DNA of 64,000 bases, taken from positions 1 to 64,000 of the forward strand of contig NZ_BAFT02000016.1 of the NCBI RefSeq assembly GCF_000308475.2. The letters run 5' to 3'. The stretch comes from Nocardia brasiliensis NBRC 14402 (lineage in GTDB: Bacteria > Actinomycetota > Actinomycetes > Mycobacteriales > Mycobacteriaceae). The first letter of the stretch is position 1. Each line of letters opens with the position of its first letter. A program made the translations under genes and the position numbers. Below, piece by piece: positions 1 through 64,000 of this stretch. Under the pieces are notes generated by a model. It worked only from the letters and a program-made list of their open reading frames with translations, had not been told where the DNA came from and made no database searches.

Positions 1-81
1 CTGCACGGCCCCGGCGACGCCGGTGAATATGAGTGATACGGCTACACCAGCAGCCGCCGCCGATCCGATCATGCGTTTCAT
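1..81 (-). CDS. Small exported protein, N-terminus only (runs off left edge)
   Basis: The visible 27 codons from ATG at 81 read as a signal peptide: Met-Lys-Arg, then an alanine/valine-rich hydrophobic stretch ending near Ala-Gly-Ala. The start is preceded by an AAGGGG Shine-Dalgarno. The upstream region is almost the same as that of the exported protein at 326-814, so the two are probably paralogous or at least co-regulated. The mature part lies outside the window, so no function can be given. Confidence 0.7.
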   Translation of the reverse strand, partial: MKRMIGSAAAAGVAVSLIFTGVAGAVQ

Positions 82-148
82 GTAAAGCCCCTTCTCGTAT
101 CGAAGTGGTACATGCGTACGTGCTGATCAAACGTTCAACACGATAGTG
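82..148 (-). promoter_or_regulatory. Promoter/leader copy 1 (shared with 815-879)
   Basis: On the minus strand this region shares long blocks with 815-879: a segment around GTGTTGAACGTTTGAT and a segment around ATGTACCACTTCGAT, followed by the same GAGAAGGGGC Shine-Dalgarno region. The two copies differ by a 2-nt indel in the middle and a few substitutions. TTGAAC is a possible -35 element. The conservation of non-coding sequence points to a duplicated promoter with leader. Confidence 0.6.
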
Positions 149-325
149 GCTCAGATCACTATGAGCAAAACTGGTCGGTATGAAACACGGAAAAGTCACC
201 GAATCGGTGTCGAAAAAACGTCGCCGCCCGGATGTGTGCCCGGGCGGCGACGCTGATGGATTCCGCCTTTGCCGCGCGGTGCCGACTTCGCCGCGCGGAA
301 CGGATCGTCTATCGATGACGGCCGG

Positions 326-814
326 TCATTGGGCTTTCTTGCCCGACCCGTTCTTCTCCGTGCCGCCCTGGCTCGCGCCACCGTTCTGGCCTGCGCCACC
401 GCTCTGGTCCGCGCCACCGCTCTTCTGGTCTCCGCCACTCTTCGGGGCGGCGCCCGGTCCCGTGCTCGTACCCTCTTGGGTGCCGTTGCCGGTACCGCTC
501 TGGTTCGGGCATACCGGCGCGTCAGCGCTGCCGTTCGGGTTGGTCGGCTCCGCGATCGGCGCTTTCGCGCTGCCACTGTCCAGCATGCCGCTCAGCGGAT
601 CGGAGGTACCGCTCGGCTGGGTGCTGGACTGCTGGCTGTCGGCGCCGCCGGCGGGGACGTCGCCCGATTGCGGGCTTGTGCCTTGTTTGCACTGCTCGGT
701 CGTCGGCGGTGTGGCGTCCGATCCGGGCTCGAACGCGGACGCTCCGGCGGCGCCGGAGAACAGCAGGGCTGCGGCCGCCCCGGCGGCGACCGCGGTTCCT
801 AGCTTGTAAATCAT
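326..814 (-). CDS. Small secreted low-complexity protein
   Basis: 162 aa. An N-terminal signal peptide (about residues 1-28, Met-Ile-Tyr-Lys then Ala/Gly/Leu-rich, ending in Ala-Ser-Ala) is followed by a Gly/Ser/Gln/Pro-rich mature part. The mature part has two cysteines (near residues 42 and 101) and a C-terminal tail of repeated Gly-Gly-Ala and Ser-Gly-Gly motifs. ATG at 814 has an AAGGGG Shine-Dalgarno. I do not recognise a family. The composition suggests an unstructured, exported, possibly cell-wall-associated protein. It shares its promoter region with the partial gene at 1-81. Confidence 0.7.
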   Translation of the reverse strand: MIYKLGTAVAAGAAAALLFSGAAGASAFEPGSDATPPTTEQCKQGTSPQSGDVPAGGADSQQSSTQPSGTSDPLSGMLDSGSAKAPIAEPTNPNGSADAPVCPNQSGTGNGTQEGTSTGPGAAPKSGGDQKSGGADQSGGAGQNGGASQGGTEKNGSGKKAQ

Positions 815-879
815 GTGTAGCCCCTTCTCTGATCGAAGTGGTACATCTGCGTGGATATCAAACGTTCAACACGCTAGTG
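815..879 (-). promoter_or_regulatory. Promoter/leader copy 2 (shared with 82-148)
   Basis: This is the upstream region of the secreted protein at 326-814 and the second copy of the element described at 82-148. GTGTTGAACGTTTGAT and ATGTACCACTTCGAT are retained, with the ribosome-binding region just before ATG 814. Retention of both blocks with divergence between them suggests functional promoter and leader elements. Confidence 0.6.
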
Positions 880-1050
880 CGGGCGCGCGGTGATCTGGGA
901 TAACCACCGGTACCGCTGGCAAGTCCGCATGATCGGCTCGTTTATCGGGGGCTACCGCAATTTCGAGGGAATTGACCGGTCCGGAAAAACAGGAGATGAC
1001 CGAGGCGAAAATCGAGAATCGCCTAGGCCATTTCCGTGCTGCCGTTCGGG

Positions 1051-2424
1051 TCAGGGCGCCAGGGCGGCTCCCGCGGGTCCGGCGGGGATGATGGCCGGCG
1101 CGTCCTCGCCCGCGTCGGGCACTTCCGTGCCGCGCAGCGAGGTGCCCGCGGTTTCGCGCAGGAAGCACCAGGCGACCAGGCCGATCAGGCTGGCGCCGAT
1201 CATGTACGCGGCCGGGAACAGTGACCAGCCGGTCGACTCGATGGCGGCCTCGTTGACCAGCGGAGCGGTACCGCCGAAGGCCGCGGTGGAAACGTTATAG
1301 GCCAGCGCGAAACCCGCGTAGCGGACCTGGGTCGGGAAGATGGCGGGAAAGGTCGAGCTGATCGTCGACAACTGGGGGACGTACAGCAGGCCGAGCACGA
1401 TGAATCCGGTGATCGCCCACGCGGTGCCCTGGCCCATCAGCCAGTACATGGGCAGGGCCAGCACCGCCAGGCCGACCAGTGAGAACAGCCACATCGGGCG
1501 GCGCCCGACCCGATCGGACAGGCGGCCGAAGAACGGCAGCGTGACCATCATGACCGTCTGGCCGATCAGCATCATCGCGGTCGTGCCGGATTCGCTGATG
1601 CCGATGGTCTTCTGCAGGTAGGTCGGCTGGTAGGTGAGCAGCGTGTAGTTGACGACGTTGAGCGCGACGACGAGCCCGCCCAGGGTGAGCAGCTCCCGCC
1701 GGTAGGTGGTGACGAGTTCGCGCAGCCCGTGCAGGCCGCCGGGCCGATGCTCCTGATCGGTCTGCTCGGCGACCTCCGCGACCTCGGTGAACACCGGGCT
1801 CTCGTCGAGCCGCGAACGCAGGTACCAGCCGACCAGTCCGAGCGGGACGGCCAGCAGGAACGGGATGCGCCAGCCCCAGTCGTGCATCGCGTCGGAGCCG
1901 ATGGCGAGCTGGCAGGCGAGCACCGTGGCCGAACCGCCGACGAAGCCCGCGAGCGTGCCGAATTCCAGGAAGCTGCCCAGGAAACCGCGACGTTTGTCGG
2001 ACGCGCATTCGGCCAGATATGTTGCGGCGCCGCCGTATTCACCTCCGGTGGAGAAGCCCTGCACGACTCGCAGGCCGATGAGCAGGATCGGGGCGAACAC
2101 GCCCACGCTGCTGTGCGTCGGCAGGATGCCGATGGCGCCGGTGGCCGCGGCCATCAGCAGGATCGTCGTGGCCAGCACGGCTTTGCGGCCGATCCGGTCA
2201 CCGAGCGGTCCCCACACCATGCCGCCGAGCGGGCGCAGCACGAAGGAGACGGCGAACCCGAGCATGGTGCCGAGGGTGCCGAGTTCGCCGGGGAAGAAGG
2301 CATCGGTGAGGTAAGTCGCGGTAGCCGCGTAGACGCCGTAGTCGAACCATTCGGTGGCGTTGCCCATCGCGGACGCGGCGACCGATCGCCGTAACGGAAA
2401 ACTCTCCGGTTTTTGATCAGTCAC
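1051..2424 (-). CDS. MFS transporter, metabolite:H+ symporter (MHS/ProP-like) family
   Basis: 457 aa integral membrane protein with about 12 predicted transmembrane segments. The loop after TM2 carries the MFS signature (Gly-Pro-Leu-Gly-Asp-Arg-Ile-Gly-Arg-Lys, about residues 75-85). The N-terminus 'NATEWFDYGVYA' is typical of the MHS group (ProP, KgtP, ShiA relatives), which bring osmolytes or organic acids in with protons. The substrate cannot be read from sequence. The GTG start at 2424 has a GGAGAGG ribosome site 7 nt upstream. It is transcribed alone, downstream of the damaged Lnt-like gene. Confidence 0.88.
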   Translation of the reverse strand: MTDQKPESFPLRRSVAASAMGNATEWFDYGVYAATATYLTDAFFPGELGTLGTMLGFAVSFVLRPLGGMVWGPLGDRIGRKAVLATTILLMAAATGAIGILPTHSSVGVFAPILLIGLRVVQGFSTGGEYGGAATYLAECASDKRRGFLGSFLEFGTLAGFVGGSATVLACQLAIGSDAMHDWGWRIPFLLAVPLGLVGWYLRSRLDESPVFTEVAEVAEQTDQEHRPGGLHGLRELVTTYRRELLTLGGLVVALNVVNYTLLTYQPTYLQKTIGISESGTTAMMLIGQTVMMVTLPFFGRLSDRVGRRPMWLFSLVGLAVLALPMYWLMGQGTAWAITGFIVLGLLYVPQLSTISSTFPAIFPTQVRYAGFALAYNVSTAAFGGTAPLVNEAAIESTGWSLFPAAYMIGASLIGLVAWCFLRETAGTSLRGTEVPDAGEDAPAIIPAGPAGAALAP

Positions 2425-2679
2425 TGCATATCCTCTCCAGTCCGCGGACGGACGTTGACCTCGCTTCCAACCTCCGGGGGTCTTGACGGCCAGAGACTGG
2501 GCACGAAATAGACCGATACCCAGGTTTCAACCAGCGCAAACAGGCGGTGCCGCGGGCGGATTCGGTCCGCAGTGGGTGTGACCTGCGACGAAGGGGGCCA
2601 CTGTGTGAATGGTCACAGAACGATAACGGTCTGTGTGCGCAGGGTTGCGCTGTGCGCATCAACCCGGCAAATCGGTGCG

Positions 2680-4090
2680 CTACCCATCGGCTTTGCGCCC
2701 TACGGCCGCCGCGACGACAGCGCCGGCGCACACCGCCACGCAGACCCAGCCGAACCAGTTCCCGAACCGCGCGTACACCGTGGCCGCTGCGGTCAGCGGT
2801 ATCCGTGCGAACGCGGTCCGCGTGACGCCGATATCGGTGCGCGGAAGCGAGGACCCGGCCGCGACTGTCGCTGGCCACCGCTTCGCCGAGTTGCGGCGCG
2901 CGGGCCACGCCGAGGCCGGATTCGACGCCGCGCAGCACGGCCATCCGGCTGTGCAGCCAGTAGTCGTCGGTGAAGTCGAGCGCGGGCACCAGGAGCAAGC
3001 GCGCACCGCGGCGCTGGTTCGCCCGGACCAGATCAGGATGGTCGAGGTCGTAACAGATCGCCAAGGCCCACGGTCGGCCGGGCACCTGCTGCCATTGGGT
3101 GCCGGGCCGGTGTTCGTCCTCCAGACCCGGGATCAGGAAGTGTTTGGCGTAGCGCACGCCGGAGGGGAATTCGATGGCGGCGTTGTAGCTGGTGCCGCCG
3201 GTGGTCAGGATGAGACCGGCCACCACGTGGACATCGCGTCGCCGCGAGACCTCGGTCAGCGGTTCGGCGAGCAGCGCGAGTGTGGCATCGTCGGCCCGCC
3301 AGGCCTTTTCGGGCAGCACCACGACCTCGGCCCCGCGCTCGGCGAGTTGCTCGATCTCGCGAACAACACGGGAGACCATCGCACGTCCATCCGCGGAGTC
3401 CACGGGGACGTATTCCGGCGGCTGTGCCACCGCGACCAACCCCACTGCGACCGTGTCGGTTTCGGGCGTCGCGGCCAGTCGCCAGCAGCCGAACGCGACC
3501 AACGCGACCACACCGGCAGATACCGCCGCCGTCGTGCGAAGGCGCTGTGCCCGAGTGATTTCCGGCGCGTACAGGACCGCGACCGCGGCAGCCGGGAGCA
3601 GCATCAGGAAGGTGATGCCCCAAATGCCGGTGAGCGAGGCCGTCTGGATCAGGGGCAGCAGGTCGGCCTGACTGTAGGCGACACTCCACCAGGCGCCGAA
3701 CGGACCCGCCACCGCCAGCAGGAATTCCACGGCCGCCCACCCCGCGGGCAGCGCCAGCACCGCGAAACCCGCACGCCCGCGCAGCAACAGTGCGCGGGTG
3801 AGCACGACGACGCCGCCGAACAGCACGGTGGTCCCGCCGAGCAGCAGGACCGTCACGGGAGCCGGTTGTTCCAGCGTGCCGAGAAAATAAGGCCACAGCT
3901 GGGCTACCACGCCGAGCCAGGACAGCGCTCCGGCCAAAAAGGCGGCTGCGGCGGACACCCGCGGGACGAGCAGCAGGACCGGCAGCGGAGCGAGGATCGC
4001 CAGGCCGGGCAGCGGCCGTAACCCGGTGCCGAGATGCCAGAGCAGCGCGGAGGTCGAGATCGCCAGAGCGGCGAGGAGAAAACGTTTCAC
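2680..4090 (-). pseudogene. Apolipoprotein N-acyltransferase-like protein, frameshifted near the 3' end
   Basis: From GTG 4090 the protein has about six N-terminal membrane segments (residues 1-190). A carbon-nitrogen hydrolase domain follows, with catalytic-type Glu in 'VVLPEKAW' (about 258), a Lys in 'YAKHFLIPG' and Cys in 'AICYDLDHP' (about 345). This is the layout of Lnt, which N-acylates lipoproteins at the membrane. After 'SDSRGRVLAS' (about position 2840) the family C-terminus continues in another frame (TDIGVTRTAFARIPL, then a last hydrophobic helix 'NWFGWVCVAVCAG') and stops at 2680. Restoring one GC dinucleotide in the local GCGC run would rejoin the frames. As written, the reading frame instead runs on as nonsense to 2417. 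It could be a real lesion or a sequencing error. Confidence 0.7.
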
Positions 4091-4173
4091 CCCATGAATA
4101 TTCGAGCTGCGCAGGGTGGGGCACATCGCCGAGACGAGCGGTCTGCGACTCACTCCTACGGCGGAGAACGCGG

Positions 4174-4830
4174 TCAGCGGCGCCCGCCCGGCACCACCAG
4201 CCCGGCCTCGTAGGCGAATACCACCGCCTGCGCCCGATCCCGCAGGCCGAGCTTCGAAAGCACCGAGCTGACATGCGTTTTCACCGTGTGCTCGCTGACC
4301 GTCAGCGCCGCCGCCAGTTCCGCGTTCGACAGCCCGCGCGCCAGCTCGCGCAACGTATCCCGTTCGCGCTCGGTCAGCTCGTCGAGGCGCCGGGCCAGCT
4401 CGGGGCGCGGGCTGCCGCGGTGACTCAGCTCGGCGATCAGGCGCCGGGTCACGGTGGGCGCCAGCAGCGCCTCGCCCGCGTTCACCACGCGCACCGCGTC
4501 GATCAGCTCCTCGCGGCGCAGATCCTTCAGCAGGAACCCGCTGGCGCCCGCCTGTAGTGCGTCGTAGACATACTCGTCGAGATCGAACATGGTCAGTACC
4601 AACACTTTCGCTGAGGTTCGGGCGCAGATGCGCCGGGTGGCGGCGACGCCGTCCAGCCGCGGCATGCGCACATCCATGACCACCACGTCGGGGGCGAGCG
4701 AGTCCGCCTTGTCGATCGCTTCCAGACCGTCGGCGGCCTCGCCGACCACCGTGATGCCGGGATCCGCGTCGAGGATCAGCCGGAACGCCGCTCGGAACAG
4801 GTCCTGGTCGTCGACCACCAGTACGCGCAT
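4174..4830 (-). CDS. NarL/LuxR-family response regulator
   Basis: 218 aa. The receiver domain (1-120) has the acidic pair 'VVDDQ', phospho-acceptor Asp in 'DVVVMDVRMPRLDG' (about 54), Thr in 'VLVLTMFD' and Lys in 'GFLLKDLRREELI'. The C-terminal LuxR-type helix-turn-helix is 'LTEREREDTLRELARGLSNAEL...SEHTVKTHVSSVLSKLGL' with gaps. ATG 4830 lies 2 nt after the kinase stop; a TTG at 4836 is an alternative. The gene looks intact, while its presumed kinase partner (4833-5919) is damaged and so may no longer phosphorylate it. Confidence 0.9.
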   Translation of the reverse strand: MRVLVVDDQDLFRAAFRLILDADPGITVVGEAADGLEAIDKADSLAPDVVVMDVRMPRLDGVAATRRICARTSAKVLVLTMFDLDEYVYDALQAGASGFLLKDLRREELIDAVRVVNAGEALLAPTVTRRLIAELSHRGSPRPELARRLDELTERERDTLRELARGLSNAELAAALTVSEHTVKTHVSSVLSKLGLRDRAQAVVFAYEAGLVVPGGRR

Positions 4831-4832
4831 GC

Positions 4833-5919
4833 TCAACCCCGTTGTCCGAGTGGAAGTTCGGCGTCGACCGCGAAGCCGTCGGCGCTGCGGCCGTGCCGCA
4901 GCGTGCCGCCGGAGCCGGTGACCCGCTCACGCATGCCGAGTAGTCCGTATCCGGGCCGGGGCACGCTCGCGGGACCCGCGCCGTCGTCCGAAACACGCAC
5001 GGTGAGTGCGTGATCCGACCAGCGCAGCAGCACACGCACGCGGCTGGCCCGCGCGTGCTTCGCCGTGTTGGTCAGGGCCTCCTGCACGACCCGGTACGCG
5101 GTGACCGCGACCTCGTCGGGGATCGCGCGTCGCGCACCGTCCTCGTCCAGGGACGCGCTGAGACCCGTGCGTTCGGACAGTGCGACGAGGTCGGCGATCG
5201 CCTCGATACCCGGTTGATGTGGTGGGTCGGCCGTTTCGCCGCGCAGCGCGCCCAGCGAGCGCCGAAGCTGGTGCACCGCAACGCGTCCGGTCTCCGCGAT
5301 GTCGCCGAAGACCGCGTCGGCGCGGGCCGGGTCGGCGCCGGTGAACAGGGGGCAGGTCCTGCGCGATGCGCAGGCGTTCGCGGTCCAGTGCCGCGCCGCG
5401 TTCCTCCTCGAGCCTGCGGGCGCGTTCCTCGAGCATCTCGATCTGCGCCCGGCGGGCCCGCACCCCGGTGCCGAGCGCCCACGCGGTGAGGAAGGACATG
5501 GCCGCGTAGGCGTACGAGTCGGGGCTCTCGTCGGGGATGATCAGCGACAGCAGGATGCCGGCCGCGCCCGCGACGAAGGCCACGTGCCGTCGCCTGGACG
5601 GGCTGTAGGCCGCGATGGTGTAGGCGCAGACGATGGTGCCGTACGGCAGTGCGGGCATCGCGTGCGCGCAGGCGAGCAACGTGATCGCCGGGCCGACGAT
5701 CAAGAACGTCGTCACGGGCGCGCGCCGCCGCCACCACACCGGCACGGACGCGAGGGCCGAGAGCAGCACGACCCACCACGGCTGCCGCGCCAGCACCGTC
5801 GGTCCGACGCTCGCCGCGGTGACCACCGCGGTCAAGCCGAGATCGACCGCGCCGACCGGCAATCGCTCGATCATTCGCCGGGTCGTCTCGTCGACGGCCA
5901 CCCTCACGTTCCTGCGCAC
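4833..5919 (-). pseudogene. NarL-type sensor histidine kinase lacking the phospho-acceptor segment
   Basis: From GTG 5919 the first part has five or so membrane helices (to about residue 150) and a coiled coil ending 'RERLRIAQDL'. In HisKA_3 kinases the next residues are normally His-Asp-Val-Val followed by about 20 residues of dimerisation helix. Here the homology resumes at once, in a different frame, at 'LFTGADPARADAVFGDIAETGR'. It continues to an intact ATPase domain: N-box 'VVQEALTNTAKHARAS', G1 'SDDGAG', G2 'GYGLLGMRERV'. The junction is at a run of five G at 5348-5352 on the plus strand. So an internal deletion plus frameshift removes the phospho-acceptor His. Confidence 0.75.
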
Positions 5920-6008
5920 AGCGATCAGTCTGGGCCGCGCCCGCCCTGCCCCGCCTCACCCTCCGGACCGATCCCCGCCTCCCCCTTACGGATGAGTCGC
6001 CGCAGCAC

Positions 6009-6362
6009 TCAGCTGGGCCAGGTCTCCTCGACGATGAGGGTGCCGTTCTGGACGGCGGCGGCGTGGTGCCCGGCGACCACGTCGGGTGGGTAGGTCGGCC
6101 ATAAGGTGATGGCGCCGGAGGCTTTGTCGATCGTGCTCACGGTGCCGCCGATGGGCAGCGGACCGGGCGGGGTGCGGGATTCGGTGGGCGCCGGGGGCGC
6201 GAAGGTGGCCACGACGACGAAACAGCTGTCGAACTCGGTGATCCGGTTGGTGACACCGCGCCCGGCGTCCGCGTCGAAGGCCAGGTACCGCTCGGCGAGT
6301 CGCTCCGCTTCGGCGAGGGTCACCGGGGTGGTGCACTCGGTCGGGTAAGCATGGATGTCCAT
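6009..6362 (-). CDS. YrhB/Imm35-like small protein
   Basis: 117 aa from ATG 6362 ('MDIHAYPTE'); GTG or TTG starts further upstream, up to 6407, would add 15 residues or so. The pattern is a helix ('LAEAERLAERYLAF'), a central beta segment ('SCFVVVATF'), then 'GPLPIGGTVSTIDKASGAITLWPTYPPD'. This resembles the YrhB/immunity protein 35 fold seen in many actinomycete small proteins. No polymorphic toxin gene lies next to it, so an immunity role is only a possibility. Confidence 0.55.
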   Translation of the reverse strand: MDIHAYPTECTTPVTLAEAERLAERYLAFDADAGRGVTNRITEFDSCFVVVATFAPPAPTESRTPPGPLPIGGTVSTIDKASGAITLWPTYPPDVVAGHHAAAVQNGTLIVEETWPS

Positions 6363-6489
6363 CGTGTCGACGGCGGCCACGGGTGTGGCGCCAGCTCCTT
6401 TCCGCAATCCTGCTGCCCCACTGTGCCGTACGGGCGCGGTGGTTGTTCACGTTGTCCGGGATTTGCTGTCCGGCGGGGAAGTTTGCCGG

Positions 6490-7056
6490 TCAGTCGAAGT
6501 GCACCGTGGCCAGCATCCGGCGGGCCAGCGTCTCGGGATCGGCGCCGGCGGCGAGACTCGAATTGTCCAGTGCCCCTTCCCGCCACAGCGCGGCGAAGCC
6601 GTGCACCAGGGACCAGGCCGCGAGCTGGGTCGACTGCTGGCGGTCGGCGTCGCCGGGGTGGATGGTGACGCTGCCGACGCGCAACGCCGCACCGGCTCGC
6701 AGCCGGGCCTCGGCCAAGCGCGGATCGTCGCCGCGTAACAGCGTGTGGCGGAACATCACGTCGAAATGACCGGGATGCTCGCGCGCGAAACGGATGTAGG
6801 CGACGGCGACCTCCCGGAAGTCCGGCCCCGCGGCTTCCAGTGCGTTCCCGAGCAATTCGAAACCCTCGACCGCCAGCGCGGTCAGCACGCCCGCGCGGTC
6901 CCCGAAATGATGCGCGGGCGCCGCGTGCGAGACGCCCGCCCGGCGGGCCAGTTCCCGTAGCGATACCGCGTCGACGCCGTCGCTCGCGATCTGCGCGGCG
7001 GCCGCGGCCAGGATGGTGGCCCGCAGATCGCCGTGGTGGTAGCCGGTTTTCGCCAT
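6490..7056 (-). CDS. TetR-family regulator
   Basis: 188 aa. The N-terminal TetR DNA-binding domain is 'ATILAAAAAQIASDGVDAVSLRELARRAGVSHAAPAHHFGD' with gaps, starting at about residue 14. The C-terminal ligand/dimer domain carries the 'YIRFAREHPGHFDVMFR' signature of the WHG-type TetR group. It is divergent from the DoxX gene at 7173, with 116 bp between starts, so it probably controls that promoter and its own. Confidence 0.88.
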   Translation of the reverse strand: MAKTGYHHGDLRATILAAAAAQIASDGVDAVSLRELARRAGVSHAAPAHHFGDRAGVLTALAVEGFELLGNALEAAGPDFREVAVAYIRFAREHPGHFDVMFRHTLLRGDDPRLAEARLRAGAALRVGSVTIHPGDADRQQSTQLAAWSLVHGFAALWREGALDNSSLAAGADPETLARRMLATVHFD

Positions 7057-7084
7057 GTCTCGATGGTGCCCGAGAATCTAGTCA

Positions 7085-7113
7085 TTGACAAGTTTGCGAG
7101 CTCGTCCTAATCT
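7085..7113 (+). promoter_or_regulatory. Sigma70-type promoter for the DoxX gene
   Basis: TTGACA (7085-7090) and TAATCT (7108-7113) are separated by exactly 17 nt, an unusually good consensus promoter for this genome. An opposite TTGACA (read from TGTCAA, 7121-7126) sits just downstream, so the elements form an inverted arrangement that could also hold the TetR operator. The DoxX start codon is 60 nt downstream. Confidence 0.65.
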
Positions 7114-7172
7114 TTCCACTGTCAAGATTGAGCGCGGGCAGCTGATCCAGCGCAAGACATGGAGGAGGCCTG

Positions 7173-7610
7173 ATGGCACCGCTGATCGTTCTCGTCGTCA
7201 TCACCGCAGCGGCTCGGCTCATCGGTGGGCTGGCCGGACCCGAGTGGCTCGATTCGTGGCCGCACGCCACCGCGCTCGGCCTCGCGGCGATGTTCGTGCT
7301 CACCGCCAGTGCGCACTTCCTGTCGCCGCGCCGCGAAGCCCTGATCGCCATGGTGCCGCCGCAACTGCCCGGCCCCGCCGCGCTGGTCACGCTCACCGGC
7401 GTACTGGAACTGCTGGGGGCGGCCGGGCTGCTCATCCCGGCCACCGCCGATCTCGCCGCGGTGGCGCTGATCGCGATGATGGTCCTGATGTTCCCGGCCA
7501 ATATCCGAGCGGCCAAGGCGGGCACCGGCATCAAGACCATGCCGCTGCCGCTGCGCACGGTGGTCCAGTTGGTCTTCATCGCCGCGCTGAGCGTCGTACT
7601 CTTCGGCTGA
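7173..7610 (+). CDS. DoxX-family membrane protein
   Basis: 145 aa with four predicted transmembrane helices. 'GVLELLGAAGLLIP' and 'MFPANIRAAK' are typical of DoxX-like proteins, small inner-membrane proteins sometimes tied to oxidative stress or quinone chemistry. ATG 7173 has a strong GGAGGAGG ribosome site. It is transcribed from the consensus promoter at 7085 and probably repressed by the divergent TetR. A terminator hairpin follows at 7617. Confidence 0.85.
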   Translation: MAPLIVLVVITAAARLIGGLAGPEWLDSWPHATALGLAAMFVLTASAHFLSPRREALIAMVPPQLPGPAALVTLTGVLELLGAAGLLIPATADLAAVALIAMMVLMFPANIRAAKAGTGIKTMPLPLRTVVQLVFIAALSVVLFG

Positions 7611-7616
7611 TCGGGA

Positions 7617-7659
7617 AAAGCCCGTCTGCGCGGCGAATGTGCTTGCGCGGACGGGCTTT
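7617..7659. terminator. Bidirectional hairpin terminator
   Basis: Stem of 15 bp with one mismatch: AAAGCCCGTCTGCGC (7617-7631) against GCGCGGACGGGCTTT (7645-7659), with a 13-nt loop. It starts six bases after the DoxX stop and lies 70 bases past the end of the convergent thioesterase gene, so it can serve both. Confidence 0.8.
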
Positions 7660-7728
7660 CGGGTGCCGGGGGTCGGCCGGTGGTGCGGGCCTTCGCGATG
7701 GTGCGCCGCAGGAACGGTGGCCGCGCGC

Positions 7729-8130
7729 CTACAGCACCGCCTGGGTTTGCGTCACCTTGGCGACGAGTTTCCCGGCGTCGTCGCGTATTTCGGTTTCGAC
7801 GACAATGAACGAGCGGCCCGCGTGCAGCGGCGTGGCCGAGGCGGTGGCATAGCCGGAACGGACCGCGCGCAGGAAGTTCGTCTTGGATTCGACGGTGGTC
7901 GTGCCCTGCTTGCCCTCGGGCAGGTTCAGATAGGCGCACACCGCACCGGTCGCGTCGGCCAGCGACATCAGCACGCCGCCGTGCACGACACCGCCCAGGG
8001 TGCACAGCGATTCGTCCCAGGCGAGGCGGCTGCGCACCAGGGCGGGGCCGTGCTCGAGCACCTCGATGCCGAGCCGCGCGGTGAACGGCATGGTCTGGTG
8101 GAACAGCATGGTGCCCGTCTCGTCGATCAT
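7729..8130 (-). CDS. PaaI-type hotdog-fold acyl-CoA thioesterase
   Basis: 133 aa, one hotdog domain. The conserved 'LGGVVHGGVLMSLADATGAVCA' region (residues about 44-65, shown in part) carries the HGG turn and the Asp of the PaaI family, which hydrolyse aryl- or acyl-CoA thioesters. The second strand block is 'TTTVESKTNFLRAV', followed by 'GRSFIVVETEI'. The substrate is not predictable. The gene is monocistronic. Confidence 0.85.
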   Translation of the reverse strand: MIDETGTMLFHQTMPFTARLGIEVLEHGPALVRSRLAWDESLCTLGGVVHGGVLMSLADATGAVCAYLNLPEGKQGTTTVESKTNFLRAVRSGYATASATPLHAGRSFIVVETEIRDDAGKLVAKVTQTQAVL

Positions 8131-8166
8131 GGTGACGATCCTGCCCGAGGGGCGGGGCCGAGTCGA

Positions 8167-9390
8167 TTATCCCCGGGGTAATGGTGTGGGGTCCGGCCAA
8201 GTGTTGCGTCGCAGGGCGTGCGCCGCCACCGTGACGAGCACGAGTGCCGCGGTCAGCCCGCCGAGCAGTAGCAACGTGCTGGGCGTGGTCCGGTCGAGGA
8301 CGCCGCCCCCGGCCAGCGCGCCGAGGGCGAACGTCGCCTGGAACGCGGCGGTGAACAGCACGGCGGCGGCCTCCGGCACCGTCGGCGCGGCCTTGCCGAA
8401 CCAGGCCTGCGAGGACACCGGCACCGCGCCGTAGCCGAGGCCCCAGACGACGAGCAGGCACAGCGCGCCCGGTAGCGATCGGCCGAGCACCGGCAGCAGC
8501 AGGGCGGCGAGCGCGATCAGCGCCGCCGCGCACCCGAAGGTGGTGCGCGGATACCGGGAGATCGTGGCACCGCCCAGGAAATTGCCGAGAATGCCCGCGA
8601 CCCCGTAGCTCAGCAGCACGAGCGTGACGAGCCCCGGGCCGAGCCGGGGGACCTGCTCGAGAAACGGCGTCACGTAGGTGTAGGTGCCGAAGTGGGCGAA
8701 GACGACGAGAAACGTGGCCAGCAGCGCGAATCGGATATTGCTGCCGCGCAGCAGGAGGCGCAGCACGGCCGCGTCGGTGCCGCGGCGGGCGGGCAGCGGC
8801 GGCACGAAAAGTACCAGCATGCCGAGCACCGTCGCGGACAGCACGCCGAGCGCTGCGAAAGTAACGCGCCAGCCCGCGATTTCGCCGAACAGCGTGCCCG
8901 CGGGCACGCCGAGCACGGAGCCGAGCGGCACCGCGGCGAAGATCACGGCGTTGGCCCGGGGCACCGCGGCGGCGGGCACGAGGCGCTCGGCCAGTCCGGC
9001 CGCGATGGACCAGAAGCCGCCGATGGTGACGCCGACGAGCACCCGGGACACCAGCACCAGCGGGTACGCCGACGCCGAGGCCATCAGCACGTTCGCCGTG
9101 ACGAGCAGGAACATGAACAGACACAGCATGATTCGGCGATCAACCCGGCCGGACGCGACGGTCACCACGGGCGCGGCGACGGCGGCGATCAGTCCGGGCG
9201 CGGCCATCATCAGGCCGGCGTTCCCGTCGGAGACGGTGAAGTCGGCACCGATCGAGGTGAGCAGTCCGATCGGCAGGATCTCGGTGGTGACGATCGCGAA
9301 GATCGCGAGGGTCACCGCGGCGACGGCGAGCCGGCCGGTGCGCGCGTTCGGCGCGGATGTCGTTGCGGGAGTAGGGAGCATCGTGGACAC
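8167..9390 (-). CDS. DHA1-type MFS efflux transporter (AraJ/CmlA-like)
   Basis: 407 aa with 12 predicted transmembrane segments. The TM1 block 'FAIVTTEILPIGLL' and the motif-C-like 'GFWSIAAGLAERLVP...VPLGSVLGVPAGTLFGE' region match the arabinose/chloramphenicol efflux group (drug:H+ antiporter-1). Start GTG 9390, with ATG 9381 as alternative. It stands alone. Export of a small toxic compound or sugar is the family role; the substrate is unknown. Confidence 0.85.
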   Translation of the reverse strand: MSTMLPTPATTSAPNARTGRLAVAAVTLAIFAIVTTEILPIGLLTSIGADFTVSDGNAGLMMAAPGLIAAVAAPVVTVASGRVDRRIMLCLFMFLLVTANVLMASASAYPLVLVSRVLVGVTIGGFWSIAAGLAERLVPAAAVPRANAVIFAAVPLGSVLGVPAGTLFGEIAGWRVTFAALGVLSATVLGMLVLFVPPLPARRGTDAAVLRLLLRGSNIRFALLATFLVVFAHFGTYTYVTPFLEQVPRLGPGLVTLVLLSYGVAGILGNFLGGATISRYPRTTFGCAAALIALAALLLPVLGRSLPGALCLLVVWGLGYGAVPVSSQAWFGKAAPTVPEAAAVLFTAAFQATFALGALAGGGVLDRTTPSTLLLLGGLTAALVLVTVAAHALRRNTWPDPTPLPRG

Positions 9391-9466
9391 GTCGCCCAGT
9401 TCAACAGCGGGCGACGCGGGACTCCGGCGGGTTTCGGCCGGGACCGTATCGAGGGCGAAAACCCGC

Positions 9467-10591
9467 TCAGCCGCGCATGGGGGCGAGGAACTCCGCGTTC
9501 GTCTCGGACTTGCGCAGACCCTCTAGCAGCAGGTCGAGCGCCTGCTGTCCGTCCAGCGTGCCGAGCGTGCGGCGCAGCGTGTCGACCGTGGCGCGCTCGT
9601 CGGGCGCGAGCAGCAGTTCGTCGTGGCGAGTACTGGATTGGGCGATGTCGACGGCGGGAAAGACGCGCCGGTTCGCGGCGGCGCGATCCAGTTTCAGTTC
9701 GGCGTTACCGGTGCCCTTGTACTCCTCGAAGATCACCGTATCGGCCACCGAACCGGTCTCCACCAGGGCGGTGGCGATGATGGTGAGCGAGCCGCCGTGT
9801 TCGAAATTGCGGGCCGCGCCGAGGAAGCGCTTGGGCGGGGCGAGGGCGGCGGCCTCGACACCGCCCGACAGCACCCGGCCCGAGGAGGGGCTGGCCAGGT
9901 TGTAGGCGCGGGCGAGCCGGGTCAGCGAATCGAGCAGCACGACCACGTCGCGGCCCATTTCGGCCAGTCGTTTGGCGTGCTCGATGGCGAGTTCGGCCAC
10001 CGCGACGTGCTCCTTGGCGGGCTGATCGAAGGTGGACGCGGCGACAGCGGCGGGCACCGCTCGGCTGAGGTCGGTGACCTCTTCGGGACGCTCGCCGACC
10101 AGCACCAGCATGAGTTCGCATTCGGGGTGGTTCTTCGCGATGCCGTGCGCGATGGCTTGCAGCACAGAGGTTTTGCCTGCCTTGGGCGGTGCGACGATGA
10201 GTGCGCGCTGGCCCTTGCCGATCGGCATGACCAGGTCGGTCACCCGGGTGGTGAGGGCGTGCTGTTCGGTTTCCAGGCGCAGGCGTTCGTTGGGGTGGAC
10301 GGGTACCAGCTCGGCGAAGACGGGCCGGGAGTTGAGTTTGCCGGGGGACTGCCCGTTGACCGTCGCGACCGTCAGCAGCGGCGCGGGTTTGTCGTCTGTA
10401 CTCGCGGATTGCGCTGTGCCGGTGAGAAAGTCGCCGCGGCGCAGGTGGTGTGAACGGACGAGGCGCTGGGGCACGATGAGGTCGAGCGGGCTGGGTGCGT
10501 AGCCGTCGACGCGCAGGGTGGCACGGTTTCCGACGATGTCGAGGATGCCGGTGACCGAGCGCGTCGACTGCGCAGAAGTATTGGTGTTCAT
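9467..10591 (-). CDS. Short transcription termination factor Rho (second-type Rho)
   Basis: 374 aa. An RNA-binding cold-shock-like domain (about 10-90, 'GILDIVGNRATLRVDGYAPSP') is joined to the hexameric RecA-type ATPase. Walker A is 'APPKAGKTSVLQ', Walker B 'DVVVLLDSLTRLARAYN', then 'SGRVLSGGVEAAAL' and the Q/R-loop region 'VFPAVDIAQSSTR'. It lacks the N-terminal helix bundle and the long charged insertion of the usual actinobacterial Rho (over 600 aa), so it is probably an accessory paralog. ATG 10591 has an AAGGA ribosome site and a ~300-nt leader. Factor-dependent termination is the family role. Confidence 0.88.
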   Translation of the reverse strand: MNTNTSAQSTRSVTGILDIVGNRATLRVDGYAPSPLDLIVPQRLVRSHHLRRGDFLTGTAQSASTDDKPAPLLTVATVNGQSPGKLNSRPVFAELVPVHPNERLRLETEQHALTTRVTDLVMPIGKGQRALIVAPPKAGKTSVLQAIAHGIAKNHPECELMLVLVGERPEEVTDLSRAVPAAVAASTFDQPAKEHVAVAELAIEHAKRLAEMGRDVVVLLDSLTRLARAYNLASPSSGRVLSGGVEAAALAPPKRFLGAARNFEHGGSLTIIATALVETGSVADTVIFEEYKGTGNAELKLDRAAANRRVFPAVDIAQSSTRHDELLLAPDERATVDTLRRTLGTLDGQQALDLLLEGLRKSETNAEFLAPMRG

Positions 10592-10890
10592 GGGTTTTCC
10601 TTCAGGTGATGGTTCGTGGGTACGGCGAACGGCCGGATATACGACGGCGCGGCGAGACGCGTCGTCAGAGGTGGGATCCTCGGGATACCGGAACGGCGAT
10701 GAAAAGCCGGATTCGGAGAGGGATCTCGGAATTCCTGTGGGAGGAGCTACCTACGTCCACAAGGAGAAGACCTGCCCGAGAGTACCTGGGCGATCTACAC
10801 CACGCAAGGGTGGTGCGTGTAGCAGGGAGAACGACCTGCGACGCATGGGTATTCCCCGCGTCGCGCGATCGTGCCGGCCGTCGAACACGA
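10592..10890 (-). other. Long untranslated leader of the short rho gene
   Basis: About 300 nt between the terminator at 10891-10935 and the rho start, without a convincing ORF. On the minus strand it contains an imperfect hairpin around CTACACGCACC / GGTGTAG (about 10794-10822) and several purine/pyrimidine tracts. Rho genes are often autoregulated through C-rich leaders, so this is a candidate for such control. I recognise no known riboswitch. Confidence 0.4.
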
Positions 10891-10935
10891 CGATGCCCGG
10901 TACGGGACGCGAAAAGCGTCCCGTACCGGGCATCG
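10891..10935 (-). terminator. Perfect 20-bp hairpin terminator
   Basis: Left arm 10891-10910 and right arm 10916-10935 are perfectly complementary over 20 bp, with a 5-nt loop (GAAAA on the plus strand). It lies 20 bases beyond the stop of the minus-strand gene 10956-11648 and has no T tract, as is common in actinobacteria. It insulates the downstream rho gene. Confidence 0.85.
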
Positions 10936-10955
10936 GAAGGAAGGTGATGCGGGGG

Positions 10956-11648
10956 TTATCCGTAGACGGCGCTGAAGAACTGGATCGCGCTGGCGATGCC
11001 GACCGGGACACCGAGCAGCACCATGCCCGCCGCCGCCCCGAGGGCGATGCCGACGCCCGCGCCGGCCAGGCACAGGCCGATCGGGCCCGCGAAGAACGTC
11101 GGCACCACGAGCGGAGCGCCGATGATGGCGCCGGCGACGCAGCCGAGGATGCCGCCGACGATGGTGCCGACCAGGGTGCCGATCGCGGTGGCCAGGCCGA
11201 ACTGGGTGGCGGCGGTGCTGAGCGCGGTGTTGAAGTCGGCGCCCGCGATGTCCTTGGCCTCAGCCGGCTTCAGCATGGCGGCGGGGCGGGCTGTCGCCGG
11301 GTCGGTGCTCGGCGTGAAAGTGGCGGTGTTACCGTCGATCTGGGCCGCGATCGGCCATTCCAGGCCGTCTTTGAGATATGTCAGCGGCATTCCGGCAACC
11401 AGATGTCCCTGATTGTCCAGCACCTGGAACTGCGTGCCCTGGGTGGTCAGCGAACCGGCGTCGGTCTTCAGCACAACCGATTTGTCCACCACATTCGCGG
11501 TGTAATGGATGCCGGGCAGAATATCGGTCTGCACGGTCGTCCCGGGGGCCGGGGCCGGGTCGACGGGCGCCGCGTAGGCGGTACCGCTCGTGATGCCGAT
11601 AGCCGCGATGACCAGGGTGGACGCGGCAGCAAACTTCTTGACCTTCAT
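10956..11648 (-). CDS. Exported protein with glycine-rich hydrophobic C-terminus
   Basis: 230 aa from ATG 11648; TTG 11657 is an alternative. The signal peptide (1-27, 'MKVKKFAAAS...GTAYAA') is followed by a beta-rich domain of about 90 residues ('ILPGIHYTANVVDKSVVLKTDAG'). A C-terminal region then carries three Gly/Ala-rich hydrophobic stretches ('GTLVGTIVGGILGCVAGAIIGAP', shown in part). The pattern recurs in exported Nocardia proteins of unknown function. The hydrophobic end could insert in a membrane or act as a glycine-zipper region. Confidence 0.75.
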   Translation of the reverse strand: MKVKKFAAASTLVIAAIGITSGTAYAAPVDPAPAPGTTVQTDILPGIHYTANVVDKSVVLKTDAGSLTTQGTQFQVLDNQGHLVAGMPLTYLKDGLEWPIAAQIDGNTATFTPSTDPATARPAAMLKPAEAKDIAGADFNTALSTAATQFGLATAIGTLVGTIVGGILGCVAGAIIGAPLVVPTFFAGPIGLCLAGAGVGIALGAAAGMVLLGVPVGIASAIQFFSAVYG

Positions 11649-11872
11649 GTACCTCAAACACTTTCCTCAGCAGGAGCACCTTCGGCCCCTCGGGGGCTCG
11701 AGCCGGCGCGGCCCATAAATACGAACCTCCGCACAGGTTCGTCGGGGTTTATTACGCGAACGTAACAAGCACTGCAAAGGAAGCGTCAAATAGCGACCGC
11801 AAGTGTTAAAGAAATATAAATTCGGACATTCAGCTAACTCTCAGCGTCCATTTATGTGGCGCACCGCACTTT

Positions 11873-12622
11873 TCAGCTGAGGCGCTGGACCACCGCGCCC
11901 GGCAGCCGCGGCAGCACCAGATCGATCAGCCGCCACGGCCACGCCGGCACGCACGCCCGGCGCTGTTCCTTTTCGATCGCGCCGACCATCGCCGCGACCC
12001 CCTTCGCCAGCGGCGCCACCAAGCGCGCGTCACCGGCTTTGGCGGCCATGTCGGTGGCGATGAACCCGGGCAGCAGCGTGGTGACGGCGATCGGCGAGTT
12101 CGCCAGTTCGGTGGACAGCGCCTGCCCGAGCGCGGCGAGACCGGCCTTGCTCGCCGAGTACGCGGCCTTCTTGCCCGGCAGCCCGCGGATCGCGCTCATC
12201 GACGACACCAGCACCAGGTGCCCGGCGTGCTGGGCGTGGAAGATCTCCAGCGCCGCCTCGGCCTGGGCCAGCGCGCTGACGAAATTCGTTGTCGCCGTGG
12301 CGATATTGGCATCCGCACGGCCGGTGCCGAGCACCGCGCCCTTGCCGATGCCCGCGTTCACGATCACCCGGTCCAGTCCGCCGAGTTCGTCGCGCAATTC
12401 GCCGAACACCCGCGGTACCGCCGGATGGTCGTCGACGTCGAGCGCGCGGACGGCGACCGTGATGCCGGGGTGTGCCGCGCGAAGTTCGGCACGCAGCTCG
12501 GTCAACGCGTCCAGGCGACGGGCGCACAGCGCGAGATCACGGCCCTTGCTCGCGAAATCGCGAGCCATCGCCGCGCCCAGCCCGGCACTCGCGCCGGTGA
12601 TCAGAATCTTCGTCCGCGTCAT
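11873..12622 (-). CDS. Short-chain dehydrogenase/reductase (SDR)
   Basis: 249 aa classical SDR. The NAD(P)-binding motif is 'ITGASAGLGAAMARDFA' (residues 7-23), followed by the structural 'VNAGIGKG' motif, catalytic Ser in 'VLVSSMSAI' and Tyr-X3-Lys in 'AAYSASKAG' (about 155). It is expected to be an NADP-dependent oxidoreductase of alcohols or ketones; the substrate is unknown. It is the last gene before a run of secreted and regulatory genes, with no evident operon partner. Confidence 0.88.
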   Translation of the reverse strand: MTRTKILITGASAGLGAAMARDFASKGRDLALCARRLDALTELRAELRAAHPGITVAVRALDVDDHPAVPRVFGELRDELGGLDRVIVNAGIGKGAVLGTGRADANIATATTNFVSALAQAEAALEIFHAQHAGHLVLVSSMSAIRGLPGKKAAYSASKAGLAALGQALSTELANSPIAVTTLLPGFIATDMAAKAGDARLVAPLAKGVAAMVGAIEKEQRRACVPAWPWRLIDLVLPRLPGAVVQRLS

Positions 12623-12649
12623 GGCCCGACGATAACGCCGGACGGGAGA

Positions 12650-13021
12650 TCAGCCGCCGAAGGAGCCCGAGCGGGGCGGTGCGGGCACCAGCCGCCACGG
12701 CCCGCAGTTCTTCGTCTTGAACGCCACATCGGTGGGTTTGATCTCCGCGAGTACGCGGCCGCCGCGGGTGTAGTCGTTGCCGATGATGTTGCGCATGTCG
12801 GTGTTGTCGCCCTCGACCTTGAACAGCCTGCGCCAGTCACACGGGTGGTCGCGGTCTGGCGCGCCCGGCGCCTCCCACCAGCCCGGGAAGATGTCGACGC
12901 CGACCAGGTAGAGGCCGTCCTCGGGCATCGTGTTCGCGGGTTCCGCGGCGGCCGTCGCGGCGCCGAGCAGGGTCAGCGCGGACGCCATGGCACCCGCGAC
13001 AAGAAGCGTGCCTGCACGCAT
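12650..13021 (-). CDS. Small secreted protein, unknown function
   Basis: 123 aa from ATG 13021, with a GAGGAGAA ribosome site. A clear signal peptide (about 1-27, ending 'TAAAEPA') precedes a compact domain with Trp-rich 'DIFPGWWEAPGAP', 'CDWRRLF' and a second Cys in 'KNCGPWRL', so a disulfide is likely. Comparable short exported proteins with a WW-x-APG pattern are common in mycolate actinomycetes, but I know of no assigned function. It is divergent from the sigma factor at 13212. Confidence 0.75.
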   Translation of the reverse strand: MRAGTLLVAGAMASALTLLGAATAAAEPANTMPEDGLYLVGVDIFPGWWEAPGAPDRDHPCDWRRLFKVEGDNTDMRNIIGNDYTRGGRVLAEIKPTDVAFKTKNCGPWRLVPAPPRSGSFGG

Positions 13022-13211
13022 GGTGATGTTCTCCTCGAATCGTGCTCCGCCTGCCGCGCAGCGGTTGACCTGGGAGATCGGCGAGTCTCCGGGGCCAAGA
13101 TCTACCAGAGGTCGCAGTCGGATGTGGCGCATTTCGCTTTTTCTTGTCGCGATGCATGACCGGTTCGCCCGCGCTGTTGTCATCGGTCCGGTCCGCCGCG
13201 ATATCCCAGGT

Positions 13212-13790
13212 ATGACGTGTGCTCGGCTCGAGTCCGGCCGGACAGCTCGGCGGCCGGTTCCCTGTGCTGCCGCTTGCGCGGGGTTGTGTACCGACGTGGG
13301 ACTTGCGGCGGTATTGGCGAGCGACCGCGCCCTGCTGCACTGGCGCGCGGTGCGGATGCTGGGTGACAGCGGTCTGGCCGAACAGGCGGTGCAGGAGTCG
13401 CTGCTACGGGCGTGGCGTTCCTGCGGGCACTTCGACGAAACCAAGGGCACCGTGCGCACTTGGCTGTTGACCATCCTGCGCAACGTCGTCATCGACCTGG
13501 CCCGCTCGCGCGCCGCCCGTCCCGGCGACACCGGGTGGGACGAGATCGGCGAGCTGAGCGATGTCCGCTACGCCCACCCCGACTTCTCGGAGCGCCTGGT
13601 CGACGGTCTCCTCGTCGCCGAGTTGCTCTCCCGGCTGCCTACGTCGCAGCGCGAGGCGGTGGTCGAGGTGATCCTGCGCGACCGCGCCTATCAAGAAGTG
13701 GCCGACGATATCGGCGTCCCCGTGGGCACCGTGAAAACCCGTGTCCACTACGCCCTGCGCTCCCTGCGCAGGCTGCCCCGCGGCGCCTGA
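13212..13790 (+). CDS. ECF-type RNA polymerase sigma factor
   Basis: About 192 aa from ATG 13212; the frame is open further upstream and the exact start is uncertain. Region 2 is visible in 'GLAEQAVQESLLRAWRSCG' and 'GTVRTWLLTILRNVVIDLAR'. Region 4 is 'LPTSQREAVVEVILRDRAYQEVADDIGVPVGTVKTRVHYALRSLR' with gaps. No anti-sigma gene with a zinc HisXXXCysXXCys motif follows. The next gene (13828, minus) is a one-pass membrane protein, but convergent and unlike anti-sigma factors. The group resembles SigK/SigL-type ECFs. Confidence 0.8.
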   Translation: MTCARLESGRTARRPVPCAAACAGLCTDVGLAAVLASDRALLHWRAVRMLGDSGLAEQAVQESLLRAWRSCGHFDETKGTVRTWLLTILRNVVIDLARSRAARPGDTGWDEIGELSDVRYAHPDFSERLVDGLLVAELLSRLPTSQREAVVEVILRDRAYQEVADDIGVPVGTVKTRVHYALRSLRRLPRGA

Positions 13791-13827
13791 GCCGGCGAAG
13801 CGCTGCCTCATCCGCGCGGTCGGCCGC

Positions 13828-14427
13828 CTATCCGCCGCGCCGGGTGACGAAGTCGAACTCGAGGTATTGCTCTGCGGCGGAAGGGATGTGGGTGAGGGTC
13901 AGGTCGGCGAGGTTGCCCTGGTCGGTCTGTACGCAGAGGTGACTGCCGGTCGTCAGGTGGTAGACGTCGTCCAGCGTCTGCGTCCAGCTGATGGTGGGGA
14001 TCGCGGCGCAGCGGTCGGTGCCGGTACGGGTTGGATCCTGCGGTACCGCGAAGCGCGCGTTGCCGTCGGTCATGGCGTTGAGGGAGTCGGCGGTTTTGGA
14101 GGGACTCATGTCGACGCCGGGCACGTTCTGATCCCGCACCTGCCCGTTGTCCAGGTCGATGCCCTCGACGTTGATCAGTTTGGCGTGCCCTTGCGCGAGC
14201 GGAGGTTCGATCGTGGTCGTCGGAGCCGCGATAGACGTGGGTGGCGTCGAGGGCGACGGAGGGACGGTCGGCTCGGCGGAATCGGACCCGGAACACTGCG
14301 CGATGCCGAAGATCAGCGCGGCCAGCGCGCCGACCACGCCCGCCGCGCTGCCGACCACGGTCCAGAAGTGCGTCGATCCGTACCTGCTGCCGCTGCGGGC
14401 GGGCGGTGCGGGTTCGTGCTCTGCCAT
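13828..14427 (-). CDS. Single-pass membrane protein with extracytoplasmic domain
   Basis: 199 aa. A short cytosolic N-terminus is followed by one transmembrane helix (about 22-45, 'FWTVVGSAAGVVGALAALIF'), a Pro/Ser/Thr linker (about 50-80) and an extracytoplasmic domain with two cysteines ('DRCAAIP', 'SHLCVQTDQG'), probably disulfide-bonded. The final part 'LADLTLTHIP...LEFDFVTR' looks like a beta-sandwich strand pair. I do not recognise the family. Confidence 0.7.
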   Translation of the reverse strand: MAEHEPAPPARSGSRYGSTHFWTVVGSAAGVVGALAALIFGIAQCSGSDSAEPTVPPSPSTPPTSIAAPTTTIEPPLAQGHAKLINVEGIDLDNGQVRDQNVPGVDMSPSKTADSLNAMTDGNARFAVPQDPTRTGTDRCAAIPTISWTQTLDDVYHLTTGSHLCVQTDQGNLADLTLTHIPSAAEQYLEFDFVTRRGG

Positions 14428-14787
14428 CTGCTAGCCCCCTGGTGCCGGAAAATGTCGGAATCGGGCACAGGCAGAAACGCAACCCGCGCCGCAGAAGCGG
14501 TACCGCGCGATCGGCTGAACACCAAAAACCTTACACAGCAACGGCTCTCTCGATGGCGGATTCGCCGGCGACGTTCCCGGGTGCCCGAGCCGCGTCGGCG
14601 GTTCCGGCTGAACGGTTGCTGAACTCGCCCCTGTCGGGCAGGTGACCAACTGTGAACACACATCTACTGCGGTAACGGTTCAGTAACTGGTGTTGCTATC
14701 CTGATGCTTGCGTTGCCAGAGTGAACCACTGGGTTTGGTGTTACTAATGGGAAGGGAGAGGTGCCCGGCCCCGGGTGCCGACCGAAC
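14428..14787. other. 360-bp divergent intergenic region
   Basis: This separates the start of the membrane protein (14427, minus) from the amidase (14788, plus). No credible ORF or RNA was seen. A possible -10 element TATCCT lies at 14697-14702 on the plus strand. GGGAAGGGAGAG lies just before 14761, where an in-frame GTG is the alternative amidase start. Confidence 0.4.
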
Positions 14788-16143
14788 ATGAAGCAGCCAA
14801 GCATCATCAAGGCCGGAGTAGCTTCCGCCGTCACGGCCGCGGTCACGGTGACGCTGTCCGGGCTCGTCCCGGGTACCGCGACAGCCGGCCCCGCCTTCCC
14901 CGAGATGGCGAAGAAGCTGACGGGCAAAACGGTGTTCCTCGATCCGGGTCATCAGGGGCCCGGACACGGCGAGAACGTGGCCAAGCAGGTCAGCGACGGT
15001 CGCGGCGGTATGAAGGACTGCCAGACCACCGGGATGACCACGGTGCACGGCGTCCCGGAACACACCATCAACTGGAACGTCGCGCAGCTGGTGCAGACCT
15101 CGTTGGAGAGTCTCGGCGCGCGCGTGGTGCTGAGCAGGCAGGACGACCAGGGCTGGGGCGGCTGTATAGATGAGCGGGCCGCGGCCGCGAACAAGTCGGG
15201 CGCCGATGTCGCGGTCAGCATCCACGCCGACAGCGCGCCCGCCGACCAGCGCGGCTTCCATCTGATCGTGCCCGAACTCCCCATTCCCGACGCGATGATC
15301 GACAAGGTCCAGTCGGGTGCGGGGCTGGCGGCGTCCAAGGCGATGCGCGACGCGTACTTGCAGTCGGGCTTCGTTCCCGCGCCGTACGCCAGTGCCGATG
15401 GTCTGATGTCGCGCAGGGATATCGCCGGTCCCGCGCTCACCAAGATCCCCGATGTGTTCATCGAAATGGGCAACGGTGCCAACCTCGACGACGCGGCGCA
15501 GCTGGAAAGCCAAGAGGGACAGCTCAAACACGCGATCACTATCACCACGGGGTTGGTCAGCTATCTGCTCGGCCCGCCGGGAACCACGCCTGCGTCGGCC
15601 GGGGTGACGGACAACGCGCCCGCACCGCAGCCGGATCCGTCCCCCGTGCCCGCCGCGGCGCCGGCCCCGGCGAACTCGCCGCTGCAACCGCATCCGGCGT
15701 CGATCGATCCGCCGGGCGGACAGGCCGCGCCGCAGACGCTGACCCCACTGCCCGGACAGGCCGCCCCGCAAGCACAGACCGTGCCGCAGGCCCAGTCGGT
15801 GCCCAACGCACAGTCCGCGCCGAACGCACAGTCCGCGCCGAACGCACAGTCCGCGCCGAACGCACAGTCCGCGCCGCAGGGCCAGGCCTCGCCGTTCACC
15901 CCGCCCGCGCCCGGCACCCAGCAGTCCGCACCGGGCACCCAGCAGAGCCCGAGCCTGCCGGGCACCAGCCCGTCCACGGATACCCCGAGCGATATGGCGG
16001 CCGTCCGCGAAATCATGGACATGGTGCTCGAACTGGTGATGCCGCTGGCCAAGGCGCTGGGCGTGGACAACAACATGGTCACCGCGGAGCTGATCAACCT
16101 CGCCTACGCCCTCGCGGCCAAGTTCCTGGCACCGGCCAAGTAG
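14788..16143 (+). CDS. Ami1/Rv3717-type N-acetylmuramoyl-L-alanine amidase
   Basis: 451 aa. The signal peptide (1-33, ending 'GTATA') precedes an Amidase_3 domain to about residue 255, which cleaves the bond between muramic acid and the stem peptide. Zinc ligands match 'LDPGHQGPG' (His), 'GVPEHTINW' (Glu) and 'VSIHADS' (His), with catalytic Glu in 'FIEMGNGAN'. Cysteines in 'KDCQTT' and 'GGCIDE' fit the conserved disulfide of this group. The extra C-terminal part is Pro/Gln/Ala-rich with the 18-bp repeat at 15805 and ends in a short helical segment. ATG 14788 was chosen because it gives a clean signal peptide. Confidence 0.88.
   Translation: MKQPSIIKAGVASAVTAAVTVTLSGLVPGTATAGPAFPEMAKKLTGKTVFLDPGHQGPGHGENVAKQVSDGRGGMKDCQTTGMTTVHGVPEHTINWNVAQLVQTSLESLGARVVLSRQDDQGWGGCIDERAAAANKSGADVAVSIHADSAPADQRGFHLIVPELPIPDAMIDKVQSGAGLAASKAMRDAYLQSGFVPAPYASADGLMSRRDIAGPALTKIPDVFIEMGNGANLDDAAQLESQEGQLKHAITITTGLVSYLLGPPGTTPASAGVTDNAPAPQPDPSPVPAAAPAPANSPLQPHPASIDPPGGQAAPQTLTPLPGQAAPQAQTVPQAQSVPNAQSAPNAQSAPNAQSAPNAQSAPQGQASPFTPPAPGTQQSAPGTQQSPSLPGTSPSTDTPSDMAAVREIMDMVLELVMPLAKALGVDNNMVTAELINLAYALAAKFLAPAK
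15805..15876 (+). repeat. Four perfect 18-bp tandem repeats inside the amidase gene
   Basis: The unit AACGCACAGTCCGCGCCG occurs four times back to back and encodes Asn-Ala-Gln-Ser-Ala-Pro four times in the Pro/Gln-rich tail. The unit is in frame, so copy-number changes would lengthen or shorten the linker without breaking the protein. Confidence 0.95.
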
Positions 16144-16160
16144 CGCGTCTCCCGCGGGAT

Positions 16161-16191
16161 CGAACGGCACCCTCGTCGAGGGTGCCGTTCG
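16161..16191 (+). terminator. Hairpin terminator after the amidase gene
   Basis: CGAACGGCACCCTCG and CGAGGGTGCCGTTCG flank a single T, giving a near-perfect 31-nt palindrome (effective stem about 13 bp). It lies 17 bases after the stop codon. No T tract follows. Confidence 0.75.
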
Positions 16192-16220
16192 GCCCTTCGG
16201 CGGTGCTCGCGCCGCGCAGT

Positions 16221-17270
16221 ATGGTGGTCGGCGTGGCTGACCGGATACCTGTTGTGATCGTCGCGGGGTTTCTCGGCTCCGGGAAGACGACGCTGCTCAA
16301 CCATCTACTGCGCAACAGCCGTGGCACCCGGATCGGGGTGGTGGTCAACGACTTCGGCGCGATCAACATCGACTCGATGCTGGTGGCCGGGCAGGTCGAC
16401 GCGATGGTCTCGCTCGGCAACGGCTGTGTCTGCTGCGCCGTCGACGTCGGCGAACTGGACGAGATGTTCACCCGGCTGGCGCAGCCGCGCGCCAAGATCG
16501 ACGTGATCGTGGTGGAGGCCAGCGGCCTGGCCGAGCCGCGCAACCTCATCCGCATGGTGGTGGGCAGCGACAATCCGCGCATCCGTTACGGCGGTCTGGT
16601 CGAGGTGGTCGACGCCGAGCAGTTCCCGGCGAGCAGTGCGCGCCATCCCGAGCTGAGCACGCACCTGCGGCTGGCCGATCTGGTGGTGGTGAACAAGGCC
16701 GATCGGGTGCCCGCGACCGAGCTGGCCGCACTGCGACAGGATATTTCGGCGGTGGTCGGGCAGGTCCCGGTGTACGCCACCACACACGGCAGCCTCGAGG
16801 CGGGCCTGCTGTTCGACGAACCGCTGCGGGAAACTCCGCGCGTCGCCGAGCAATTGAGTTTCGACGCGCTGCTGCACGAGCACGAGCACGAACCGGGGCA
16901 CACGGAGCATCGCCATCTGCACGACGACTATGTCAGCGTCTCCTTCACCAGCGAGCGGGAATTGGACCCGCGCCGGCTGATCGAGTTCCTGGAGGATCCG
17001 CCGCCCGGCCTGTTCCGGGCCAAGGGCTTCGCCACGTTCGCCGTCGCCGAGGAGCGCCGCAAGTTCGGCATGCATCTGGTCGGGCGGCACCTGGTGTTCG
17101 AGCCGCAGCACTGGGCGCGCGGCGAGCAGCGCGTCACCCAGCTGGTGCTGATCGGCGCGGGCATGGACGTCGAACTGGTCCGCAAGCGGCTGGACGACAC
17201 CGTGCACACCGCCGCGGACTGGCTCGATCCGCAGTCGCTGCTCGGCGTCTGGCGCTACACACCGCACTGA
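16221..17270 (+). CDS. CobW/G3E-family metallochaperone GTPase
   Basis: 349 aa from ATG 16221; GTG 16233 is an alternative. GTPase motifs are Walker A 'GFLGSGKTTLLNHLL' (about 15), the metal-binding 'GNGCVCC' (Cys-X-Cys-Cys), 'VVEASGLAEP' and 'NKAD'. A His/Glu-rich stretch (HEHEHEPGHTEHRH, about 213-226) precedes the CobW C-terminal domain. The family inserts metals such as Zn or Co into client proteins. The His-rich loop favours a zinc or cobalt role. No cobalamin genes lie nearby, so a zinc chaperone is more likely than cobalt insertion. Confidence 0.88.
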   Translation: MVVGVADRIPVVIVAGFLGSGKTTLLNHLLRNSRGTRIGVVVNDFGAINIDSMLVAGQVDAMVSLGNGCVCCAVDVGELDEMFTRLAQPRAKIDVIVVEASGLAEPRNLIRMVVGSDNPRIRYGGLVEVVDAEQFPASSARHPELSTHLRLADLVVVNKADRVPATELAALRQDISAVVGQVPVYATTHGSLEAGLLFDEPLRETPRVAEQLSFDALLHEHEHEPGHTEHRHLHDDYVSVSFTSERELDPRRLIEFLEDPPPGLFRAKGFATFAVAEERRKFGMHLVGRHLVFEPQHWARGEQRVTQLVLIGAGMDVELVRKRLDDTVHTAADWLDPQSLLGVWRYTPH

Positions 17271-17485
17271 TCCCACGATTTGGCATCGATTCCGCGAAAG
17301 TTGGCGCGTTCGGTCCGAACCTGGCGCGTTCGGTTGTGGCGGCGGCGCGCGGCGGACACGAGACTGTCCTGGTGCCCGCCGCGTCGGCACGTGCGCAATG
17401 GAGCGAGCATGCCGCGCGACGTGTCGGGGTCGGCGCACCGATTGACGATCGAGTAGATCCGTTTGGCGACCGATGGGAGTTTTCC

Positions 17486-17677
17486 GTGTTGGATTCGCAG
17501 GAGAGCGCCACCGCGTATGTGATCGAGGTGCTGGAGGCCAAAGGGACCGCCACGCGCTACGACTTCGACGTGCCCAGCATTGTGGCCGAGTCGCACGCCG
17601 TCGCCAACGGCTGGGATTTCCGCGGTATCGAGGACACCACGTTCTGGGGGATCGCGGCGCGTTTCCTCAAGCCGTGA
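17486..17677 (+). CDS. Small hypothetical protein (63 aa)
   Basis: From GTG 17486, with GGGAG 6 nt upstream. The protein is acidic and soluble, with helix 'SATAYVIEVLEAKGTATRYDF' (shown in part) and 'HAVANGWDFRGIEDTTFWGIAARFL'. It reads as a genuine compact protein, with no low-complexity bias. The last 11 bases overlap the convergent AraC gene. Function unknown. Confidence 0.6.
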   Translation: MLDSQESATAYVIEVLEAKGTATRYDFDVPSIVAESHAVANGWDFRGIEDTTFWGIAARFLKP

Positions 17678-18647
17678 CCGACCAGCGGCGCGCGGCGCGT
17701 CGCATCGAGCCCGCGTCCGAATAGCCGAGGAGTTCGGCTTGGCGCGCTCGGCTCAACTTGCCCGTGGCGGTCGCCGCGTCGAGCCGGGCGGTGCGCGCCC
17801 GGTCCAGTTCCTGCCGCCACGTCGTGCCCGCCTCCATCAGGCGCCGTTGCAGCGTCCGTGGGCTGGTGGCCAGGCTGCGGGACACCCGATCCAAGGACAC
17901 GTCGCCGGACTCCAGGGCGTCGGCCAAGGCGGCCGCGACGCGTTCGGGCCACGCGCTGGCCAGCGGCGGCGGGGGCGGCAGCGCCTCGGCCAGCGGTCGC
18001 AGGATGGCGGCGAGCACCGGGTCGCTGGTGGTGAGCGGCAGGTCCATGTCGGCCGCGCGGAAGACCATCGCGTCCACCGGTGCGTCGAACTCGATCGCGG
18101 TGGTGCCGAACACCTCGACGAATGTGCGCACCTGCGCGGGTGCCGATTGGCGCAGCGAAACCCGCAGCGGCACAAGGGGTTCACGGACCACCCGGCGGGC
18201 GCGGCTGAGCACGGCGGTCAGGCCCCACAGCTGGGTGAGGTCGCGGCCGCGGCCCTCGCCCCGGATCATGTCGAGATAGAGGGTGACTTCCTCGTCGTTC
18301 TCCGCGACCAGATCGAAACGGTGATTGGTGGTCACCGCGGTGACGTACGGCCCGCAGGTGGCCAGGCCCGCGCCGAGGGTCGGCGCGGTGGAGAACAGAT
18401 AGTCGTAGAGGCCGAGCGTGGGCAGTTGGTAGCGCCGGGCCACGTTCAACGCGACATCCGGGTCACCCAATCCGTGCTCGCCGAGCTCCCACAACCGGGA
18501 AAAGGTGTGGCTGGGCAGGTGCACGTCGTCACCGGCCATCGTCCATTCCGGTAGCCCGGTCTCCTTGATCAACCGGTCTCGATCGAGCCCGGCCGCGCTG
18601 AGCTGAGAGATGACGAAGCGGTGCAGCAGAACCTGGTCGGTGCCCAT
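17667..18647 (-). CDS. AraC-family transcriptional regulator
   Basis: 326 aa. The N-terminal effector domain resembles the 'Arabinose-binding domain of AraC' seen in OruR/virulence-type regulators ('LGLYDYLFSTAPTLGAGLATCGPYVTAVT', shown in part). The C-terminal AraC helix-turn-helix is 'DVSLDRVSRSLATSPRTLQRRLMEAGTTWR' with gaps, then 'AELLGYSDAGSMRRAARRW'. Targets cannot be told. The nearest gene in the same direction is distant. Confidence 0.85.
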   Translation of the reverse strand: MGTDQVLLHRFVISQLSAAGLDRDRLIKETGLPEWTMAGDDVHLPSHTFSRLWELGEHGLGDPDVALNVARRYQLPTLGLYDYLFSTAPTLGAGLATCGPYVTAVTTNHRFDLVAENDEEVTLYLDMIRGEGRGRDLTQLWGLTAVLSRARRVVREPLVPLRVSLRQSAPAQVRTFVEVFGTTAIEFDAPVDAMVFRAADMDLPLTTSDPVLAAILRPLAEALPPPPPLASAWPERVAAALADALESGDVSLDRVSRSLATSPRTLQRRLMEAGTTWRQELDRARTARLDAATATGKLSRARQAELLGYSDAGSMRRAARRWSVTA

Positions 18648-18809
18648 CGCGTCCTCCCGTGTCTCGCGGGGTCTCCCGCCACCCCGGTGCTGTGCTGAAC
18701 GGCTGCGCTACGCACGTCCGGCAGGCCGGACCTGCCGTCGATGAACTGCGCGCGCGAAAACGCTAACTCCGGTGTGTTGATTCGTCATAGGATTCATGTC
18801 ACGGGCTTG

Positions 18810-19247
18810 TTACGCCCCACAGGCATTGACCCATTCGGACAATCCGTCGGCGAACAACTGCCGCTTCCAGATCGGCACCTCGTGCTTGATCCGGTCCACC
18901 AATTCGGCGCACGCGGTGAACGCCTCCGCGCGGTGTGCGGCGGCGACGGCGACGACGATCGCGTCGTCGCCGATCGTCAACTCGCCCACCCGGTGCACGG
19001 CCGCGACCGGCAACTCCGACGACGCGGCCAATTCGGCGCAGACCTTGCGCAGGAAGCGCTCGGCCTCCGGGTGCGCGGAGTACTCCAGCGCGGCGACCGC
19101 CTGGCCGCCGTCGTGGTCGCGCACCTTGCCGGTGAACACCACGACCGCGCCGTAGTGCGGCCCGGTCACCGCGGCCGCCACCTCGGCGGCGTCGAGCGGC
19201 TGGGCGCTGATCCGCGCGAGCCGGACGGTGGGTTCAGTTGTCGTCAT
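18810..19247 (-). CDS. moaE: Molybdopterin synthase catalytic (large) subunit MoaE
   Basis: 145 aa. The MoaE family features 'GAVVVFTGKVRDHDGG' and 'LEYSAHPEAERFL' are present, along with 'VHRVGELTIGDDAIVVAVAAAHRAEAF' (shown in part). The conserved Lys residues are in 'RIKHEVPIWKRQL'. It uses the thiocarboxylate on MoaD to add two sulfurs to cyclic pyranopterin. Its start overlaps the end of the moaC-mog fusion by 14 bp, so the two are translated together; moaD lies on the other strand at 22711. Confidence 0.93.
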   Translation of the reverse strand: MTTTEPTVRLARISAQPLDAAEVAAAVTGPHYGAVVVFTGKVRDHDGGQAVAALEYSAHPEAERFLRKVCAELAASSELPVAAVHRVGELTIGDDAIVVAVAAAHRAEAFTACAELVDRIKHEVPIWKRQLFADGLSEWVNACGA

Positions 19248-20232
19248 GGTTGCCGCCTCCGGCTACTTGCGCGAGCAGATGATCGAGCAGTGGTTCGAGC
19301 ACCGCGATACCGTCCTTGACGCCGCCGGGGGAGCCCGGCAGGTTCACCAACACCGACCGGCCGGACAATCCGGCCACGCCGCGGCTGAGCGCCGCGAGCG
19401 GAAACTTCGCGGTGCCGCGCTGGCGGATCGCCTCGGCGACGCCGGGGAGTTCCCGGTCGAGCAGGGCGAGGGTGGCCTCGGGGGTCGCGTCGGTGGGCGA
19501 GGCGCCGGTGCCACCGGTGCTGACCACCAGTGACGGCTGGAACCGCAGCGCGTCGGCCAGGCCGACGGCGATGTCCGCGTCGGCGTACACCAGCGGCCCA
19601 CGCACCGAAAAGCCGAGGCCCGCAAGCCATTCGGTGAGCACGGGGCCGGTCGTGTCGAGCCGGGTGCCCGCGGCGGCACCGGTCGAGGCGACCACGACCA
19701 CCGCCGAGCGCGACTCGAAATCGGTTTCTACGCCGACGGTTTCGGGCGCGGATGCGGGTGGTGTCGACCGTTCCCAATGTCCGTGCTTGCCACCGTCTTT
19801 GGTGAGCAAACGGACGTCGTTCAGCGTTGCCGCCGGATCGACCGCCTTCACCATGTCGTGCAGCGTCAGTCCCGCGACAGCCACCGCGGTGAGCGCCTCC
19901 ATCTCGACGCCGGTGGGCCCCTTGGTCTTCGCGGTCGCCTCGATGGTGATCGCGGTATCGGTGAACCCGAACTCGACCTTGACCGAGGACAACGCCAGCT
20001 GATGGCACAGCGGGATCAGCTCCGAGGTCTTCTTCGCCCCGGCGATGCCCGCGATCCGCGCGGTGGACAGCACATCGGCCTTGGGCAGGTCGTCGGCGCG
20101 CACCAGCGCGATCACCTCGGCGGTGGTCCGGAGCTCGCCCGCCGCGAGCGCGACCCGGGTGGTGTCGGCCTTCGCGCTCACATCCACCATGCGGGCCCGG
20201 CCCTCGCCGTCCACATGGGACAACTCACTCAT
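19234..20232 (-). CDS. MoaC-MogA/MoaB fusion protein
   Basis: 332 aa from ATG 20232 (GGAG 6 nt upstream). Residues 1-160 are MoaC: 'LSHVDGEGRARMVDVSAKA', 'IPLCHQLALSSVKVEF', 'GVEMEALTAVAVAGLTLHDMVKA' (all shown in part), the enzyme that completes cPMP. Residues about 180-332 are a MogA/MoaB domain: 'VVVASTGAAAGTRLD', 'VVSTGGTGASPTDATPEA', 'LVNLPGSPGGVKDG', which adenylates molybdopterin. Two steps of the pathway are thus joined in one chain. It sits between moeA (40 bp upstream) and moaE (overlapping). Confidence 0.92.
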   Translation of the reverse strand: MSELSHVDGEGRARMVDVSAKADTTRVALAAGELRTTAEVIALVRADDLPKADVLSTARIAGIAGAKKTSELIPLCHQLALSSVKVEFGFTDTAITIEATAKTKGPTGVEMEALTAVAVAGLTLHDMVKAVDPAATLNDVRLLTKDGGKHGHWERSTPPASAPETVGVETDFESRSAVVVVASTGAAAGTRLDTTGPVLTEWLAGLGFSVRGPLVYADADIAVGLADALRFQPSLVVSTGGTGASPTDATPEATLALLDRELPGVAEAIRQRGTAKFPLAALSRGVAGLSGRSVLVNLPGSPGGVKDGIAVLEPLLDHLLAQVAGGGNHDDN

Positions 20233-20272
20233 CACACACTCCTCGGGTAACTCCGCTGTGCGACAAGGCGTG

Positions 20273-21520
20273 TCACAGCGTCCACACTCGTACCACGGCG
20301 CCCGCGGGCAGCGTGGTGACCTCGGCGGGAACGTCGATCAGGACGTCGGCCCACGCCATGCTCGCGACCAGGTGTGAGCCGGGACCGGACACCACCTCGA
20401 CCGCCTCCGGAAGCTGTTGCGGCGCAGGCTGACCGCCGGATTCCGGATGAATCAGCTTGCCGCGCAGGAATTGCCGCTTACCCTGTGGCGAGCGAGCCAC
20501 CGCGTTGTGCAGCGGCAGGTCGTAACTCGGCACCGGGTCCAGTCCGGCGAGCCGGCGCAGGATCGGCCGGGCGAACACCTCGAACGACACCATGGTGCTG
20601 ACCGGGTTGCCCGGGAAGCTCAGCACCGGAACCCCGTCGACCACGGTGCGTCCCTGCGGTCCGCCGGGCTGCACCGCCACCGGCCCGAACTGCCCGCCGA
20701 GCGGCTCGAGCACGTCCTTGACCACCTCGAAATCGCCCTTGGACACCCCGCCGGAGGTGAAGACGACATCGGCGGAGCCGGTCGCGGCGGCCAGCAGCTT
20801 GCGGAACTGCGCGGGATCGTCGGTGCTGTGCTCGACCGAGACGACGGTGACGCCGTTCGCAGTGAGCGCGGCCGCCAGCGCGATCCCGTTGGAGTTGTAG
20901 ATCTGCCCGGGGCGCAGGTCGGCACCCGCCGGGACCAGCTCGTCGCCGGTGGTGATGATCGCGGCGAGCACCGGGCGCAACACCGCGACGGCCGGCAACC
21001 CGACCGCGGCGAGCGCGGCGATGTGCCGGGGCGCGAGGGTGGTGCCCGCGCGGGCGAGCAGCTCGCCCGCGCGCACGTCGGTACCCGGCTCCCGGACGAA
21101 TTCGCCTGCGCTGCGGCCGTGTTCGACCGTCACCGTGCCCTCGTCCGCGTGCGCGTCCTCGACCGGGACCACGCAGTCCGCGCCCGGTGGGATCGGCGCG
21201 CCGGTCATCACCTTCATCGCCGCGCCCGGCGGCAGCGGCGTCTGCCCCGCGTTGCCCGCCGCGACCACACCGGCCAGCGGCAGCGTCACGGGGGCGACCG
21301 CGACGGACGCGGCGCGCACCGCGTAGCCGTCCATCGCCGAATTGCGGAACACCGGCAGGTCGACGGGCGCGCGGACATCGTCGGCCAGCTGCCTGCCCAA
21401 CGCGTGCGGCACCGCGACGTCCTCGACCGCCCGCGCGGCCAACGGCCGCAACAGCTGTTCGATGCTGTCGCGGTACTCGTCGACCGGCCGGGCCGAGATA
21501 CTGGCGGGCCTTGGATTCAT
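20273..21520 (-). CDS. moeA: Molybdopterin molybdenumtransferase MoeA
   Basis: 415 aa. The MoeA domains are in order: 'DVRAPVDLPVFRNSAMDGYAVRAA' (about 50-73), 'VMTGAPIPPGADCVVPVED', the MoCF domain 'TTGDELVPAGADLRPGQIYNSNGIAL' and 'FTSGGVSKGDFEVVKDVL', then the C-terminal beta domain. It inserts molybdate into adenylated molybdopterin. It is first in the minus-strand operon moeA / moaC-mog / moaE. Confidence 0.93.
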   Translation of the reverse strand: MNPRPASISARPVDEYRDSIEQLLRPLAARAVEDVAVPHALGRQLADDVRAPVDLPVFRNSAMDGYAVRAASVAVAPVTLPLAGVVAAGNAGQTPLPPGAAMKVMTGAPIPPGADCVVPVEDAHADEGTVTVEHGRSAGEFVREPGTDVRAGELLARAGTTLAPRHIAALAAVGLPAVAVLRPVLAAIITTGDELVPAGADLRPGQIYNSNGIALAAALTANGVTVVSVEHSTDDPAQFRKLLAAATGSADVVFTSGGVSKGDFEVVKDVLEPLGGQFGPVAVQPGGPQGRTVVDGVPVLSFPGNPVSTMVSFEVFARPILRRLAGLDPVPSYDLPLHNAVARSPQGKRQFLRGKLIHPESGGQPAPQQLPEAVEVVSGPGSHLVASMAWADVLIDVPAEVTTLPAGAVVRVWTL

Positions 21521-21647
21521 GCGAGCCAGCGTAATCGGTGCCGATCGGTACCGGCCGCCTGTCCCGCTTGTACGAAGCTCAGAAAAATGTCCGGTGCTCG
21601 GCGGCGGTTTCCGTACCTTCGGCGGCTGACCACCGAGGGCCGGAGGT

Positions 21648-21660
21648 CATAATGGACACG
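21648..21660 (+). promoter_or_regulatory. Possible -10 element giving a leaderless moaA transcript
   Basis: CATAAT at 21648-21653 lies 6 nt before the GTG start at 21660, where transcription would be expected to begin. A weak -35-like CTGACC lies about 16-18 nt further upstream. No good Shine-Dalgarno is positioned for this GTG, which also fits leaderless translation. Confidence 0.4.
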
Positions 21661-22718
21661 TGACTCTGGTCGAGATGGGGATACCTGCCGTGCGGTCCGG
21701 GCGTCCCTCGCTCGACGGACGCCCCGATACGCCCTTCCTGCTGGACCGCTTCGGGCGGGTGGCGCGCGATCTGCGCGTGTCCATCACCGAGAAGTGCTCG
21801 CTGCGCTGTACCTACTGCATGCCCGAGGAGGGCCTGCCCGCGATCCCGCCGGACGAGCTGCTGACCGTCGACGAGATCGTCCGGTTGGTGCGGCTCGCGG
21901 TGCGCGAACTCGGCGTGCGGGAGGTCCGGTTCACCGGCGGTGAGCCGCTGATGCGCCGGGATCTGGAGCGGATCATCGCGGGCTGCCACGAACAGGTGCC
22001 GGATGTGCCACTGGCGATGACGACCAACGGCGTCGGGCTCGAGCACCGTGCGCACGCGCTGGCCGCCGCGGGGCTGCACCGGGTGAACGTCTCGCTGGAC
22101 ACCGTGGATCGCGCGGGCTTCGCCGAGCTGACCCGGCGCGACCGGCTCGGCTCCGCGCTGGCGGGGATCCGCGCCGCCCGCGACGCCGGGCTCGCACCGG
22201 TGAAGATCAATGCCGTGCTGATGCGCGAAACGCTCTCCGGCGCAGCGGATCTGCTGCAGTGGTGCCTCGACGAGCAGTGTGCGCTGCGGTTCATCGAGGA
22301 GATGCCGCTGGACGCCGACCATGAATGGGCGCGCGCGAACATGGTCACCGCGGCCGAACTGCTCGACGTGCTCGGCGCGCGGTTCACGCTGACCCCCGCC
22401 GGTCGTGACGATCCGGCCGCGCCGGCCGAGACCTGGCTGGTGGACGGCGGTCCCGCCACCGTCGGCATCATCGCCTCGGTCACCCGCAAGTTCTGTGACA
22501 CCTGCGACCGCACCCGGCTCACCGCCGACGGCATGCTGCGCTCCTGCCTGTTCAGCGATCAGGAATACGATCTGCGCCAGGTGCTGCGCTCGGGGGCCGA
22601 CGACGACGAACTGGCCACACTGTGGCGCGGTGCGATGTGGAACAAATGGGCGGGTCACGGTATCGACGCCGAGGGCTTCGTCCCGCCCGAACGCACGATG
22701 GGAGCCATCGGTGGTTGA
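21660..22718 (+). CDS. moaA: GTP 3',8-cyclase MoaA (radical SAM)
   Basis: 352 aa. The radical-SAM motif Cys-X3-Cys-X2-Cys is in '[15 protein letters not shown]' (about 45-59), with '[11 protein letters not shown]' and the C-terminal second cluster Cys-X2-Cys-X13-Cys in '[13 protein letters not shown]...MLRSCLF'. It ends in 'MGAIGG'; the GG tail is typical of active MoaA. It makes the first intermediate of molybdenum cofactor from GTP. The moaD start overlaps its last 8 bases. Confidence 0.95.
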
Positions 22719-22953
22719 GATCCGCTATTTCGCCGCGATCGCGGACGCCGTCGGCAAGGACCGGGAGCACCTGGACTTCCCGGTCGGCGCGACCGTCGGC
22801 GACCTGCGTTCCACCCTGTCCGCGTCGTACGGGCCCGACCTGGACAAGATGCTGTCGGTCTGTGCCTATCTGGTCGGTGACGAACTCACCCGCGATCCCG
22901 CCGCCGCCCTGACCCAGCGGGTGGATGTGCTGCCGCCCTTCGCGGGCGGCTAG
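22711..22953 (+). CDS. moaD: Molybdopterin synthase sulfur-carrier subunit MoaD
   Basis: 80 aa from GTG 22711, overlapping moaA by 8 bp. Ubiquitin-like beta-grasp protein ('[20 protein letters not shown]') ending in 'LPPFAGG', the diglycine tail that is adenylated and thiocarboxylated before passing sulfur to MoaE. The four-residue 'PFAGG' end and the length match the family. Confidence 0.92.
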
Positions 22954-22967
22954 GGCCTGGCGCGTGA

Positions 22968-22994
22968 TGTAGAGACCCGGTGGCGGTGTTCGTC
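22968..22994 (+). promoter_or_regulatory. ECF42-like promoter element, copy 1
   Basis: TGTAGA (22968-22973), 17 nt, CGTC (22991-22994). The same two blocks at the same spacing occur before the next DGPF gene (23796-23822). The published ECF42 signature is close to TGTCGA plus CGTC/CGA, so the sigma factor encoded at 24591 is the likely reader. Confidence 0.7.
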
Positions 22995-23044
22995 GCTTGA
23001 ATAGAGGGGCAGCAGGCCCTTCGATTCGAGGAAGGATGGCGATC

Positions 23045-23758
23045 ATGCAGTACTTGGCGACATTGGTGGGACCCGCGGACGCGCCCTACGCCCAGCCGGG
23101 CACCCCGGAATTCGACGCGGAGGTCGCGCGCTACGCCGCCTTCGAGGCCGCGGCGGGCGCGGCGATCGCGGGCGGTGTCGCGCTGTTCCCGGCGGAGACC
23201 GCCGTCGAACTCCGGCACACCGGCGGCAGGCTGATCACGACCAACGGCCCGTTCCCCGAGCAGACCGAGGTGGTCGGCGGGTTCCTCGTGTTCGACTGCG
23301 CGGACCTCGACGACGCCATCGAACTGGCCCGGCAAGCGCCCGCGGCCGAGGACGGTGCGGTCGAACTGCGCCCGCTGGTCCAGTGGGCACCGCACGACGA
23401 TCCGGGCCCCGACTGGTGGCTTGCGCTGCTCTGGGAGGCCCCGGGCGCGGTGATCGCGCCGGGCACCCCCGAATGGGATCCCGCGGTGGCCGAACATGAG
23501 CGGTTCGGCGCGAAGTTCGGCGCATCTCTGCGCGGCGGTGGCGCAGTGCAGCCACCGACGACCGCGACCACGGTGCGGGTCCGTGACGGTCAGCTGTCCC
23601 TCACCGACGGCCCGTTCGCCGAATCGGCCGATGTGATCGACGGTCTGTATCTCTTCGCGGCGCCGGACCGGGCCGCCGCGACCGAGATCGCGAGCCAGAT
23701 CCCCTGCGGGGAGAAAGGACACGTGGAACTGCGCCGGGTCGTCGAACTCGACGACTGA
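23045..23758 (+). CDS. DGPF/YCII-domain protein, copy 1
   Basis: 237 aa, two tandem YCII-related units. Each carries the name motif: 'TNGPFPEQTEVVGGFLVFDC' in the first and 'TDGPFAESADVIDGLYLF' in the second (about 62 and 180). The first unit has Asn in place of Asp in the DGPF motif. Such proteins sit next to ECF42 sigma factors and are thought to be their targets; their biochemical role is unknown. ATG 23045 matches the start of the paralog at 23875. Confidence 0.85.
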   Translation: MQYLATLVGPADAPYAQPGTPEFDAEVARYAAFEAAAGAAIAGGVALFPAETAVELRHTGGRLITTNGPFPEQTEVVGGFLVFDCADLDDAIELARQAPAAEDGAVELRPLVQWAPHDDPGPDWWLALLWEAPGAVIAPGTPEWDPAVAEHERFGAKFGASLRGGGAVQPPTTATTVRVRDGQLSLTDGPFAESADVIDGLYLFAAPDRAAATEIASQIPCGEKGHVELRRVVELDD

Positions 23759-23795
23759 GCACGGGATCCGCGGGTAGAAATAGTTTCGGGCCGGG

Positions 23796-23822
23796 TGTAG
23801 AGAAATCCGCGCGGCGTTCGTC
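23796..23822 (+). promoter_or_regulatory. ECF42-like promoter element, copy 2
   Basis: TGTAGA (23796-23801), 17 nt, CGTC (23819-23822), identical in motif and spacing to 22968-22994, followed in both cases by a similar GTCTGAGTAG / GCTTGAATAG stretch and a shared CGAGGAAGG ribosome site. Confidence 0.7.
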
Positions 23823-23874
23823 GTCTGAGTAGGGAAGGGTATCGGGCCCCTCCGTTCGAGGAAGGTTGGCGACC

Positions 23875-24588
23875 ATGCACTACTTGGCCACGATTGTCGG
23901 CGGCGAATCCGGGCCGAGCGCCGCGCCGGGCACACCGGAGTTCGACGCGGGCGTCGCGAAGTACGCGGCGTTCCAGGAGCAGGCGGGCGCGGCGATCGCG
24001 GGCGGCGCGGCGCTCTACCCGTCGGCCACGGCCGTCAATATCCGCGGCGGCGCCGGCGAAACGTTGATCACCGATGGCCCGTTCACCGAACAGAACGAGG
24101 TGGTCACCGGTTTCTACGTGTTCGACTGCGCGAATCCGGACGAGGCGATCCAGCTCGCCAGGAAGATTCCGGCGGCGGCGCGGGGCTCGATCGAGGTGCG
24201 GCCGATGCAGATGTGGCTGCCGCACTCGACGCCCGGCGCCGACTGGTGGCTGGCGCTGCTGTGGTCGCCCCAGGGCGATTTCGTGGCGCCCGATACGCCG
24301 GAGTGGGACACGATGGCCGCCGCGCATCAGCGGTTCGTCGATCAGGTGGGTCCGGCGATCCAGGGCGGCGGCGCACTGCGGCCGCCGGCCGAGGCGACCA
24401 TCGTGCGGGAACGTGACGGCGCCCTGCTGCTCACCGATGGTCCGTTCACCGAGGGCGCCGAGGTGGTCGATGGGCTCTATGTGTTCACCGCGGCGAGTCC
24501 GGCGCGGGCAGGCGAGATCGGCGCGCGGATCCCGCGTGGCGAGAAGGGGCGCACCGAGCTGCGCCGGATCGTCGACGTGGGCTTCTGA
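23875..24588 (+). CDS. DGPF/YCII-domain protein, copy 2
   Basis: 237 aa, the same length as its neighbour at 23045 and clearly paralogous ('MHYLATIVGGESG', 'GTPEFDAGVAKYAAFQEQAGAAIAGGAALYP', shown in part). Both DGPF motifs are complete: 'ITDGPFTEQNEVVTGFYVFDC' and 'LTDGPFTEGAEVVDGLYVF' (parts). The sigma gene starts 2 bp after its stop, so the two are co-transcribed. The two copies probably arose by tandem duplication including the promoter. Confidence 0.87.
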   Translation: MHYLATIVGGESGPSAAPGTPEFDAGVAKYAAFQEQAGAAIAGGAALYPSATAVNIRGGAGETLITDGPFTEQNEVVTGFYVFDCANPDEAIQLARKIPAAARGSIEVRPMQMWLPHSTPGADWWLALLWSPQGDFVAPDTPEWDTMAAAHQRFVDQVGPAIQGGGALRPPAEATIVRERDGALLLTDGPFTEGAEVVDGLYVFTAASPARAGEIGARIPRGEKGRTELRRIVDVGF

Positions 24589-24590
24589 TC

Positions 24591-25838
24591 GTGCGCGGCG
24601 GCCAGGACACGGCGATCGACGGCATCTACCGGGCCGAATTCGGTCGTGCCCTGGCCACGGTCGCCCGGCTGGTCGGCGATATCGGGCTGGCCGAGGACGC
24701 GGTGCACGAGGCGTTCGCCGACGCGCTGCGCAGTTGGCCGGGCCGCGGGGTGCCGGCCAACCCGGGCGCCTGGATCACCACCGCGGCCCGCAATCGCGCA
24801 CTGGACCGGGTGCGGCGCGAGTCGGCCCGGGGCGCCAAGGAGCAGGACGCCGTCCTGCTGACCGTGCCGAACGAGGAGCCCGACGTGACGCCGGTACCGG
24901 ACGACCAACTCCGCATGATCTTCACCTGCTGTCATCCCGCGCTGTCGCAGGAATCGCAGGTCGCCTTGACGCTGCGGCTGGTGTGCGGGCTGCGCACGGT
25001 CGAGATCGCCCGGGCCTTCCTGCAGCCGGAACACACTGTGGCGCAACGGCTCACCCGGGCGAAGGCGAAGATTCGCGCGGCCGGTATTCCGCTGCGGGTG
25101 CCGCCCGTGCACCTGCTGCCCGAGCGGGTGCCCGCCGTGCTGGCGTGCGTCTACCTGGTGTTCACCGAGGGGTACGCCGCGACCGCGGGCCCGGCCGCCA
25201 TCCGAGATGAGTTGTGCGACGAGGCGATCCGGCTCGGACGGCTGCTGGGCGGGTTGCTGCCGGGGGAGCCGGAGGCCAGGGCGCTGCTCGCCCTGATGCT
25301 GCTGAACGACAGTCGCCGAACCCAAAGACGCAGCGCCGAAGGCGATCTGGTGCCGCTGGAGGACCAGGACCGGGCCGGCTGGAATCGGGTCGCGATCGAA
25401 GCGGGACTGCGCTGCCTGATCTCGGCCGCCGCGGCGGGCAACGGCCCCTACCTGATTCAGGCCCGGATCGCCGCCGCGCACGCCACCGCGCTCAGCTTCG
25501 CGGAAACCAATTGGGCCGCAGTGGTTTCGGCCTACGACGAACTACTGGCGTACTCCGCGTCGCCGGTGATCCGGGTGAACCGGGCGATCGCCGTCGCCTT
25601 CCTGCACGGCTTCGCCGCGGGCCTGGCCGCGCTGGACGAGGTGGCCGATCATCCCCGCCTCGGTACCTCGCACCTGGTGCCCGCCACCCGCGCCGACCTG
25701 CTCCGCCGCGCCGCCCGCTATCCGGAGGCGGCCGACAACTATCGGGCGGCACTGGCGCGGACCCCGAACGATCAGGTCCGCCGCTTCCTCACCCGCCGCC
25801 TGGACGAGGTGACCGCCCGCATCCGCGCCGACGCGTAG
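24591..25838 (+). CDS. ECF42-type sigma factor with C-terminal extension
   Basis: 415 aa from GTG 24591. Region 2 (about 10-75) is 'EFGRALATVARLVGDIGLAEDAVHEAFADAL'; region 4 (about 110-165) is 'LTLRLVCGLRTVEIARAFLQPEHTVAQRLTRAKAKIR' (parts). A helical extension of over 220 residues follows, TPR-like, with 'AYDELLAYSASPVIRVNRAIAVAFLHG' (part), as in the ECF42 group. In that group the extension replaces a classical anti-sigma factor in control. Expected targets are the two DGPF genes directly upstream. Confidence 0.9.
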   Translation: MRGGQDTAIDGIYRAEFGRALATVARLVGDIGLAEDAVHEAFADALRSWPGRGVPANPGAWITTAARNRALDRVRRESARGAKEQDAVLLTVPNEEPDVTPVPDDQLRMIFTCCHPALSQESQVALTLRLVCGLRTVEIARAFLQPEHTVAQRLTRAKAKIRAAGIPLRVPPVHLLPERVPAVLACVYLVFTEGYAATAGPAAIRDELCDEAIRLGRLLGGLLPGEPEARALLALMLLNDSRRTQRRSAEGDLVPLEDQDRAGWNRVAIEAGLRCLISAAAAGNGPYLIQARIAAAHATALSFAETNWAAVVSAYDELLAYSASPVIRVNRAIAVAFLHGFAAGLAALDEVADHPRLGTSHLVPATRADLLRRAARYPEAADNYRAALARTPNDQVRRFLTRRLDEVTARIRADA

Positions 25839-25855
25839 CCGGGTGTGGCAAGCCG

Positions 25856-26683
25856 CTATTCGCGCCACCAGGTGTCGAGCGGGGTCACCGGGACCGCGCG
25901 CTTGTGCCGGGTGGTGCGGAAGATGGATTCGATCCGCTCGGACACCTCGGCGGTGACGTCCTTGCCCTCGAGATAGTCGTCGATCTCGCGATAGGTGAGG
26001 CCGAGCGCCTCCTCGTCGGGCAGGGCGGGTCGGTCGTCCTCCAGATCCGCGGTCGGCACCTTGGACCAGACGCTGGTCGGTGCGCCGAGCTCTTGCAGCA
26101 GCGCCGCGCCCTGCCGCTTGGTCAGGCCGGTGAGCGGGGTCAGGTCCACGCCGCCGTCGCCGTACTTGGTGAAGAAGCCGGTCACCGCCTCGGCCGCGTG
26201 GTCGGTGCCGACGACCAGCAAATTCTCCTGCCCCGCCAGGGCGTATTGGATCACCATCCGTTCGCGGGCCTTGATGTTGCCGCGCACGAAGTCGCGCAGC
26301 TTGTCGATCTTCAACGCCGAGGCCACCTCGCCGGCGGCCGCGTTCGCGCTGGGGCGCACGTTCACCGACACCGACCTGTCCGGCTGGATGAAGCGCAGCG
26401 CCGTGCGCGCGTCGGCCTCATCGGCCTGTACGCCGTAGGGCAGCCGCACCGCCAGGAAGGTGGCGTCCGCGCCGTCGGCCCGCAGTTCCTCGGCGGCAAG
26501 TTGACACAGCCGCCCGGCCAGCGAGCTGTCCTGACCGCCGCTGATGCCGAGCACGAAACCCTTTGCGGGAGTGGCGTTCAGATAGTCCTTCAGGAAGTCG
26601 ACCCGGCGCCGCACCTCGGCTTTCGGTTCGATACTCGGCTGGACGCCCAATTCCGCAATGATCTGTTCGCGCAGGTTCCGCAT
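25856..26683 (-). CDS. nadE: Ammonia-dependent NAD+ synthetase
   Basis: 275 aa from ATG 26683, the usual length for the NH3-dependent enzyme, with no glutaminase domain. It has the PP-loop '[15 protein letters not shown]' (about 46-60), '[14 protein letters not shown]', '[20 protein letters not shown]' and '[28 protein letters not shown]' (parts). It converts deamido-NAD, ATP and ammonia to NAD. Monocistronic, with a few bases to the TetR gene upstream. Confidence 0.93.
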
Positions 26684-26705
26684 GCCAGCCCACTCTACTG
26701 ACTGT

Positions 26706-27365
26706 TCATCCCGAAACAACGCGGCGAACCAAGGCTTCCCAGTTGTCCCCGATCTGTTCGCGGCTGTACCCCTGGGTGTGCATCTGGTGCATGACCAGGG
26801 CCGAGCCGAGCGCCGCGACCAGGCTGTCGGCGAGCAGCGGAATCTCGCCGGGCATGCCCGCCTCCCGCAGCAGCATCGCCACGTGCGCCTTGAGCAGCAG
26901 ATAGGGTGCGCCGGAAAACCGCTCGCCGGCCTCACCGACCTCGGCGGCGCGGTACAGCTCGCCTTCCACGTCGATATCGCGCAGCCGGGCCCGGCCGAAC
27001 GCCACGAGCCGGTCGACCGGCGGCGCGCCGGGGCCCAACGGGGGCGGGCCGAACATGAACGCGTGCTGGAACTTTCGCTCCGAATGGTCGAGCAACGCCA
27101 GCAGTAGCCCGGATCGATTGCCGAACCGGCGGAAGACGGTGCCCTTGCCGACACCGGCCCGTTTGGCGAGCGCGTCCATGGTGAGACTGTCCACGTCGTG
27201 TTCGCGTACCAGCTGCTGCGCGGCGTCGAGCAGCAACTGCCGATTGCGCGCGGCGTCGGCGCGCTCGGTGGGCTCGGCCGTGCCGGGCAGCGGCGCGCCG
27301 ATGCCGAGCAGGGGTCGGCCTTCGGGCGCCGGGATATCCGAAGTGGGGTAGCTCACAGCACTCAC
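26706..27365 (-). CDS. TetR-family regulator
   Basis: 219 aa from GTG 27365. After a Pro/Gly-rich N-terminal tail of about 35 residues comes the TetR helix-turn-helix '[44 protein letters not shown]' (shown in full only by ends), followed by a ligand domain. It is divergent from the FMN reductase at 27453, and a 22-bp palindrome between them (27383-27404) is the likely operator. It probably senses a compound detoxified by the reductase. Confidence 0.88.
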
Positions 27366-27382
27366 GCAGTCTCCGCGGGAAG

Positions 27383-27404
27383 TAATCGGACCGTGGTCCG
27401 GTTA
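27383..27404. promoter_or_regulatory. Palindromic TetR operator
   Basis: CGGACC-GT-GGTCCG (27387-27400) is flanked by TAA and TTA, giving a 22-bp near-perfect palindrome with one mismatched pair and the central GT. It lies between the divergent TetR and FMN-reductase starts, where a repressor would block both. Confidence 0.7.
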
Positions 27405-27452
27405 GTGTCAGGTGAAAGTTCGGACACCACACTCAGTACACCAGGAGTCGTC

Positions 27453-28022
27453 ATGGGACAGACCCGCATCCTCGCTCTCGTCGGTAGCCTCCGTGCCGCG
27501 TCGATCAATCGACGACTGGCCGAGACCGCTGCCCTCACCGCCCCCGAGGGCGTAGAGATCACGCTCTACGAGGGTCTCGCCGATATTCCTTTCTACAACG
27601 AAGACCTCGATATCGAGGGAGCCGTGCCCGCACCGGCGCAGGCGCTGCGCGACGCGGTCGCCGCGGCCGACGGCCTGCTGATCGTGACGCCCGAATACAA
27701 CGGCACGCTGCCGGGCGTGTTGAAGAACGCCATCGACTGGGCCTCGCGCCCGTACGGTGCGGGTGCGATCAAGGCCAAGCCGACGGCCGTGATCAGCGCC
27801 TCGATCAGTCCGCGCGCCGCGCAGTGGGCGCATGGCGACACGGTCAAGTCGCTCGGGGTGGCCGGCGCCACGGTCGTGGAGGCCGCGCATCTGCACTTCG
27901 CGACGATCGGCGAGCGGTTCGGCGCGACACACCCGCGCGAAGACGCGGAAGCGCTGACCGAGCTCGCGGCCTCGGTGCACGAGTTGGTGGAGGCGGCGCG
28001 CGGTGAACTCGTCACCGTGTAA
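27453..28022 (+). CDS. NADPH-dependent FMN reductase
   Basis: 189 aa flavodoxin-fold reductase. 'ALVGSLRAASINRRLAE' (about 8-24) binds the FMN phosphate, and 'VTPEYNGTLPGVLKNAIDWASRP' (part) is the family signature near residue 77. These enzymes reduce FMN, quinones or azo and chromate substrates with NAD(P)H. ATG 27453 has an AGGAG ribosome site. It is controlled in all likelihood by the divergent TetR protein. Confidence 0.9.
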   Translation: MGQTRILALVGSLRAASINRRLAETAALTAPEGVEITLYEGLADIPFYNEDLDIEGAVPAPAQALRDAVAAADGLLIVTPEYNGTLPGVLKNAIDWASRPYGAGAIKAKPTAVISASISPRAAQWAHGDTVKSLGVAGATVVEAAHLHFATIGERFGATHPREDAEALTELAASVHELVEAARGELVTV

Positions 28023-28038
28023 GCTTCCCGTCCGGTCT

Positions 28039-28078
28039 CGAAGAGGGCCATCTCTCCCGGTAGAGGTGGCCCTCTTCG
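28039..28078 (+). terminator. Hairpin terminator after the FMN reductase
   Basis: CGAAGAGGGCCATCTCT pairs with AGAGGTGGCCCTCTTCG over 17 bp with one mismatch, loop CCCGGT. It lies 17 bases beyond the stop. Confidence 0.85.
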
Positions 28079-28201
28079 CTTGTCCCGAGGGTTTGCTGGA
28101 TATCAGCTACGGTACGAAATTGTGATCTGCACCACGGCCGTGTCGGGTTGCGAATCGAGTGTCCAGGTACTTACCGCCTTCGAATTTCATCCTTGTGACT
28201 C

Positions 28202-28247
28202 GCAACATGTCGTGTTGGATGAATCTGTCGGCCACTAGGTGTAGTGT
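28202..28247 (+). promoter_or_regulatory. Paired NrdR-like boxes upstream of nrdHIE
   Basis: CACTAGGTGTAGTG (28233-28246) is an inverted repeat with centre GGTG, and a weaker palindrome CAACATGTCGTGTTG (28203-28217) sits about 30 bp upstream. NrdR boxes come in such pairs spaced by about three helical turns. A box with the same GGTG centre precedes nrdF (44977). The ~190 nt between this site and nrdH hold no ORF I trust. The 5' part of the intergenic region carries only the terminator at 28039. Confidence 0.55.
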
Positions 28248-28432
28248 CTTCGGTACTGGAAGACGGCATGACATCCCGCCCTGCGTACCTCGGCCCGAAG
28301 GGGCTGAGCAGGAGGTTCGAGGCCAGATCCAGGAGTTTGCGCAGCAACTCGGATCGTGCATTGCAGGTCGGTCGGAATGACCGGCATACGGATCACAGGC
28401 TGTGGATCAGGCACAAGGAGAGAGGGACCTCA

Positions 28433-28666
28433 ATGACCGTCACCGTGTACACCAAGCCCGCTTGCGTCCAGTGCAATGCCACCTACAAGGCCCTCGACAA
28501 GGCCGGGGTGGACTACGAGGTGATCGACATCTCGGAGAACGAGGAGGCCCGTGACTACGTCATGGCCCTCGGTTACCTGCAGGCGCCGGTCGTGGTGGCC
28601 GGTGAGGATCACTGGTCCGGCTTCCGGCCCGACCGGATCAAGTCGCTCGCGACCGTCGCGGCCTGA
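28433..28666 (+). CDS. nrdH: Glutaredoxin-like NrdH redoxin
   Basis: 77 aa. Redox motif Cys-Val-Gln-Cys in 'YTKPACVQCNATYKALD' (about 11-14), and 'GYLQAPVVVAGEDHWSGFRPDRI' (part), the NrdH-specific end that replaces glutathione binding. It reduces the class Ib ribonucleotide reductase with electrons from thioredoxin reductase. It is first in nrdH-nrdI-nrdE; ATG 28433 has an AAGGAGAG ribosome site. Confidence 0.95.
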   Translation: MTVTVYTKPACVQCNATYKALDKAGVDYEVIDISENEEARDYVMALGYLQAPVVVAGEDHWSGFRPDRIKSLATVAA

Positions 28667-28696
28667 CGCCGCGCCGTTTCCTCCGAGAGAGGTGAG

Positions 28697-29212
28697 GTGA
28701 GCGTGTCCGGCAACGACGATCGCTCGAGCACCGCACCCGGCGCACTGGTCTACTTCTCCAGCGCCTCGGAGAACACGCACCGCTTCGTCGAGAAGCTGGG
28801 TATCCCGGCGACTCGCATTCCATTGCATACCGCCGACTCGCTGCGCGTCGACGAGCCCTACGTGCTGATCGTCCCCACCTACGGGGGCGGTCGGCACGTG
28901 CTCGACGCGCAACGGCCGAACAGCATCAGCGGTCACCGATCCGACAAGGATTTCGTGCCGCGCCAGGTCGCCAAGTTCCTCAACGATCCGCACAACCGCG
29001 CGCTGCTGCGTGGCGTGGTCGCGGCGGGTAACACGAACTTCGGCGACACCTACTGCTATGCGGGTGAGGTGATCTCGCGCAAGTGCGGGGTGCCCTACCT
29101 GTACCGCTTCGAACTCATGGGAACCGCCGAGGACGTCGAGCGCGTCCGAGAGGGATTGGGATTGTTTTGGCAACAACAACGACAGCACCGACCGGAAAAA
29201 CGGCTCGCTTAG
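28697..29212 (+). CDS. nrdI: NrdI flavodoxin-like protein
   Basis: 171 aa from GTG 28697; GTG 28703 is an alternative. FMN-binding pieces are '[19 protein letters not shown]', 'LIVPTYGGG', '[25 protein letters not shown]' (part). It supplies superoxide to assemble the dimanganese-tyrosyl cofactor of NrdF. Its last 46 bases overlap the likely nrdE start. Confidence 0.94.
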
Positions 29213-31356
29213 AGCAGCCGCCGGTCCGCAATGCCGAGACAGGCGAGGTACTCGACTACCACGCCCTCAATGCGATGCTGAACCTGTACGGCCCGAACGG
29301 TGAGATCCAGTTCGACAAGGACCGGGAGGCGGCGCACCAGTACTTCCTGCAGCACGTCAACCAGAACACCGTCTTCTTCCACAACTTGGACGAGAAGCTG
29401 GACTACCTGGTCGACGAGAACTACTACGAGTCCGAGGTGCTCGAGCAGTACAGCCGCGGGTTCATCAAGAAGCTGTTCCAGCAGGCCTACGCCAAGAAGT
29501 TCCGGTTCCCCACCTTCCTCGGCGCGTTCAAGTACTACACCTCGTACACGCTGAAGACCTTCGACGGCAAGCGCTACCTGGAGCGGTTCGAGGACCGCGT
29601 CTGCATGGTCGCGCTCACCCTCGCCGCCGGCGACGAGGTGCTCGCGGGCAAGCTGGTCGACGAGATCATCGACGGTCGTTTCCAGCCGGCCACCCCGACC
29701 TTCCTCAACTCGGGCAAGAAGCAGCGCGGCGAGCCGGTGTCCTGCTTCCTGCTGCGCATCGAGGACAACATGGAGTCCATCGGGCGCTCCATCAACTCCG
29801 CGCTGCAGCTGTCCAAGCGCGGCGGCGGGGTCGCCCTGCTGCTCACCAACATTCGTGAGCACGGCGCGCCGATCAAGAAGATCGAGAACCAGAGCTCGGG
29901 CGTCATCCCGATCATGAAGCTGCTGGAGGACTCGTTCTCCTACGCCAACCAGCTCGGCGCGCGCCAGGGCGCGGGTGCGGTGTATTTGCACGCGCACCAC
30001 CCCGACATCTACCGGTTCCTGGACACCAAGCGGGAGAACGCGGACGAGAAGATCCGCATCAAGACCCTCTCGCTGGGCGTGGTGATCCCCGACATCACCT
30101 TCGAGCTGGCGAAGAAGAACGAGGACATGTACCTGTTCTCGCCGTACGACGTGGAGCGCATCTACGGTAAGCCGTTCGCCGATATCGACGTCACCGAGAA
30201 GTACTACGAGATGGTCGACGACAAGCGGATCCGCAAGTCGAAGATCAAGGCGCGCGAGTTCTTCCAGACCATCGCCGAGCTGCAGTTCGAATCCGGTTAC
30301 CCGTACATCATGTTCGAGGACACGGTGAACCGGGCCAACCCGATCGCGGGCAAGATCACCCACTCCAATCTGTGCTCGGAGATCTTGCAGGTCTCCACGC
30401 CGTCGGTGTTCAACGACGACCTGTCCTATGCCAAGGTGGGCAAGGACATCTCGTGCAACCTCGGCTCGCTGAACATCGCCAAGACGATGGACTCACCCGA
30501 TTTCGCGCAGACCATCGAGACGTCCATCCGGGCGCTGACCGCGGTCTCGGATCAGACGCACATCTACTCGGTGCCCTCGATCGAGCAGGGCAACAACGAG
30601 TCCCACGCGATCGGTCTCGGCCAGATGAACCTGCACGGCTACCTGGCGCGCGAGCGGGTGCACTACGGCTCCGAAGAGGGCATCGACTTCACCAACATCT
30701 ACTTCTACACCGTGGTCTACCACGCGATCCGGGCGTCGAACCTGATCGCGCAGGAGCGCGGCACCTACTTCGGCGGCTTCCCCGAGTCGAAGTACGCCAG
30801 CGGTGAGTACTTCGACAAGTACACCGAGCAGGTGTGGGAGCCGAAAACCGAACGGGTCGCGCGGCTTTTCGCCGACGCCGGGGTGCACATCCCGACCCAG
30901 GACGACTGGCGGGCGCTGAAGGCGTCGGTCATGGAGCACGGCATCTACAACCAGAACCTGCAGGCGGTTCCGCCGACCGGGTCGATCTCCTACATCAACC
31001 ACTCCACCAGTTCCATCCACCCGGTGGCGTCGAAGATCGAGATCCGCAAGGAAGGCAAGATCGGCCGCGTCTACTACCCGGCACCCTACCTCGACAACGA
31101 CAACCTCGAGTACTACGACGACGCCTACGAGATCGGCTACGAGAAGATCATCGACACCTACGCCGCGGCCACCCAGCACGTGGACCAGGGCCTGTCGCTG
31201 ACCCTCTTCTTCAAGGACACCGTCACCACCCGCGACCTCAACCGCGCCCAGATCTACGCCTGGCGCAAGGGCATCAAGACCCTCTACTACATCCGCCTGC
31301 GCCAGATGGCGCTGGAGGGCACCGAAGTAGAAGGCTGCGTCTCCTGCATGCTGTAA
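29167..31356 (+). CDS. nrdE: Class Ib ribonucleotide reductase alpha subunit
   Basis: 729 aa from TTG 29167, chosen because the family's '[26 protein letters not shown]' block (part) begins shortly after. Catalytic cysteines lie in '[13 protein letters not shown]', and in the radical-site loop '[12 protein letters not shown]', with the C-terminal pair in 'EGCVSCML'. The radical-transfer tyrosine pair is near the end in 'TLYYIRLRQ'. It lacks the N-terminal allosteric activity cone, as class Ib enzymes do. Its partner nrdF is not adjacent but at 45079. Confidence 0.95.
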
Positions 31357-31370
31357 CACCGCACAACGCC

Positions 31371-31405
31371 GAAAGCCCCGGTGCCGCAATGGCGCCGGGG
31401 CTTTC
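31371..31405. terminator. Bidirectional hairpin terminator
   Basis: GAAAGCCCCGGTGCC (31371-31385) pairs with GGCGCCGGGGCTTTC (31391-31405), one mismatch, 5-nt loop. It lies between the convergent nrdE and LLM-oxidoreductase genes and serves both. Confidence 0.88.
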
Positions 31406-31417
31406 TCGGTCTACGGT

Positions 31418-32410
31418 TCAGGCCAGGGTGGGGGCCACTTCGCGTTCGAAGAGCTCGATGCCGGAGGTGTCGTAGGCGGCTTCGGGGAAGTTGAGGATGG
31501 CGTAGCCGAGGCCGAGGTCACACAGGCCGGCGAGGCGCTCGGCGACCTGCTCCGGGGTGCCGACGGCGGCGGAGGTGCGGAACATGCCGTCCACGAAACC
31601 CTTGGCCTGATCGTCGCCGATCACCGTGGCCAGCTTGCCTTGCACCGCCGAAAGGCGTTCTTCGACTTCGGTTTCGGTACTCGCGATGATCGCGTTGAAG
31701 TTCGAGGAGCGCACGATGGCGGCGAAATCGGTGCCGACGTCGGCACAGTGCGCGCGCAGGATGTCCGACTTCGCGGCGAACTCGTCGGGCGCGCCGCTGA
31801 AGTTGGTGTATTGGGCGTACTTCGCCGCGATCCGCAACGTCTTCTTCTCGCCGCCGCCCGCGATCCATAGCGGAATGCCGTTCTCCTGCAACGGAAGCGG
31901 CTGCACGATCGCCCCGTCGACCTGGTAGTACCTGCCGTCCAGCGTCGCCTTGCCGGTGGTCCACGCCTGCCGGAAGATCTGCACGCCCTCGTCGAGCCGG
32001 CCGAGCCGCTCACCCGCCGACGGGAAACCGTAACCGTAGGCCCGCCACTCGTGTTCGTACCAGCCGCCGCCGATGCCCATCTCCGCCCGGCCACCGGAGA
32101 TCAGGTCGACGGTCGCGGCGACCTTCGCCAGATAGGCCGGGTTCCGGTAGCTCATCGCGGTACACATCTGCCCGAGCCGCACCCGCGAGGTGGACGCCGC
32201 GAACGCCGACATCAGCGTCCACGCCTCGTGGGTCGCCTCCTCGGTGGGCACGGGCACGGTGTGGAAGTGGTCGTACACCCACAGGGATTCCCAGATGTCG
32301 GCGGCATCCGCGCGTTGCGCGAGGTCCCGCATCACCCGCCACTGGTCGGCGGGGTCGATACCGACGAGGTCGAGCCGCCAACCCTGCGGGATGAAGATGC
32401 CGAAGCGCAC
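31418..32410 (-). CDS. LLM-class (F420-dependent-type) oxidoreductase
   Basis: 330 aa from GTG 32410, with AAGGAG 7 nt before it. It is a luciferase-like TIM barrel: 'VRFGIFIPQGWRLDL', 'SLWVYDHFHTVP', 'RVRLGQMCTAMSYRNPAYLAKVAATVDLISGGR' (part), 'GIGGGWYEHEWRAYG' and 'IPLWIAGGGEKKTLRIAAKYA'. In mycolate actinomycetes this group mostly uses the deazaflavin F420. The substrate is unknown. The motif set is complete. Confidence 0.88.
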   Translation of the reverse strand: MRFGIFIPQGWRLDLVGIDPADQWRVMRDLAQRADAADIWESLWVYDHFHTVPVPTEEATHEAWTLMSAFAASTSRVRLGQMCTAMSYRNPAYLAKVAATVDLISGGRAEMGIGGGWYEHEWRAYGYGFPSAGERLGRLDEGVQIFRQAWTTGKATLDGRYYQVDGAIVQPLPLQENGIPLWIAGGGEKKTLRIAAKYAQYTNFSGAPDEFAAKSDILRAHCADVGTDFAAIVRSSNFNAIIASTETEVEERLSAVQGKLATVIGDDQAKGFVDGMFRTSAAVGTPEQVAERLAGLCDLGLGYAILNFPEAAYDTSGIELFEREVAPTLA

Positions 32411-32476
32411 AGATTTCTCCTTCGTATGTTTGCCACAACCCAACCAATCATCCCGTGCTCGGCTGGTTGGCGCCGG

Positions 32477-33862
32477 TCAGCGCTCGCGGTGGGGCCGTTC
32501 CTGTTGTGCTGGAGCGGATTTGGGTGGCAGGACCACCGGATCGGGTTCGCCGGGGACGATCTCCGGAGCGATCTCGTTCGTCGGATAGTGGTGGGACTCG
32601 TAGACCGGTAGGGAGCCGAAGCGGGCCGGGTGCCCGGTCTCGACCCCGGCGAAATGGTGTTCGAGCAGGTTGGCGGCGTGTAGCGTGCCGGTCGCACCGC
32701 GGAACCCGGCGGCCACCCGGGCGGCGCCGTCGCGGCAGGCCAGCGCCCGCTCGATCCCGGCGCGCAGTGTGGCGACGGTGAGCCGTTTCGGCGCGACGCA
32801 GCTGCCCGCCTCGTTGCCGACCACCCGGCGCGCGACCTCGAAGTGGTCCCGCCCGGACGGCACGACGCACACGGGAACGCCGGTGGCCAAAGCCTTTTGG
32901 ACAAGGCCCATGCCGCCGTGCGAGACCACCACGGCGGCGCGGTCGAGCAGCAGGTGGTGCGGCACGAACCGTTCGACTCGCGCATTCGGTGCGGCGGTGA
33001 GGGTTTCGGGATCGATGGCGCCCGAGGTGACCACGGTGTACATCCCGCTGTCGGTCAGCGCGTCCATCGCCGTCTGGGCGATCCTGCCGTCGTCGTGGAA
33101 TTCGGTCGAGCAGGTGACCAGCGCCAAGGGACGATCGATCGCGGCCAGCCACGCGGGCGGTTCGGCGTCCGGGGCCCACAGTCCGGGGCCGACCTGGGCG
33201 ACGGATTCCGGCCAGTCCGAGCGCACGTCGTCGAACGGCGGCGCGGTGAAGTTGAGGGTCAGCGGCGGTTTGCGCAGGTAGTCGACGATGCTGTCCAGGG
33301 CGTCGAGGCCGTAGTACTGGCGCATGTGATTGAGCTCGGGGAGCACCTCGTTCCATCTTCGTTCCAGGAACCAGTGCAGGCCGTTGTCGCGCAGGCGGCC
33401 GAACAGATCGGTCCGCGGGGCCAATCCGGGGCCGAAGGGCGGTGTGTCGACGGAGGGGAGTGGCAGCAGCTTCGGCGCCCAGGAGGCCCATGGCAGCCCG
33501 CTGGCCGCGGCGAGGATCTGCGCGCCCGGCGCGGTGATGTCGATCAGCAGCGCGTCGGGGCGTTCGGCGATGATCGCGCTGCGCAGCGCCTGGATCTCGT
33601 CGGGGATGCGGGCGACGAGCGCGCGCAGCGCGGCGCGCAGGGCGGGGATCTTGGCGGTGGTGGCCCAGTCGTTGAGCGTGTCCATCGCCAAAGCCGGTGG
33701 CAGCTCGCGCACCGTGAGGCCGAGGGGGCCGAGCTCCCGCTCGCTACCGGGAATCGTCAGCACGGTGACGGAGTGGCCGCGGGAAACCAGCTCGGACAGT
33801 ACAGGCGCGACCGGATACAGATGTCCCTTTGCCGGTGAGGTGAAGGCCAGTATCTTGGTCAT
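32477..33862 (-). CDS. GT1 family (UGT/MGT-type) glycosyltransferase
   Basis: 461 aa. The GT-B fold N-terminus is 'ILAFTSPAKGHLYPVAPVLSELVSRGH' (part). The C-terminal donor-binding signature is 'VERFVPHHLLLDRAAVVVSHGGMGLVQKALATGVPVCVVPSGRDH' in pieces (about 310-355). The family glycosylates macrolides, glycolipids or small phenolics with NDP-sugars. The usual terminal Asp-Gln of the donor motif is Asp-His here. The last 50 residues are Pro/Glu-rich and not part of the fold. Confidence 0.86.
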   Translation of the reverse strand: MTKILAFTSPAKGHLYPVAPVLSELVSRGHSVTVLTIPGSERELGPLGLTVRELPPALAMDTLNDWATTAKIPALRAALRALVARIPDEIQALRSAIIAERPDALLIDITAPGAQILAAASGLPWASWAPKLLPLPSVDTPPFGPGLAPRTDLFGRLRDNGLHWFLERRWNEVLPELNHMRQYYGLDALDSIVDYLRKPPLTLNFTAPPFDDVRSDWPESVAQVGPGLWAPDAEPPAWLAAIDRPLALVTCSTEFHDDGRIAQTAMDALTDSGMYTVVTSGAIDPETLTAAPNARVERFVPHHLLLDRAAVVVSHGGMGLVQKALATGVPVCVVPSGRDHFEVARRVVGNEAGSCVAPKRLTVATLRAGIERALACRDGAARVAAGFRGATGTLHAANLLEHHFAGVETGHPARFGSLPVYESHHYPTNEIAPEIVPGEPDPVVLPPKSAPAQQERPHRER

Positions 33863-34107
33863 GCCACACGCTAACGCATAGCAAATGGATGTGCAGAGGG
33901 TGTTGGTGAACCGTTATCGGCAGATGCAACGCGTCTACAAGGCTGGCTTCAGCGTTTGTTTCCGCAAGTAGTGCCCAATTCGCGGCGGACTATTGGTCGC
34001 CGGGGCTGAAAGGTTCAACAAGGACAAGCTTCCGGTATGAAGTACTGATGTTCCATTCGCAATCATCGAGCAAACGCCCGGCTGAGTGGGTGTGCTAAGC
34101 AAGGAGC

Positions 34108-34698
34108 ATGACGAGCGCCATCGGTCTGCTGCTGTTCCCCGGCGTCGAAGAACTGGACGCGGTCGGTCCGTGGGAGGTGCTGTCGGTCTGGACGCAGTAC
34201 TTCCCCGACGACGGCTACACCGTCTTCACCTTCGCCGAGCACGAGGGCCCGGTCGAGTGCGCGAAGGGCATGCGGATCGAGGCACAGTACTCCTACGCCA
34301 CCGCGCCGCGGCGCGACGTCTTGATCATCCCAGGCGGCATGGGCACGCGGCCGATGCTCGAAGACGCCGCCGCCCTCGACTGGGTGCGCGCACAGCGCGC
34401 GACGACCCCGCTGATCACCAGCGTCTGCACCGGTTCCTTGGTGCTCGCCGCCGCGGGACTGCTGGCCGGCCGCCCGGCGACCACCCACTGGGCCTCGATA
34501 GAGCACCTGCGTGAACTGGACGCCACCATCGCGGTCAGCGCCGACGAACGATTCGTCGACGACGGCGACATCATCACGTCCTCTGGTGTTTCCGCGGGCA
34601 TCGACATGGCGCTGCACCTCGTGCGCCGGCTCGCCGGTGCCGAACGCGCCCGTCAGGTCCGGCACACGATCCAGTACGACCCGGCCCCGCCGGTGTGA
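34108..34698 (+). CDS. DJ-1/PfpI-family protein
   Basis: 196 aa. 'IGLLLFPGVEELDAVGPWEVLSV' (part) is the N-terminus of the class-I amidotransferase-like ThiJ/PfpI group. The nucleophile elbow is 'SVCTGSLVLAAAGLLAGRPATTHW' (part, Cys about 108), and 'TSSGVSAGIDMALHLVRRL' follows. Members include isonitrile hydratases and glyoxalase/deglycase-like proteins; the 'THWA' stretch is seen in the isonitrile hydratase-like branch, but the substrate is not certain. Confidence 0.85.
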   Translation: MTSAIGLLLFPGVEELDAVGPWEVLSVWTQYFPDDGYTVFTFAEHEGPVECAKGMRIEAQYSYATAPRRDVLIIPGGMGTRPMLEDAAALDWVRAQRATTPLITSVCTGSLVLAAAGLLAGRPATTHWASIEHLRELDATIAVSADERFVDDGDIITSSGVSAGIDMALHLVRRLAGAERARQVRHTIQYDPAPPV

Positions 34699-34762
34699 GT
34701 CGTTGCCCGCGAGCGTAATTCGCTCGACAGCGCGCGGGGTGCCGAGTCATCCTGGAACGCAC

Positions 34763-35272
34763 ATGAACAACGCAAGACAACCACGACTCGGCGTCGACTT
34801 CGGCCGGGTCATCCAGGGGGCGGCCCTACGGCCGGGCGCGCCGGACACGGTCTTCCTCTCCGGCGGACATGCCGAGGCGATGCGAACTCCGCCCAGCCCC
34901 AACGCTTTCGAAGTGCTGACCCGTCTGGTCGAGCGTTTCGCCGGGCAGGCGTGGGTCATCTCCAAATGCGGTCCGCAGGTGGAGCAGCGCACTCGGCAGT
35001 GGCTCGACCATCACCACTTCTTCACGCGCACCGGGATGCCGCGCGACCACCTGCGGTTCTGCCGCGAGCGCGCGCACAAGGCGGCGCACTGCGCCGAACT
35101 CGGCATCACGCACATGATCGACGACCGGCTCGAGGTGCATCACGCGTTGCGCGGACTGGTCCCGCACCTGTACCTGTTCGGCCCGCAAACCGCACCCGTG
35201 CCCGACTGGGTATGCCACGTGCCCACCTGGATCGCGGTGGAGACGGCCGTCACAGCCGCCGTCGCCGAGTAG
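34763..35272 (+). CDS. HAD-like hydrolase of unknown function
   Basis: 169 aa from ATG 34763. It looks like the haloacid-dehalogenase fold: 'RLGVDFGRVIQG' in the place of motif I (the first Asp kept, the second replaced by Gly), 'AWVISKCGPQVEQRTRQWL' (motif II region) and 'GITHMIDDRLEVHHALRGL' (motif IV acidic pair). The missing second Asp of motif I would weaken phosphatase activity, so it may have another role. No operon partner. Confidence 0.6.
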   Translation: MNNARQPRLGVDFGRVIQGAALRPGAPDTVFLSGGHAEAMRTPPSPNAFEVLTRLVERFAGQAWVISKCGPQVEQRTRQWLDHHHFFTRTGMPRDHLRFCRERAHKAAHCAELGITHMIDDRLEVHHALRGLVPHLYLFGPQTAPVPDWVCHVPTWIAVETAVTAAVAE

Positions 35273-35408
35273 CGCCCAGCCACGGTCGAGGTGAAGAATC
35301 TGGACGGATGCCTGTATCCTGCGTAGGGATGCATTCGCGTCCGATCAATGGTGAAGACGGTGTAGACGCCCAGGTCTGCGGCCGCGACGAAGAGGAGGTG
35401 GGGTTGCC

Positions 35409-35465
35409 ATGCGCAGCGAACCTCCCAGTCGAAGGCCGCGCGGCGTCGCCCCTTCGCATTCCTGA
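35409..35465 (+). CDS. Proline/arginine-rich 18-aa leader peptide upstream of mgtE
   Basis: ATG 35409 to TGA 35463-35465 encodes MRSEPPSRRPRGVAPSHS. It has a very strong ribosome site, AGAGGAGGTG, 8-10 nt before the ATG, better than that of most genes here, and lies 88 bases before mgtE. A short Pro/Arg-rich peptide in the leader of a Mg2+ transporter recalls Salmonella mgtL ahead of mgtA, where slow or stalled translation at low Mg2+ turns the transporter on. The resemblance is in composition and position only, and homology is not claimed. Confidence 0.55.
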   Translation: MRSEPPSRRPRGVAPSHS

Positions 35466-35553
35466 GTAATCAGCGACGGTGGGGGCCGGCGCCCGCGGTG
35501 TGACTCTTCGCGCCCGCTCTTGTTCACTCACGCGTATTTGCTGAGGATCCCCC

Positions 35554-36918
35554 ATGTCGCAGACCGACGTAATCGAAGTTCGTCCGACGCTGTCCGAGTC
35601 CCTGCAGGACGCCGTCGACACCCACCGGGTCGACGCCGCGCTGGCGTGGCTCGACGAGCGCCCGCCGCATGTCATCGCCGATCAGCTGGCCCGGATGGAC
35701 GCCGTCCAGGCCGGTATGGCGTTCCGGCTGCTCGACAAGGATCTGGCGCTGGCCGTCTTCGAGGAACTCGAGCCGGTCGACCAGCAGCAGATCCTGCAGG
35801 GCCTGCGCGACCAGAGCTTCCGCGACCTGGTCGAGGGCATGGCCCCCGACGACCGCGCCCGCATGCTGCGCGAGGCGCCCGCGAAGGTGGCCAAGAAGGT
35901 GCTGGCCGGGTTGAGCCCGCGCGAACGGCGGATGACCGCCACGCTGCTCGGCTACCCGGAAGGCTCGGCCGGGCAGTACATGACGCCTGCCCTGGTGGCG
36001 TTGCCCCGCGACCTCACCGTCGCCGACGCGCTGACCGTGGTGCGGGCCAAGGGCGCCGACGCGGAAACCGTCTACACGCTGCCCGTGGTCGACGGGGGCC
36101 GGCGGCTGACCGGCATCGTCGAACTGCGCGAACTGGTGCTCAGCAAGCCGGACACGATGATCGCCGAATTGGTCGTCACCGAACCGGCTTTCGCGCGCGC
36201 GACCGACTCGGCGGAGAAGGCCGCCCGGTTGATGCGCGAGACCAACGACATCAACCTGCCCGTGGTGGACAGCGAGGATCGGCTCGTCGGGCTGCTCACC
36301 ATCGACGACGCCGTCGAGGTGATCGAGGCCGCCGACAGCGAGGACGTGGCCCGGCAGGCGGGTTCGGCGCCGTGGGAGGGCCACTACATGGCCGCCGGGG
36401 TGTTCCAGCTGGCCCGGTATCGCGCCATGTGGCTGGTGCTGTTGCTGTTCGCCGCGACCCTGACGGTCAGCGTCACCGACATGTTCGAGGGCACTCTCCA
36501 GCAGGCCGCGCATCTCGCGCTGTTCATCCCGCTGCTGATCGGCGCGGGCGGCAACGCCGGCGCGCAGGCCGCCACCGCCTGCGTGCGCGCGCTCGCCGTC
36601 GGCGAGGTGCGGGTCTCGGACTTGTTCAAGGTGATCTGGCGGGAATGCCGGGTCGGATTGGTGCTCGGCGCCATGCTCGCCGCCGCGGGACTGGTGATCG
36701 GCGGGCTGTTCGTCGGCCCGCGCGTCGCGGTGGTCGTCGGCATCACCCTGGTGCTGATCTGTGGCTGGGCCGCGACCATCGGTGGCACCATGCCGCTGCT
36801 CGCCAAGAAGCTGCGGATCGATCCGGCGGTGGTGTCCGCCCCGATGGTGACAACCCTGGTGGACGCCACCGGCTTGGTCATCTACTTCACCACCGCCAAG
36901 CTGGTGCTCGGCATCTGA
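35554..36918 (+). CDS. mgtE: MgtE-type magnesium transporter
   Basis: 454 aa. The cytosolic N domain (about 1-130, 'LDERPPHVIADQLARMD') is followed by two CBS domains ('YMTPALVALPRDLTVADAL', 'TNDINLPVVDSEDRLVGLLTIDDAVEVIE', parts) that gate the channel by Mg2+. Five transmembrane helices from about 285 onward contain the selectivity-filter region 'IPLLIGAGGNAGAQAATACVRALA' (part). The leader carries an uORF (35409). A classical M-box riboswitch was not recognised in the 281-nt upstream region. Confidence 0.92.
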   Translation: MSQTDVIEVRPTLSESLQDAVDTHRVDAALAWLDERPPHVIADQLARMDAVQAGMAFRLLDKDLALAVFEELEPVDQQQILQGLRDQSFRDLVEGMAPDDRARMLREAPAKVAKKVLAGLSPRERRMTATLLGYPEGSAGQYMTPALVALPRDLTVADALTVVRAKGADAETVYTLPVVDGGRRLTGIVELRELVLSKPDTMIAELVVTEPAFARATDSAEKAARLMRETNDINLPVVDSEDRLVGLLTIDDAVEVIEAADSEDVARQAGSAPWEGHYMAAGVFQLARYRAMWLVLLLFAATLTVSVTDMFEGTLQQAAHLALFIPLLIGAGGNAGAQAATACVRALAVGEVRVSDLFKVIWRECRVGLVLGAMLAAAGLVIGGLFVGPRVAVVVGITLVLICGWAATIGGTMPLLAKKLRIDPAVVSAPMVTTLVDATGLVIYFTTAKLVLGI

Positions 36919-37058
36919 GCCCGAACACCGCTCGGCGCAAGCGCGGTCGGCCACCGGAGATCGGCGCGGGCAGCTCCGTTAGTGCTTCGTTGACTTCCGG
37001 TTAGGACCCGGCGCGACTCTGTGTGCGATCACCCGGATACCAGCACACGGAGCCACCG

Positions 37059-38048
37059 ATGAACGTCAAATCCACCGCCGCCACCCTCGCGATCGCCGCG
37101 GGCGCCTGCCTGTTCGCGCTGCCCGCCGCGTCCGCGACGACCTACACCAACTGCGATGTCGAATCCGCCGCGCTCGCGCTGCGCGGCGAGGAAGGCGTCG
37201 TGCTCAACCAGATCAACAAGCTGCGCAAGGACGCGGGCCTGGCCGCGGTCACGCACAGCGAGGTGCTGGCGCGGCCCGCCGAATGGGCGAGCAACGACAG
37301 TGCGCGCCGGGGCAGTTCACCCGCCGACCATGTGGACACCCTCGGCCGCGATATCAAGACCCGGTTCGCGCAGTGCGGCGTGCCCGCCAACGCGCCCAAG
37401 ATCGCCGAGATCAACTTCTACGGCCGCAACGTCGAGCCGGCCGACGCCATCCGGTTCTGGTCGAATTCGCCTGGGCACCGGGCGATCATCCTCGACGGCA
37501 AACTGGACAAGGTCGGCGTCGCGGTGATCTACCAGGGCGACCGGCGGCACTGGACAGTCACCTTCGCCGCCGACCACACCACCCCGCCGCCCGCCCTGCC
37601 CGCGACCGTCACCCGGGACAACCTGAGCGGTGCGCAGCATCAGGCCGAATTCGACAAACTGGTCGCCCAGGGCTACCGGATCGGCGATATCCGGGTCACC
37701 GGGGGTAACGATCCGCGCTATTCCAGCACCTGGGTCCGCAACGACGGCCGCGCGTGGCAGGCCCGGCACGGCCTGGACGCCAAGACCTACCAGGCCGAAT
37801 TCGACAAGCTGCTGGCGCAGGGCTACCGCCTGACCCTGGTCCGCGGCTACGAGGTCAACGGCGCGTCGCGCTTCGTCGGCATCTGGGAGCGCAACGACGG
37901 CCGGGCTTGGCAAGCGCGCCACGACATCTCGGTGCAGGCCTATAACGGCACCGCGGCCCAGCTCGCCGCGCAGGGCTACCGTCTCGTGCACGAGCACCGG
38001 TACCAGGTGCGGGGACAGACCTTCGTCGCGGCCATCTGGAACAGGTGA
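37059..38048 (+). CDS. Secreted CAP (SCP-like) domain protein with tandem C-terminal repeats
   Basis: 329 aa. The signal peptide (1-27, ending 'ASATT') precedes a CAP/SCP domain, residues about 40-170: '[20 protein letters not shown]', '[10 protein letters not shown]', '[26 protein letters not shown]' (part). Three repeats of about 45 residues follow, each 'EFDKLxAQGYR...[12 protein letters not shown]', as in bacterial tandem-repeat (polyglycine-hydrolase-like) modules. The His of 'SPGHRA' is kept. Probably a cell-surface or secreted protein. The repeat region may bind a ligand. Confidence 0.85.
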
Positions 38049-38057
38049 TCGGCGCCC

Positions 38058-38095
38058 GGGGCCGCGTCCGTCCAGCAGGGCGGTCGCGGCCCCGT
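38058..38095 (+). terminator. Hairpin terminator after the CAP-domain gene
   Basis: CGGGGCCGCG and CGCGGCCCCG form a 10-bp perfect stem with an 18-nt loop, starting 9 bases beyond the stop. Confidence 0.55.
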
Positions 38096-38178
38096 CACGT
38101 CTGCGCCACCGCTCGTTACCGCACTGCCCCCGCGAGCTTGCTAACGTCGGAGCGCTCGAACAACAACATGAGGGGCGA

Positions 38179-39255
38179 ATGAGACAGATCTTGTTCTCGG
38201 CGATGATCGCGCTCGTGGTGTCGATCACGTTGACGCCATTGCTGATCAAGCTTTTCACGAGACGTAACGTCGGCCAGGAGATCCGGGTCGACGGCCCGGC
38301 CAGCCATCAGTCCAAACGCGGCACCCCGACCATGGGCGGCATCGCGATCCTGATCGGCATGTGGGCCGGATACCTGGGGGCGCATCTGCTCGACAGCCGG
38401 CACGACGAAGCCGAGATCTCGGTCTCCGGTCTGCTCGTGCTCGGCTTGGCCACCGCGCTCGGCTTCGTCGGGTTCCTCGACGATTTCATCAAGATCCGCA
38501 AGCAACGCAATCTCGGCTTGACCGCCACCGGGAAGTACATCGGACAGCTGCTCGCCGCAGTCATCTTCGGCATCCTCGCCTTGCGGTTCCCCGGCGACAT
38601 GGGGCTCACCCCCGCCAGCAGGCACATGTCCTACGTCCGCGACGTGACCACGGTGTCGTTCGGCGTGATCGGCTTCCTGCTCGTCGTCTGCTTTCTCGTG
38701 GTGGCCTGGTCGAACGCGGTGAACATCACCGACGGCCTCGACGGGCTGGCCGCCGGATCGATGAGCTTCGCGCTCGGCGCCTACGTGATCATCACCTTCT
38801 GGCAGTACACCAATTCGTGCGTGAGCACCCCCGTCGCCGGGTGCTACACCGTGCGCGACCCGCTCGACCTCGCCGTGGTCTGCGCGGCCGGCGCCGGCGC
38901 GTGCATCGGATTCCTGTGGTGGAACGCGGCGCCCGCGAAGATCTTCATGGGCGACACCGGTTCGCTGGCGCTCGGCGGTCTGCTCGCCGGGCTGTCCATC
39001 ACCACCCGCACCGAGCTGCTGATGGCGGTGGTGGGTGCGCTGTTCTTCGCCGAGATCCTCTCGGTGCTGTTGCAGATCGTGGTGTTCCGGACCACGCGCA
39101 ACCGGCTGTTCCGGATGGCGCCGTTCCACCACCATTTCGAACTGGGCAAGTGGGCCGAAACCACTGTCATCATTCGGTTCTGGTTGCTCGCGGGGATCGC
39201 CGCCGCGGTCGGGCTGATGCTCTTCTACGGGGAGTATCTGGCCGTCGTCGGCTGA
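38179..39255 (+). CDS. mraY: Phospho-N-acetylmuramoyl-pentapeptide transferase, stand-alone paralog
   Basis: 358 aa, about ten membrane helices. MraY active-site blocks are '[11 protein letters not shown]', '[16 protein letters not shown]' (first Asp pair), '[16 protein letters not shown]', '[15 protein letters not shown]' and '[22 protein letters not shown]' (part). It transfers phospho-MurNAc-pentapeptide to undecaprenyl phosphate. It lies outside any murE-murF-murD-ftsW cluster, between a CAP-protein and an arsR pair, so either this is a second copy or mraY has moved. All catalytic residues seen are intact. Confidence 0.88.
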
Positions 39256-39259
39256 GGTG

Positions 39260-39655
39260 TCAGGCGTGGCGGGCGTCGCGGTCCAGGTCGCGGTGCGGTG
39301 CCGCGGTGCGACGGGCGCGTTTGCCGCGGGCGATCTCGGTGGCGAGCGCGTCCAGCGGTTGCGCGAGCTGGTGCAGCGGGTCGGCGAGCGCGCTCAGCCA
39401 GGTCTTCGCGGCCGCCAAGCCCGCCTCGTCGAGCGTGTAGAAGCGCCGGGTGCCCGCCGCGCGGACGCGCACCAGCCCGGCGTCGCGCAGCACCTTGAGA
39501 TGCTGGGAGACGCCGGGCTGGGAGATCTGCGCCTGCTCCTGCACCGCCGCGACGACCGCGCCCGCCGGCTGCTCGCCGGCCGCCACCAGCTCCAGGATGT
39601 AGCGGCGGATCGGGTCGCCGAGCGCCTCGAAAATGCTTGCGGTAGAACGGTCCAT
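39260..39655 (-). CDS. ArsR-family winged-helix regulator
   Basis: 131 aa. 'IFEALGDPIRRYILELVAAGEQPAGAVVAAV' and 'QPGVSQHLKVLRDAGLVRVRAAGTRRFYTLDEAGL' (parts) are the standard small ArsR wing-helix domain. No cysteine metal site is visible, so it is likely of the SRPBCC-linked, non-metal type. It overlaps the stop of the SRPBCC gene (TGATG), so the two are coupled. The operator is probably at 40325. Confidence 0.9.
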   Translation of the reverse strand: MDRSTASIFEALGDPIRRYILELVAAGEQPAGAVVAAVQEQAQISQPGVSQHLKVLRDAGLVRVRAAGTRRFYTLDEAGLAAAKTWLSALADPLHQLAQPLDALATEIARGKRARRTAAPHRDLDRDARHA

Positions 39656-40311
39656 CAGGACTCGGGGCTCTCCTCGGATTCCGTGGTGTAGAAGGTCACC
39701 GTATTCGCCGCGGCCGCGCGCGCCGCGTCCGGCTCGTCGCCGTCGCCGATCGCGGCCTCCGCCCAGCCCGCCGCGGCCGTGCGGATGAACTCCTTGCCCT
39801 CCGGCGTGGTGTGCAGGGTGAGCGCCTCGGCCTGGTCCACCGGCTCGCCGCTCGCCAAATGCAGCCCGAGGCCCACCAGCGCGAGATCCCAGCCGACACC
39901 GACGGCGCCGGGACCGTACTGCGCCCAGAAGCCCGGGTCGACGGGCGCCTCGTGCGCCAGTTCGAGCAGCGTGCCCGCCTCGCCCGGTGTGAGGCCGACC
40001 CGCACCCAGGACACCTGTGGTCCCATCTCCCAGGTCACCGCGAAACCCTTGGGCTCGTCACACTCTTCGACCACCCCGCCCGCATTCCCCTCCAGCTGGT
40101 AGCGCCCGCCGAGCGCCAACTCCCCGCTGATCGGCAGGAACCAGCGCGGAATCCGCTCCGGATCGGTCAGCGCCGCCCACAGATCGGCCTGATCGGTCGA
40201 ATAGTTCCGCCGCGCCACCGCGACCTTCGTCGGCACGCCATCGCGCACCCCACTACGAATCTCCCGCGTCACCAGTCCAGCAAGAGTGACAGGGTCGCTC
40301 AACAAAGCCAT
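39655..40311 (-). CDS. SRPBCC/AHSA1-like domain protein
   Basis: 218 aa from ATG 40311 (ATG 40314 is directly upstream; AAGGAGAGG ribosome site). The START/AHSA1 helix-grip domain is 'VARRNYSTDQADLWAALTDPERIPRWFLPISGELALGGRYQL' and 'SWVRVGLTPGEAGTLLELAHE' (parts). Typically encoded with an ArsR regulator, as here, but in this locus the SRPBCC gene comes first. Ligand unknown. Confidence 0.87.
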   Translation of the reverse strand: MALLSDPVTLAGLVTREIRSGVRDGVPTKVAVARRNYSTDQADLWAALTDPERIPRWFLPISGELALGGRYQLEGNAGGVVEECDEPKGFAVTWEMGPQVSWVRVGLTPGEAGTLLELAHEAPVDPGFWAQYGPGAVGVGWDLALVGLGLHLASGEPVDQAEALTLHTTPEGKEFIRTAAAGWAEAAIGDGDEPDAARAAAANTVTFYTTESEESPES

Positions 40312-40324
40312 CATCCTCTCCTTA

Positions 40325-40340
40325 ATAAGTTTCAACTTAT
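40325..40340. promoter_or_regulatory. ArsR operator palindrome
   Basis: ATAAGTTTCAACTTAT is a 16-bp palindrome with centre TC, 14 bases upstream of the SRPBCC start. It is AT-rich in a GC-rich genome and typical in form for operators of SRPBCC-linked ArsR repressors. Confidence 0.75.
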
Positions 40341-40528
40341 ATTAGACGCCACCATACTGCCACGCCCGGAGTGCACTCGTCTATTGCCCGTAAGAGAACC
40401 GCAAGTCGGCGAACAGTAGGGGTGGGGTCGCCGCGGTCTCACCGGTACCCGAACTCGGCCGCATTCACAGCTGTTCCTCAGTATCCGACCGCTACCGTGG
40501 CGAAGTGCAGTTCACAAGAGGGGGATCC

Positions 40529-41914
40529 GTGCTCGAGCAGCGCCCATTGACCGGTTGGAGCCGTACCGCACCAACTGTCGCGCAAGTGCTTTCGACGCCC
40601 GACCTGGACATCGTTGCGGAGAGTGTGCGCACAGCGGGTGCGCGTGGGGTCATCGCGAGGGGACTGGGGCGCAGCTATGGTGATCCGGCACAGAACGGTG
40701 GTGGCCTTGTCGTCGACATGACCGCGTTCGATCGCATTCACACCATCGATCCGGACACCGGAGTGGTCGACGTGGATGCCGGTGTCAGCCTGGATATGTT
40801 GATGCGCGCGGTGCTGCCACACGGCCTGTGGGTTCCGGTTTTACCGGGCACCCGGCAGGTCACCGTCGGCGGTGCGATCGCCTCTGATATCCACGGTAAA
40901 AACCATCATTCACAGGGCAGCTTCGGTAACCATGTGCTGTCGATGGACCTGCTGACCGCGGACGGCTCTGTGCGTACCCTGACGCCGGAAGGTGCTGAGG
41001 CGGAGCTGTTCTGGGCCACGGTCGGCGGTATGGGTCTCACCGGCATCGTCGTACGCGCGCGGTTACGAATGAAGCGCACCGAAACCGCGTACTTTCTGGT
41101 AGACAGCGACCGCACCGCCGATCTCGACGAGACGATGGACCTACTGACTGGTGGCTCCGACGAAGGTTACGAATATTCGGTGGCCGTACCCGACACGATC
41201 AGCACCGGCGCGAAGTCGGGGCGAGCGGGGTTCAGTCGCGGGAACCTGGCAAAAGTGGACCAACTGCCCGTCAAGTTGCGTCGCGATCCGCTGGGTTTCC
41301 GTGCGCCGCAGCTGTTCACGGTGCCGGACATCTTCCCAGCGGGCATGGTGAACAACCTGACCACCCGCGTCGGCGGCGGAGTCGCATATCGCACGTTCGC
41401 GAAGCGCGGGCGGGGCTTGATCCAGAACATCACCCAGTTCCTGCATCCGCTGGATCTGCTCGGTGAATGGAATCGCGGCTACGGCGGCCGCGGATTCATG
41501 CAGTACCAGTTCTCGATGCCGTTCGGTGCCGAGGACCAACTCGCCGACGCTGTTCGCGTCATCGCTCATTCCGGTCATCGGTCGTTTCTCAACGTCTTCA
41601 AACGGATGGGCCCGGGAAACCGCGCGCCGTTGTCCTGGCCCCATCCGGGCTTCATGCTCAGCCTCGACTTTGCGCTGAAACCCGGACTCGACCGTCTCTG
41701 TATCGAATTGGATCAGCGTGTCCTCAGCGCCGGAGGCCGCCTGTACTTCGCTAAAGACTCGCGCACTACACCGGAGACGGTTCGCGCCATGTATCCGCAA
41801 CTGGACGCGTGGCGTCGAGTCCGTGACGGTGTCGATCCGGAGCACCTCTTCGTCTCCGACCTCGCCCGCCGCCTGCGCTTGACCAATGACGAATGGGTCG
41901 GACCTCGTCGATGA
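40529..41914 (+). CDS. DprE1-like FAD-dependent oxidoreductase with Ser at the Cys387 position
   Basis: 461 aa from GTG 40529, the length of Mycobacterium tuberculosis DprE1; GTG 40505 is an alternative. FAD domain blocks '[17 protein letters not shown]', '[24 protein letters not shown]' (part) and '[13 protein letters not shown]' are DprE1-like, as are '[16 protein letters not shown]'-type and '[15 protein letters not shown]' regions. DprE1 oxidises decaprenyl-phosphoryl-ribose for arabinan synthesis. The DprE1 'GWNICVDF' block is 'GFMLSLDF' here, so Cys387 is Ser (residue 378). No dprE2 is adjacent. It is probably a paralog, not the main DprE1. Confidence 0.82.
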
Positions 41915-41956
41915 CCGGCGGAAGCGTTGCCCGTGACGGGCAACGGTGAGGTCAGG

Positions 41957-42430
41957 TCAGGTCAGGTCTCGCGCGTAGTGTCGGCTGCCGGATTCTTCGC
42001 GGTAGCGGCCGAAGCCGGGGATGGGGCGGTAGCCGGCGGAGGTGTAGAGGGCGATGGCTTCCGGTTGGCGGGTACCGGTTTCCAGCACGATGCGGCGGCG
42101 TCCGGCGGCCGCCGCATCGTGTTCGATGGCGGCCAGTAGCTGCCGGGCGAGCCCGCGGCCGCGCACCTCCGGCGCCACATACATCCGTTTGAGTTCGGCG
42201 TCCCCGTCCCGGAATTCGGGTTCGTCGCCCTCGTGCGCCCGCCACCCGGCACACGCCACCGGGATCCCCTCGACGTACCCGATCAGGAACGCGCCCAACG
42301 GCGGCGCGAACTCACCCGGATGGGTCGGACTCTCGTCCGGCCCGCCATACCGCACCACATACTCCTGCTGCACCTCCGCGATCAACTTCCGCGCGTCCGG
42401 ACTGTCATAAGCCCGCGCCACCAGTTCCAT
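41957..42430 (-). CDS. GNAT-family N-acetyltransferase
   Basis: 157 aa. Acetyl-CoA-binding motif A is 'LKRMYVAPEVRGRGLARQLLAAIE' (Arg/Gln-X2-Gly-X-Gly/Ala type, about 84-107), then 'IVLETGTRQPEAIALYTSAGYRPIPGFG' (part). The acceptor is unknown. It converges on the DprE1-like gene, with 42 bases between stops. Confidence 0.9.
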   Translation of the reverse strand: MELVARAYDSPDARKLIAEVQQEYVVRYGGPDESPTHPGEFAPPLGAFLIGYVEGIPVACAGWRAHEGDEPEFRDGDAELKRMYVAPEVRGRGLARQLLAAIEHDAAAAGRRRIVLETGTRQPEAIALYTSAGYRPIPGFGRYREESGSRHYARDLT

Positions 42431-42485
42431 ACGGGTCAGGCTAAGGCCGGTGCCCCGCAGTCGGCACCGTAGGAAGAGGTTCGGG

Positions 42486-43364
42486 TCAGTCGGTGAATTC
42501 TGCGGCGACGTCGAGGATGTGCGCGCGGCTGTCGGCCTCGTTCAGCGCCAGACGTTTGAGATCGATGCATATCGCTCGGTATGTGGCGATCTCTTCGGGA
42601 CGTTCCAGGTACAGGTCGCCGGTGAATCCTTGGACGTAGACGACCGGCGGCTCGGACAGATACGCGGTCGGATGCGGAGGGAACTCCAGCAGCGCGAACG
42701 TGCCCACGAGCAGACCCTGGTAGGCGCCGGCCGTTCGTGACAGGACCCGCACCGAAACGTTCGGCAGCCGAGCAAGATCGGCGAGATGGGTCAGCTGATC
42801 GGCCATCACCCGCGTGCTGCTCGCCATCCGCCGCAGCGCGGTTTCGTCGATGAAAACATCGAACCTGAGCGGGTTCGTGCTGTCGGTGAGCCGCGACTGT
42901 CGCCGCGCCATCACCTCGACGTTCGTCTCGATGTCGGCGGTCGGCCAGTTGGGGTGCAGCATCCAGGTTACGGCGCGGCGGTAGTCGGCGGTCTGCACCA
43001 GTCCGGGCAGCAATGTCGGCTGATACGAAATGACGTGATGCGCGGCCTCTTCCAACCCGACGAACAGTCCGCCGTGGGAAGGCAGCGCGTCGTCGTAGCC
43101 GTGCCACCACGCTTTGGTCTGCGTCTCCTCTACGAGGCCCAGTAGCGTGCGGGTCAGACTCGTCGGCAACTCGTAGACCTCGCACAACCGCTTGATGTAC
43201 AGCGGATTCAGGCGGATCTGGACGCCGTTCTCCATCCGCCAGAAGGTCTGTTTGCTGACGCCGATCTCGTTCCGTGCGACCTCCGCGGTCACGCATGCCT
43301 CGAGGCGTGCGCGGCGGAGCTCGCGGGCCAGTAGCCGGCGGGGCAGGGTCGAGCCAGTCGTCAT
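42486..43364 (-). CDS. XRE-type regulator with DUF5753-like C-terminal domain
   Basis: 292 aa from ATG 43364; ATG 43373 is an alternative. The N-terminal Xre helix-turn-helix is 'EVARNEIGVSKQTFWRMENGVQIRLNPLYIKRLCEVYELP' (part). The C-terminal domain begins near 90 ('YQPTLLPGLVQTADYRRAVT') and includes 'LLEFPPHPTAYLSEPPVVYVQGFTGDLYLERPEEIATYR' (part), typical of the actinomycete regulators usually paired with a small DUF397 gene. No DUF397 gene is next to it. Its upstream region carries two direct repeats (43404-43438) that may be binding sites. Confidence 0.85.
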   Translation of the reverse strand: MTTGSTLPRRLLARELRRARLEACVTAEVARNEIGVSKQTFWRMENGVQIRLNPLYIKRLCEVYELPTSLTRTLLGLVEETQTKAWWHGYDDALPSHGGLFVGLEEAAHHVISYQPTLLPGLVQTADYRRAVTWMLHPNWPTADIETNVEVMARRQSRLTDSTNPLRFDVFIDETALRRMASSTRVMADQLTHLADLARLPNVSVRVLSRTAGAYQGLLVGTFALLEFPPHPTAYLSEPPVVYVQGFTGDLYLERPEEIATYRAICIDLKRLALNEADSRAHILDVAAEFTD

Positions 43365-43403
43365 GGGCAGCATCTCCGAAGGGTTGCTAATGGATTGGGT
43401 CCG

Positions 43404-43438
43404 TTTTGGAACCTGAATATGGCGCCGATTTTGGAACC
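43404..43438 (+). repeat. Direct repeat TTTTGGAACC in the Xre upstream region
   Basis: TTTTGGAACC occurs at 43404-43413 and 43429-43438, 25 bases apart, 40-75 bases upstream of the Xre-type regulator start. A half-site of the nearby TGGAAC palindromes is contained in each. Confidence 0.6.
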
Positions 43439-43650
43439 TTGCCGAAAATGCTCGACAAACTCGGTGGTGCCGGGTCCCAATCGGGTGGCTGTGCTGTTGC
43501 ATTGCTGGTGTTCGCGGAAACCCGACCGGCCCGCCATCCCGTTTCGGTTTCCGCGATCATCCAACCAGGCGACTGTATAGGAGGATTGCCATTTCACCGA
43601 ATTGCTCACTGCGTCAAGTGAATCGACCCCGCAGGGTAGAAAAATGTCGC

Positions 43651-43769
43651 GTTCCAACTGGAACATTCCAGAATCGCGATTTCCCTCGCGGGTGGGTTAT
43701 TGCCGCCATTTGACCGGACGGTAGACGCATTTTTCCCGGCGTACGTCCGGCACAAAGTGGAACGTTCCA
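43651..43769. repeat. GGAAC palindromes
   Basis: GTTCCAACTGGAAC (43651-43664) is a perfect inverted repeat with a 2-base centre; the overlapping TGGAACATTCCA (43659-43670) and the separate TGGAACGTTCCA (43758-43769) are palindromic. Such sites look like bacterial operators, but none sits in front of a start codon at a usual distance except by way of the Xre gene. Confidence 0.6.
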
Positions 43770-43843
43770 ATGCGATCGTCCGCATTCAGGGCGTTCCTGT
43801 ACTCGGCATTGCTGCCCGATTTGGCGCGCATCCTGATTCCCAT

Positions 43844-43982
43844 GCACCCTTTTCGGTGTGCCGCACCCGCCGCACCCGTGCAATTCGGCTCGTCGCACCC
43901 GTTTTGTGTTGTCGCACCCGTTCTGGCGAGTGGAAGGAGGTGCGCGAACCTGTAAGGGGTGCGTGAAATCGTGAAGGGTGCG
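43844..43982. repeat. 19-bp-phased GCACCC / GGTGCG repeat array
   Basis: GCACCC occurs at 43844, 43863, 43872, 43895 and 43914; intervals of 19 recur (43844-43863 and 43895-43914). GGTGCG follows in the opposite orientation at 43939, 43958 and 43977, exactly 19 bases apart. One more GCACCC lies at 44110. The two oppositely oriented arms flank a short unpaired region near 43920-43938. Confidence 0.75.
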
Positions 43983-44306
43983 CGAACACTGTGGGCGGCG
44001 GTCGGTTCGAATGGCAAGCCGAGGACGCCACCGTTGGCGAATGGTCGGGGTTATGTGGGAGTTGGGGGCAGCGGACGCTGTCGAGCCGTTATGGGTTTTC
44101 TGGCGTGTAGCACCCGTTTTGGCGTGGCAGAGCGAGTGTGATGCGCCGAAGGTGGCTCTTGAACCCTCCTGGACTGGCCGAGCATTGTTGCGAATTGCCC
44201 GACTCTGATCCGCGGTAGCGGTGGTGGACTGCGTCGTCCGTGGCAGTGAGCGTTCCTGGACGTGAAATTTGCTGCGCCCCAATTTGTTTGGACGCCGACA
44301 CACGTT

Positions 44307-44337
44307 GACCCCAGCGCTGGCGAGCAACGCTGGGGTC
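44307..44337 (-). terminator. Hairpin terminator of the 4-TM membrane protein gene
   Basis: GACCCCAGCG and CGCTGGGGTC form a 10-bp perfect stem with an 11-nt loop, 14 bases beyond the stop of the minus-strand gene at 44352. Confidence 0.75.
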
Positions 44338-44351
44338 GAAAACGTGCGCGC

Positions 44352-44750
44352 TTACTGCGCGGCGAGTTGCCGGGCCAGCGCCCAGATCACCAGAACATCG
44401 ATCGCGATGATCACCAGGGCCCAGAACGGATAGATAGGAGCGAAGAGGAAGTTGTCCAGGATGCTGATCGCCGCCATGACGATGCCCGCGAGGTAACCCC
44501 AGGTCTTGCCGGTGACGATGCCGAAACCCGCGACCAGGACGAGGATCGCGATCACCAGGTGGATCCAACCCCACGTCGAGACGTCGACGAGGAACACCTG
44601 GTCTTCGGTGACGACGAAGATGTCGCGTCCCGCGATCGCGGCGACGGCGCTCATCAGATGCAGCAGACCGGTGACGAGGATCAGGACACCGGCGAAAATG
44701 GTCATGTCGTTGAGCACCGGGCCGGTGCGGACGGGTCCGGGACTGGTCAT
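44352..44750 (-). CDS. Small four-helix membrane protein
   Basis: 132 aa from ATG 44750, GGAG 7 nt upstream. There are four predicted transmembrane helices: 'IFAGVLILVTGLLHLMSAVAAI', 'WIHLVIAILVLVAGFGIVTGK', 'YLAGIVMAAISILDNFLF', 'WALVIIAIDVLVIWALA' (parts). The arrangement with a conserved 'WGWIHL' and 'PFWAL' matches a widespread actinobacterial family of uncharacterised membrane proteins (DUF7144-type). Function unknown. Confidence 0.8.
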   Translation of the reverse strand: MTSPGPVRTGPVLNDMTIFAGVLILVTGLLHLMSAVAAIAGRDIFVVTEDQVFLVDVSTWGWIHLVIAILVLVAGFGIVTGKTWGYLAGIVMAAISILDNFLFAPIYPFWALVIIAIDVLVIWALARQLAAQ

Positions 44751-44976
44751 AACACACACTCCTTCCGAAACGCGTGGTACACCTATCGCCTCAACGTAGC
44801 CCCTGATCAGGCGAAACCGGCGCAGATCGGGGGATGGGAACCGCTGTGGCAAACTTTCCGCGATCTCGCGCGGCGCGCCAGCATCGATGTGGTCGTTCGG
44901 GTGCCGGTGGCGCACAATAGGGGCCGCACGCGGTGGCTCCCGGCCGTTTCCGTCCAGGTGACACACATCGCTGCGA

Positions 44977-45022
44977 CACAAGGTGTTGTGCTGCACGGAC
45001 TTGTCACCCCCAAGGAGTAGTG
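44977..45022 (+). promoter_or_regulatory. Paired NrdR-like boxes upstream of nrdF
   Basis: CACAAGGTGTTGTG (44977-44990) and CCCAAGGAGTAGTG (45009-45022) are spaced exactly 32 bp start to start, the phasing typical of NrdR boxes. The first shares the GGTG centre and geometry of the box before nrdHIE (28233). They lie 57-102 bases before the nrdF ATG. The rest of the 328-bp region between 44751 and 45078 holds nothing else I can support. Confidence 0.65.
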
Positions 45023-45045
45023 TCCGGGGGAGAGAAATTCCGTGA

Positions 45046-46041
<996 letters not shown>

Positions 46042-46054
46042 ACCACCCCAACCC

Positions 46055-46088
46055 GAAAACGGCGGCAGAACGCTCTGCCGCCGTTTTC
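46055..46088 (+). terminator. Strong hairpin terminator after nrdF
   Basis: A perfect 15-bp stem, GAAAACGGCGGCAGA with TCTGCCGCCGTTTTC, 4-nt loop (ACGC). On the plus strand the 3' arm ends in TTTTC, giving a short T tract. Confidence 0.92.
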
Positions 46089-46154
46089 CGTGCCTGCGCC
46101 TCGCCACCCCTTGATCGGCAGTTCGGACCGCTCAGTGCAGAGACTTGGCAAGAG

Positions 46155-46172
46155 TTCTGAAAAAGTTCAGAA
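46155..46172 (+). promoter_or_regulatory. Inverted repeat ahead of the antitoxin gene
   Basis: TTCTGA and TCAGAA flank AAAAGT, directly before the presumed antitoxin start at 46181. Type II antitoxins usually bind such repeats to repress their own operon. Confidence 0.5.
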
Positions 46173-46180
46173 TGGAGACC

Positions 46181-46639
46181 ATGGTTACTGAGGTGCAGTG
46201 GAGCGAGCTACAGCGGGACCCGAAGTCGGTCGCCAAACTGGCTGATCAGGGCTATGTCCGGGTGTGGCGCCGCGACGGTGCGCCGCTGCTGCTGATCCGG
46301 GAGGATCGGGTGCAGGAAACCTCGGAGGGTTCGGTGACCGCGGCGCGGGCGCTACGCAACGTACTGGTGCACCTGCCGACCGACGTCGCGGCTCGCGCAC
46401 TCTTGGACGAATTTCCTTGGGTAGATGTCCTGCCGCCCGACGCTCAGGGACGGTTCGTGAAGGACTTCGCCCGTGCATTCCAAGCCTCGGCAGAGCTCGG
46501 TCAATGGGCTCTACTTGCGCAGGTAGTTGTCGAATGGCGAAGCACCGCAGCCGTATACGCGGATCCGGTGCTTGCCGAACAACTGTCCGATCCGCTGGAT
46601 GACGACTTCGGGCCGGTTCCCGAGCCGGTGGGGGAATGA
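46181..46639 (+). CDS. Candidate antitoxin (Phd/YefM-like N-terminus)
   Basis: 152 aa from ATG 46181; TTG 46145 and ATG 46172 are in-frame alternatives. The N-terminus 'MVTEVQWSELQRDPKSVAKLADQGYVRVWRRDGAPLLLIRED' (part) has the pattern of Phd/YefM-like DNA-binding antitoxins. A helical second half, 'VHLPTDVAARALLDEFPWVDVLP', follows, resembling the DUF6247 type. The toxin gene begins 3 bases after its stop. Confidence 0.65.
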   Translation: MVTEVQWSELQRDPKSVAKLADQGYVRVWRRDGAPLLLIREDRVQETSEGSVTAARALRNVLVHLPTDVAARALLDEFPWVDVLPPDAQGRFVKDFARAFQASAELGQWALLAQVVVEWRSTAAVYADPVLAEQLSDPLDDDFGPVPEPVGE

Positions 46640-46642
46640 CAC

Positions 46643-46996
46643 ATGTCTGCCAAACGGGGTGACCGGGTCGCGCCTCCTGCCCGTCCCGGCGCATGGGAAG
46701 CGCGATTTGCCACGACCGATGCTGCCAAGGGTTGGGAAGACCTGTGTCGGACAGCGCGATCCAACACGTGGGAGGCCTGGATCGTGCTCACCGAACGCCC
46801 GACGGCGCCGGAGAATCCGACTCGGCAACACCGGCTTCGGGATCGTTTCGCCACCCGCCTCATCGGCGGAAAGGTGTTGGAGCAGTGGCAATACGAGGTC
46901 ACGGCCGGTGGCCGGATCTGGTATTGCCCTGATCCCGACGTCCGCATCGTGTGGGTGGTGCTCGCCGGGTCGGGGCATCCCAAACAGACCGACTGA
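46643..46996 (+). CDS. Candidate RelE/ParE-like toxin
   Basis: 117 aa. The C-terminal half 'QHRLRDRFATRLIGGKVLEQWQYEVTAGGRIWYCPDPDVRIVWVVLAGSGHPKQTD' (shown here only by fragments: 'EQWQYEVTAGGRIWY', 'VWVVLAGSGHPKQT') has the compact beta-sheet with basic residues and the terminal Gly-His-Pro-Lys motif typical of RelE/ParE-family ribonuclease-like toxins in actinomycetes. It lies directly downstream of the antitoxin-like gene. Confidence 0.65.
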   Translation: MSAKRGDRVAPPARPGAWEARFATTDAAKGWEDLCRTARSNTWEAWIVLTERPTAPENPTRQHRLRDRFATRLIGGKVLEQWQYEVTAGGRIWYCPDPDVRIVWVVLAGSGHPKQTD

Positions 46997-47031
46997 CATG
47001 GCAGGTCGTTTCGCTCGGAGCCGGCGACCTT

Positions 47032-47850
47032 TCACCTTCTGCTGGCTCGGCGGTAGCCGATGGTGGCGGGGATGGCGAAGAGGGTGATGGCGCCTAGGGA
47101 CCAGAGGAAGGTGAGGGTCAGGGGGCGGGCGAGGGGGCCATCGAGGGCGAGGGCTTTCATGGCGTCGACGGCGACCGACATCGGCTGGTTGCGGACGACC
47201 GGTTGGATCCAGGTGGGGTAGGCGGCCAGGGGGACGAAACCGGTGCTGAAGAACATCATCAGCGAGGTGAGGATGGTGATCCCCTCGACCAGTGCGGCTT
47301 TGGCGTTGAAGACGGCGACCGAGGTGACCACGGTCGCGAAGGCCAAGCCGAAAAGCACCGGGATGAGCAGGAATACGAGCGTGGGCAGCAACCCTTGGTG
47401 GAAGCGGAAGCCGAGCAGGAACCCGACCAGGATGATGGCGAGGGTGCCCGCGAAGATCCGGCAGCCTTCGGCGACGATGCGGGACGCGAGTCCGGACGCC
47501 CGATGCACCGGCAGCACCCAGAAGCGAGCGAGCAGCCCCGCTTCCCGTTCCCGTCCGAGCAGCACCCCGCACGCGACGGCGCCGGAGACGGCACCGGCGA
47601 TGGTGACCATCGGCACCGAACCGTAGAGCGCGCTTTCACCGGTGAATCGCTGGATCTGCCCGCCGACCACCGTTTCCAGCATGATCAGCAGCAGGCACGG
47701 GATGATCAGGGCTTCCAGCAGGGTGACCGGATTGCGCGCCCAGCGCAGCAACAGCCGCTGGGTTTGGATCAGCGTGTGCCGCAGCAGCGCCGCGGCGGAC
47801 ACCTCCGAGGCGCGCACGCCCTCGCTTCGATCGGCGAGCAGTGCCATCAT
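47032..47850 (-). CDS. ABC-2 type permease (second of two)
   Basis: 272 aa from ATG 47850 (ATG 47847 directly after). Six membrane helices: 'LLEALIIPCLLLIMLETVVGG' and 'SVPMVTIAGAVSGAVACGVLLGREREAGLLARFWVLPVHR' (parts) carry the ABC-2 'R-E-x-G' coupling loop. It overlaps the first permease (ATGA). The pair forms the membrane channel for the DrrA-type ATPase at 48662, and the operon context suggests export of the NRPS product. Confidence 0.88.
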   Translation of the reverse strand: MMALLADRSEGVRASEVSAAALLRHTLIQTQRLLLRWARNPVTLLEALIIPCLLLIMLETVVGGQIQRFTGESALYGSVPMVTIAGAVSGAVACGVLLGREREAGLLARFWVLPVHRASGLASRIVAEGCRIFAGTLAIILVGFLLGFRFHQGLLPTLVFLLIPVLFGLAFATVVTSVAVFNAKAALVEGITILTSLMMFFSTGFVPLAAYPTWIQPVVRNQPMSVAVDAMKALALDGPLARPLTLTFLWSLGAITLFAIPATIGYRRASRR

Positions 47851-48665
47851 GCCCTCCCTGCGCTCAACCGGATGGTCAGCGGTATGCACACGAGCAGAAT
47901 CGCGGCCGTCCAGGCCAGCGACGGCCCCATCAGCGACCAGCTGACCCGGCCCGCGTTGCCCAGCGAGTCGCCGGCCAGCGCCCGCAGCCCGATGACGAAC
48001 TGCGAGACCGGCTGGTTGCGGACGAACGCCTGGACCCAAGCCGGAAACTGATGTGCCGGAGCCAATCCCGTCGACAGCATGCCGAAGATCAAGGGCGGCA
48101 ACACCAATGCCTGCGTGGTGGCTTCCGGGCTGCGGGACAGGGTGCCGATCACGTCCGCGCCGAGCGTCAGCGCGGTGCCGATGAGCATCGACAGCAGCAG
48201 GAAGCCGAGGGTGTGCGCGGTGTCGAGATAGAACCGGAACCCGATGACGTGCCCGCATACGACGGCCGCGCACAGCGACAGGGCCAGCCGGAAGATGTTG
48301 CCCGACATCCGCGCCGAGACCGGCACGAGCCGGCCGACGGGCATCGACCCGAAGCGCCGGTTGAGTCCGGCCACGGAATCGGTGGCCGCGCGGAACGCGG
48401 CCGAGATGGCGGTGAAGGCGGCGGCCTGCAGCACGACGAGCGGCATCATGAACTGCGCGTAGCTGCTGAATCCGGTGCCCGCGAACGTCATCACGGTCTT
48501 CAGCGGAATGTAGAAGCCCGCGGTGAACGTCGCGGGGGCGAGGATCGAGGTCAGCACCTCACCGGTTTTGACCGAGGGCACGATCAGCCGGGACGTGAGC
48601 ACCCACCATTGCCGGGCGCGCGCCGGTGTCGCGCCGACCTCGGCGAGCCAAGCTCCGGTGGTCAT
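47847..48665 (-). CDS. ABC-2 type permease (first of two)
   Basis: 272 aa, six membrane helices ('FYIPLKTVMTFAGTGF', 'FMMPLVVLQAAAFTAISAAFRAATDS' (part), 'ALVLPPLIFGMLSTGLAPAHQFP' (part)). DrrB-like ABC-2 exporter subunit, overlapping both neighbours (ATGA junctions). It works with the ATPase encoded immediately upstream, probably moving the peptide siderophore or its precursor out of the cell. Confidence 0.88.
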   Translation of the reverse strand: MTTGAWLAEVGATPARARQWWVLTSRLIVPSVKTGEVLTSILAPATFTAGFYIPLKTVMTFAGTGFSSYAQFMMPLVVLQAAAFTAISAAFRAATDSVAGLNRRFGSMPVGRLVPVSARMSGNIFRLALSLCAAVVCGHVIGFRFYLDTAHTLGFLLLSMLIGTALTLGADVIGTLSRSPEATTQALVLPPLIFGMLSTGLAPAHQFPAWVQAFVRNQPVSQFVIGLRALAGDSLGNAGRVSWSLMGPSLAWTAAILLVCIPLTIRLSAGRA

Positions 48666-49654
48666 GAGACCACCTCCACATCAACGGCTTTCGCCTCGTC
48701 GGTGGTGGCGAGGTGCCCGGTCAACTGCAGGAACACATCGTCGAGCGACGGCCTGCGCAACGCGATGTCGACCAGTTCCACCTGTGCCCCGTCCAACCGC
48801 CGCAACGCTTCCGCGAGTGTCTTCGCCCCGTCGGGCGCGGGGATGGTGATGCGATCCGAATCCGGTGTCAGCGCGGCCCGATTCTCCGCGGGCAGCAGCG
48901 GCCCGAGGGCGGCGGCGATGACGTTCAGGTCGGTGAGATCCAGCGGCACCACTTCGCAATAGCTGCCGCCGGTCCGGGATTTCAGCTCGTCCGCGGTGCC
49001 CTGGGCGATCACCACGCCGTGGTCGATCACGATGATGCGATCGCTCAGCGCGTCGGCCTCCTCGAGGTACTGGGTGGTGAGCAGGGTGGTGATGCCCGCC
49101 TTCTTGAAGCTGCGCACGAGATCCCAAACCCCTTGCCTACTACGTGGATCCAGCCCGGTCGTGGGCTCGTCGAGGAACACCACGTCCGGACGGACGACGA
49201 GGCCGCACGCGATATCGATGCGCCGCCGCATGCCGCCCGAGTAGGTGCAGACCCGGCGTCCCGCCGCACCGACTAGATCGAACTCGGTGAGCAACTCGTC
49301 CGCCCGGGCCCGGGCGGCGCGCTTGCGCAGGCCCATCAGTCTGCCGAACATCACGAGATTCTCGTAGCCGCTGAGCATGTCATCGAGCGCGGCGTACTGC
49401 CCGGTCAACATGATGGAGCGGCGCACGGCCGCCGGGTCGGTCACGACGTCGTGCCCGGCGACGAGCGCGCGGCCGCGGTCCGGGGCGATGAGCGTCGAGA
49501 GGATGTTCACCGTGGTGGTCTTGCCTGCGCCGTTGGGGCCGAGGATGCCGAGGATCTCGCCCGGCGTCGCCACGAAATCGACGCCGCGCAAGGCCTGCAC
49601 GGCACCGAACGACTTCTCGATGCCCTCGACCACCACTCCCTGCTCGGAATTCAT
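48662..49654 (-). CDS. DrrA-type ABC transporter ATPase
   Basis: 330 aa. Walker A '[17 protein letters not shown]', Q-loop '[12 protein letters not shown]', ABC signature '[16 protein letters not shown]', Walker B '[16 protein letters not shown]', H-loop '[15 protein letters not shown]'. The C-terminal domain has '[14 protein letters not shown]', typical of the daunorubicin-resistance (DrrA) group. ATG 49654 overlaps the NRPS stop (ATGA), so it is translationally coupled. It energises the two permeases that follow. Confidence 0.93.
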
Positions 49655-52600
49655 TGTTGTCCTTCCAGATGTTCGTCGAGCACGCGCGCGATGATCGGCA
49701 GCACGTGTGGTGCGGTCAGCTCGTTGTGGGTGACCTCGATGTCGTGGTTGACGACCGACCCGGTCGCGTACGGCCGCCAGCCGTCCGGTCCGACGATGTC
49801 GGAGCTGTCCACCGTCGCGCTGAAATACAGCAGGTCGCCGTCGAATACGGGTCGCTGATACCCCGCGCGGGAGCGGGCGGCCGCGTTGTACGACTCGGTC
49901 AGCCGCTCGATCATGTCCGCGTCGACGAGCGCGAGACCGCCGAGCCGTGCGCGGATGCGCTCGGCCGCTTCGCTCGCGGTGGCCTCGGCGGGCACGTCGT
50001 GGATCCCGAAGATCGCGCCGAAACTGTTGACGAAGGCGCCCGCCGTGAGCTGTTCGACGTCCGAACCGTCGACGTCGGCGGTATCCGAATCCAGTAGGGC
50101 GACAAGGCCGACGCGGTGTCCGTCCGCCTGCAACCGGGCCGCGACGGCGTGTGCGAGCACGCCGCCGAACGACCAGCCGAGCAGGTGGTACGGCCCGGAT
50201 GGTTGCAGCGCCCGAATCTCGCGGGCATATCGGTCGGCGAATTCCTCGATCGAGCGCAGCGACGGTTCGCGGCCGCTGAGGTCCGGCGCCTGCAGGGCGT
50301 AGATCGGCCGCCCCGGCCGCAGCGTCTGCGCGAATCCCAAGTAACTCCAGGAGATTCCGGACGACGGGTGGATGCAGAACAGCGCGGGCTCGGTACCGTC
50401 CGGCCGGATCGGCAACACCACGTCCAGTCCCAGCGCGAGGTCCGGTGCGGGCCGGGCCGCCGCCGCTTCCTCCTCCGCCGCAAGTTTCGCGGCGGGGGTG
50501 CGCGCGAATTCGGCTGCGGCACCGAGCGCATCGAGCCACAGACCGGCCAGCCCGGCGATCTCGGCACGGTGCAGCAGGGTTTGCGGGAACGTGAAGTCCG
50601 CGCGCAGCTTGCCGTCGACCACTGTCGCGTGCACCTCCAGCACCGAGAGCACAGGCAGGTCGGCATCGGCCGCGGCGAACAGCTCACCGAACTCGCCGGT
50701 CCGTGTCCACCCCAGGCCGTCGAGTCCGGCCGGGACATCCGAAGCGGACTCGGCCCCGTGATAACGGAAACCGATCTGCCCCGGCGCACCTTTGGCGGTG
50801 CGCAGCTGAGCACCGGTGTCCTGGTTGAGGTAACGCAGCATCCCGAACCCGATCCCGTTGTCCGGCACCGCGTTCAGCTGCTGCTTCACCGTACGGATCG
50901 CCGTGCCCAGCGCAGGACCGGCCGCGAGCGCGGCGTCGACGTCGACCTGCGCGAGTTCGAGCCGCACCGGGTAGTGCCCGGCGAGCGAACCGATCGTGCG
51001 CGACAAGCTCGCACCGGGGACGACATCGGCTTGCCTGCCTCGTCCTTCCAGGCGCAGCAGCGTATCCGTGCCCGCCGCCCCGGATCGCTGGGCCCGCCAG
51101 CGCAGCAGCGCCAACGTGAGCGCGGTCAGCAGGACGTGCTCGGTGTCGGCCGCGAACAGTCTCGGCAGGTCCGTGCACACGGTCGCGGTGACCTCGGCGG
51201 ACGCTTCGCAGCGCACCGTGCGCAGCCGACGCGTCCGATCGACGGCGGGATCCAGTGCCCGGCTGCCGACCATCGGGTCCGCGCCGGCGAGCACACCTTG
51301 CCAATACCCGAGCTCGAGAACGCGGGTGGCGCTGTGGGCTTCGTCGACGAGCGCGTGTGCCCACCGGCGCATGGATGTTCCGGTCTCCGCGAGCACCGCG
51401 GTGTTGCCGACGCGCACCTGCGCCCACGCCGCGATCAGGTCCGGCAGCAGAATCGCCCACGAGGCCTCGTCGATCAGCAGTCGGCTCGCCAGCACGAGCA
51501 GCCGACCGGCGCTGGTCCGGGCGCCGGCGTCGCCGACCGGATCGAGCCAGAGGCACCGCAGCACAACGCCGTTCGCCGGGTCCTGCCGGTTGGCCGGCGA
51601 ATCCAGTTCGGCCAGTACGTATTCGCGCAGATCGACCGAATCGGCCGCGGCATCGAACTCGACCCGGCGCACCAGCGCGCCGACCGCTACCGAGCCGGGT
51701 TCGCCCACCTGCAGTCGCCAGTCGCCGCCCGCGCGTCGCAGCCGGGCCCGGAGCATGTCGTGCCGGTCGATCACCGCCGCGAGGGTGGTGTCCAGCTGCG
51801 CACGCTCGATGCCGATCGGCAGTTCGAGCGTCGCGATGCGCGCGGCGCGCAGGAAACCGCTGTCCTGCTCCAGCAGGTACCGCGTCGTCGGCGGGAGCGG
51901 CAGGTCACCGACGCCGCCACCGGGCAGCTCCGCCAGCGGCGCGACCGCACCGGTCCCATCCACGGCCGCGGCCAGCGCGGCGACGGTGCGGTGCTCGAAC
52001 ACCTGGAGCGGCGTGCAGTCGATGCCCCGCTGCTTCGCCTGGGACACCAGCTGGATCGCGAGAATGCTGTCGCCGCCGAGTTCGAAGAACGACGCGTCGA
52101 TACCGACGCGGTCGAGTCCGAGCAGCCCGGCGACGATCTGGGCCAGGGCTTCCTCGGTCGCCGTACGGGGCGCCCGGTATTCGGTCTCCGCGGCACTGAA
52201 CTGCGGTGCGGGCAACGCTTTTCGATCCAGCTTGCCGACCGCGGTGAGCGGGATCTCGTCCAGGACGACGAACGCTGCCGGCACCATGTAGCCGGGCAGC
52301 GCCTCGGCGGCGAACTCGCGGATCTGTGCGAGATCGAGTTCGACACCGGGCTTCCGGACAAGATACGCGGCCAATACGGTAGTGCCCGCAGGGCCTGAGA
52401 CGCCCAGCGTGAGTGCGAAATCGACGCCGTCCGCCCGGCCGAGCACCGCGTCGATCTCACCGAGTTCGATCCGCTGCCCGCGCACCTTCACCTGGAAGTC
52501 GGTGCGGCCGAGATACTCCAGCACGGGCCCGCCATGCGTATCGGCCCGCGTCCACCGCACGAGGTCGCCCGTGCGATACATCCGTTCGCCCGGCGCGCCA

Positions 52601-55600
52601 TAGGGATTCGTGACGAAACGACCGGCGGTCAGGCTCGGCCTGGCGTGGTAGCCGCGCGCCAGCGCGGGCCCGGCGAGGTACAGCTCGCCCGCGACGCCGA
52701 TCGGGACCGGTCGCAGCCTGGCGTCGAGCACCATGGCGGCCGCGCCGCGAATGGGCGGTCCGAGCGAGACGGGCGCGCCGACGCGCACCGCGGCACCGGT
52801 TGCCACGACGGTGAACTCGGTCGGCCCGTACAGGTTCACCATCCGCAGGCCGCGGCGATGACCGCACCACCGCTCGACGAGTTCGGCGCCGACCGCCTCG
52901 CCGCCCACCGCGAGCACCCGCACCTCCGGCACGCCGGCGGGATCGATGGTGGCGAGCGCGGACGGCGTGATCATCACGTGCGTGACGTGCTCGGCGTCGA
53001 TCAGTTCGGCCAGCGCACCGCCGCCGAACACCCCTGCGGGCGAGACGACCGAAGCGCCGCCCCAGCCGAACGCCATCAGCGCCTCGAGTATCGACGCGTC
53101 GAAACTCGGTGAGGCGACGTGCAGTACCCGCGACTCCTCGTCCAGATCGAGCAGATCGCCCTGGGCCGCGACGAAATCGGCGATGCCGCGGTGCGTCACG
53201 GACACGCCCTTGGGGGTGCCGGTGGAGCCGGAGGTGTAGATGAGCCAGGCGGGATTGTCCAGCCGGATCGGTCGCGGCAATTCTTGGTCGCGCACCGGAC
53301 GGGCGTCCGCGGCGGACCACCGCTGCACGACGTCGAGATCATCGAGCACCAGCCAATCGGTGCTGTCCGGCAGCAGGTCCCGGTAGGCCCGCAGTGTGAG
53401 TCCCACGCGCGCACCGGAATCGGTGAGCATGTGATCGATGCGCTCGATCGGGTGCTTCGGATCGACCGGCAGGAAGGCCGCGCCGATCTTCGCCGCCGCC
53501 CACATACCGGTGAGCAGGTCGGGCGAGCGCGGCAGGCCCAGGGCCACCACGGTTTCCGGGCCGGCGCCCGCTTCGAGCAGGAGCCGGGCCAATCGATTGG
53601 CGTGCGTGTCGAGTTCGCGATAGGTGGTCGTGTCACCGGCCGCGACCACGGCGGGCCGCTGCGGATATCGAGCCACGGTAGCCGCGAGCAAGGCGGGCAG
53701 CGTCGTCGCTCCGACGCTGTCGAAGCCGCGCACCGGAATCAGTTGCGCGCGTTCCTGGTCGTCGAGCAGCTCGATATCGGCGACCCGCACGTCGGGCCGG
53801 GCCAGTACCGCGGCCAGGATCCGGCGCCAGCGGGTGACGAACGAGGACACGGTCGCCGCGTCGAACAGGTCCGTCGCATAGGTCAGTACACCGGCGAGAC
53901 CCGCCGGGCCGGACGCGTCGAAGCGTTCGCGCAGATCGAGGGTCAGATCGAATTGCGAAGCGCGCCGGTCGAAGTCCTCCACCTCCAGCCGCAGCCCGGG
54001 CAGTTCCAGCACCGGCTCGACGAAGTTCTGCAGCGACAGCGACACCTGGAACAGCGGGTGGTGGGCCGTCGACCGGGCCGGATTCAACGCCTGCACGAGA
54101 CGTTCGAAGGACACGTCGGCGTGGGCGAACGCGTCGAGATCGGCCGTCCGCACGGCATGCAGGAACTCGGCGAAGCCGAGCCCCGGATCGACCACGGTGC
54201 GCAACGCGAGCGTGTTGACGAACATGCCGACCAATTCGTCCAGCGCGGCCTCCCCGCGGCCCGCCACGGGTGTGCCGATCACCACGTCGTCGGTGCCGCC
54301 GAGCCGTGCCAGCAGCACGGCCAGGGCCGCGTGCACGACCATGAACAGGCTCGTCTGTTGCGTCGCCGCGAATTCGACCAGGGCGCTGTGCAGTTCGGCC
54401 TCGATCGTGAACTCGACGTCGGCGCTGTGCATCGACTGCACGGCCGGGCGCGGGCGATCGGCGGGCAGCTCCAGCACCTCGGGGGCGTCGGCGAGGGTCT
54501 CGGTCCAGTACCGAATCTGGCGTGCCGCCAAGGAATCCGGATCGGTCTCGCTGCCGAGCACCTCACGATGCCACAGCGCGAAATCGGCGTACTGCACCGT
54601 CAACGGCACCCGTGTGGTGTCGGCGCCCGCCGCACGCTCGGAGTAGGCGGCGACGAGATCGGTGGCCAGCGGCGCCATCGACGCGCCGTCCGCGCTGATG
54701 TGGTGCACCACCAGGACAACGACGTGCACCGCCGCGGCCTCGGCGACCGGCGACGGCTCCGCCGTGGCATGACCGGACGCTACGGCGGGCACGCCCGCGA
54801 ACGCACCCGACGACACTGCCGGAGCACCGCCGACCGCACCGGACGACACCGGCCCCGCCGCTCGCGTGGTATCGGTCGCCGCGACGGAACCTGCTGTGAC
54901 ACGGAACAATCCGACCCGCAACGGCGGCTCATGGCTGATGTCGAAGCCGGTGTCCGCGAGGGCGTTGATCCGAGTACGCAGGGCCGTACCGTCTTCGGTG
55001 TCGACGACGACCAGCCCGGGATCCGCCGATTCGGCGTTCATGATCACCTGGCGCGGACCCTCCGCATCGGCCGGGTAGATCGTGCGCAGGCTCTCGTGCC
55101 TGCGCACCACATCGGTCAACGCGTGGCGCATCGCATCGACGTCGAGGGTGCCGGTGAGTCGCAGTGCGACAGCGATGTTGTAGGCGGGCGAGCCGGGGTC
55201 GAGCCGGTTCAGCACCCACATCCGCTGTTGCGCGGGGGAGAGCGGGATGCGGTCCGGGCGGATGCGCGGTGCGAGCGCGAACCGGCCCGGCGCACCGTCG
55301 GTGGCTGGGACGACGCGGGCGGACAGCTGCGCGACGGTGGGCGCGTCGAACAGGTCGCGCAGGGCGATGGTCGAGCCGAGGGCCGAATTGACCCGTGCGA
55401 CAACCTTTGTCGCGCTCAGCGAGTTGCCGCCGAGTTCGAAGAACGATTGATCGACGCCGACCCGCTCGGTGCCGAGCACGTCGGCGAACACCTCGGCCAC
55501 CGCCTGCTCCACGGGCGTGCGAGGCGCCAGATACGGCCGGTTGGCGTCCGAGAAGTCGGGCACCGGAAGCGCTTTGCGGTCCAGCTTGCCGACCGGCGTG

Positions 55601-58600
55601 AGCGGAATCGAGTCGAGCACGACCAGGTAGCCGGGCACCATGTATCCCGGCAGCTCGCCTGCCACCCGCACGCGCAGCCTTTCGGTGTCCAACCGCACGC
55701 CCGGGGCGGGCAGCACGTAGGACACCAGCACCGTCGCCCCGGCGGGCCCGGCGCGGCCGATCGTCACCGCGTACTCGACCTCCTCGTCGCGCGAGAGCAC
55801 GGCGTCGATCTCGCCGAGTTCGATGCGCAGGCCACGGATCTTGACCTGGAAGTCGCTGCGGCCCAGGTATTCCAGTTCGTAGTCGCCGCGCTGCCCGACG
55901 ACCCAGCGCACCATGTCCCCGGTCCGGTACATCCGTGCGCCGGGCGCGCCGTAGGGATCGGCGACGAAGCGACCGGCGGTCATCTCGAAACGATTGAAGT
56001 AGCCGCGGGCGAGTGCCGGTCCGGCCAGGTACAACTCGCCCGGTACCCCGACCGGGACCGCGCGCAGCCAGGTGTCGAGCACCATGGTGGCGGCGCCGCG
56101 GATCGGGCCGCCGATGGTGATCGGTTCGCCCGCGACGAGTTCGGCGGGCCCGGTCGCCCAGATGCTGAACTCGGTCGGTCCGTAGAGGTTCACCATCCGC
56201 CGCCCGATCGACCAGCGGTCGATGAGCTCTGGGGTGGCCGCCTCGCCGGCCACCGCGAGCACGCGCAGTTGGTCGAGTCCGGTGGGTTCCATGGTGGCCA
56301 GCGCCGAGGGCGTGATCACCGCGTGGGTCACCCGTTCGGTGCGCAGCAGCTGTTCCAGCTCGGCGCCGCCGTAGACGTCCGGCGGCGACACCACGAGCCT
56401 GCCGCCCGCGCCGTGCGCGGTGAGCAGTTCGAAGACCGAGGCGTCGAAGCTCGGCGAGGCCACCTGCAGGGCACTCGCCGTCGGATCGAGGGCGAGTGTT
56501 TCCCGTTGGGCGGACACGAGATTCGCGATGCCGCGGTGACTGAGCAGCACCGCCTTCGGTTTCCCGGTGGAGCCCGAGGTGTAGATGAGGTACGCCGTTT
56601 GGTCGAGGTCGATCGGGCCGCCGCGTTCGTCGTCGGTGATCGGGTCGGCGGACACGGTCATCACCCGGCGGATCGTGTTCAGATCGTCGAGCAGCAGCCA
56701 GTCGATGCTGCCGGGCAGCGTCTCACCGGTCGCGGTGACGGTGACCCCGATGGGCGCTTTCGAGTCGGTGAGCATGTGCTCGATCCGCTCGACCGGATAG
56801 TTGGGGTCCAGCGGCGCGAAGGCCGCGCCGGATTTGGCTAGTGCCCAGACCGCCACCACCGATTCCAGCGAGCGGGTGAGCGCCAGCACCACGAAGACCT
56901 CGCGGCCGACACCGCGGCTCAGCAGCAGCCGCGCGAAGCGGTTCGACCAGGCGTCGAGTTCGCCGTAGGACATGGTGAGTTCGCCCGCACTGACCGCGAT
57001 GGCGTCGGGATCGATCGCCGCACCCGCGGCGAGGATCTCCGGAAGTGTGCTGAGCGCCAGCGATTCGGGCCCGTGCACCGGCAGCAGCGCCGCGCGCTCG
57101 GCCGCGTCGCAGTACTGCACCTGCGAGACCAGCGCCCGCGGATTGTCGGCGAGCTGGGTGAGCAGCCGGACGAAACGATCGAGCAGCGGTCGCGCCGCGG
57201 CGGGCTCGAGCTGGTCGGCCATGAATTTCAAGGTGATCCGCAGGGTGTCGCGGCCGTTGTCGCCGCGCAGCGGAATGACCATGAGGTTCAACGGGTACGG
57301 CGTGGCGTCGGTGCCTGCCACGTCGAGCACCCGCATGCCCGCGATGTCGAGCGCCTGGGACAGGGCCTCGCGGTCGATCGGATACGACTCGAAAACCGTG
57401 AGTGTGTCGAACAATTCGGCGAGCCCCACGGCCTGATGGATGGCCGCCAGGCCGACGTGCTGATGATCGAGCAACCGAGCCTGCTCGGCTTGCAGCCGGG
57501 CGAGCAGATCGACCACCTGCTCGGCCGGATCGAGCTGCACCCGCACGGGCAGCGTATTGATGAACAGGCCCACCATCTCTTCGACACCGGCCAGCTCCGG
57601 GGGACGCCCGGACACGGTGCCGCCGAACACCACATCGGTGCGGCCGGTACGCATCGCGAGCAGCATCGCCCAGCTCGCCTGCACCAGAGTATTGACGGTG
57701 GCGCCGGATTCACGCGCGGCGGCTTCCAGACGGGCGACCGTGTCGGCGGACAGGTCGGTGGACAGCATCCCCGTCTCGGTCGATTCGATCCCGGCCAGGG
57801 TGGGCACCGCGCGGGTGGGGGTGTCGATACCGGCCAGCGACTGCCGCCATGCGGCGATCGAGGCGTCGTTGTCCTGTTCGCGCAGCCAGCCGAGGAATTC
57901 GCGGTAGGAGTGCGCGGGCGCCAGCGCGGTCGCATCGCCCGAGGTGACGTAGAGCGTCAGCAGTTCGCGCACCAGCAGCGGCGTCGACCAACCGTCGAGC
58001 ACCAGATGGTGATTGGTCAACACGAACCGGTACGCCTCGGCGTCGGTGCGGATCAGCGTGCACCGGATCAACGGCGGCTTGGTGAGTTCGAATCGGGTGT
58101 GCGCGTCCAGCGCGATCACCCGATCGAGTTCGCGCTGCCGCTGATCGGGATCGGCGATGCCGGTCAGATCCACCTCGTGCCAGCCGATCTCGGCCGCGGC
58201 CAGCACGAGCTGGCGTGGGCCGTCGTCGGTTTCCACGAAGGCGACCCGCAGATTCTCGTGTCTGGACACCAATGCCTGTGCGGCCGTGCGCAATCGGGCC
58301 GCGTCGACCGTGCCCGCCAGGGTGAGCAGGGATTGCACGGTGTAGCCGTCGGCGGTGTCCGAGTCGTACAGCGCATGGAAGAGCAGGCCGTACTGCAGGG
58401 GCGAGAGCGGCCAGACGTCGGCGAGGTCGCGGTAATCGCTCTCCCAGGTGTCGATCTGGGCCTGGGTGACCGGGACGAGGTCGAAGTCCGAGGGCGTGCG
58501 TCCGCCCGCTCCCGCGCTCGTCGCGTGCGCGGCGAGCCCGCGCAGCGCCTCGGCCCACAGCTCGGCCAGCTGGTCCACCTCGGCGGCGGCGAGCAGTCGG

Positions 58601-61600
58601 GAGGCGTAGGCCCAGGTCACTTCCAGACCCGCGTCGGTGCGCACGGCGTTGATGTCGACGACCGCGGCCAAGGGCGCCCGATCGTCCTGCGTCGCCGTGA
58701 AACGTTGCGGCAGCCAAGGTCCCGTGTCCGCGCCGGTGGTCGCCCGGCCCAGATAGTTGAAGCTGATCTGCGGGGTCGGACCGGCGGCGAGCGCCGCGGC
58801 AGACTCGGCGTGCAGATAGCGCAGCATGCCGAAGCCGATGCCCTTGTCCGGCACCGTGCGCAGCTGTTCCTTCGCCGCCTTGATCGCCGCGCCTGCCGCG
58901 GCCCCACCGGCGAACGCCTCGTCCAGATCGATCCCCGTCAGGTCGATCGCCACGGGATACACACTGGTGAACCAGCCGACCGTGCGCGCGACGTCGGCGC
59001 CGGGCAAGATCTCCTCCGCCCGGCCGTGGCCTTCCAGCGTAAACAGCGTCGCGTGCCGGTCCCGCCACCGGCCGACCGCCAGCGCGAGCGCGGCCAGCAG
59101 CACATCGTCCGCGCTGCAATGGAATCGGTCGGGAGCGGTGGTCAGCACGGCGGCCGCGATCTCGGGGACGATCACCGTTTGCCGCTGGGCCATGGTGGCG
59201 ACGACATCGACCTCGGGATCCAAGGTAGCGGTGCCGAACGCCGGGTCCGGCGTCGCCAGGATCTCCTGCCAGAGCGGCAGTTCGGCGGTGCGTTCGGCGG
59301 CTTGCTCGGCTTGGCCGTGCGCCCAGCGCCGGAACGAGGTGCCGACCGGCGCGAGGGTGCCGCCCATGGCGGCGGTCGCGAGGTCCGGCAGCAGGATGCG
59401 CCAGGAGACGCCGTCGGTCACCAGATGGTGCAGCACCAGCCAGAGCGCGGGCTCGTCCGCTTCGAGCAGTACGAAACGCGCGACCACGCCTGCCGCCGGA
59501 TCGAGCAGGTCGGCGGCGCGCTGCAATTCGCGTTCCGCGCTGTCCGCGTCCGCCCGCACCGCCTCGACCAGGGACTCGGCGTCGATGGCGCCCGGTTCGG
59601 CCACCGTCCAGGACCAGCCGTCGTCGGTTCGGCGCAGCGTAGAGCGCAGCAGATCGTGCCGGTCCAGCAGTGCCTGCACCGCGGCGACGACCTGTTTCCG
59701 CTCGAAATTCGCGGGCAGGCCGACGAGTACCGCTTGCGCGAAACGTGGCCAGGTATCGCCCTGCGCCAGCATGGCGTGCACGATCGGGGTCAGTTCGACT
59801 TCGCCGACGCCACCGCCCGGCAGTTCGTGCACCACCTGCGCGGGCACCTCGGTCGCGACGGCGGCCAGCGCGGCAACGGTCTTGCGCTCGAACACATCTC
59901 GCGCGCTGAGGCCGAGGCCCGCGGCCTTCGCCCGCGACACGAGCTGAATGGAGACGATGCTGTCGCCGCCGAGCGCGAAGAAGCTCTCGTCGACGCCGAC
60001 CTGGTCGAGGCCGAGTACCTCCGCGAAGAGCGCGGCGAGGGTCTGCTCGCGCGGCGTGGACGGCGCCCGGCTGACGAGCGCGCGGGTGCCGAAATCCGGT
60101 GCGGGCAGCGCTTTGCGGTCCACCTTGCCGAGCGGGGTGAGCGGAACGTGCTCGAGCACCATCACCACGGCCGGCACCATGTACGCCGGGAGTGTCTCTC
60201 CGGCAGCCGCTTTCAACGCCTCGGGATGCACCTCGGCGCCGGGCCGCGGCAGGACGTAGGACACCAACGCGGTCGCGCCCGTGCCGGTCTCGGCGCCGAG
60301 CGTGATCGCGAAATCGATCTCGGGCAGTCGCTGCAGCGCCGCATCGATCTCGCCCAGCTCGATCCGGAAGCCGCGCACCTTCACCTGGAAATCGCTGCGG
60401 CCCTGGTACTCCAGCTCGAGCCGGTCACCGTGGCGGTGCCAGCGCACCAGGTCGCCGGTGCGATACATCCGCGCGCCCGCAGCGTACGGGTCGGCGACGA
60501 ACCGGCCTGCCGTGAGCCCGTTGCGCCGGTGATATCCGCGCGCCAGGCCGGGGCCCGCGAGATAAAGCTCCCCCAGGGTGCCGGGTGGCACCGGGCGCAG
60601 CCAGGGGTCCAGCACGACGGCGGCGACACCGCGGGCCAGGCCGCCGATGGTGACCGGTGCGCCCGGCACCAGCGGCCCGCTGAGGGTCGCGGTCACCGTG
60701 GTCTCGGTGGGGCCGTAGCCGTTGAGCAGCGTGCGGCCCGCCCACTTGGCCACCAGCTCCGGCGGGCAGGCGTCACCGCCCACGATCACCGTCCGCAGCT
60801 CGGGCAGGCTCGCCGGGTCCAGCGAACCGACCACTGCCGGAGTGACATTCAAATGCGTGACGCGGTGTGCCCGCAGCACCTCGGCCAGCTCCTCGCCCGC
60901 GTAGGCCGCGGGGGGCACGATCGCGAGGGTGGCGCCCGTCGCGAGCGTCACCAGGATCTCCTCGACCGAGATGTCGAAACTCGGCGAAACCGCGTGTGCG
61001 ACCACGGAGTCCGCGGTGACCCCGAATCCGGCGGCGGAGCCGGTCGCGAGGTTCGCCAGTCCGCGATGCGACACCGCCACACCCTTGGGCAGACCGGTGG
61101 AACCCGAGGTGTAGATGAGGTAGGCGATCTGGTCGAGGTGCAGCGCGCCGGTGCGTTCGGCGGCGGTGACGGCGGCCGAGTCCTGTTCGGCCACGATGTG
61201 ATCGGTGTCCGCGTCGTCGAGGGTCAACCAGTGCACCCGGTCCGGCAACGCGGTCCGCGCCGCCGCGACCGTCAGGCCCGCGACGACGCCGCTGTCGCCG
61301 ACCATGTGCTCGATCCGATCGGCCGGATAGGTCGGGTCGATCGGGACGAACGCCGCCCCGGTCTTGGCGACCGCGAGGGTGGCCAGCACGGATTCCAGCG
61401 AGCGCGGGATCGAGATCGCCACGGCGCGTTCAGGTCCGGCTCCTGCCGCGATCAGCACCCGGGCGAGGCGATTTGTGCGCTCGTCGACCTCCCGGTAGGT
61501 GAGCGCGACGTCGCCGGCGCGGATCGCGATCGCGTCCGGATCGAGACGTGCTCCGGCCGTGAGGATTTCGGGAAGAGTGCGGGCGGCCACACCTTCGGCC

Positions 61601-62979
61601 CCCGTGGCGGGCACCAGTTCGGCCCGTTCCTCCTCGGACACCACCGGCACCGTCGAGAGCGCCGCATCCGGCCCGGCCGTGAGGAACTCGTGCAGAAAGC
61701 GCAGGAAGCGTCGATGCTGCGCGGCCAATTCGGTGTCGCTGTACAGGTTCGCGTTGGCCTGGAAGTCGATGTGGGTGCTCTCGCCGCCCACGCCGGGATA
61801 GAAATTGAGGAACAGGTCATCGATCAGACCCGAGGTCAGCACGTGCAACCGCCCGGTCACCGGGCCGAGCTGAATCCTGGTGTCCACCATCATCAGGTTC
61901 ACCGAGGGGCCGAAGGACGCGGCCTCGTCCATCGACCAGCCCAGGTCGCGGAAGATGTCCTCCTGCCGGTACCGCTGCCTGCGCAGCGCGCTGGTCAGCT
62001 CGCCCTGCGCGGCCCGGATCACCTCGCCCACCGTGGTGGCCGGGGTCAGCCGCAGCCGCAACGGCACCACATTGGCGATCATCCCGCCGGAACGCCGCAG
62101 GATCGCGGTGGTGCGTGCCGAAACCGGCAGGCTCAGTACCACTTCGGCGGCACCGGTCATCGCCGCCAGGTAGGCGCCGAAGGCGGCGACCACGGTCGGC
62201 GCGACGCCGGAATCGGCCTCCTTGGCGACGGACTCCAGCAGGACCGCGGTGTCCGGCGGCAACGCACCGGCGAAGCGGCTGGGATGCGCGTCGACCTCGG
62301 CGGTGCGGCCCGCGAGGCTGACCGGATCGGCCACCCCGTCCAGATGGGTCAGCCAGTGCTCGCGGTCGGCCGCGAACCGATCCGAGGTGCGGTAGGCGAG
62401 ATCGGCCTCGACGATCTTGCGCAGATCCTCGGCCTTGGCCGCGGGCGGCTCCTCGCCCGCGAGCGCCGCGTTGTACAGCTCCCCGGTGCGCTGCACCATC
62501 GTCAGCGCGCCCATGCCGTCCAGCACGATGTGATGGATGCGGGAGTACCAGTACCAGCGGTCCTCGGCCAGCCGCAGCATCACCACCCGGACCAGCCGGT
62601 CGCGGGTGAGTTCGAGCGGCGCGTTGTATTCCGCGCGCATCCAGGCGTGCGCGGCGGCTTCGGGATCCGGCTCGCCGCGCAGGTCCAGCGTGATCAGGTT
62701 GTCGTCCAGGGTGGGGTCGACGAACTGGAACGGCTGACCGGCTACCTCCACCAATCGCAGATAGCCGGTGCCGAATTCGCGACCGGCCTGCCGGGCCGCG
62801 CGGGCGAGCAGGTCCAGCTCGATCGGACCGCGCAACTCGACGTACTGGGCGATCGAGATGGGAGTGTCGCCGGCGATGTGCTGTGCGAACCAGATGCCGC
62901 GCTGGGCCGCCGAGAGCGGGAAGGCGCCTTCGGGCAGACCGGTAGCGGTCTCGAGGGATGCGAGGGAAGGCTGTTGCAT
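49651..62979 (-). CDS. Trimodular nonribosomal peptide synthetase (siderophore-type)
   Basis: 4442 aa from ATG 62979 (AGGA upstream). Order by approximate residues: C1 10-440 ('HHIVLDG', 147); A1 460-965 ('[11 protein letters not shown]', 618); T1 970-1040 ('LGGDSIVS'); E1 1050-1495 ('HHLVTDG', 1183; 'NYLGR'); C2 1510-1970 ('HHLVLDG'); A2 1985-2480; T2 near 2516 ('LGGNSLSA'); C3 2575-3080 ('HHISADG', with a ~55-residue Ala/Ser/Gly insertion just before it); A3 3095-3595; T3 near 3635; E-like 3680-4150 with 'SRLLIDEAS' where E domains have HHxxxDG; TE 4175-4440 ('GWSFGG', 4269). The starting C domain suggests acyl or aryl priming, or uptake from another protein. A1 pocket residues by hand alignment (D-I-E-N-I-G-G-V-T) resemble N5-hydroxyornithine codes. 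A2 and A3 are not assigned. Confidence 0.9.
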
Positions 62980-63138
62980 GAATAGTCCTACGTTCTTACC
63001 GCTCACAGCTGCGCGGCTGTGACCGCCGCTGGCTTCCGCGGTAGTGGTAGTACCTGCCGCACAGCTTCGCGACAGGTTCATTCTGAACCGATGACGTGTG
63101 CACCGATGGGTGTTTGCCGACATGTGGTACCCGGACAC

Positions 63139-63178
63139 GCGACAGGCGCGCCCGAACGACGTCGGGCGCGCCTGTCGC
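63139..63178 (-). terminator. Perfect 17-bp hairpin terminator upstream of the NRPS gene
   Basis: GCGACAGGCGCGCCCGA (63139-63155) and TCGGGCGCGCCTGTCGC (63162-63178) form a perfect stem with a 6-nt loop, 4 bases after the stop of the 63182 gene. It separates that gene from the NRPS operon, which must have its own promoter in 62980-63138. Confidence 0.88.
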
Positions 63179-63181
63179 AGC

Positions 63182-63634
63182 TCAGGCCGCGAGCGGGTGG
63201 TCGGCGGGGGTGAGCGGGGCGTCGGAGCCCGCGAGGTAGCGCTGCAGGGTCGAGCGATCGTCGAGCACCAGCCAGTCGATCGCGTCGGTGAGCTCGCCGC
63301 GGCGGGCCTTGGTGGTGACCCCGACCGTGGTGCCGAGGGCGAACGAGGCGTCGCCGGTGGCCGGGACCGGGATGGCGCCGATCTTCACCGTGGCGCGCTC
63401 GGCGACCACCGATTCGATCTCGTCGTCGATCGCGATCGCGACGCGGGTGTCGAGGCCGGCGCCGAGCCCGAGCAGCAGCCGACCCAGGCGGTTGGACCAG
63501 CGGTCCAGCTCGGCGTAGGTGAGGGCGCAATCGGGGGTGGACGCCACGACCGCGTTCGGATCGACCACGGCGACGGGCCGCGCGAGCGGCAGCAGGCGGA
63601 GGTTGTCGGTCTGCGATGCGGTCAGCGTGTTCAT
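63182..63634 (-). CDS. Free-standing N-terminal fragment of an adenylation (AMP-binding) domain
   Basis: 150 aa from ATG 63634 (AGGGA ribosome site). It matches only the first subdomain part of NRPS adenylation domains: '[23 protein letters not shown]' (part), then '[23 protein letters not shown]' and '[10 protein letters not shown]'. The phosphate-binding loop, core A5-A10 and Lys are absent, so it cannot be an active adenylase. It is complete in itself: own ribosome site, stop and terminator. It is either a decayed relic of an A domain, or a small auxiliary protein. Confidence 0.7.
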
Positions 63635-63794
63635 GATGTCCGTCCCTCGAAGTCTCGGAGAAGAGGTTTCTTGCTTGCCTCTAATCTCGGCTACGAGGGC
63701 GAACTTCGACAGCAACCCAAGCGCTGGACGCGGTCCCTCCCAGGGTGTGCGTTTTTCACCCCAGGGGGTACCGCGGTATCTGGTACCGCCGCGG

Positions 63795-64000
63795 TCAGTC
63801 GGTGACGAATCCGTTCAGGGTGCCGGTCAGATCGGTGAGCAGCGCCCGCGCGGCGGTGAGACCGTTGCCGTGCCAGACGGTGTCCTCGACCGCGAAGACC
63901 CGCTTGTCGGTCGAGGCGCCGAGATCCTTGAACGCCGCCGAGCGCATCACCTGCTCGCCGTGCTTCTTCCCGTCCGCGCCGGCCAGCAGCACATAGATCA
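63795..64000 (-). CDS. Iron-siderophore ABC transporter substrate-binding protein, C-terminal end (runs off right edge)
   Basis: The visible 68 residues (ending at the stop at 63795) read 'IYVLLAGADGKKHGEQVM...RVFAVEDTVWHGNGLTAARALLTDL' in parts, which is the second-lobe C-terminus of the FecB/FepB-type siderophore-binding lipoprotein family. Its place next to the NRPS supports a siderophore locus. The lipobox and most of the protein lie outside the window. Confidence 0.8.
   Translation of the reverse strand, partial: IYVLLAGADGKKHGEQVMRSAAFKDLGASTDKRVFAVEDTVWHGNGLTAARALLTDLTGTLNGFVTD

Follow-up and report, generated by a model that had tools for sequence, protein, structure and literature searches.

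A short conserved open reading frame upstream of mgtE in Nocardia likely lets the ribosome sense Mg2+

The window, that is, the whole stretch of 64,000 nucleotides analysed here, carries mgtE of Nocardia brasiliensis on its forward strand. The product of 35554..36918 has the Pfam domains MgtE_N, CBS and MgtE and belongs to the TIGR00400 equivalog (366 bits versus a cut-off of 232.75, NCBIfam). MgtE sequences of N. brasiliensis and N. vulneris are 99% identical to it. 3' of mgtE, positions 37023-38045 encode a protein that has a CAP domain and BTRD1 (PF17660) repeats. The leader of mgtE contains a short upstream ORF (uORF), which starts with ATG at 35409, stops with TGA at 35463-35465 and ends 88 nt before mgtE. 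A preliminary description of this DNA had reported an 18-codon ORF with a strong ribosome site in the leader of an Mg2+ channel gene, and the ATG at 35409, the Shine-Dalgarno (SD) sequence GGAGGT and the TIGR00400 protein downstream bear this out. The features of the locus are as follows.

35313..35320, + strand: putative -10 element of the leader transcript, TGTATCCT (from sequence; a prediction only)
35394..35399, + strand: SD of the uORF, GGAGGT (from sequence; each base near-invariant or invariant in the 47 Nocardia sequences of alignment A1)
35394..35425, + strand: possible hairpin A, in which SD GGAGGT pairs with ACCTCC in codons 4-6 (RNAalifold)
35409..35465, + strand: uORF, 18 codons plus stop, MRSEPPSRRPRGVAPSHS (from sequence, conservation before mgtE and codon changes on the mgtE tree)
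35409..35444, + strand: conserved peptide core, codons 1-12, MRSEPPSRRPRG (91-tip tree)
35436..35447, + strand: 5' arm of hairpin B, CCGCGCGGCGTC, which is codons 10-13 of the uORF (compensatory changes at nucleotides 1 and 2 of codon 13)
35488..35498, + strand: 3' arm of hairpin B, GGCGCCCGCGG (compensatory changes and pairing percentage)
35504..35540, + strand: C/U-rich, G-poor spacer, conceivably a Rho-loading stretch (role inferred from composition)
35543..35546, + strand: likely SD of mgtE, GAGG (from sequence)
35554..36918, + strand: mgtE, Mg2+ channel of 454 aa (Pfam domains and TIGR00400)

Signals for transcription of the leader are less distinct. A scan for sigma-70 consensus promoters found none. 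Of the 110 loci, 108 have TGTANNNT or GTANNNTGC in the 130 nt that precede the uORF, this being a loose pattern without a chance rate, and the -10-like match lies 94-101 nt from the uORF start in at least 68 of the 108. The scan for intrinsic terminators gave one weak match (35497-35514, 0.4 expected). The 37-nt spacer consists of 14 C, 13 T, 7 G and 3 A, and C exceeds G in all 85 distinct Nocardia leaders. GAGG is the usual SD of mgtE among the Nocardia rows listed; L087 has AAGG instead, and L094 has AAGGG.

The uORF is conserved in all Nocardia mgtE loci examined. We searched 118 genomes of the genus, obtained 106 strong matches to the window MgtE (two split across contigs) and took 30 loci; the other 12 genomes had no full-length match (best E 1.3e-35 or weaker). 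A search of named genomes found 137 loci, of which 80 were kept. In 110/110 loci, mgtE is preceded by a short ORF that encodes the EPPS core; the loci are not independent, as some genomes are in both sets and the distinct upstream sequences number 90. The preliminary description had named lack of conservation of the ORF as a refutation, and the idea survives this test. Nocardia accounts for 109 of the loci; the remaining one, L096, comes from Streptomyces sp. TRM70350 and has the uORF MRSEPPSSYTGAA. The conserved part ends with codon 12; beyond it, both codons 13-18 and the place of the stop differ among loci. The start codon is ATG or GTG, and 3-nt insertions near the start in L030 and L094 preserve the frame. 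The genome of the window (8.9 Mb) has a single match to the strict core pattern. An acidic codon (Asp or Glu) followed by AGT within four codons was found in a short SD-led ORF at 109/110 loci, L096 included, compared with 5 matches in 1.03 Mb of control sequence; the motif was defined post hoc, and this enrichment is descriptive. GGAGGTN{6,26}GAYAGTC occurs at six places in the same genome, one of which is an M-box uORF on contig C59, and at three in the reversed control. Given that control, the other five were taken as chance.

Codon changes indicate that the peptide itself is constrained. Changes were counted by parsimony on a FastTree tree of mgtE (109 loci, 91 distinct tips; L096, which lacks the 3' arm, was omitted). 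Glu4-Pro5-Pro6 had 25 codon changes and no amino-acid change. Codons 4, 5 and 6 changed 6, 6 and 13 times, always at the third base and always synonymously, and the three residues are invariant in 91/91 tips. The sums for codons 13-18 are 107 codon changes, 90 of them altering the residue; singly, these codons had 11, 9, 13, 10, 27 and 20 amino-acid changes in 11, 11, 18, 13, 31 and 23 codon changes, and three tips have a stop at codon 17. Codons 2, 3 and 9 had 4, 5 and 6 residue changes. Because the changes at codons 4-6 are all synonymous and those at codons 13-18 mostly alter the residue, Glu-Pro-Pro looks selected as protein. Equal numbers of synonymous and nonsynonymous changes had been named in the preliminary description as a sign against the idea, and the two are plainly unequal here. 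In the possible hairpin A the CC of Pro5 pairs with the SD, which could account for part of the synonymy at this codon.

Other codons of the core do not vary at all. Codons 7, 8, 10 and 12 (AGT, CGA, CCG and GGC) show zero changes at any base in 91/91 tips. CCG and GGC are inside hairpin B, and AGT and CGA (35427-35432) are outside it. The latter two are rare, making up 5.6% of Ser codons and 1.9% of Arg codons, respectively, in 109 Nocardia mgtE sequences. Their third-base invariance needs an RNA-level or codon-speed cause, for which the peptide alone is insufficient. AGT recurs across the groups of uORFs described below with an invariant third base, and the next base is mostly C.

The distal part of the core is also an arm of a predicted RNA hairpin. 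Alignment A1 consists of 47 of the 85 distinct Nocardia regions, chosen to be less than 95.5% alike. In hairpin B, CCGCGcGGC(G/A)(C/T)C of codons 10-13 pairs with G(G/A)(C/T)GCC..CGCGG before mgtE; 99.1% of A1 cells are paired, versus 28-61% when the arms are slid by 1-3 columns. Fourteen cells are changed on both sides, versus 5.1 in shuffles, and 0/500 shuffles, which ignore relatedness, were as high. Two of the ten pairs have changed on both sides, a number reached in 410/500 shuffles. Nucleotide 2 of codon 13 forms a Watson-Crick pair in 43/56 distinct rows versus 30.4 +/- 3.0 in shuffles (0/10,000 as high, relatedness again being ignored). The residue at codon 13 is Ala, Val, Thr or Ile, and since the bases of this codon covary with the 3' arm, the amino acid follows the pairing. 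Synonymous change throughout Glu-Pro-Pro together with compensatory change at codon 13 suggests that both the peptide and the RNA structure appear to be under selection. RNAalifold predicts hairpin A from A1 and again from a set of 40 out of 64 closer relatives; variation in its pairs is one-sided only, without compensatory support, and it leaves bases 1-2 of Glu4 and base 3 of Pro6 unpaired. The fold of the single leader is no better than that of shuffled sequences (z -1.28; 26/200 equally good). When 40 relatives were folded with codons 6-15 kept open, neither a strong stem masking the mgtE start nor a competing fold was found in Nocardia.

Similar uORFs precede mgtE outside Nocardia. MgtE orthologs were sought in samples of the order (150 genomes) and the class (197), in family f34 (22) and in genera g40 (22) and g119 (99). 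In the order and class samples, the majority of genomes had only weak matches, without an ortholog of the window MgtE, and a weak homolog in G251 (35%) was left out of the non-Nocardia loci. At 41/67 non-Nocardia loci, the 600 nt upstream of mgtE contain a short SD-led ORF in which AGT follows an acidic codon within four codons, compared with one match in 528 kb from the remainder of the same loci; here too the motif was defined post hoc and the enrichment is descriptive. The peptides follow patterns such as MGDDP.SSR, D.EP..S and MSSDS.... The motif was found in genus g40 of family f15 at 22/22 loci tested (MGDDPGSSRDT), in genus g119 of f51 at 13/19 (MSSDSHSRR, MSGDS...), in f34 at 5/8 (MRxRSS.(T/A)D.(E/D)P..S) and in f3 at 1/3 (VSSDSSSHR). 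It was absent from f14 (0/3), f31 (0/8), f16 (0/1), genus g4 of f1 (0/2) and f41 (0/1); in total, 26/67 loci lack it, including L141, whose MgtE has 71% identity. Some kin have no acidic residue (MSSSHSPYP, MPGGNSPNT, MSSRSHKFK), and MSSDSHSRRH has no Pro in the core. The core pattern itself was found in 10 of 298 genomes of the order (7 Nocardia, the M-box locus of G583 and 2 others), and the reversed control gave 1. The two others, in G245 and G230, have no start codon between SD and core and were taken as chance. In f31, a GTG-led short ORF in L142 and L147 (VPRSYPTSGRSTPRFR in L147) overlaps the mgtE start as ATGA and is a candidate for translational coupling.

Genus g40 gives the closest view of such a leader. 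All 23 loci of its 22 genomes begin with (M/V)GDD, using both GAC and GAT, and have AGT CGA; AGT CGA GAT is invariant in 21 rows (L186 and L188 left out). Genome G453 has two mgtE loci (L197 and L201) on different contigs with the same leader; L201, as a second copy, was left out of the motif count above and also has the motif. Alignment A2 contains 19 of 22 g40 leaders extracted, with L197, L199 and L201 dropped as near copies. In A2, the distal segment of the uORF pairs with GGCACGG just 5' of the mgtE ribosome site in 98.2% of cells, a percentage reached by 26/500 shuffles, and the mgtE ribosome site of the f15 leader is within a predicted stem. The distal uORF segment thus pairs before the mgtE ribosome site here as well, and therefore the Nocardia layout recurs with other letters.

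Besides mgtE leaders, M-box riboswitches are followed by related uORFs. The window has no Rfam match at gathering thresholds, M-box RF00380 included, and at E up to 5 the region 35000-35700 matched only Ms_IGR-8 (13.3 bits) and no M-box. The two M-boxes of the same genome are only on contigs C59 and C82 (149.9 and 120 bits). One (L237) is followed by the SD-led uORF VSGDSPYPSTTSAPH, and no transporter gene was identified there; the other (L238) is followed by the SD-led uORF MPGGNSPNTSLP, which has no acidic residue and precedes an MgtC-family gene. A survey of the family, with stricter filters than the search of this genome, found 24 M-boxes in 16 of 61 genomes. Within 400 nt after the M-box, 14/24 have the strict motif, 5/24 have AGT without an acidic codon and 5/24 have neither; the control gave 2 matches in 126 kb, and the motif was defined after the peptides had been seen. 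By eye, the peptides include MSGDSPYPS, MPSGDSPYS and MPDDSHSPR. Genes within 1.5 kb downstream were scanned at 13/24 loci, and L260 gave no family. Strict-motif kin are upstream of MgtC (L258, L259), MgtE (L242, L252), Nramp (L245, L254) and P-type ATPase (L243) genes. The uORF of L241, VDEPPSRYPASPGFLTAGVHRAR (VDEPPSRYP), is behind an M-box and has EPPSR.P in common with the window (MRSEPPSRRP), including AGT CGA; by eye, 16/21 bases of the core are identical (GAACC.CC.AGTCGA...CCG). The gene downstream, truncated by the end of the locus, encodes a magnesium-translocating P-type ATPase; its fragment scores 417 bits with TIGR01524, below the full-length cut-off. On contig C12 of G583, the M-boxes of L241 and L260 lie on different strands with about 250 nt between them, and their uORFs read VDEPPSRYP and VSISDSPYP.

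These comparisons place the uORF among others. The preliminary description had likened it to MgtL. The likeness holds for form, with early acidic and Pro codons, a distal overlap with a hairpin and an Mg2+ transporter downstream; as for relatives, the nearest kin found are the M-box-following uORFs of the same bacterial family, not enterobacterial MgtL. Judging from the sequences, the Nocardia mgtE uORF is most likely an M-box-free member of this M-box-associated family. The peptides are very short, and we infer common descent from the core, the codons and the position that they have in common.

Several studies bear on what such a uORF might do. In low Mg2+, ribosomes drop off at EPDP of MgtL, and mgtA is transcribed (PMC11282234, PMC11552253). 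In Salmonella, the residues Asp2 and Glu5 of MgtQ seem to make the ribosome unstable, and the RNA refolds so that mgtB is translated (PMC8092293). Behind the M-boxes of M. tuberculosis, uORF2 is reported to be expressed and controlled by SD/anti-SD pairing, with Rho, and its peptide is described as mycobacteria-specific and opaque in function (PMC12810186). The main text of that paper mentions neither Nocardia, Rhodococcus nor MgtL. In M. abscessus, uORFs before mgtC and mgtE are ribosome-protected, and the one before mgtE, which has an M-box, is termed a vcgB homolog (PMC4974804). Among open-licence full texts, judged by title and the beginning of the abstract, we found none that reports the Nocardia leader or, for actinobacteria, an mgtE leader peptide without an M-box. 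The novelty suggested in the preliminary description must accordingly be narrowed: a uORF with an M-box before mgtE has been published for M. abscessus (PMC4974804), and it is the M-box-free form and its breadth that appear new.

We propose that the short conserved ORF before mgtE likely lets the ribosome sense Mg2+ and would thereby switch mgtE. In low Mg2+, ribosomes would pause or drop off at Glu-Pro-Pro, before codon 10, with the rare codons AGT CGA directly after this stall site. Hairpin B, which starts four codons on, could then form behind a stalled or lost ribosome, and mgtE would be expressed. In ample Mg2+, the ribosome would traverse codons 10-13 and keep hairpin B open, and mgtE would be held down, either because Rho acts at the C-rich spacer or because the mgtE start is masked as in f15. 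For Nocardia, the folds showed no strong masking stem. The direction of the switch, mgtE being up in low Mg2+, is taken from Salmonella MgtL and MgtQ. From the sequence evidence above, we consider it slightly more probable than its opposite that translation of the conserved 18-codon ORF decides whether the overlapping hairpin forms and so sets mgtE by Mg2+. Against an Mg2+-dependent reading by the ribosome, the Nocardia core has only one acidic residue, versus the minimum of DPEE with which the EttA dependence of an E. coli construct became clear (PMC11282234). Also weighing against the proposal are the kin without an acidic residue or without Pro in the core, the 26/67 loci outside Nocardia that lack the motif, the third-base invariance of AGT CGA, and the single-leader fold that is no better than shuffles.

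The same pause could be read by the same hairpin for another reason. Pro5-Pro6 and the rare AGT and CGA codons are invariant at the amino-acid level, and Salmonella mgtP responds to charged tRNA-Pro (PMC8092293), so that the leader might be an attenuator that depends on tRNA or EF-P, in which the ribosome senses charged tRNA-Pro/Arg or the capacity to elongate polyproline instead of Mg2+. We regard this as rather unlikely, as kin have acidic-Ser in place of Pro-Pro, and most kin share the acidic residue, the AGT codon and a metal transporter gene downstream. If instead the reading frame were incidental, the leader would be a structured cis-RNA or a protein-binding site with a core AGUC; AGTCGA, CCG and GGC show no change, even at third bases, among 91 tips, AGT recurs in kin groups, and hairpins A and B are predicted, all of which fit an RNA element. 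Such an element would hardly explain why codons 4 and 6, outside hairpin B, vary solely at synonymous third bases, with positions 1-2 of Glu4 and position 3 of Pro6 unpaired in both hairpins. The SD, the start codon (ATG or GTG) and the frame survive two insertions, and kin of different DNA retain an SD-led short ORF. An RNA element alone is thus improbable.

A role in trans, in which the peptide would work as a small protein on the transporter or elsewhere, has been proposed for Rv1805A, the product of a mycobacterial uORF2 (PMC12810186). For the Nocardia peptide, we judge it highly improbable: only the first 12 residues are conserved, with a variable C-terminus and length, and in the Nocardia loci the ORF is part of the mgtE leader and extends into hairpin B, as is typical of a cis-acting leader peptide. 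That the region is simply a conserved 5' leader in which the ORF regulates nothing is scarcely credible in view of the selection on codons, the compensatory pairs and the recurrence before several metal transporters. Sensing of Mg2+ by the ribosome on the uORF remains the reading that we prefer.

A wider proposal is more tentative, and we put it forward as possible only. Actinobacteria may have a class-wide set of Mg2+-sensing leader peptides (EPPSR, DDPGSSR, D.EP..S, MSSDS..., typically with AGU after an acidic residue), with the ribosome as the sensor. They would stand alone before mgtE or be stacked behind an M-box before mgtA/B-like ATPase genes, mgtC, mgtE or Nramp genes, and mycobacterial uORF2 would be the second half of a two-layer switch. 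If this is true, Mg2+ sensing through ribosome stability on an acidic/Pro leader peptide reaches beyond enterobacteria to a distant phylum and to unrelated transporters. Furthermore, the conserved uORF2 behind mycobacterial M-boxes would gain a testable cis role, and the uORF family would extend past mycobacteria.

The leader can finally be compared with known systems. The M-box (ykoK) riboswitch RF00380 senses Mg2+ and precedes mgtE-type genes, and its aptamer is missing from the window leader. Mycobacterial uORF2 (Rv1805A, Rv1535A, Rv0115A; PMC12810186) and the vcgB-like uORF of M. abscessus (PMC4974804) are likewise SD-led short ORFs in leaders of Mg2+ genes. Unlike them, the uORF of the window has no M-box, and it is likened to Rv1805A and VcgB by description, not by sequence. 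Whereas uORF2 is called mycobacteria-specific (PMC12810186), the kin found here precede mgtE in several other families. MgtQ, located between mgtC and mgtB in Salmonella, is also a very short ORF with early acidic codons, and failure of its translation refolds the RNA and frees the transporter gene (PMC8092293). MgtQ differs in being intergenic and 8 aa long, and the Nocardia folds showed no stem that would mask the start of mgtE; the f15 leader resembles MgtQ in that a stem is predicted to include the ribosome site of mgtE. The enterobacterial mgtA leader peptide MgtL shares with the Nocardia uORF a short ORF, early acidic and Pro codons, an overlap with RNA structure and an Mg2+ importer downstream. 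The transporter, phylum and sequence are different, EPP stands instead of EPDP, and the likeness is one of form, as peptides of this length cannot be aligned reliably. In summary, the Nocardia uORF is MgtL-like in form and, by analogy, likely in function, yet it is most likely kin to actinobacterial M-box uORFs.
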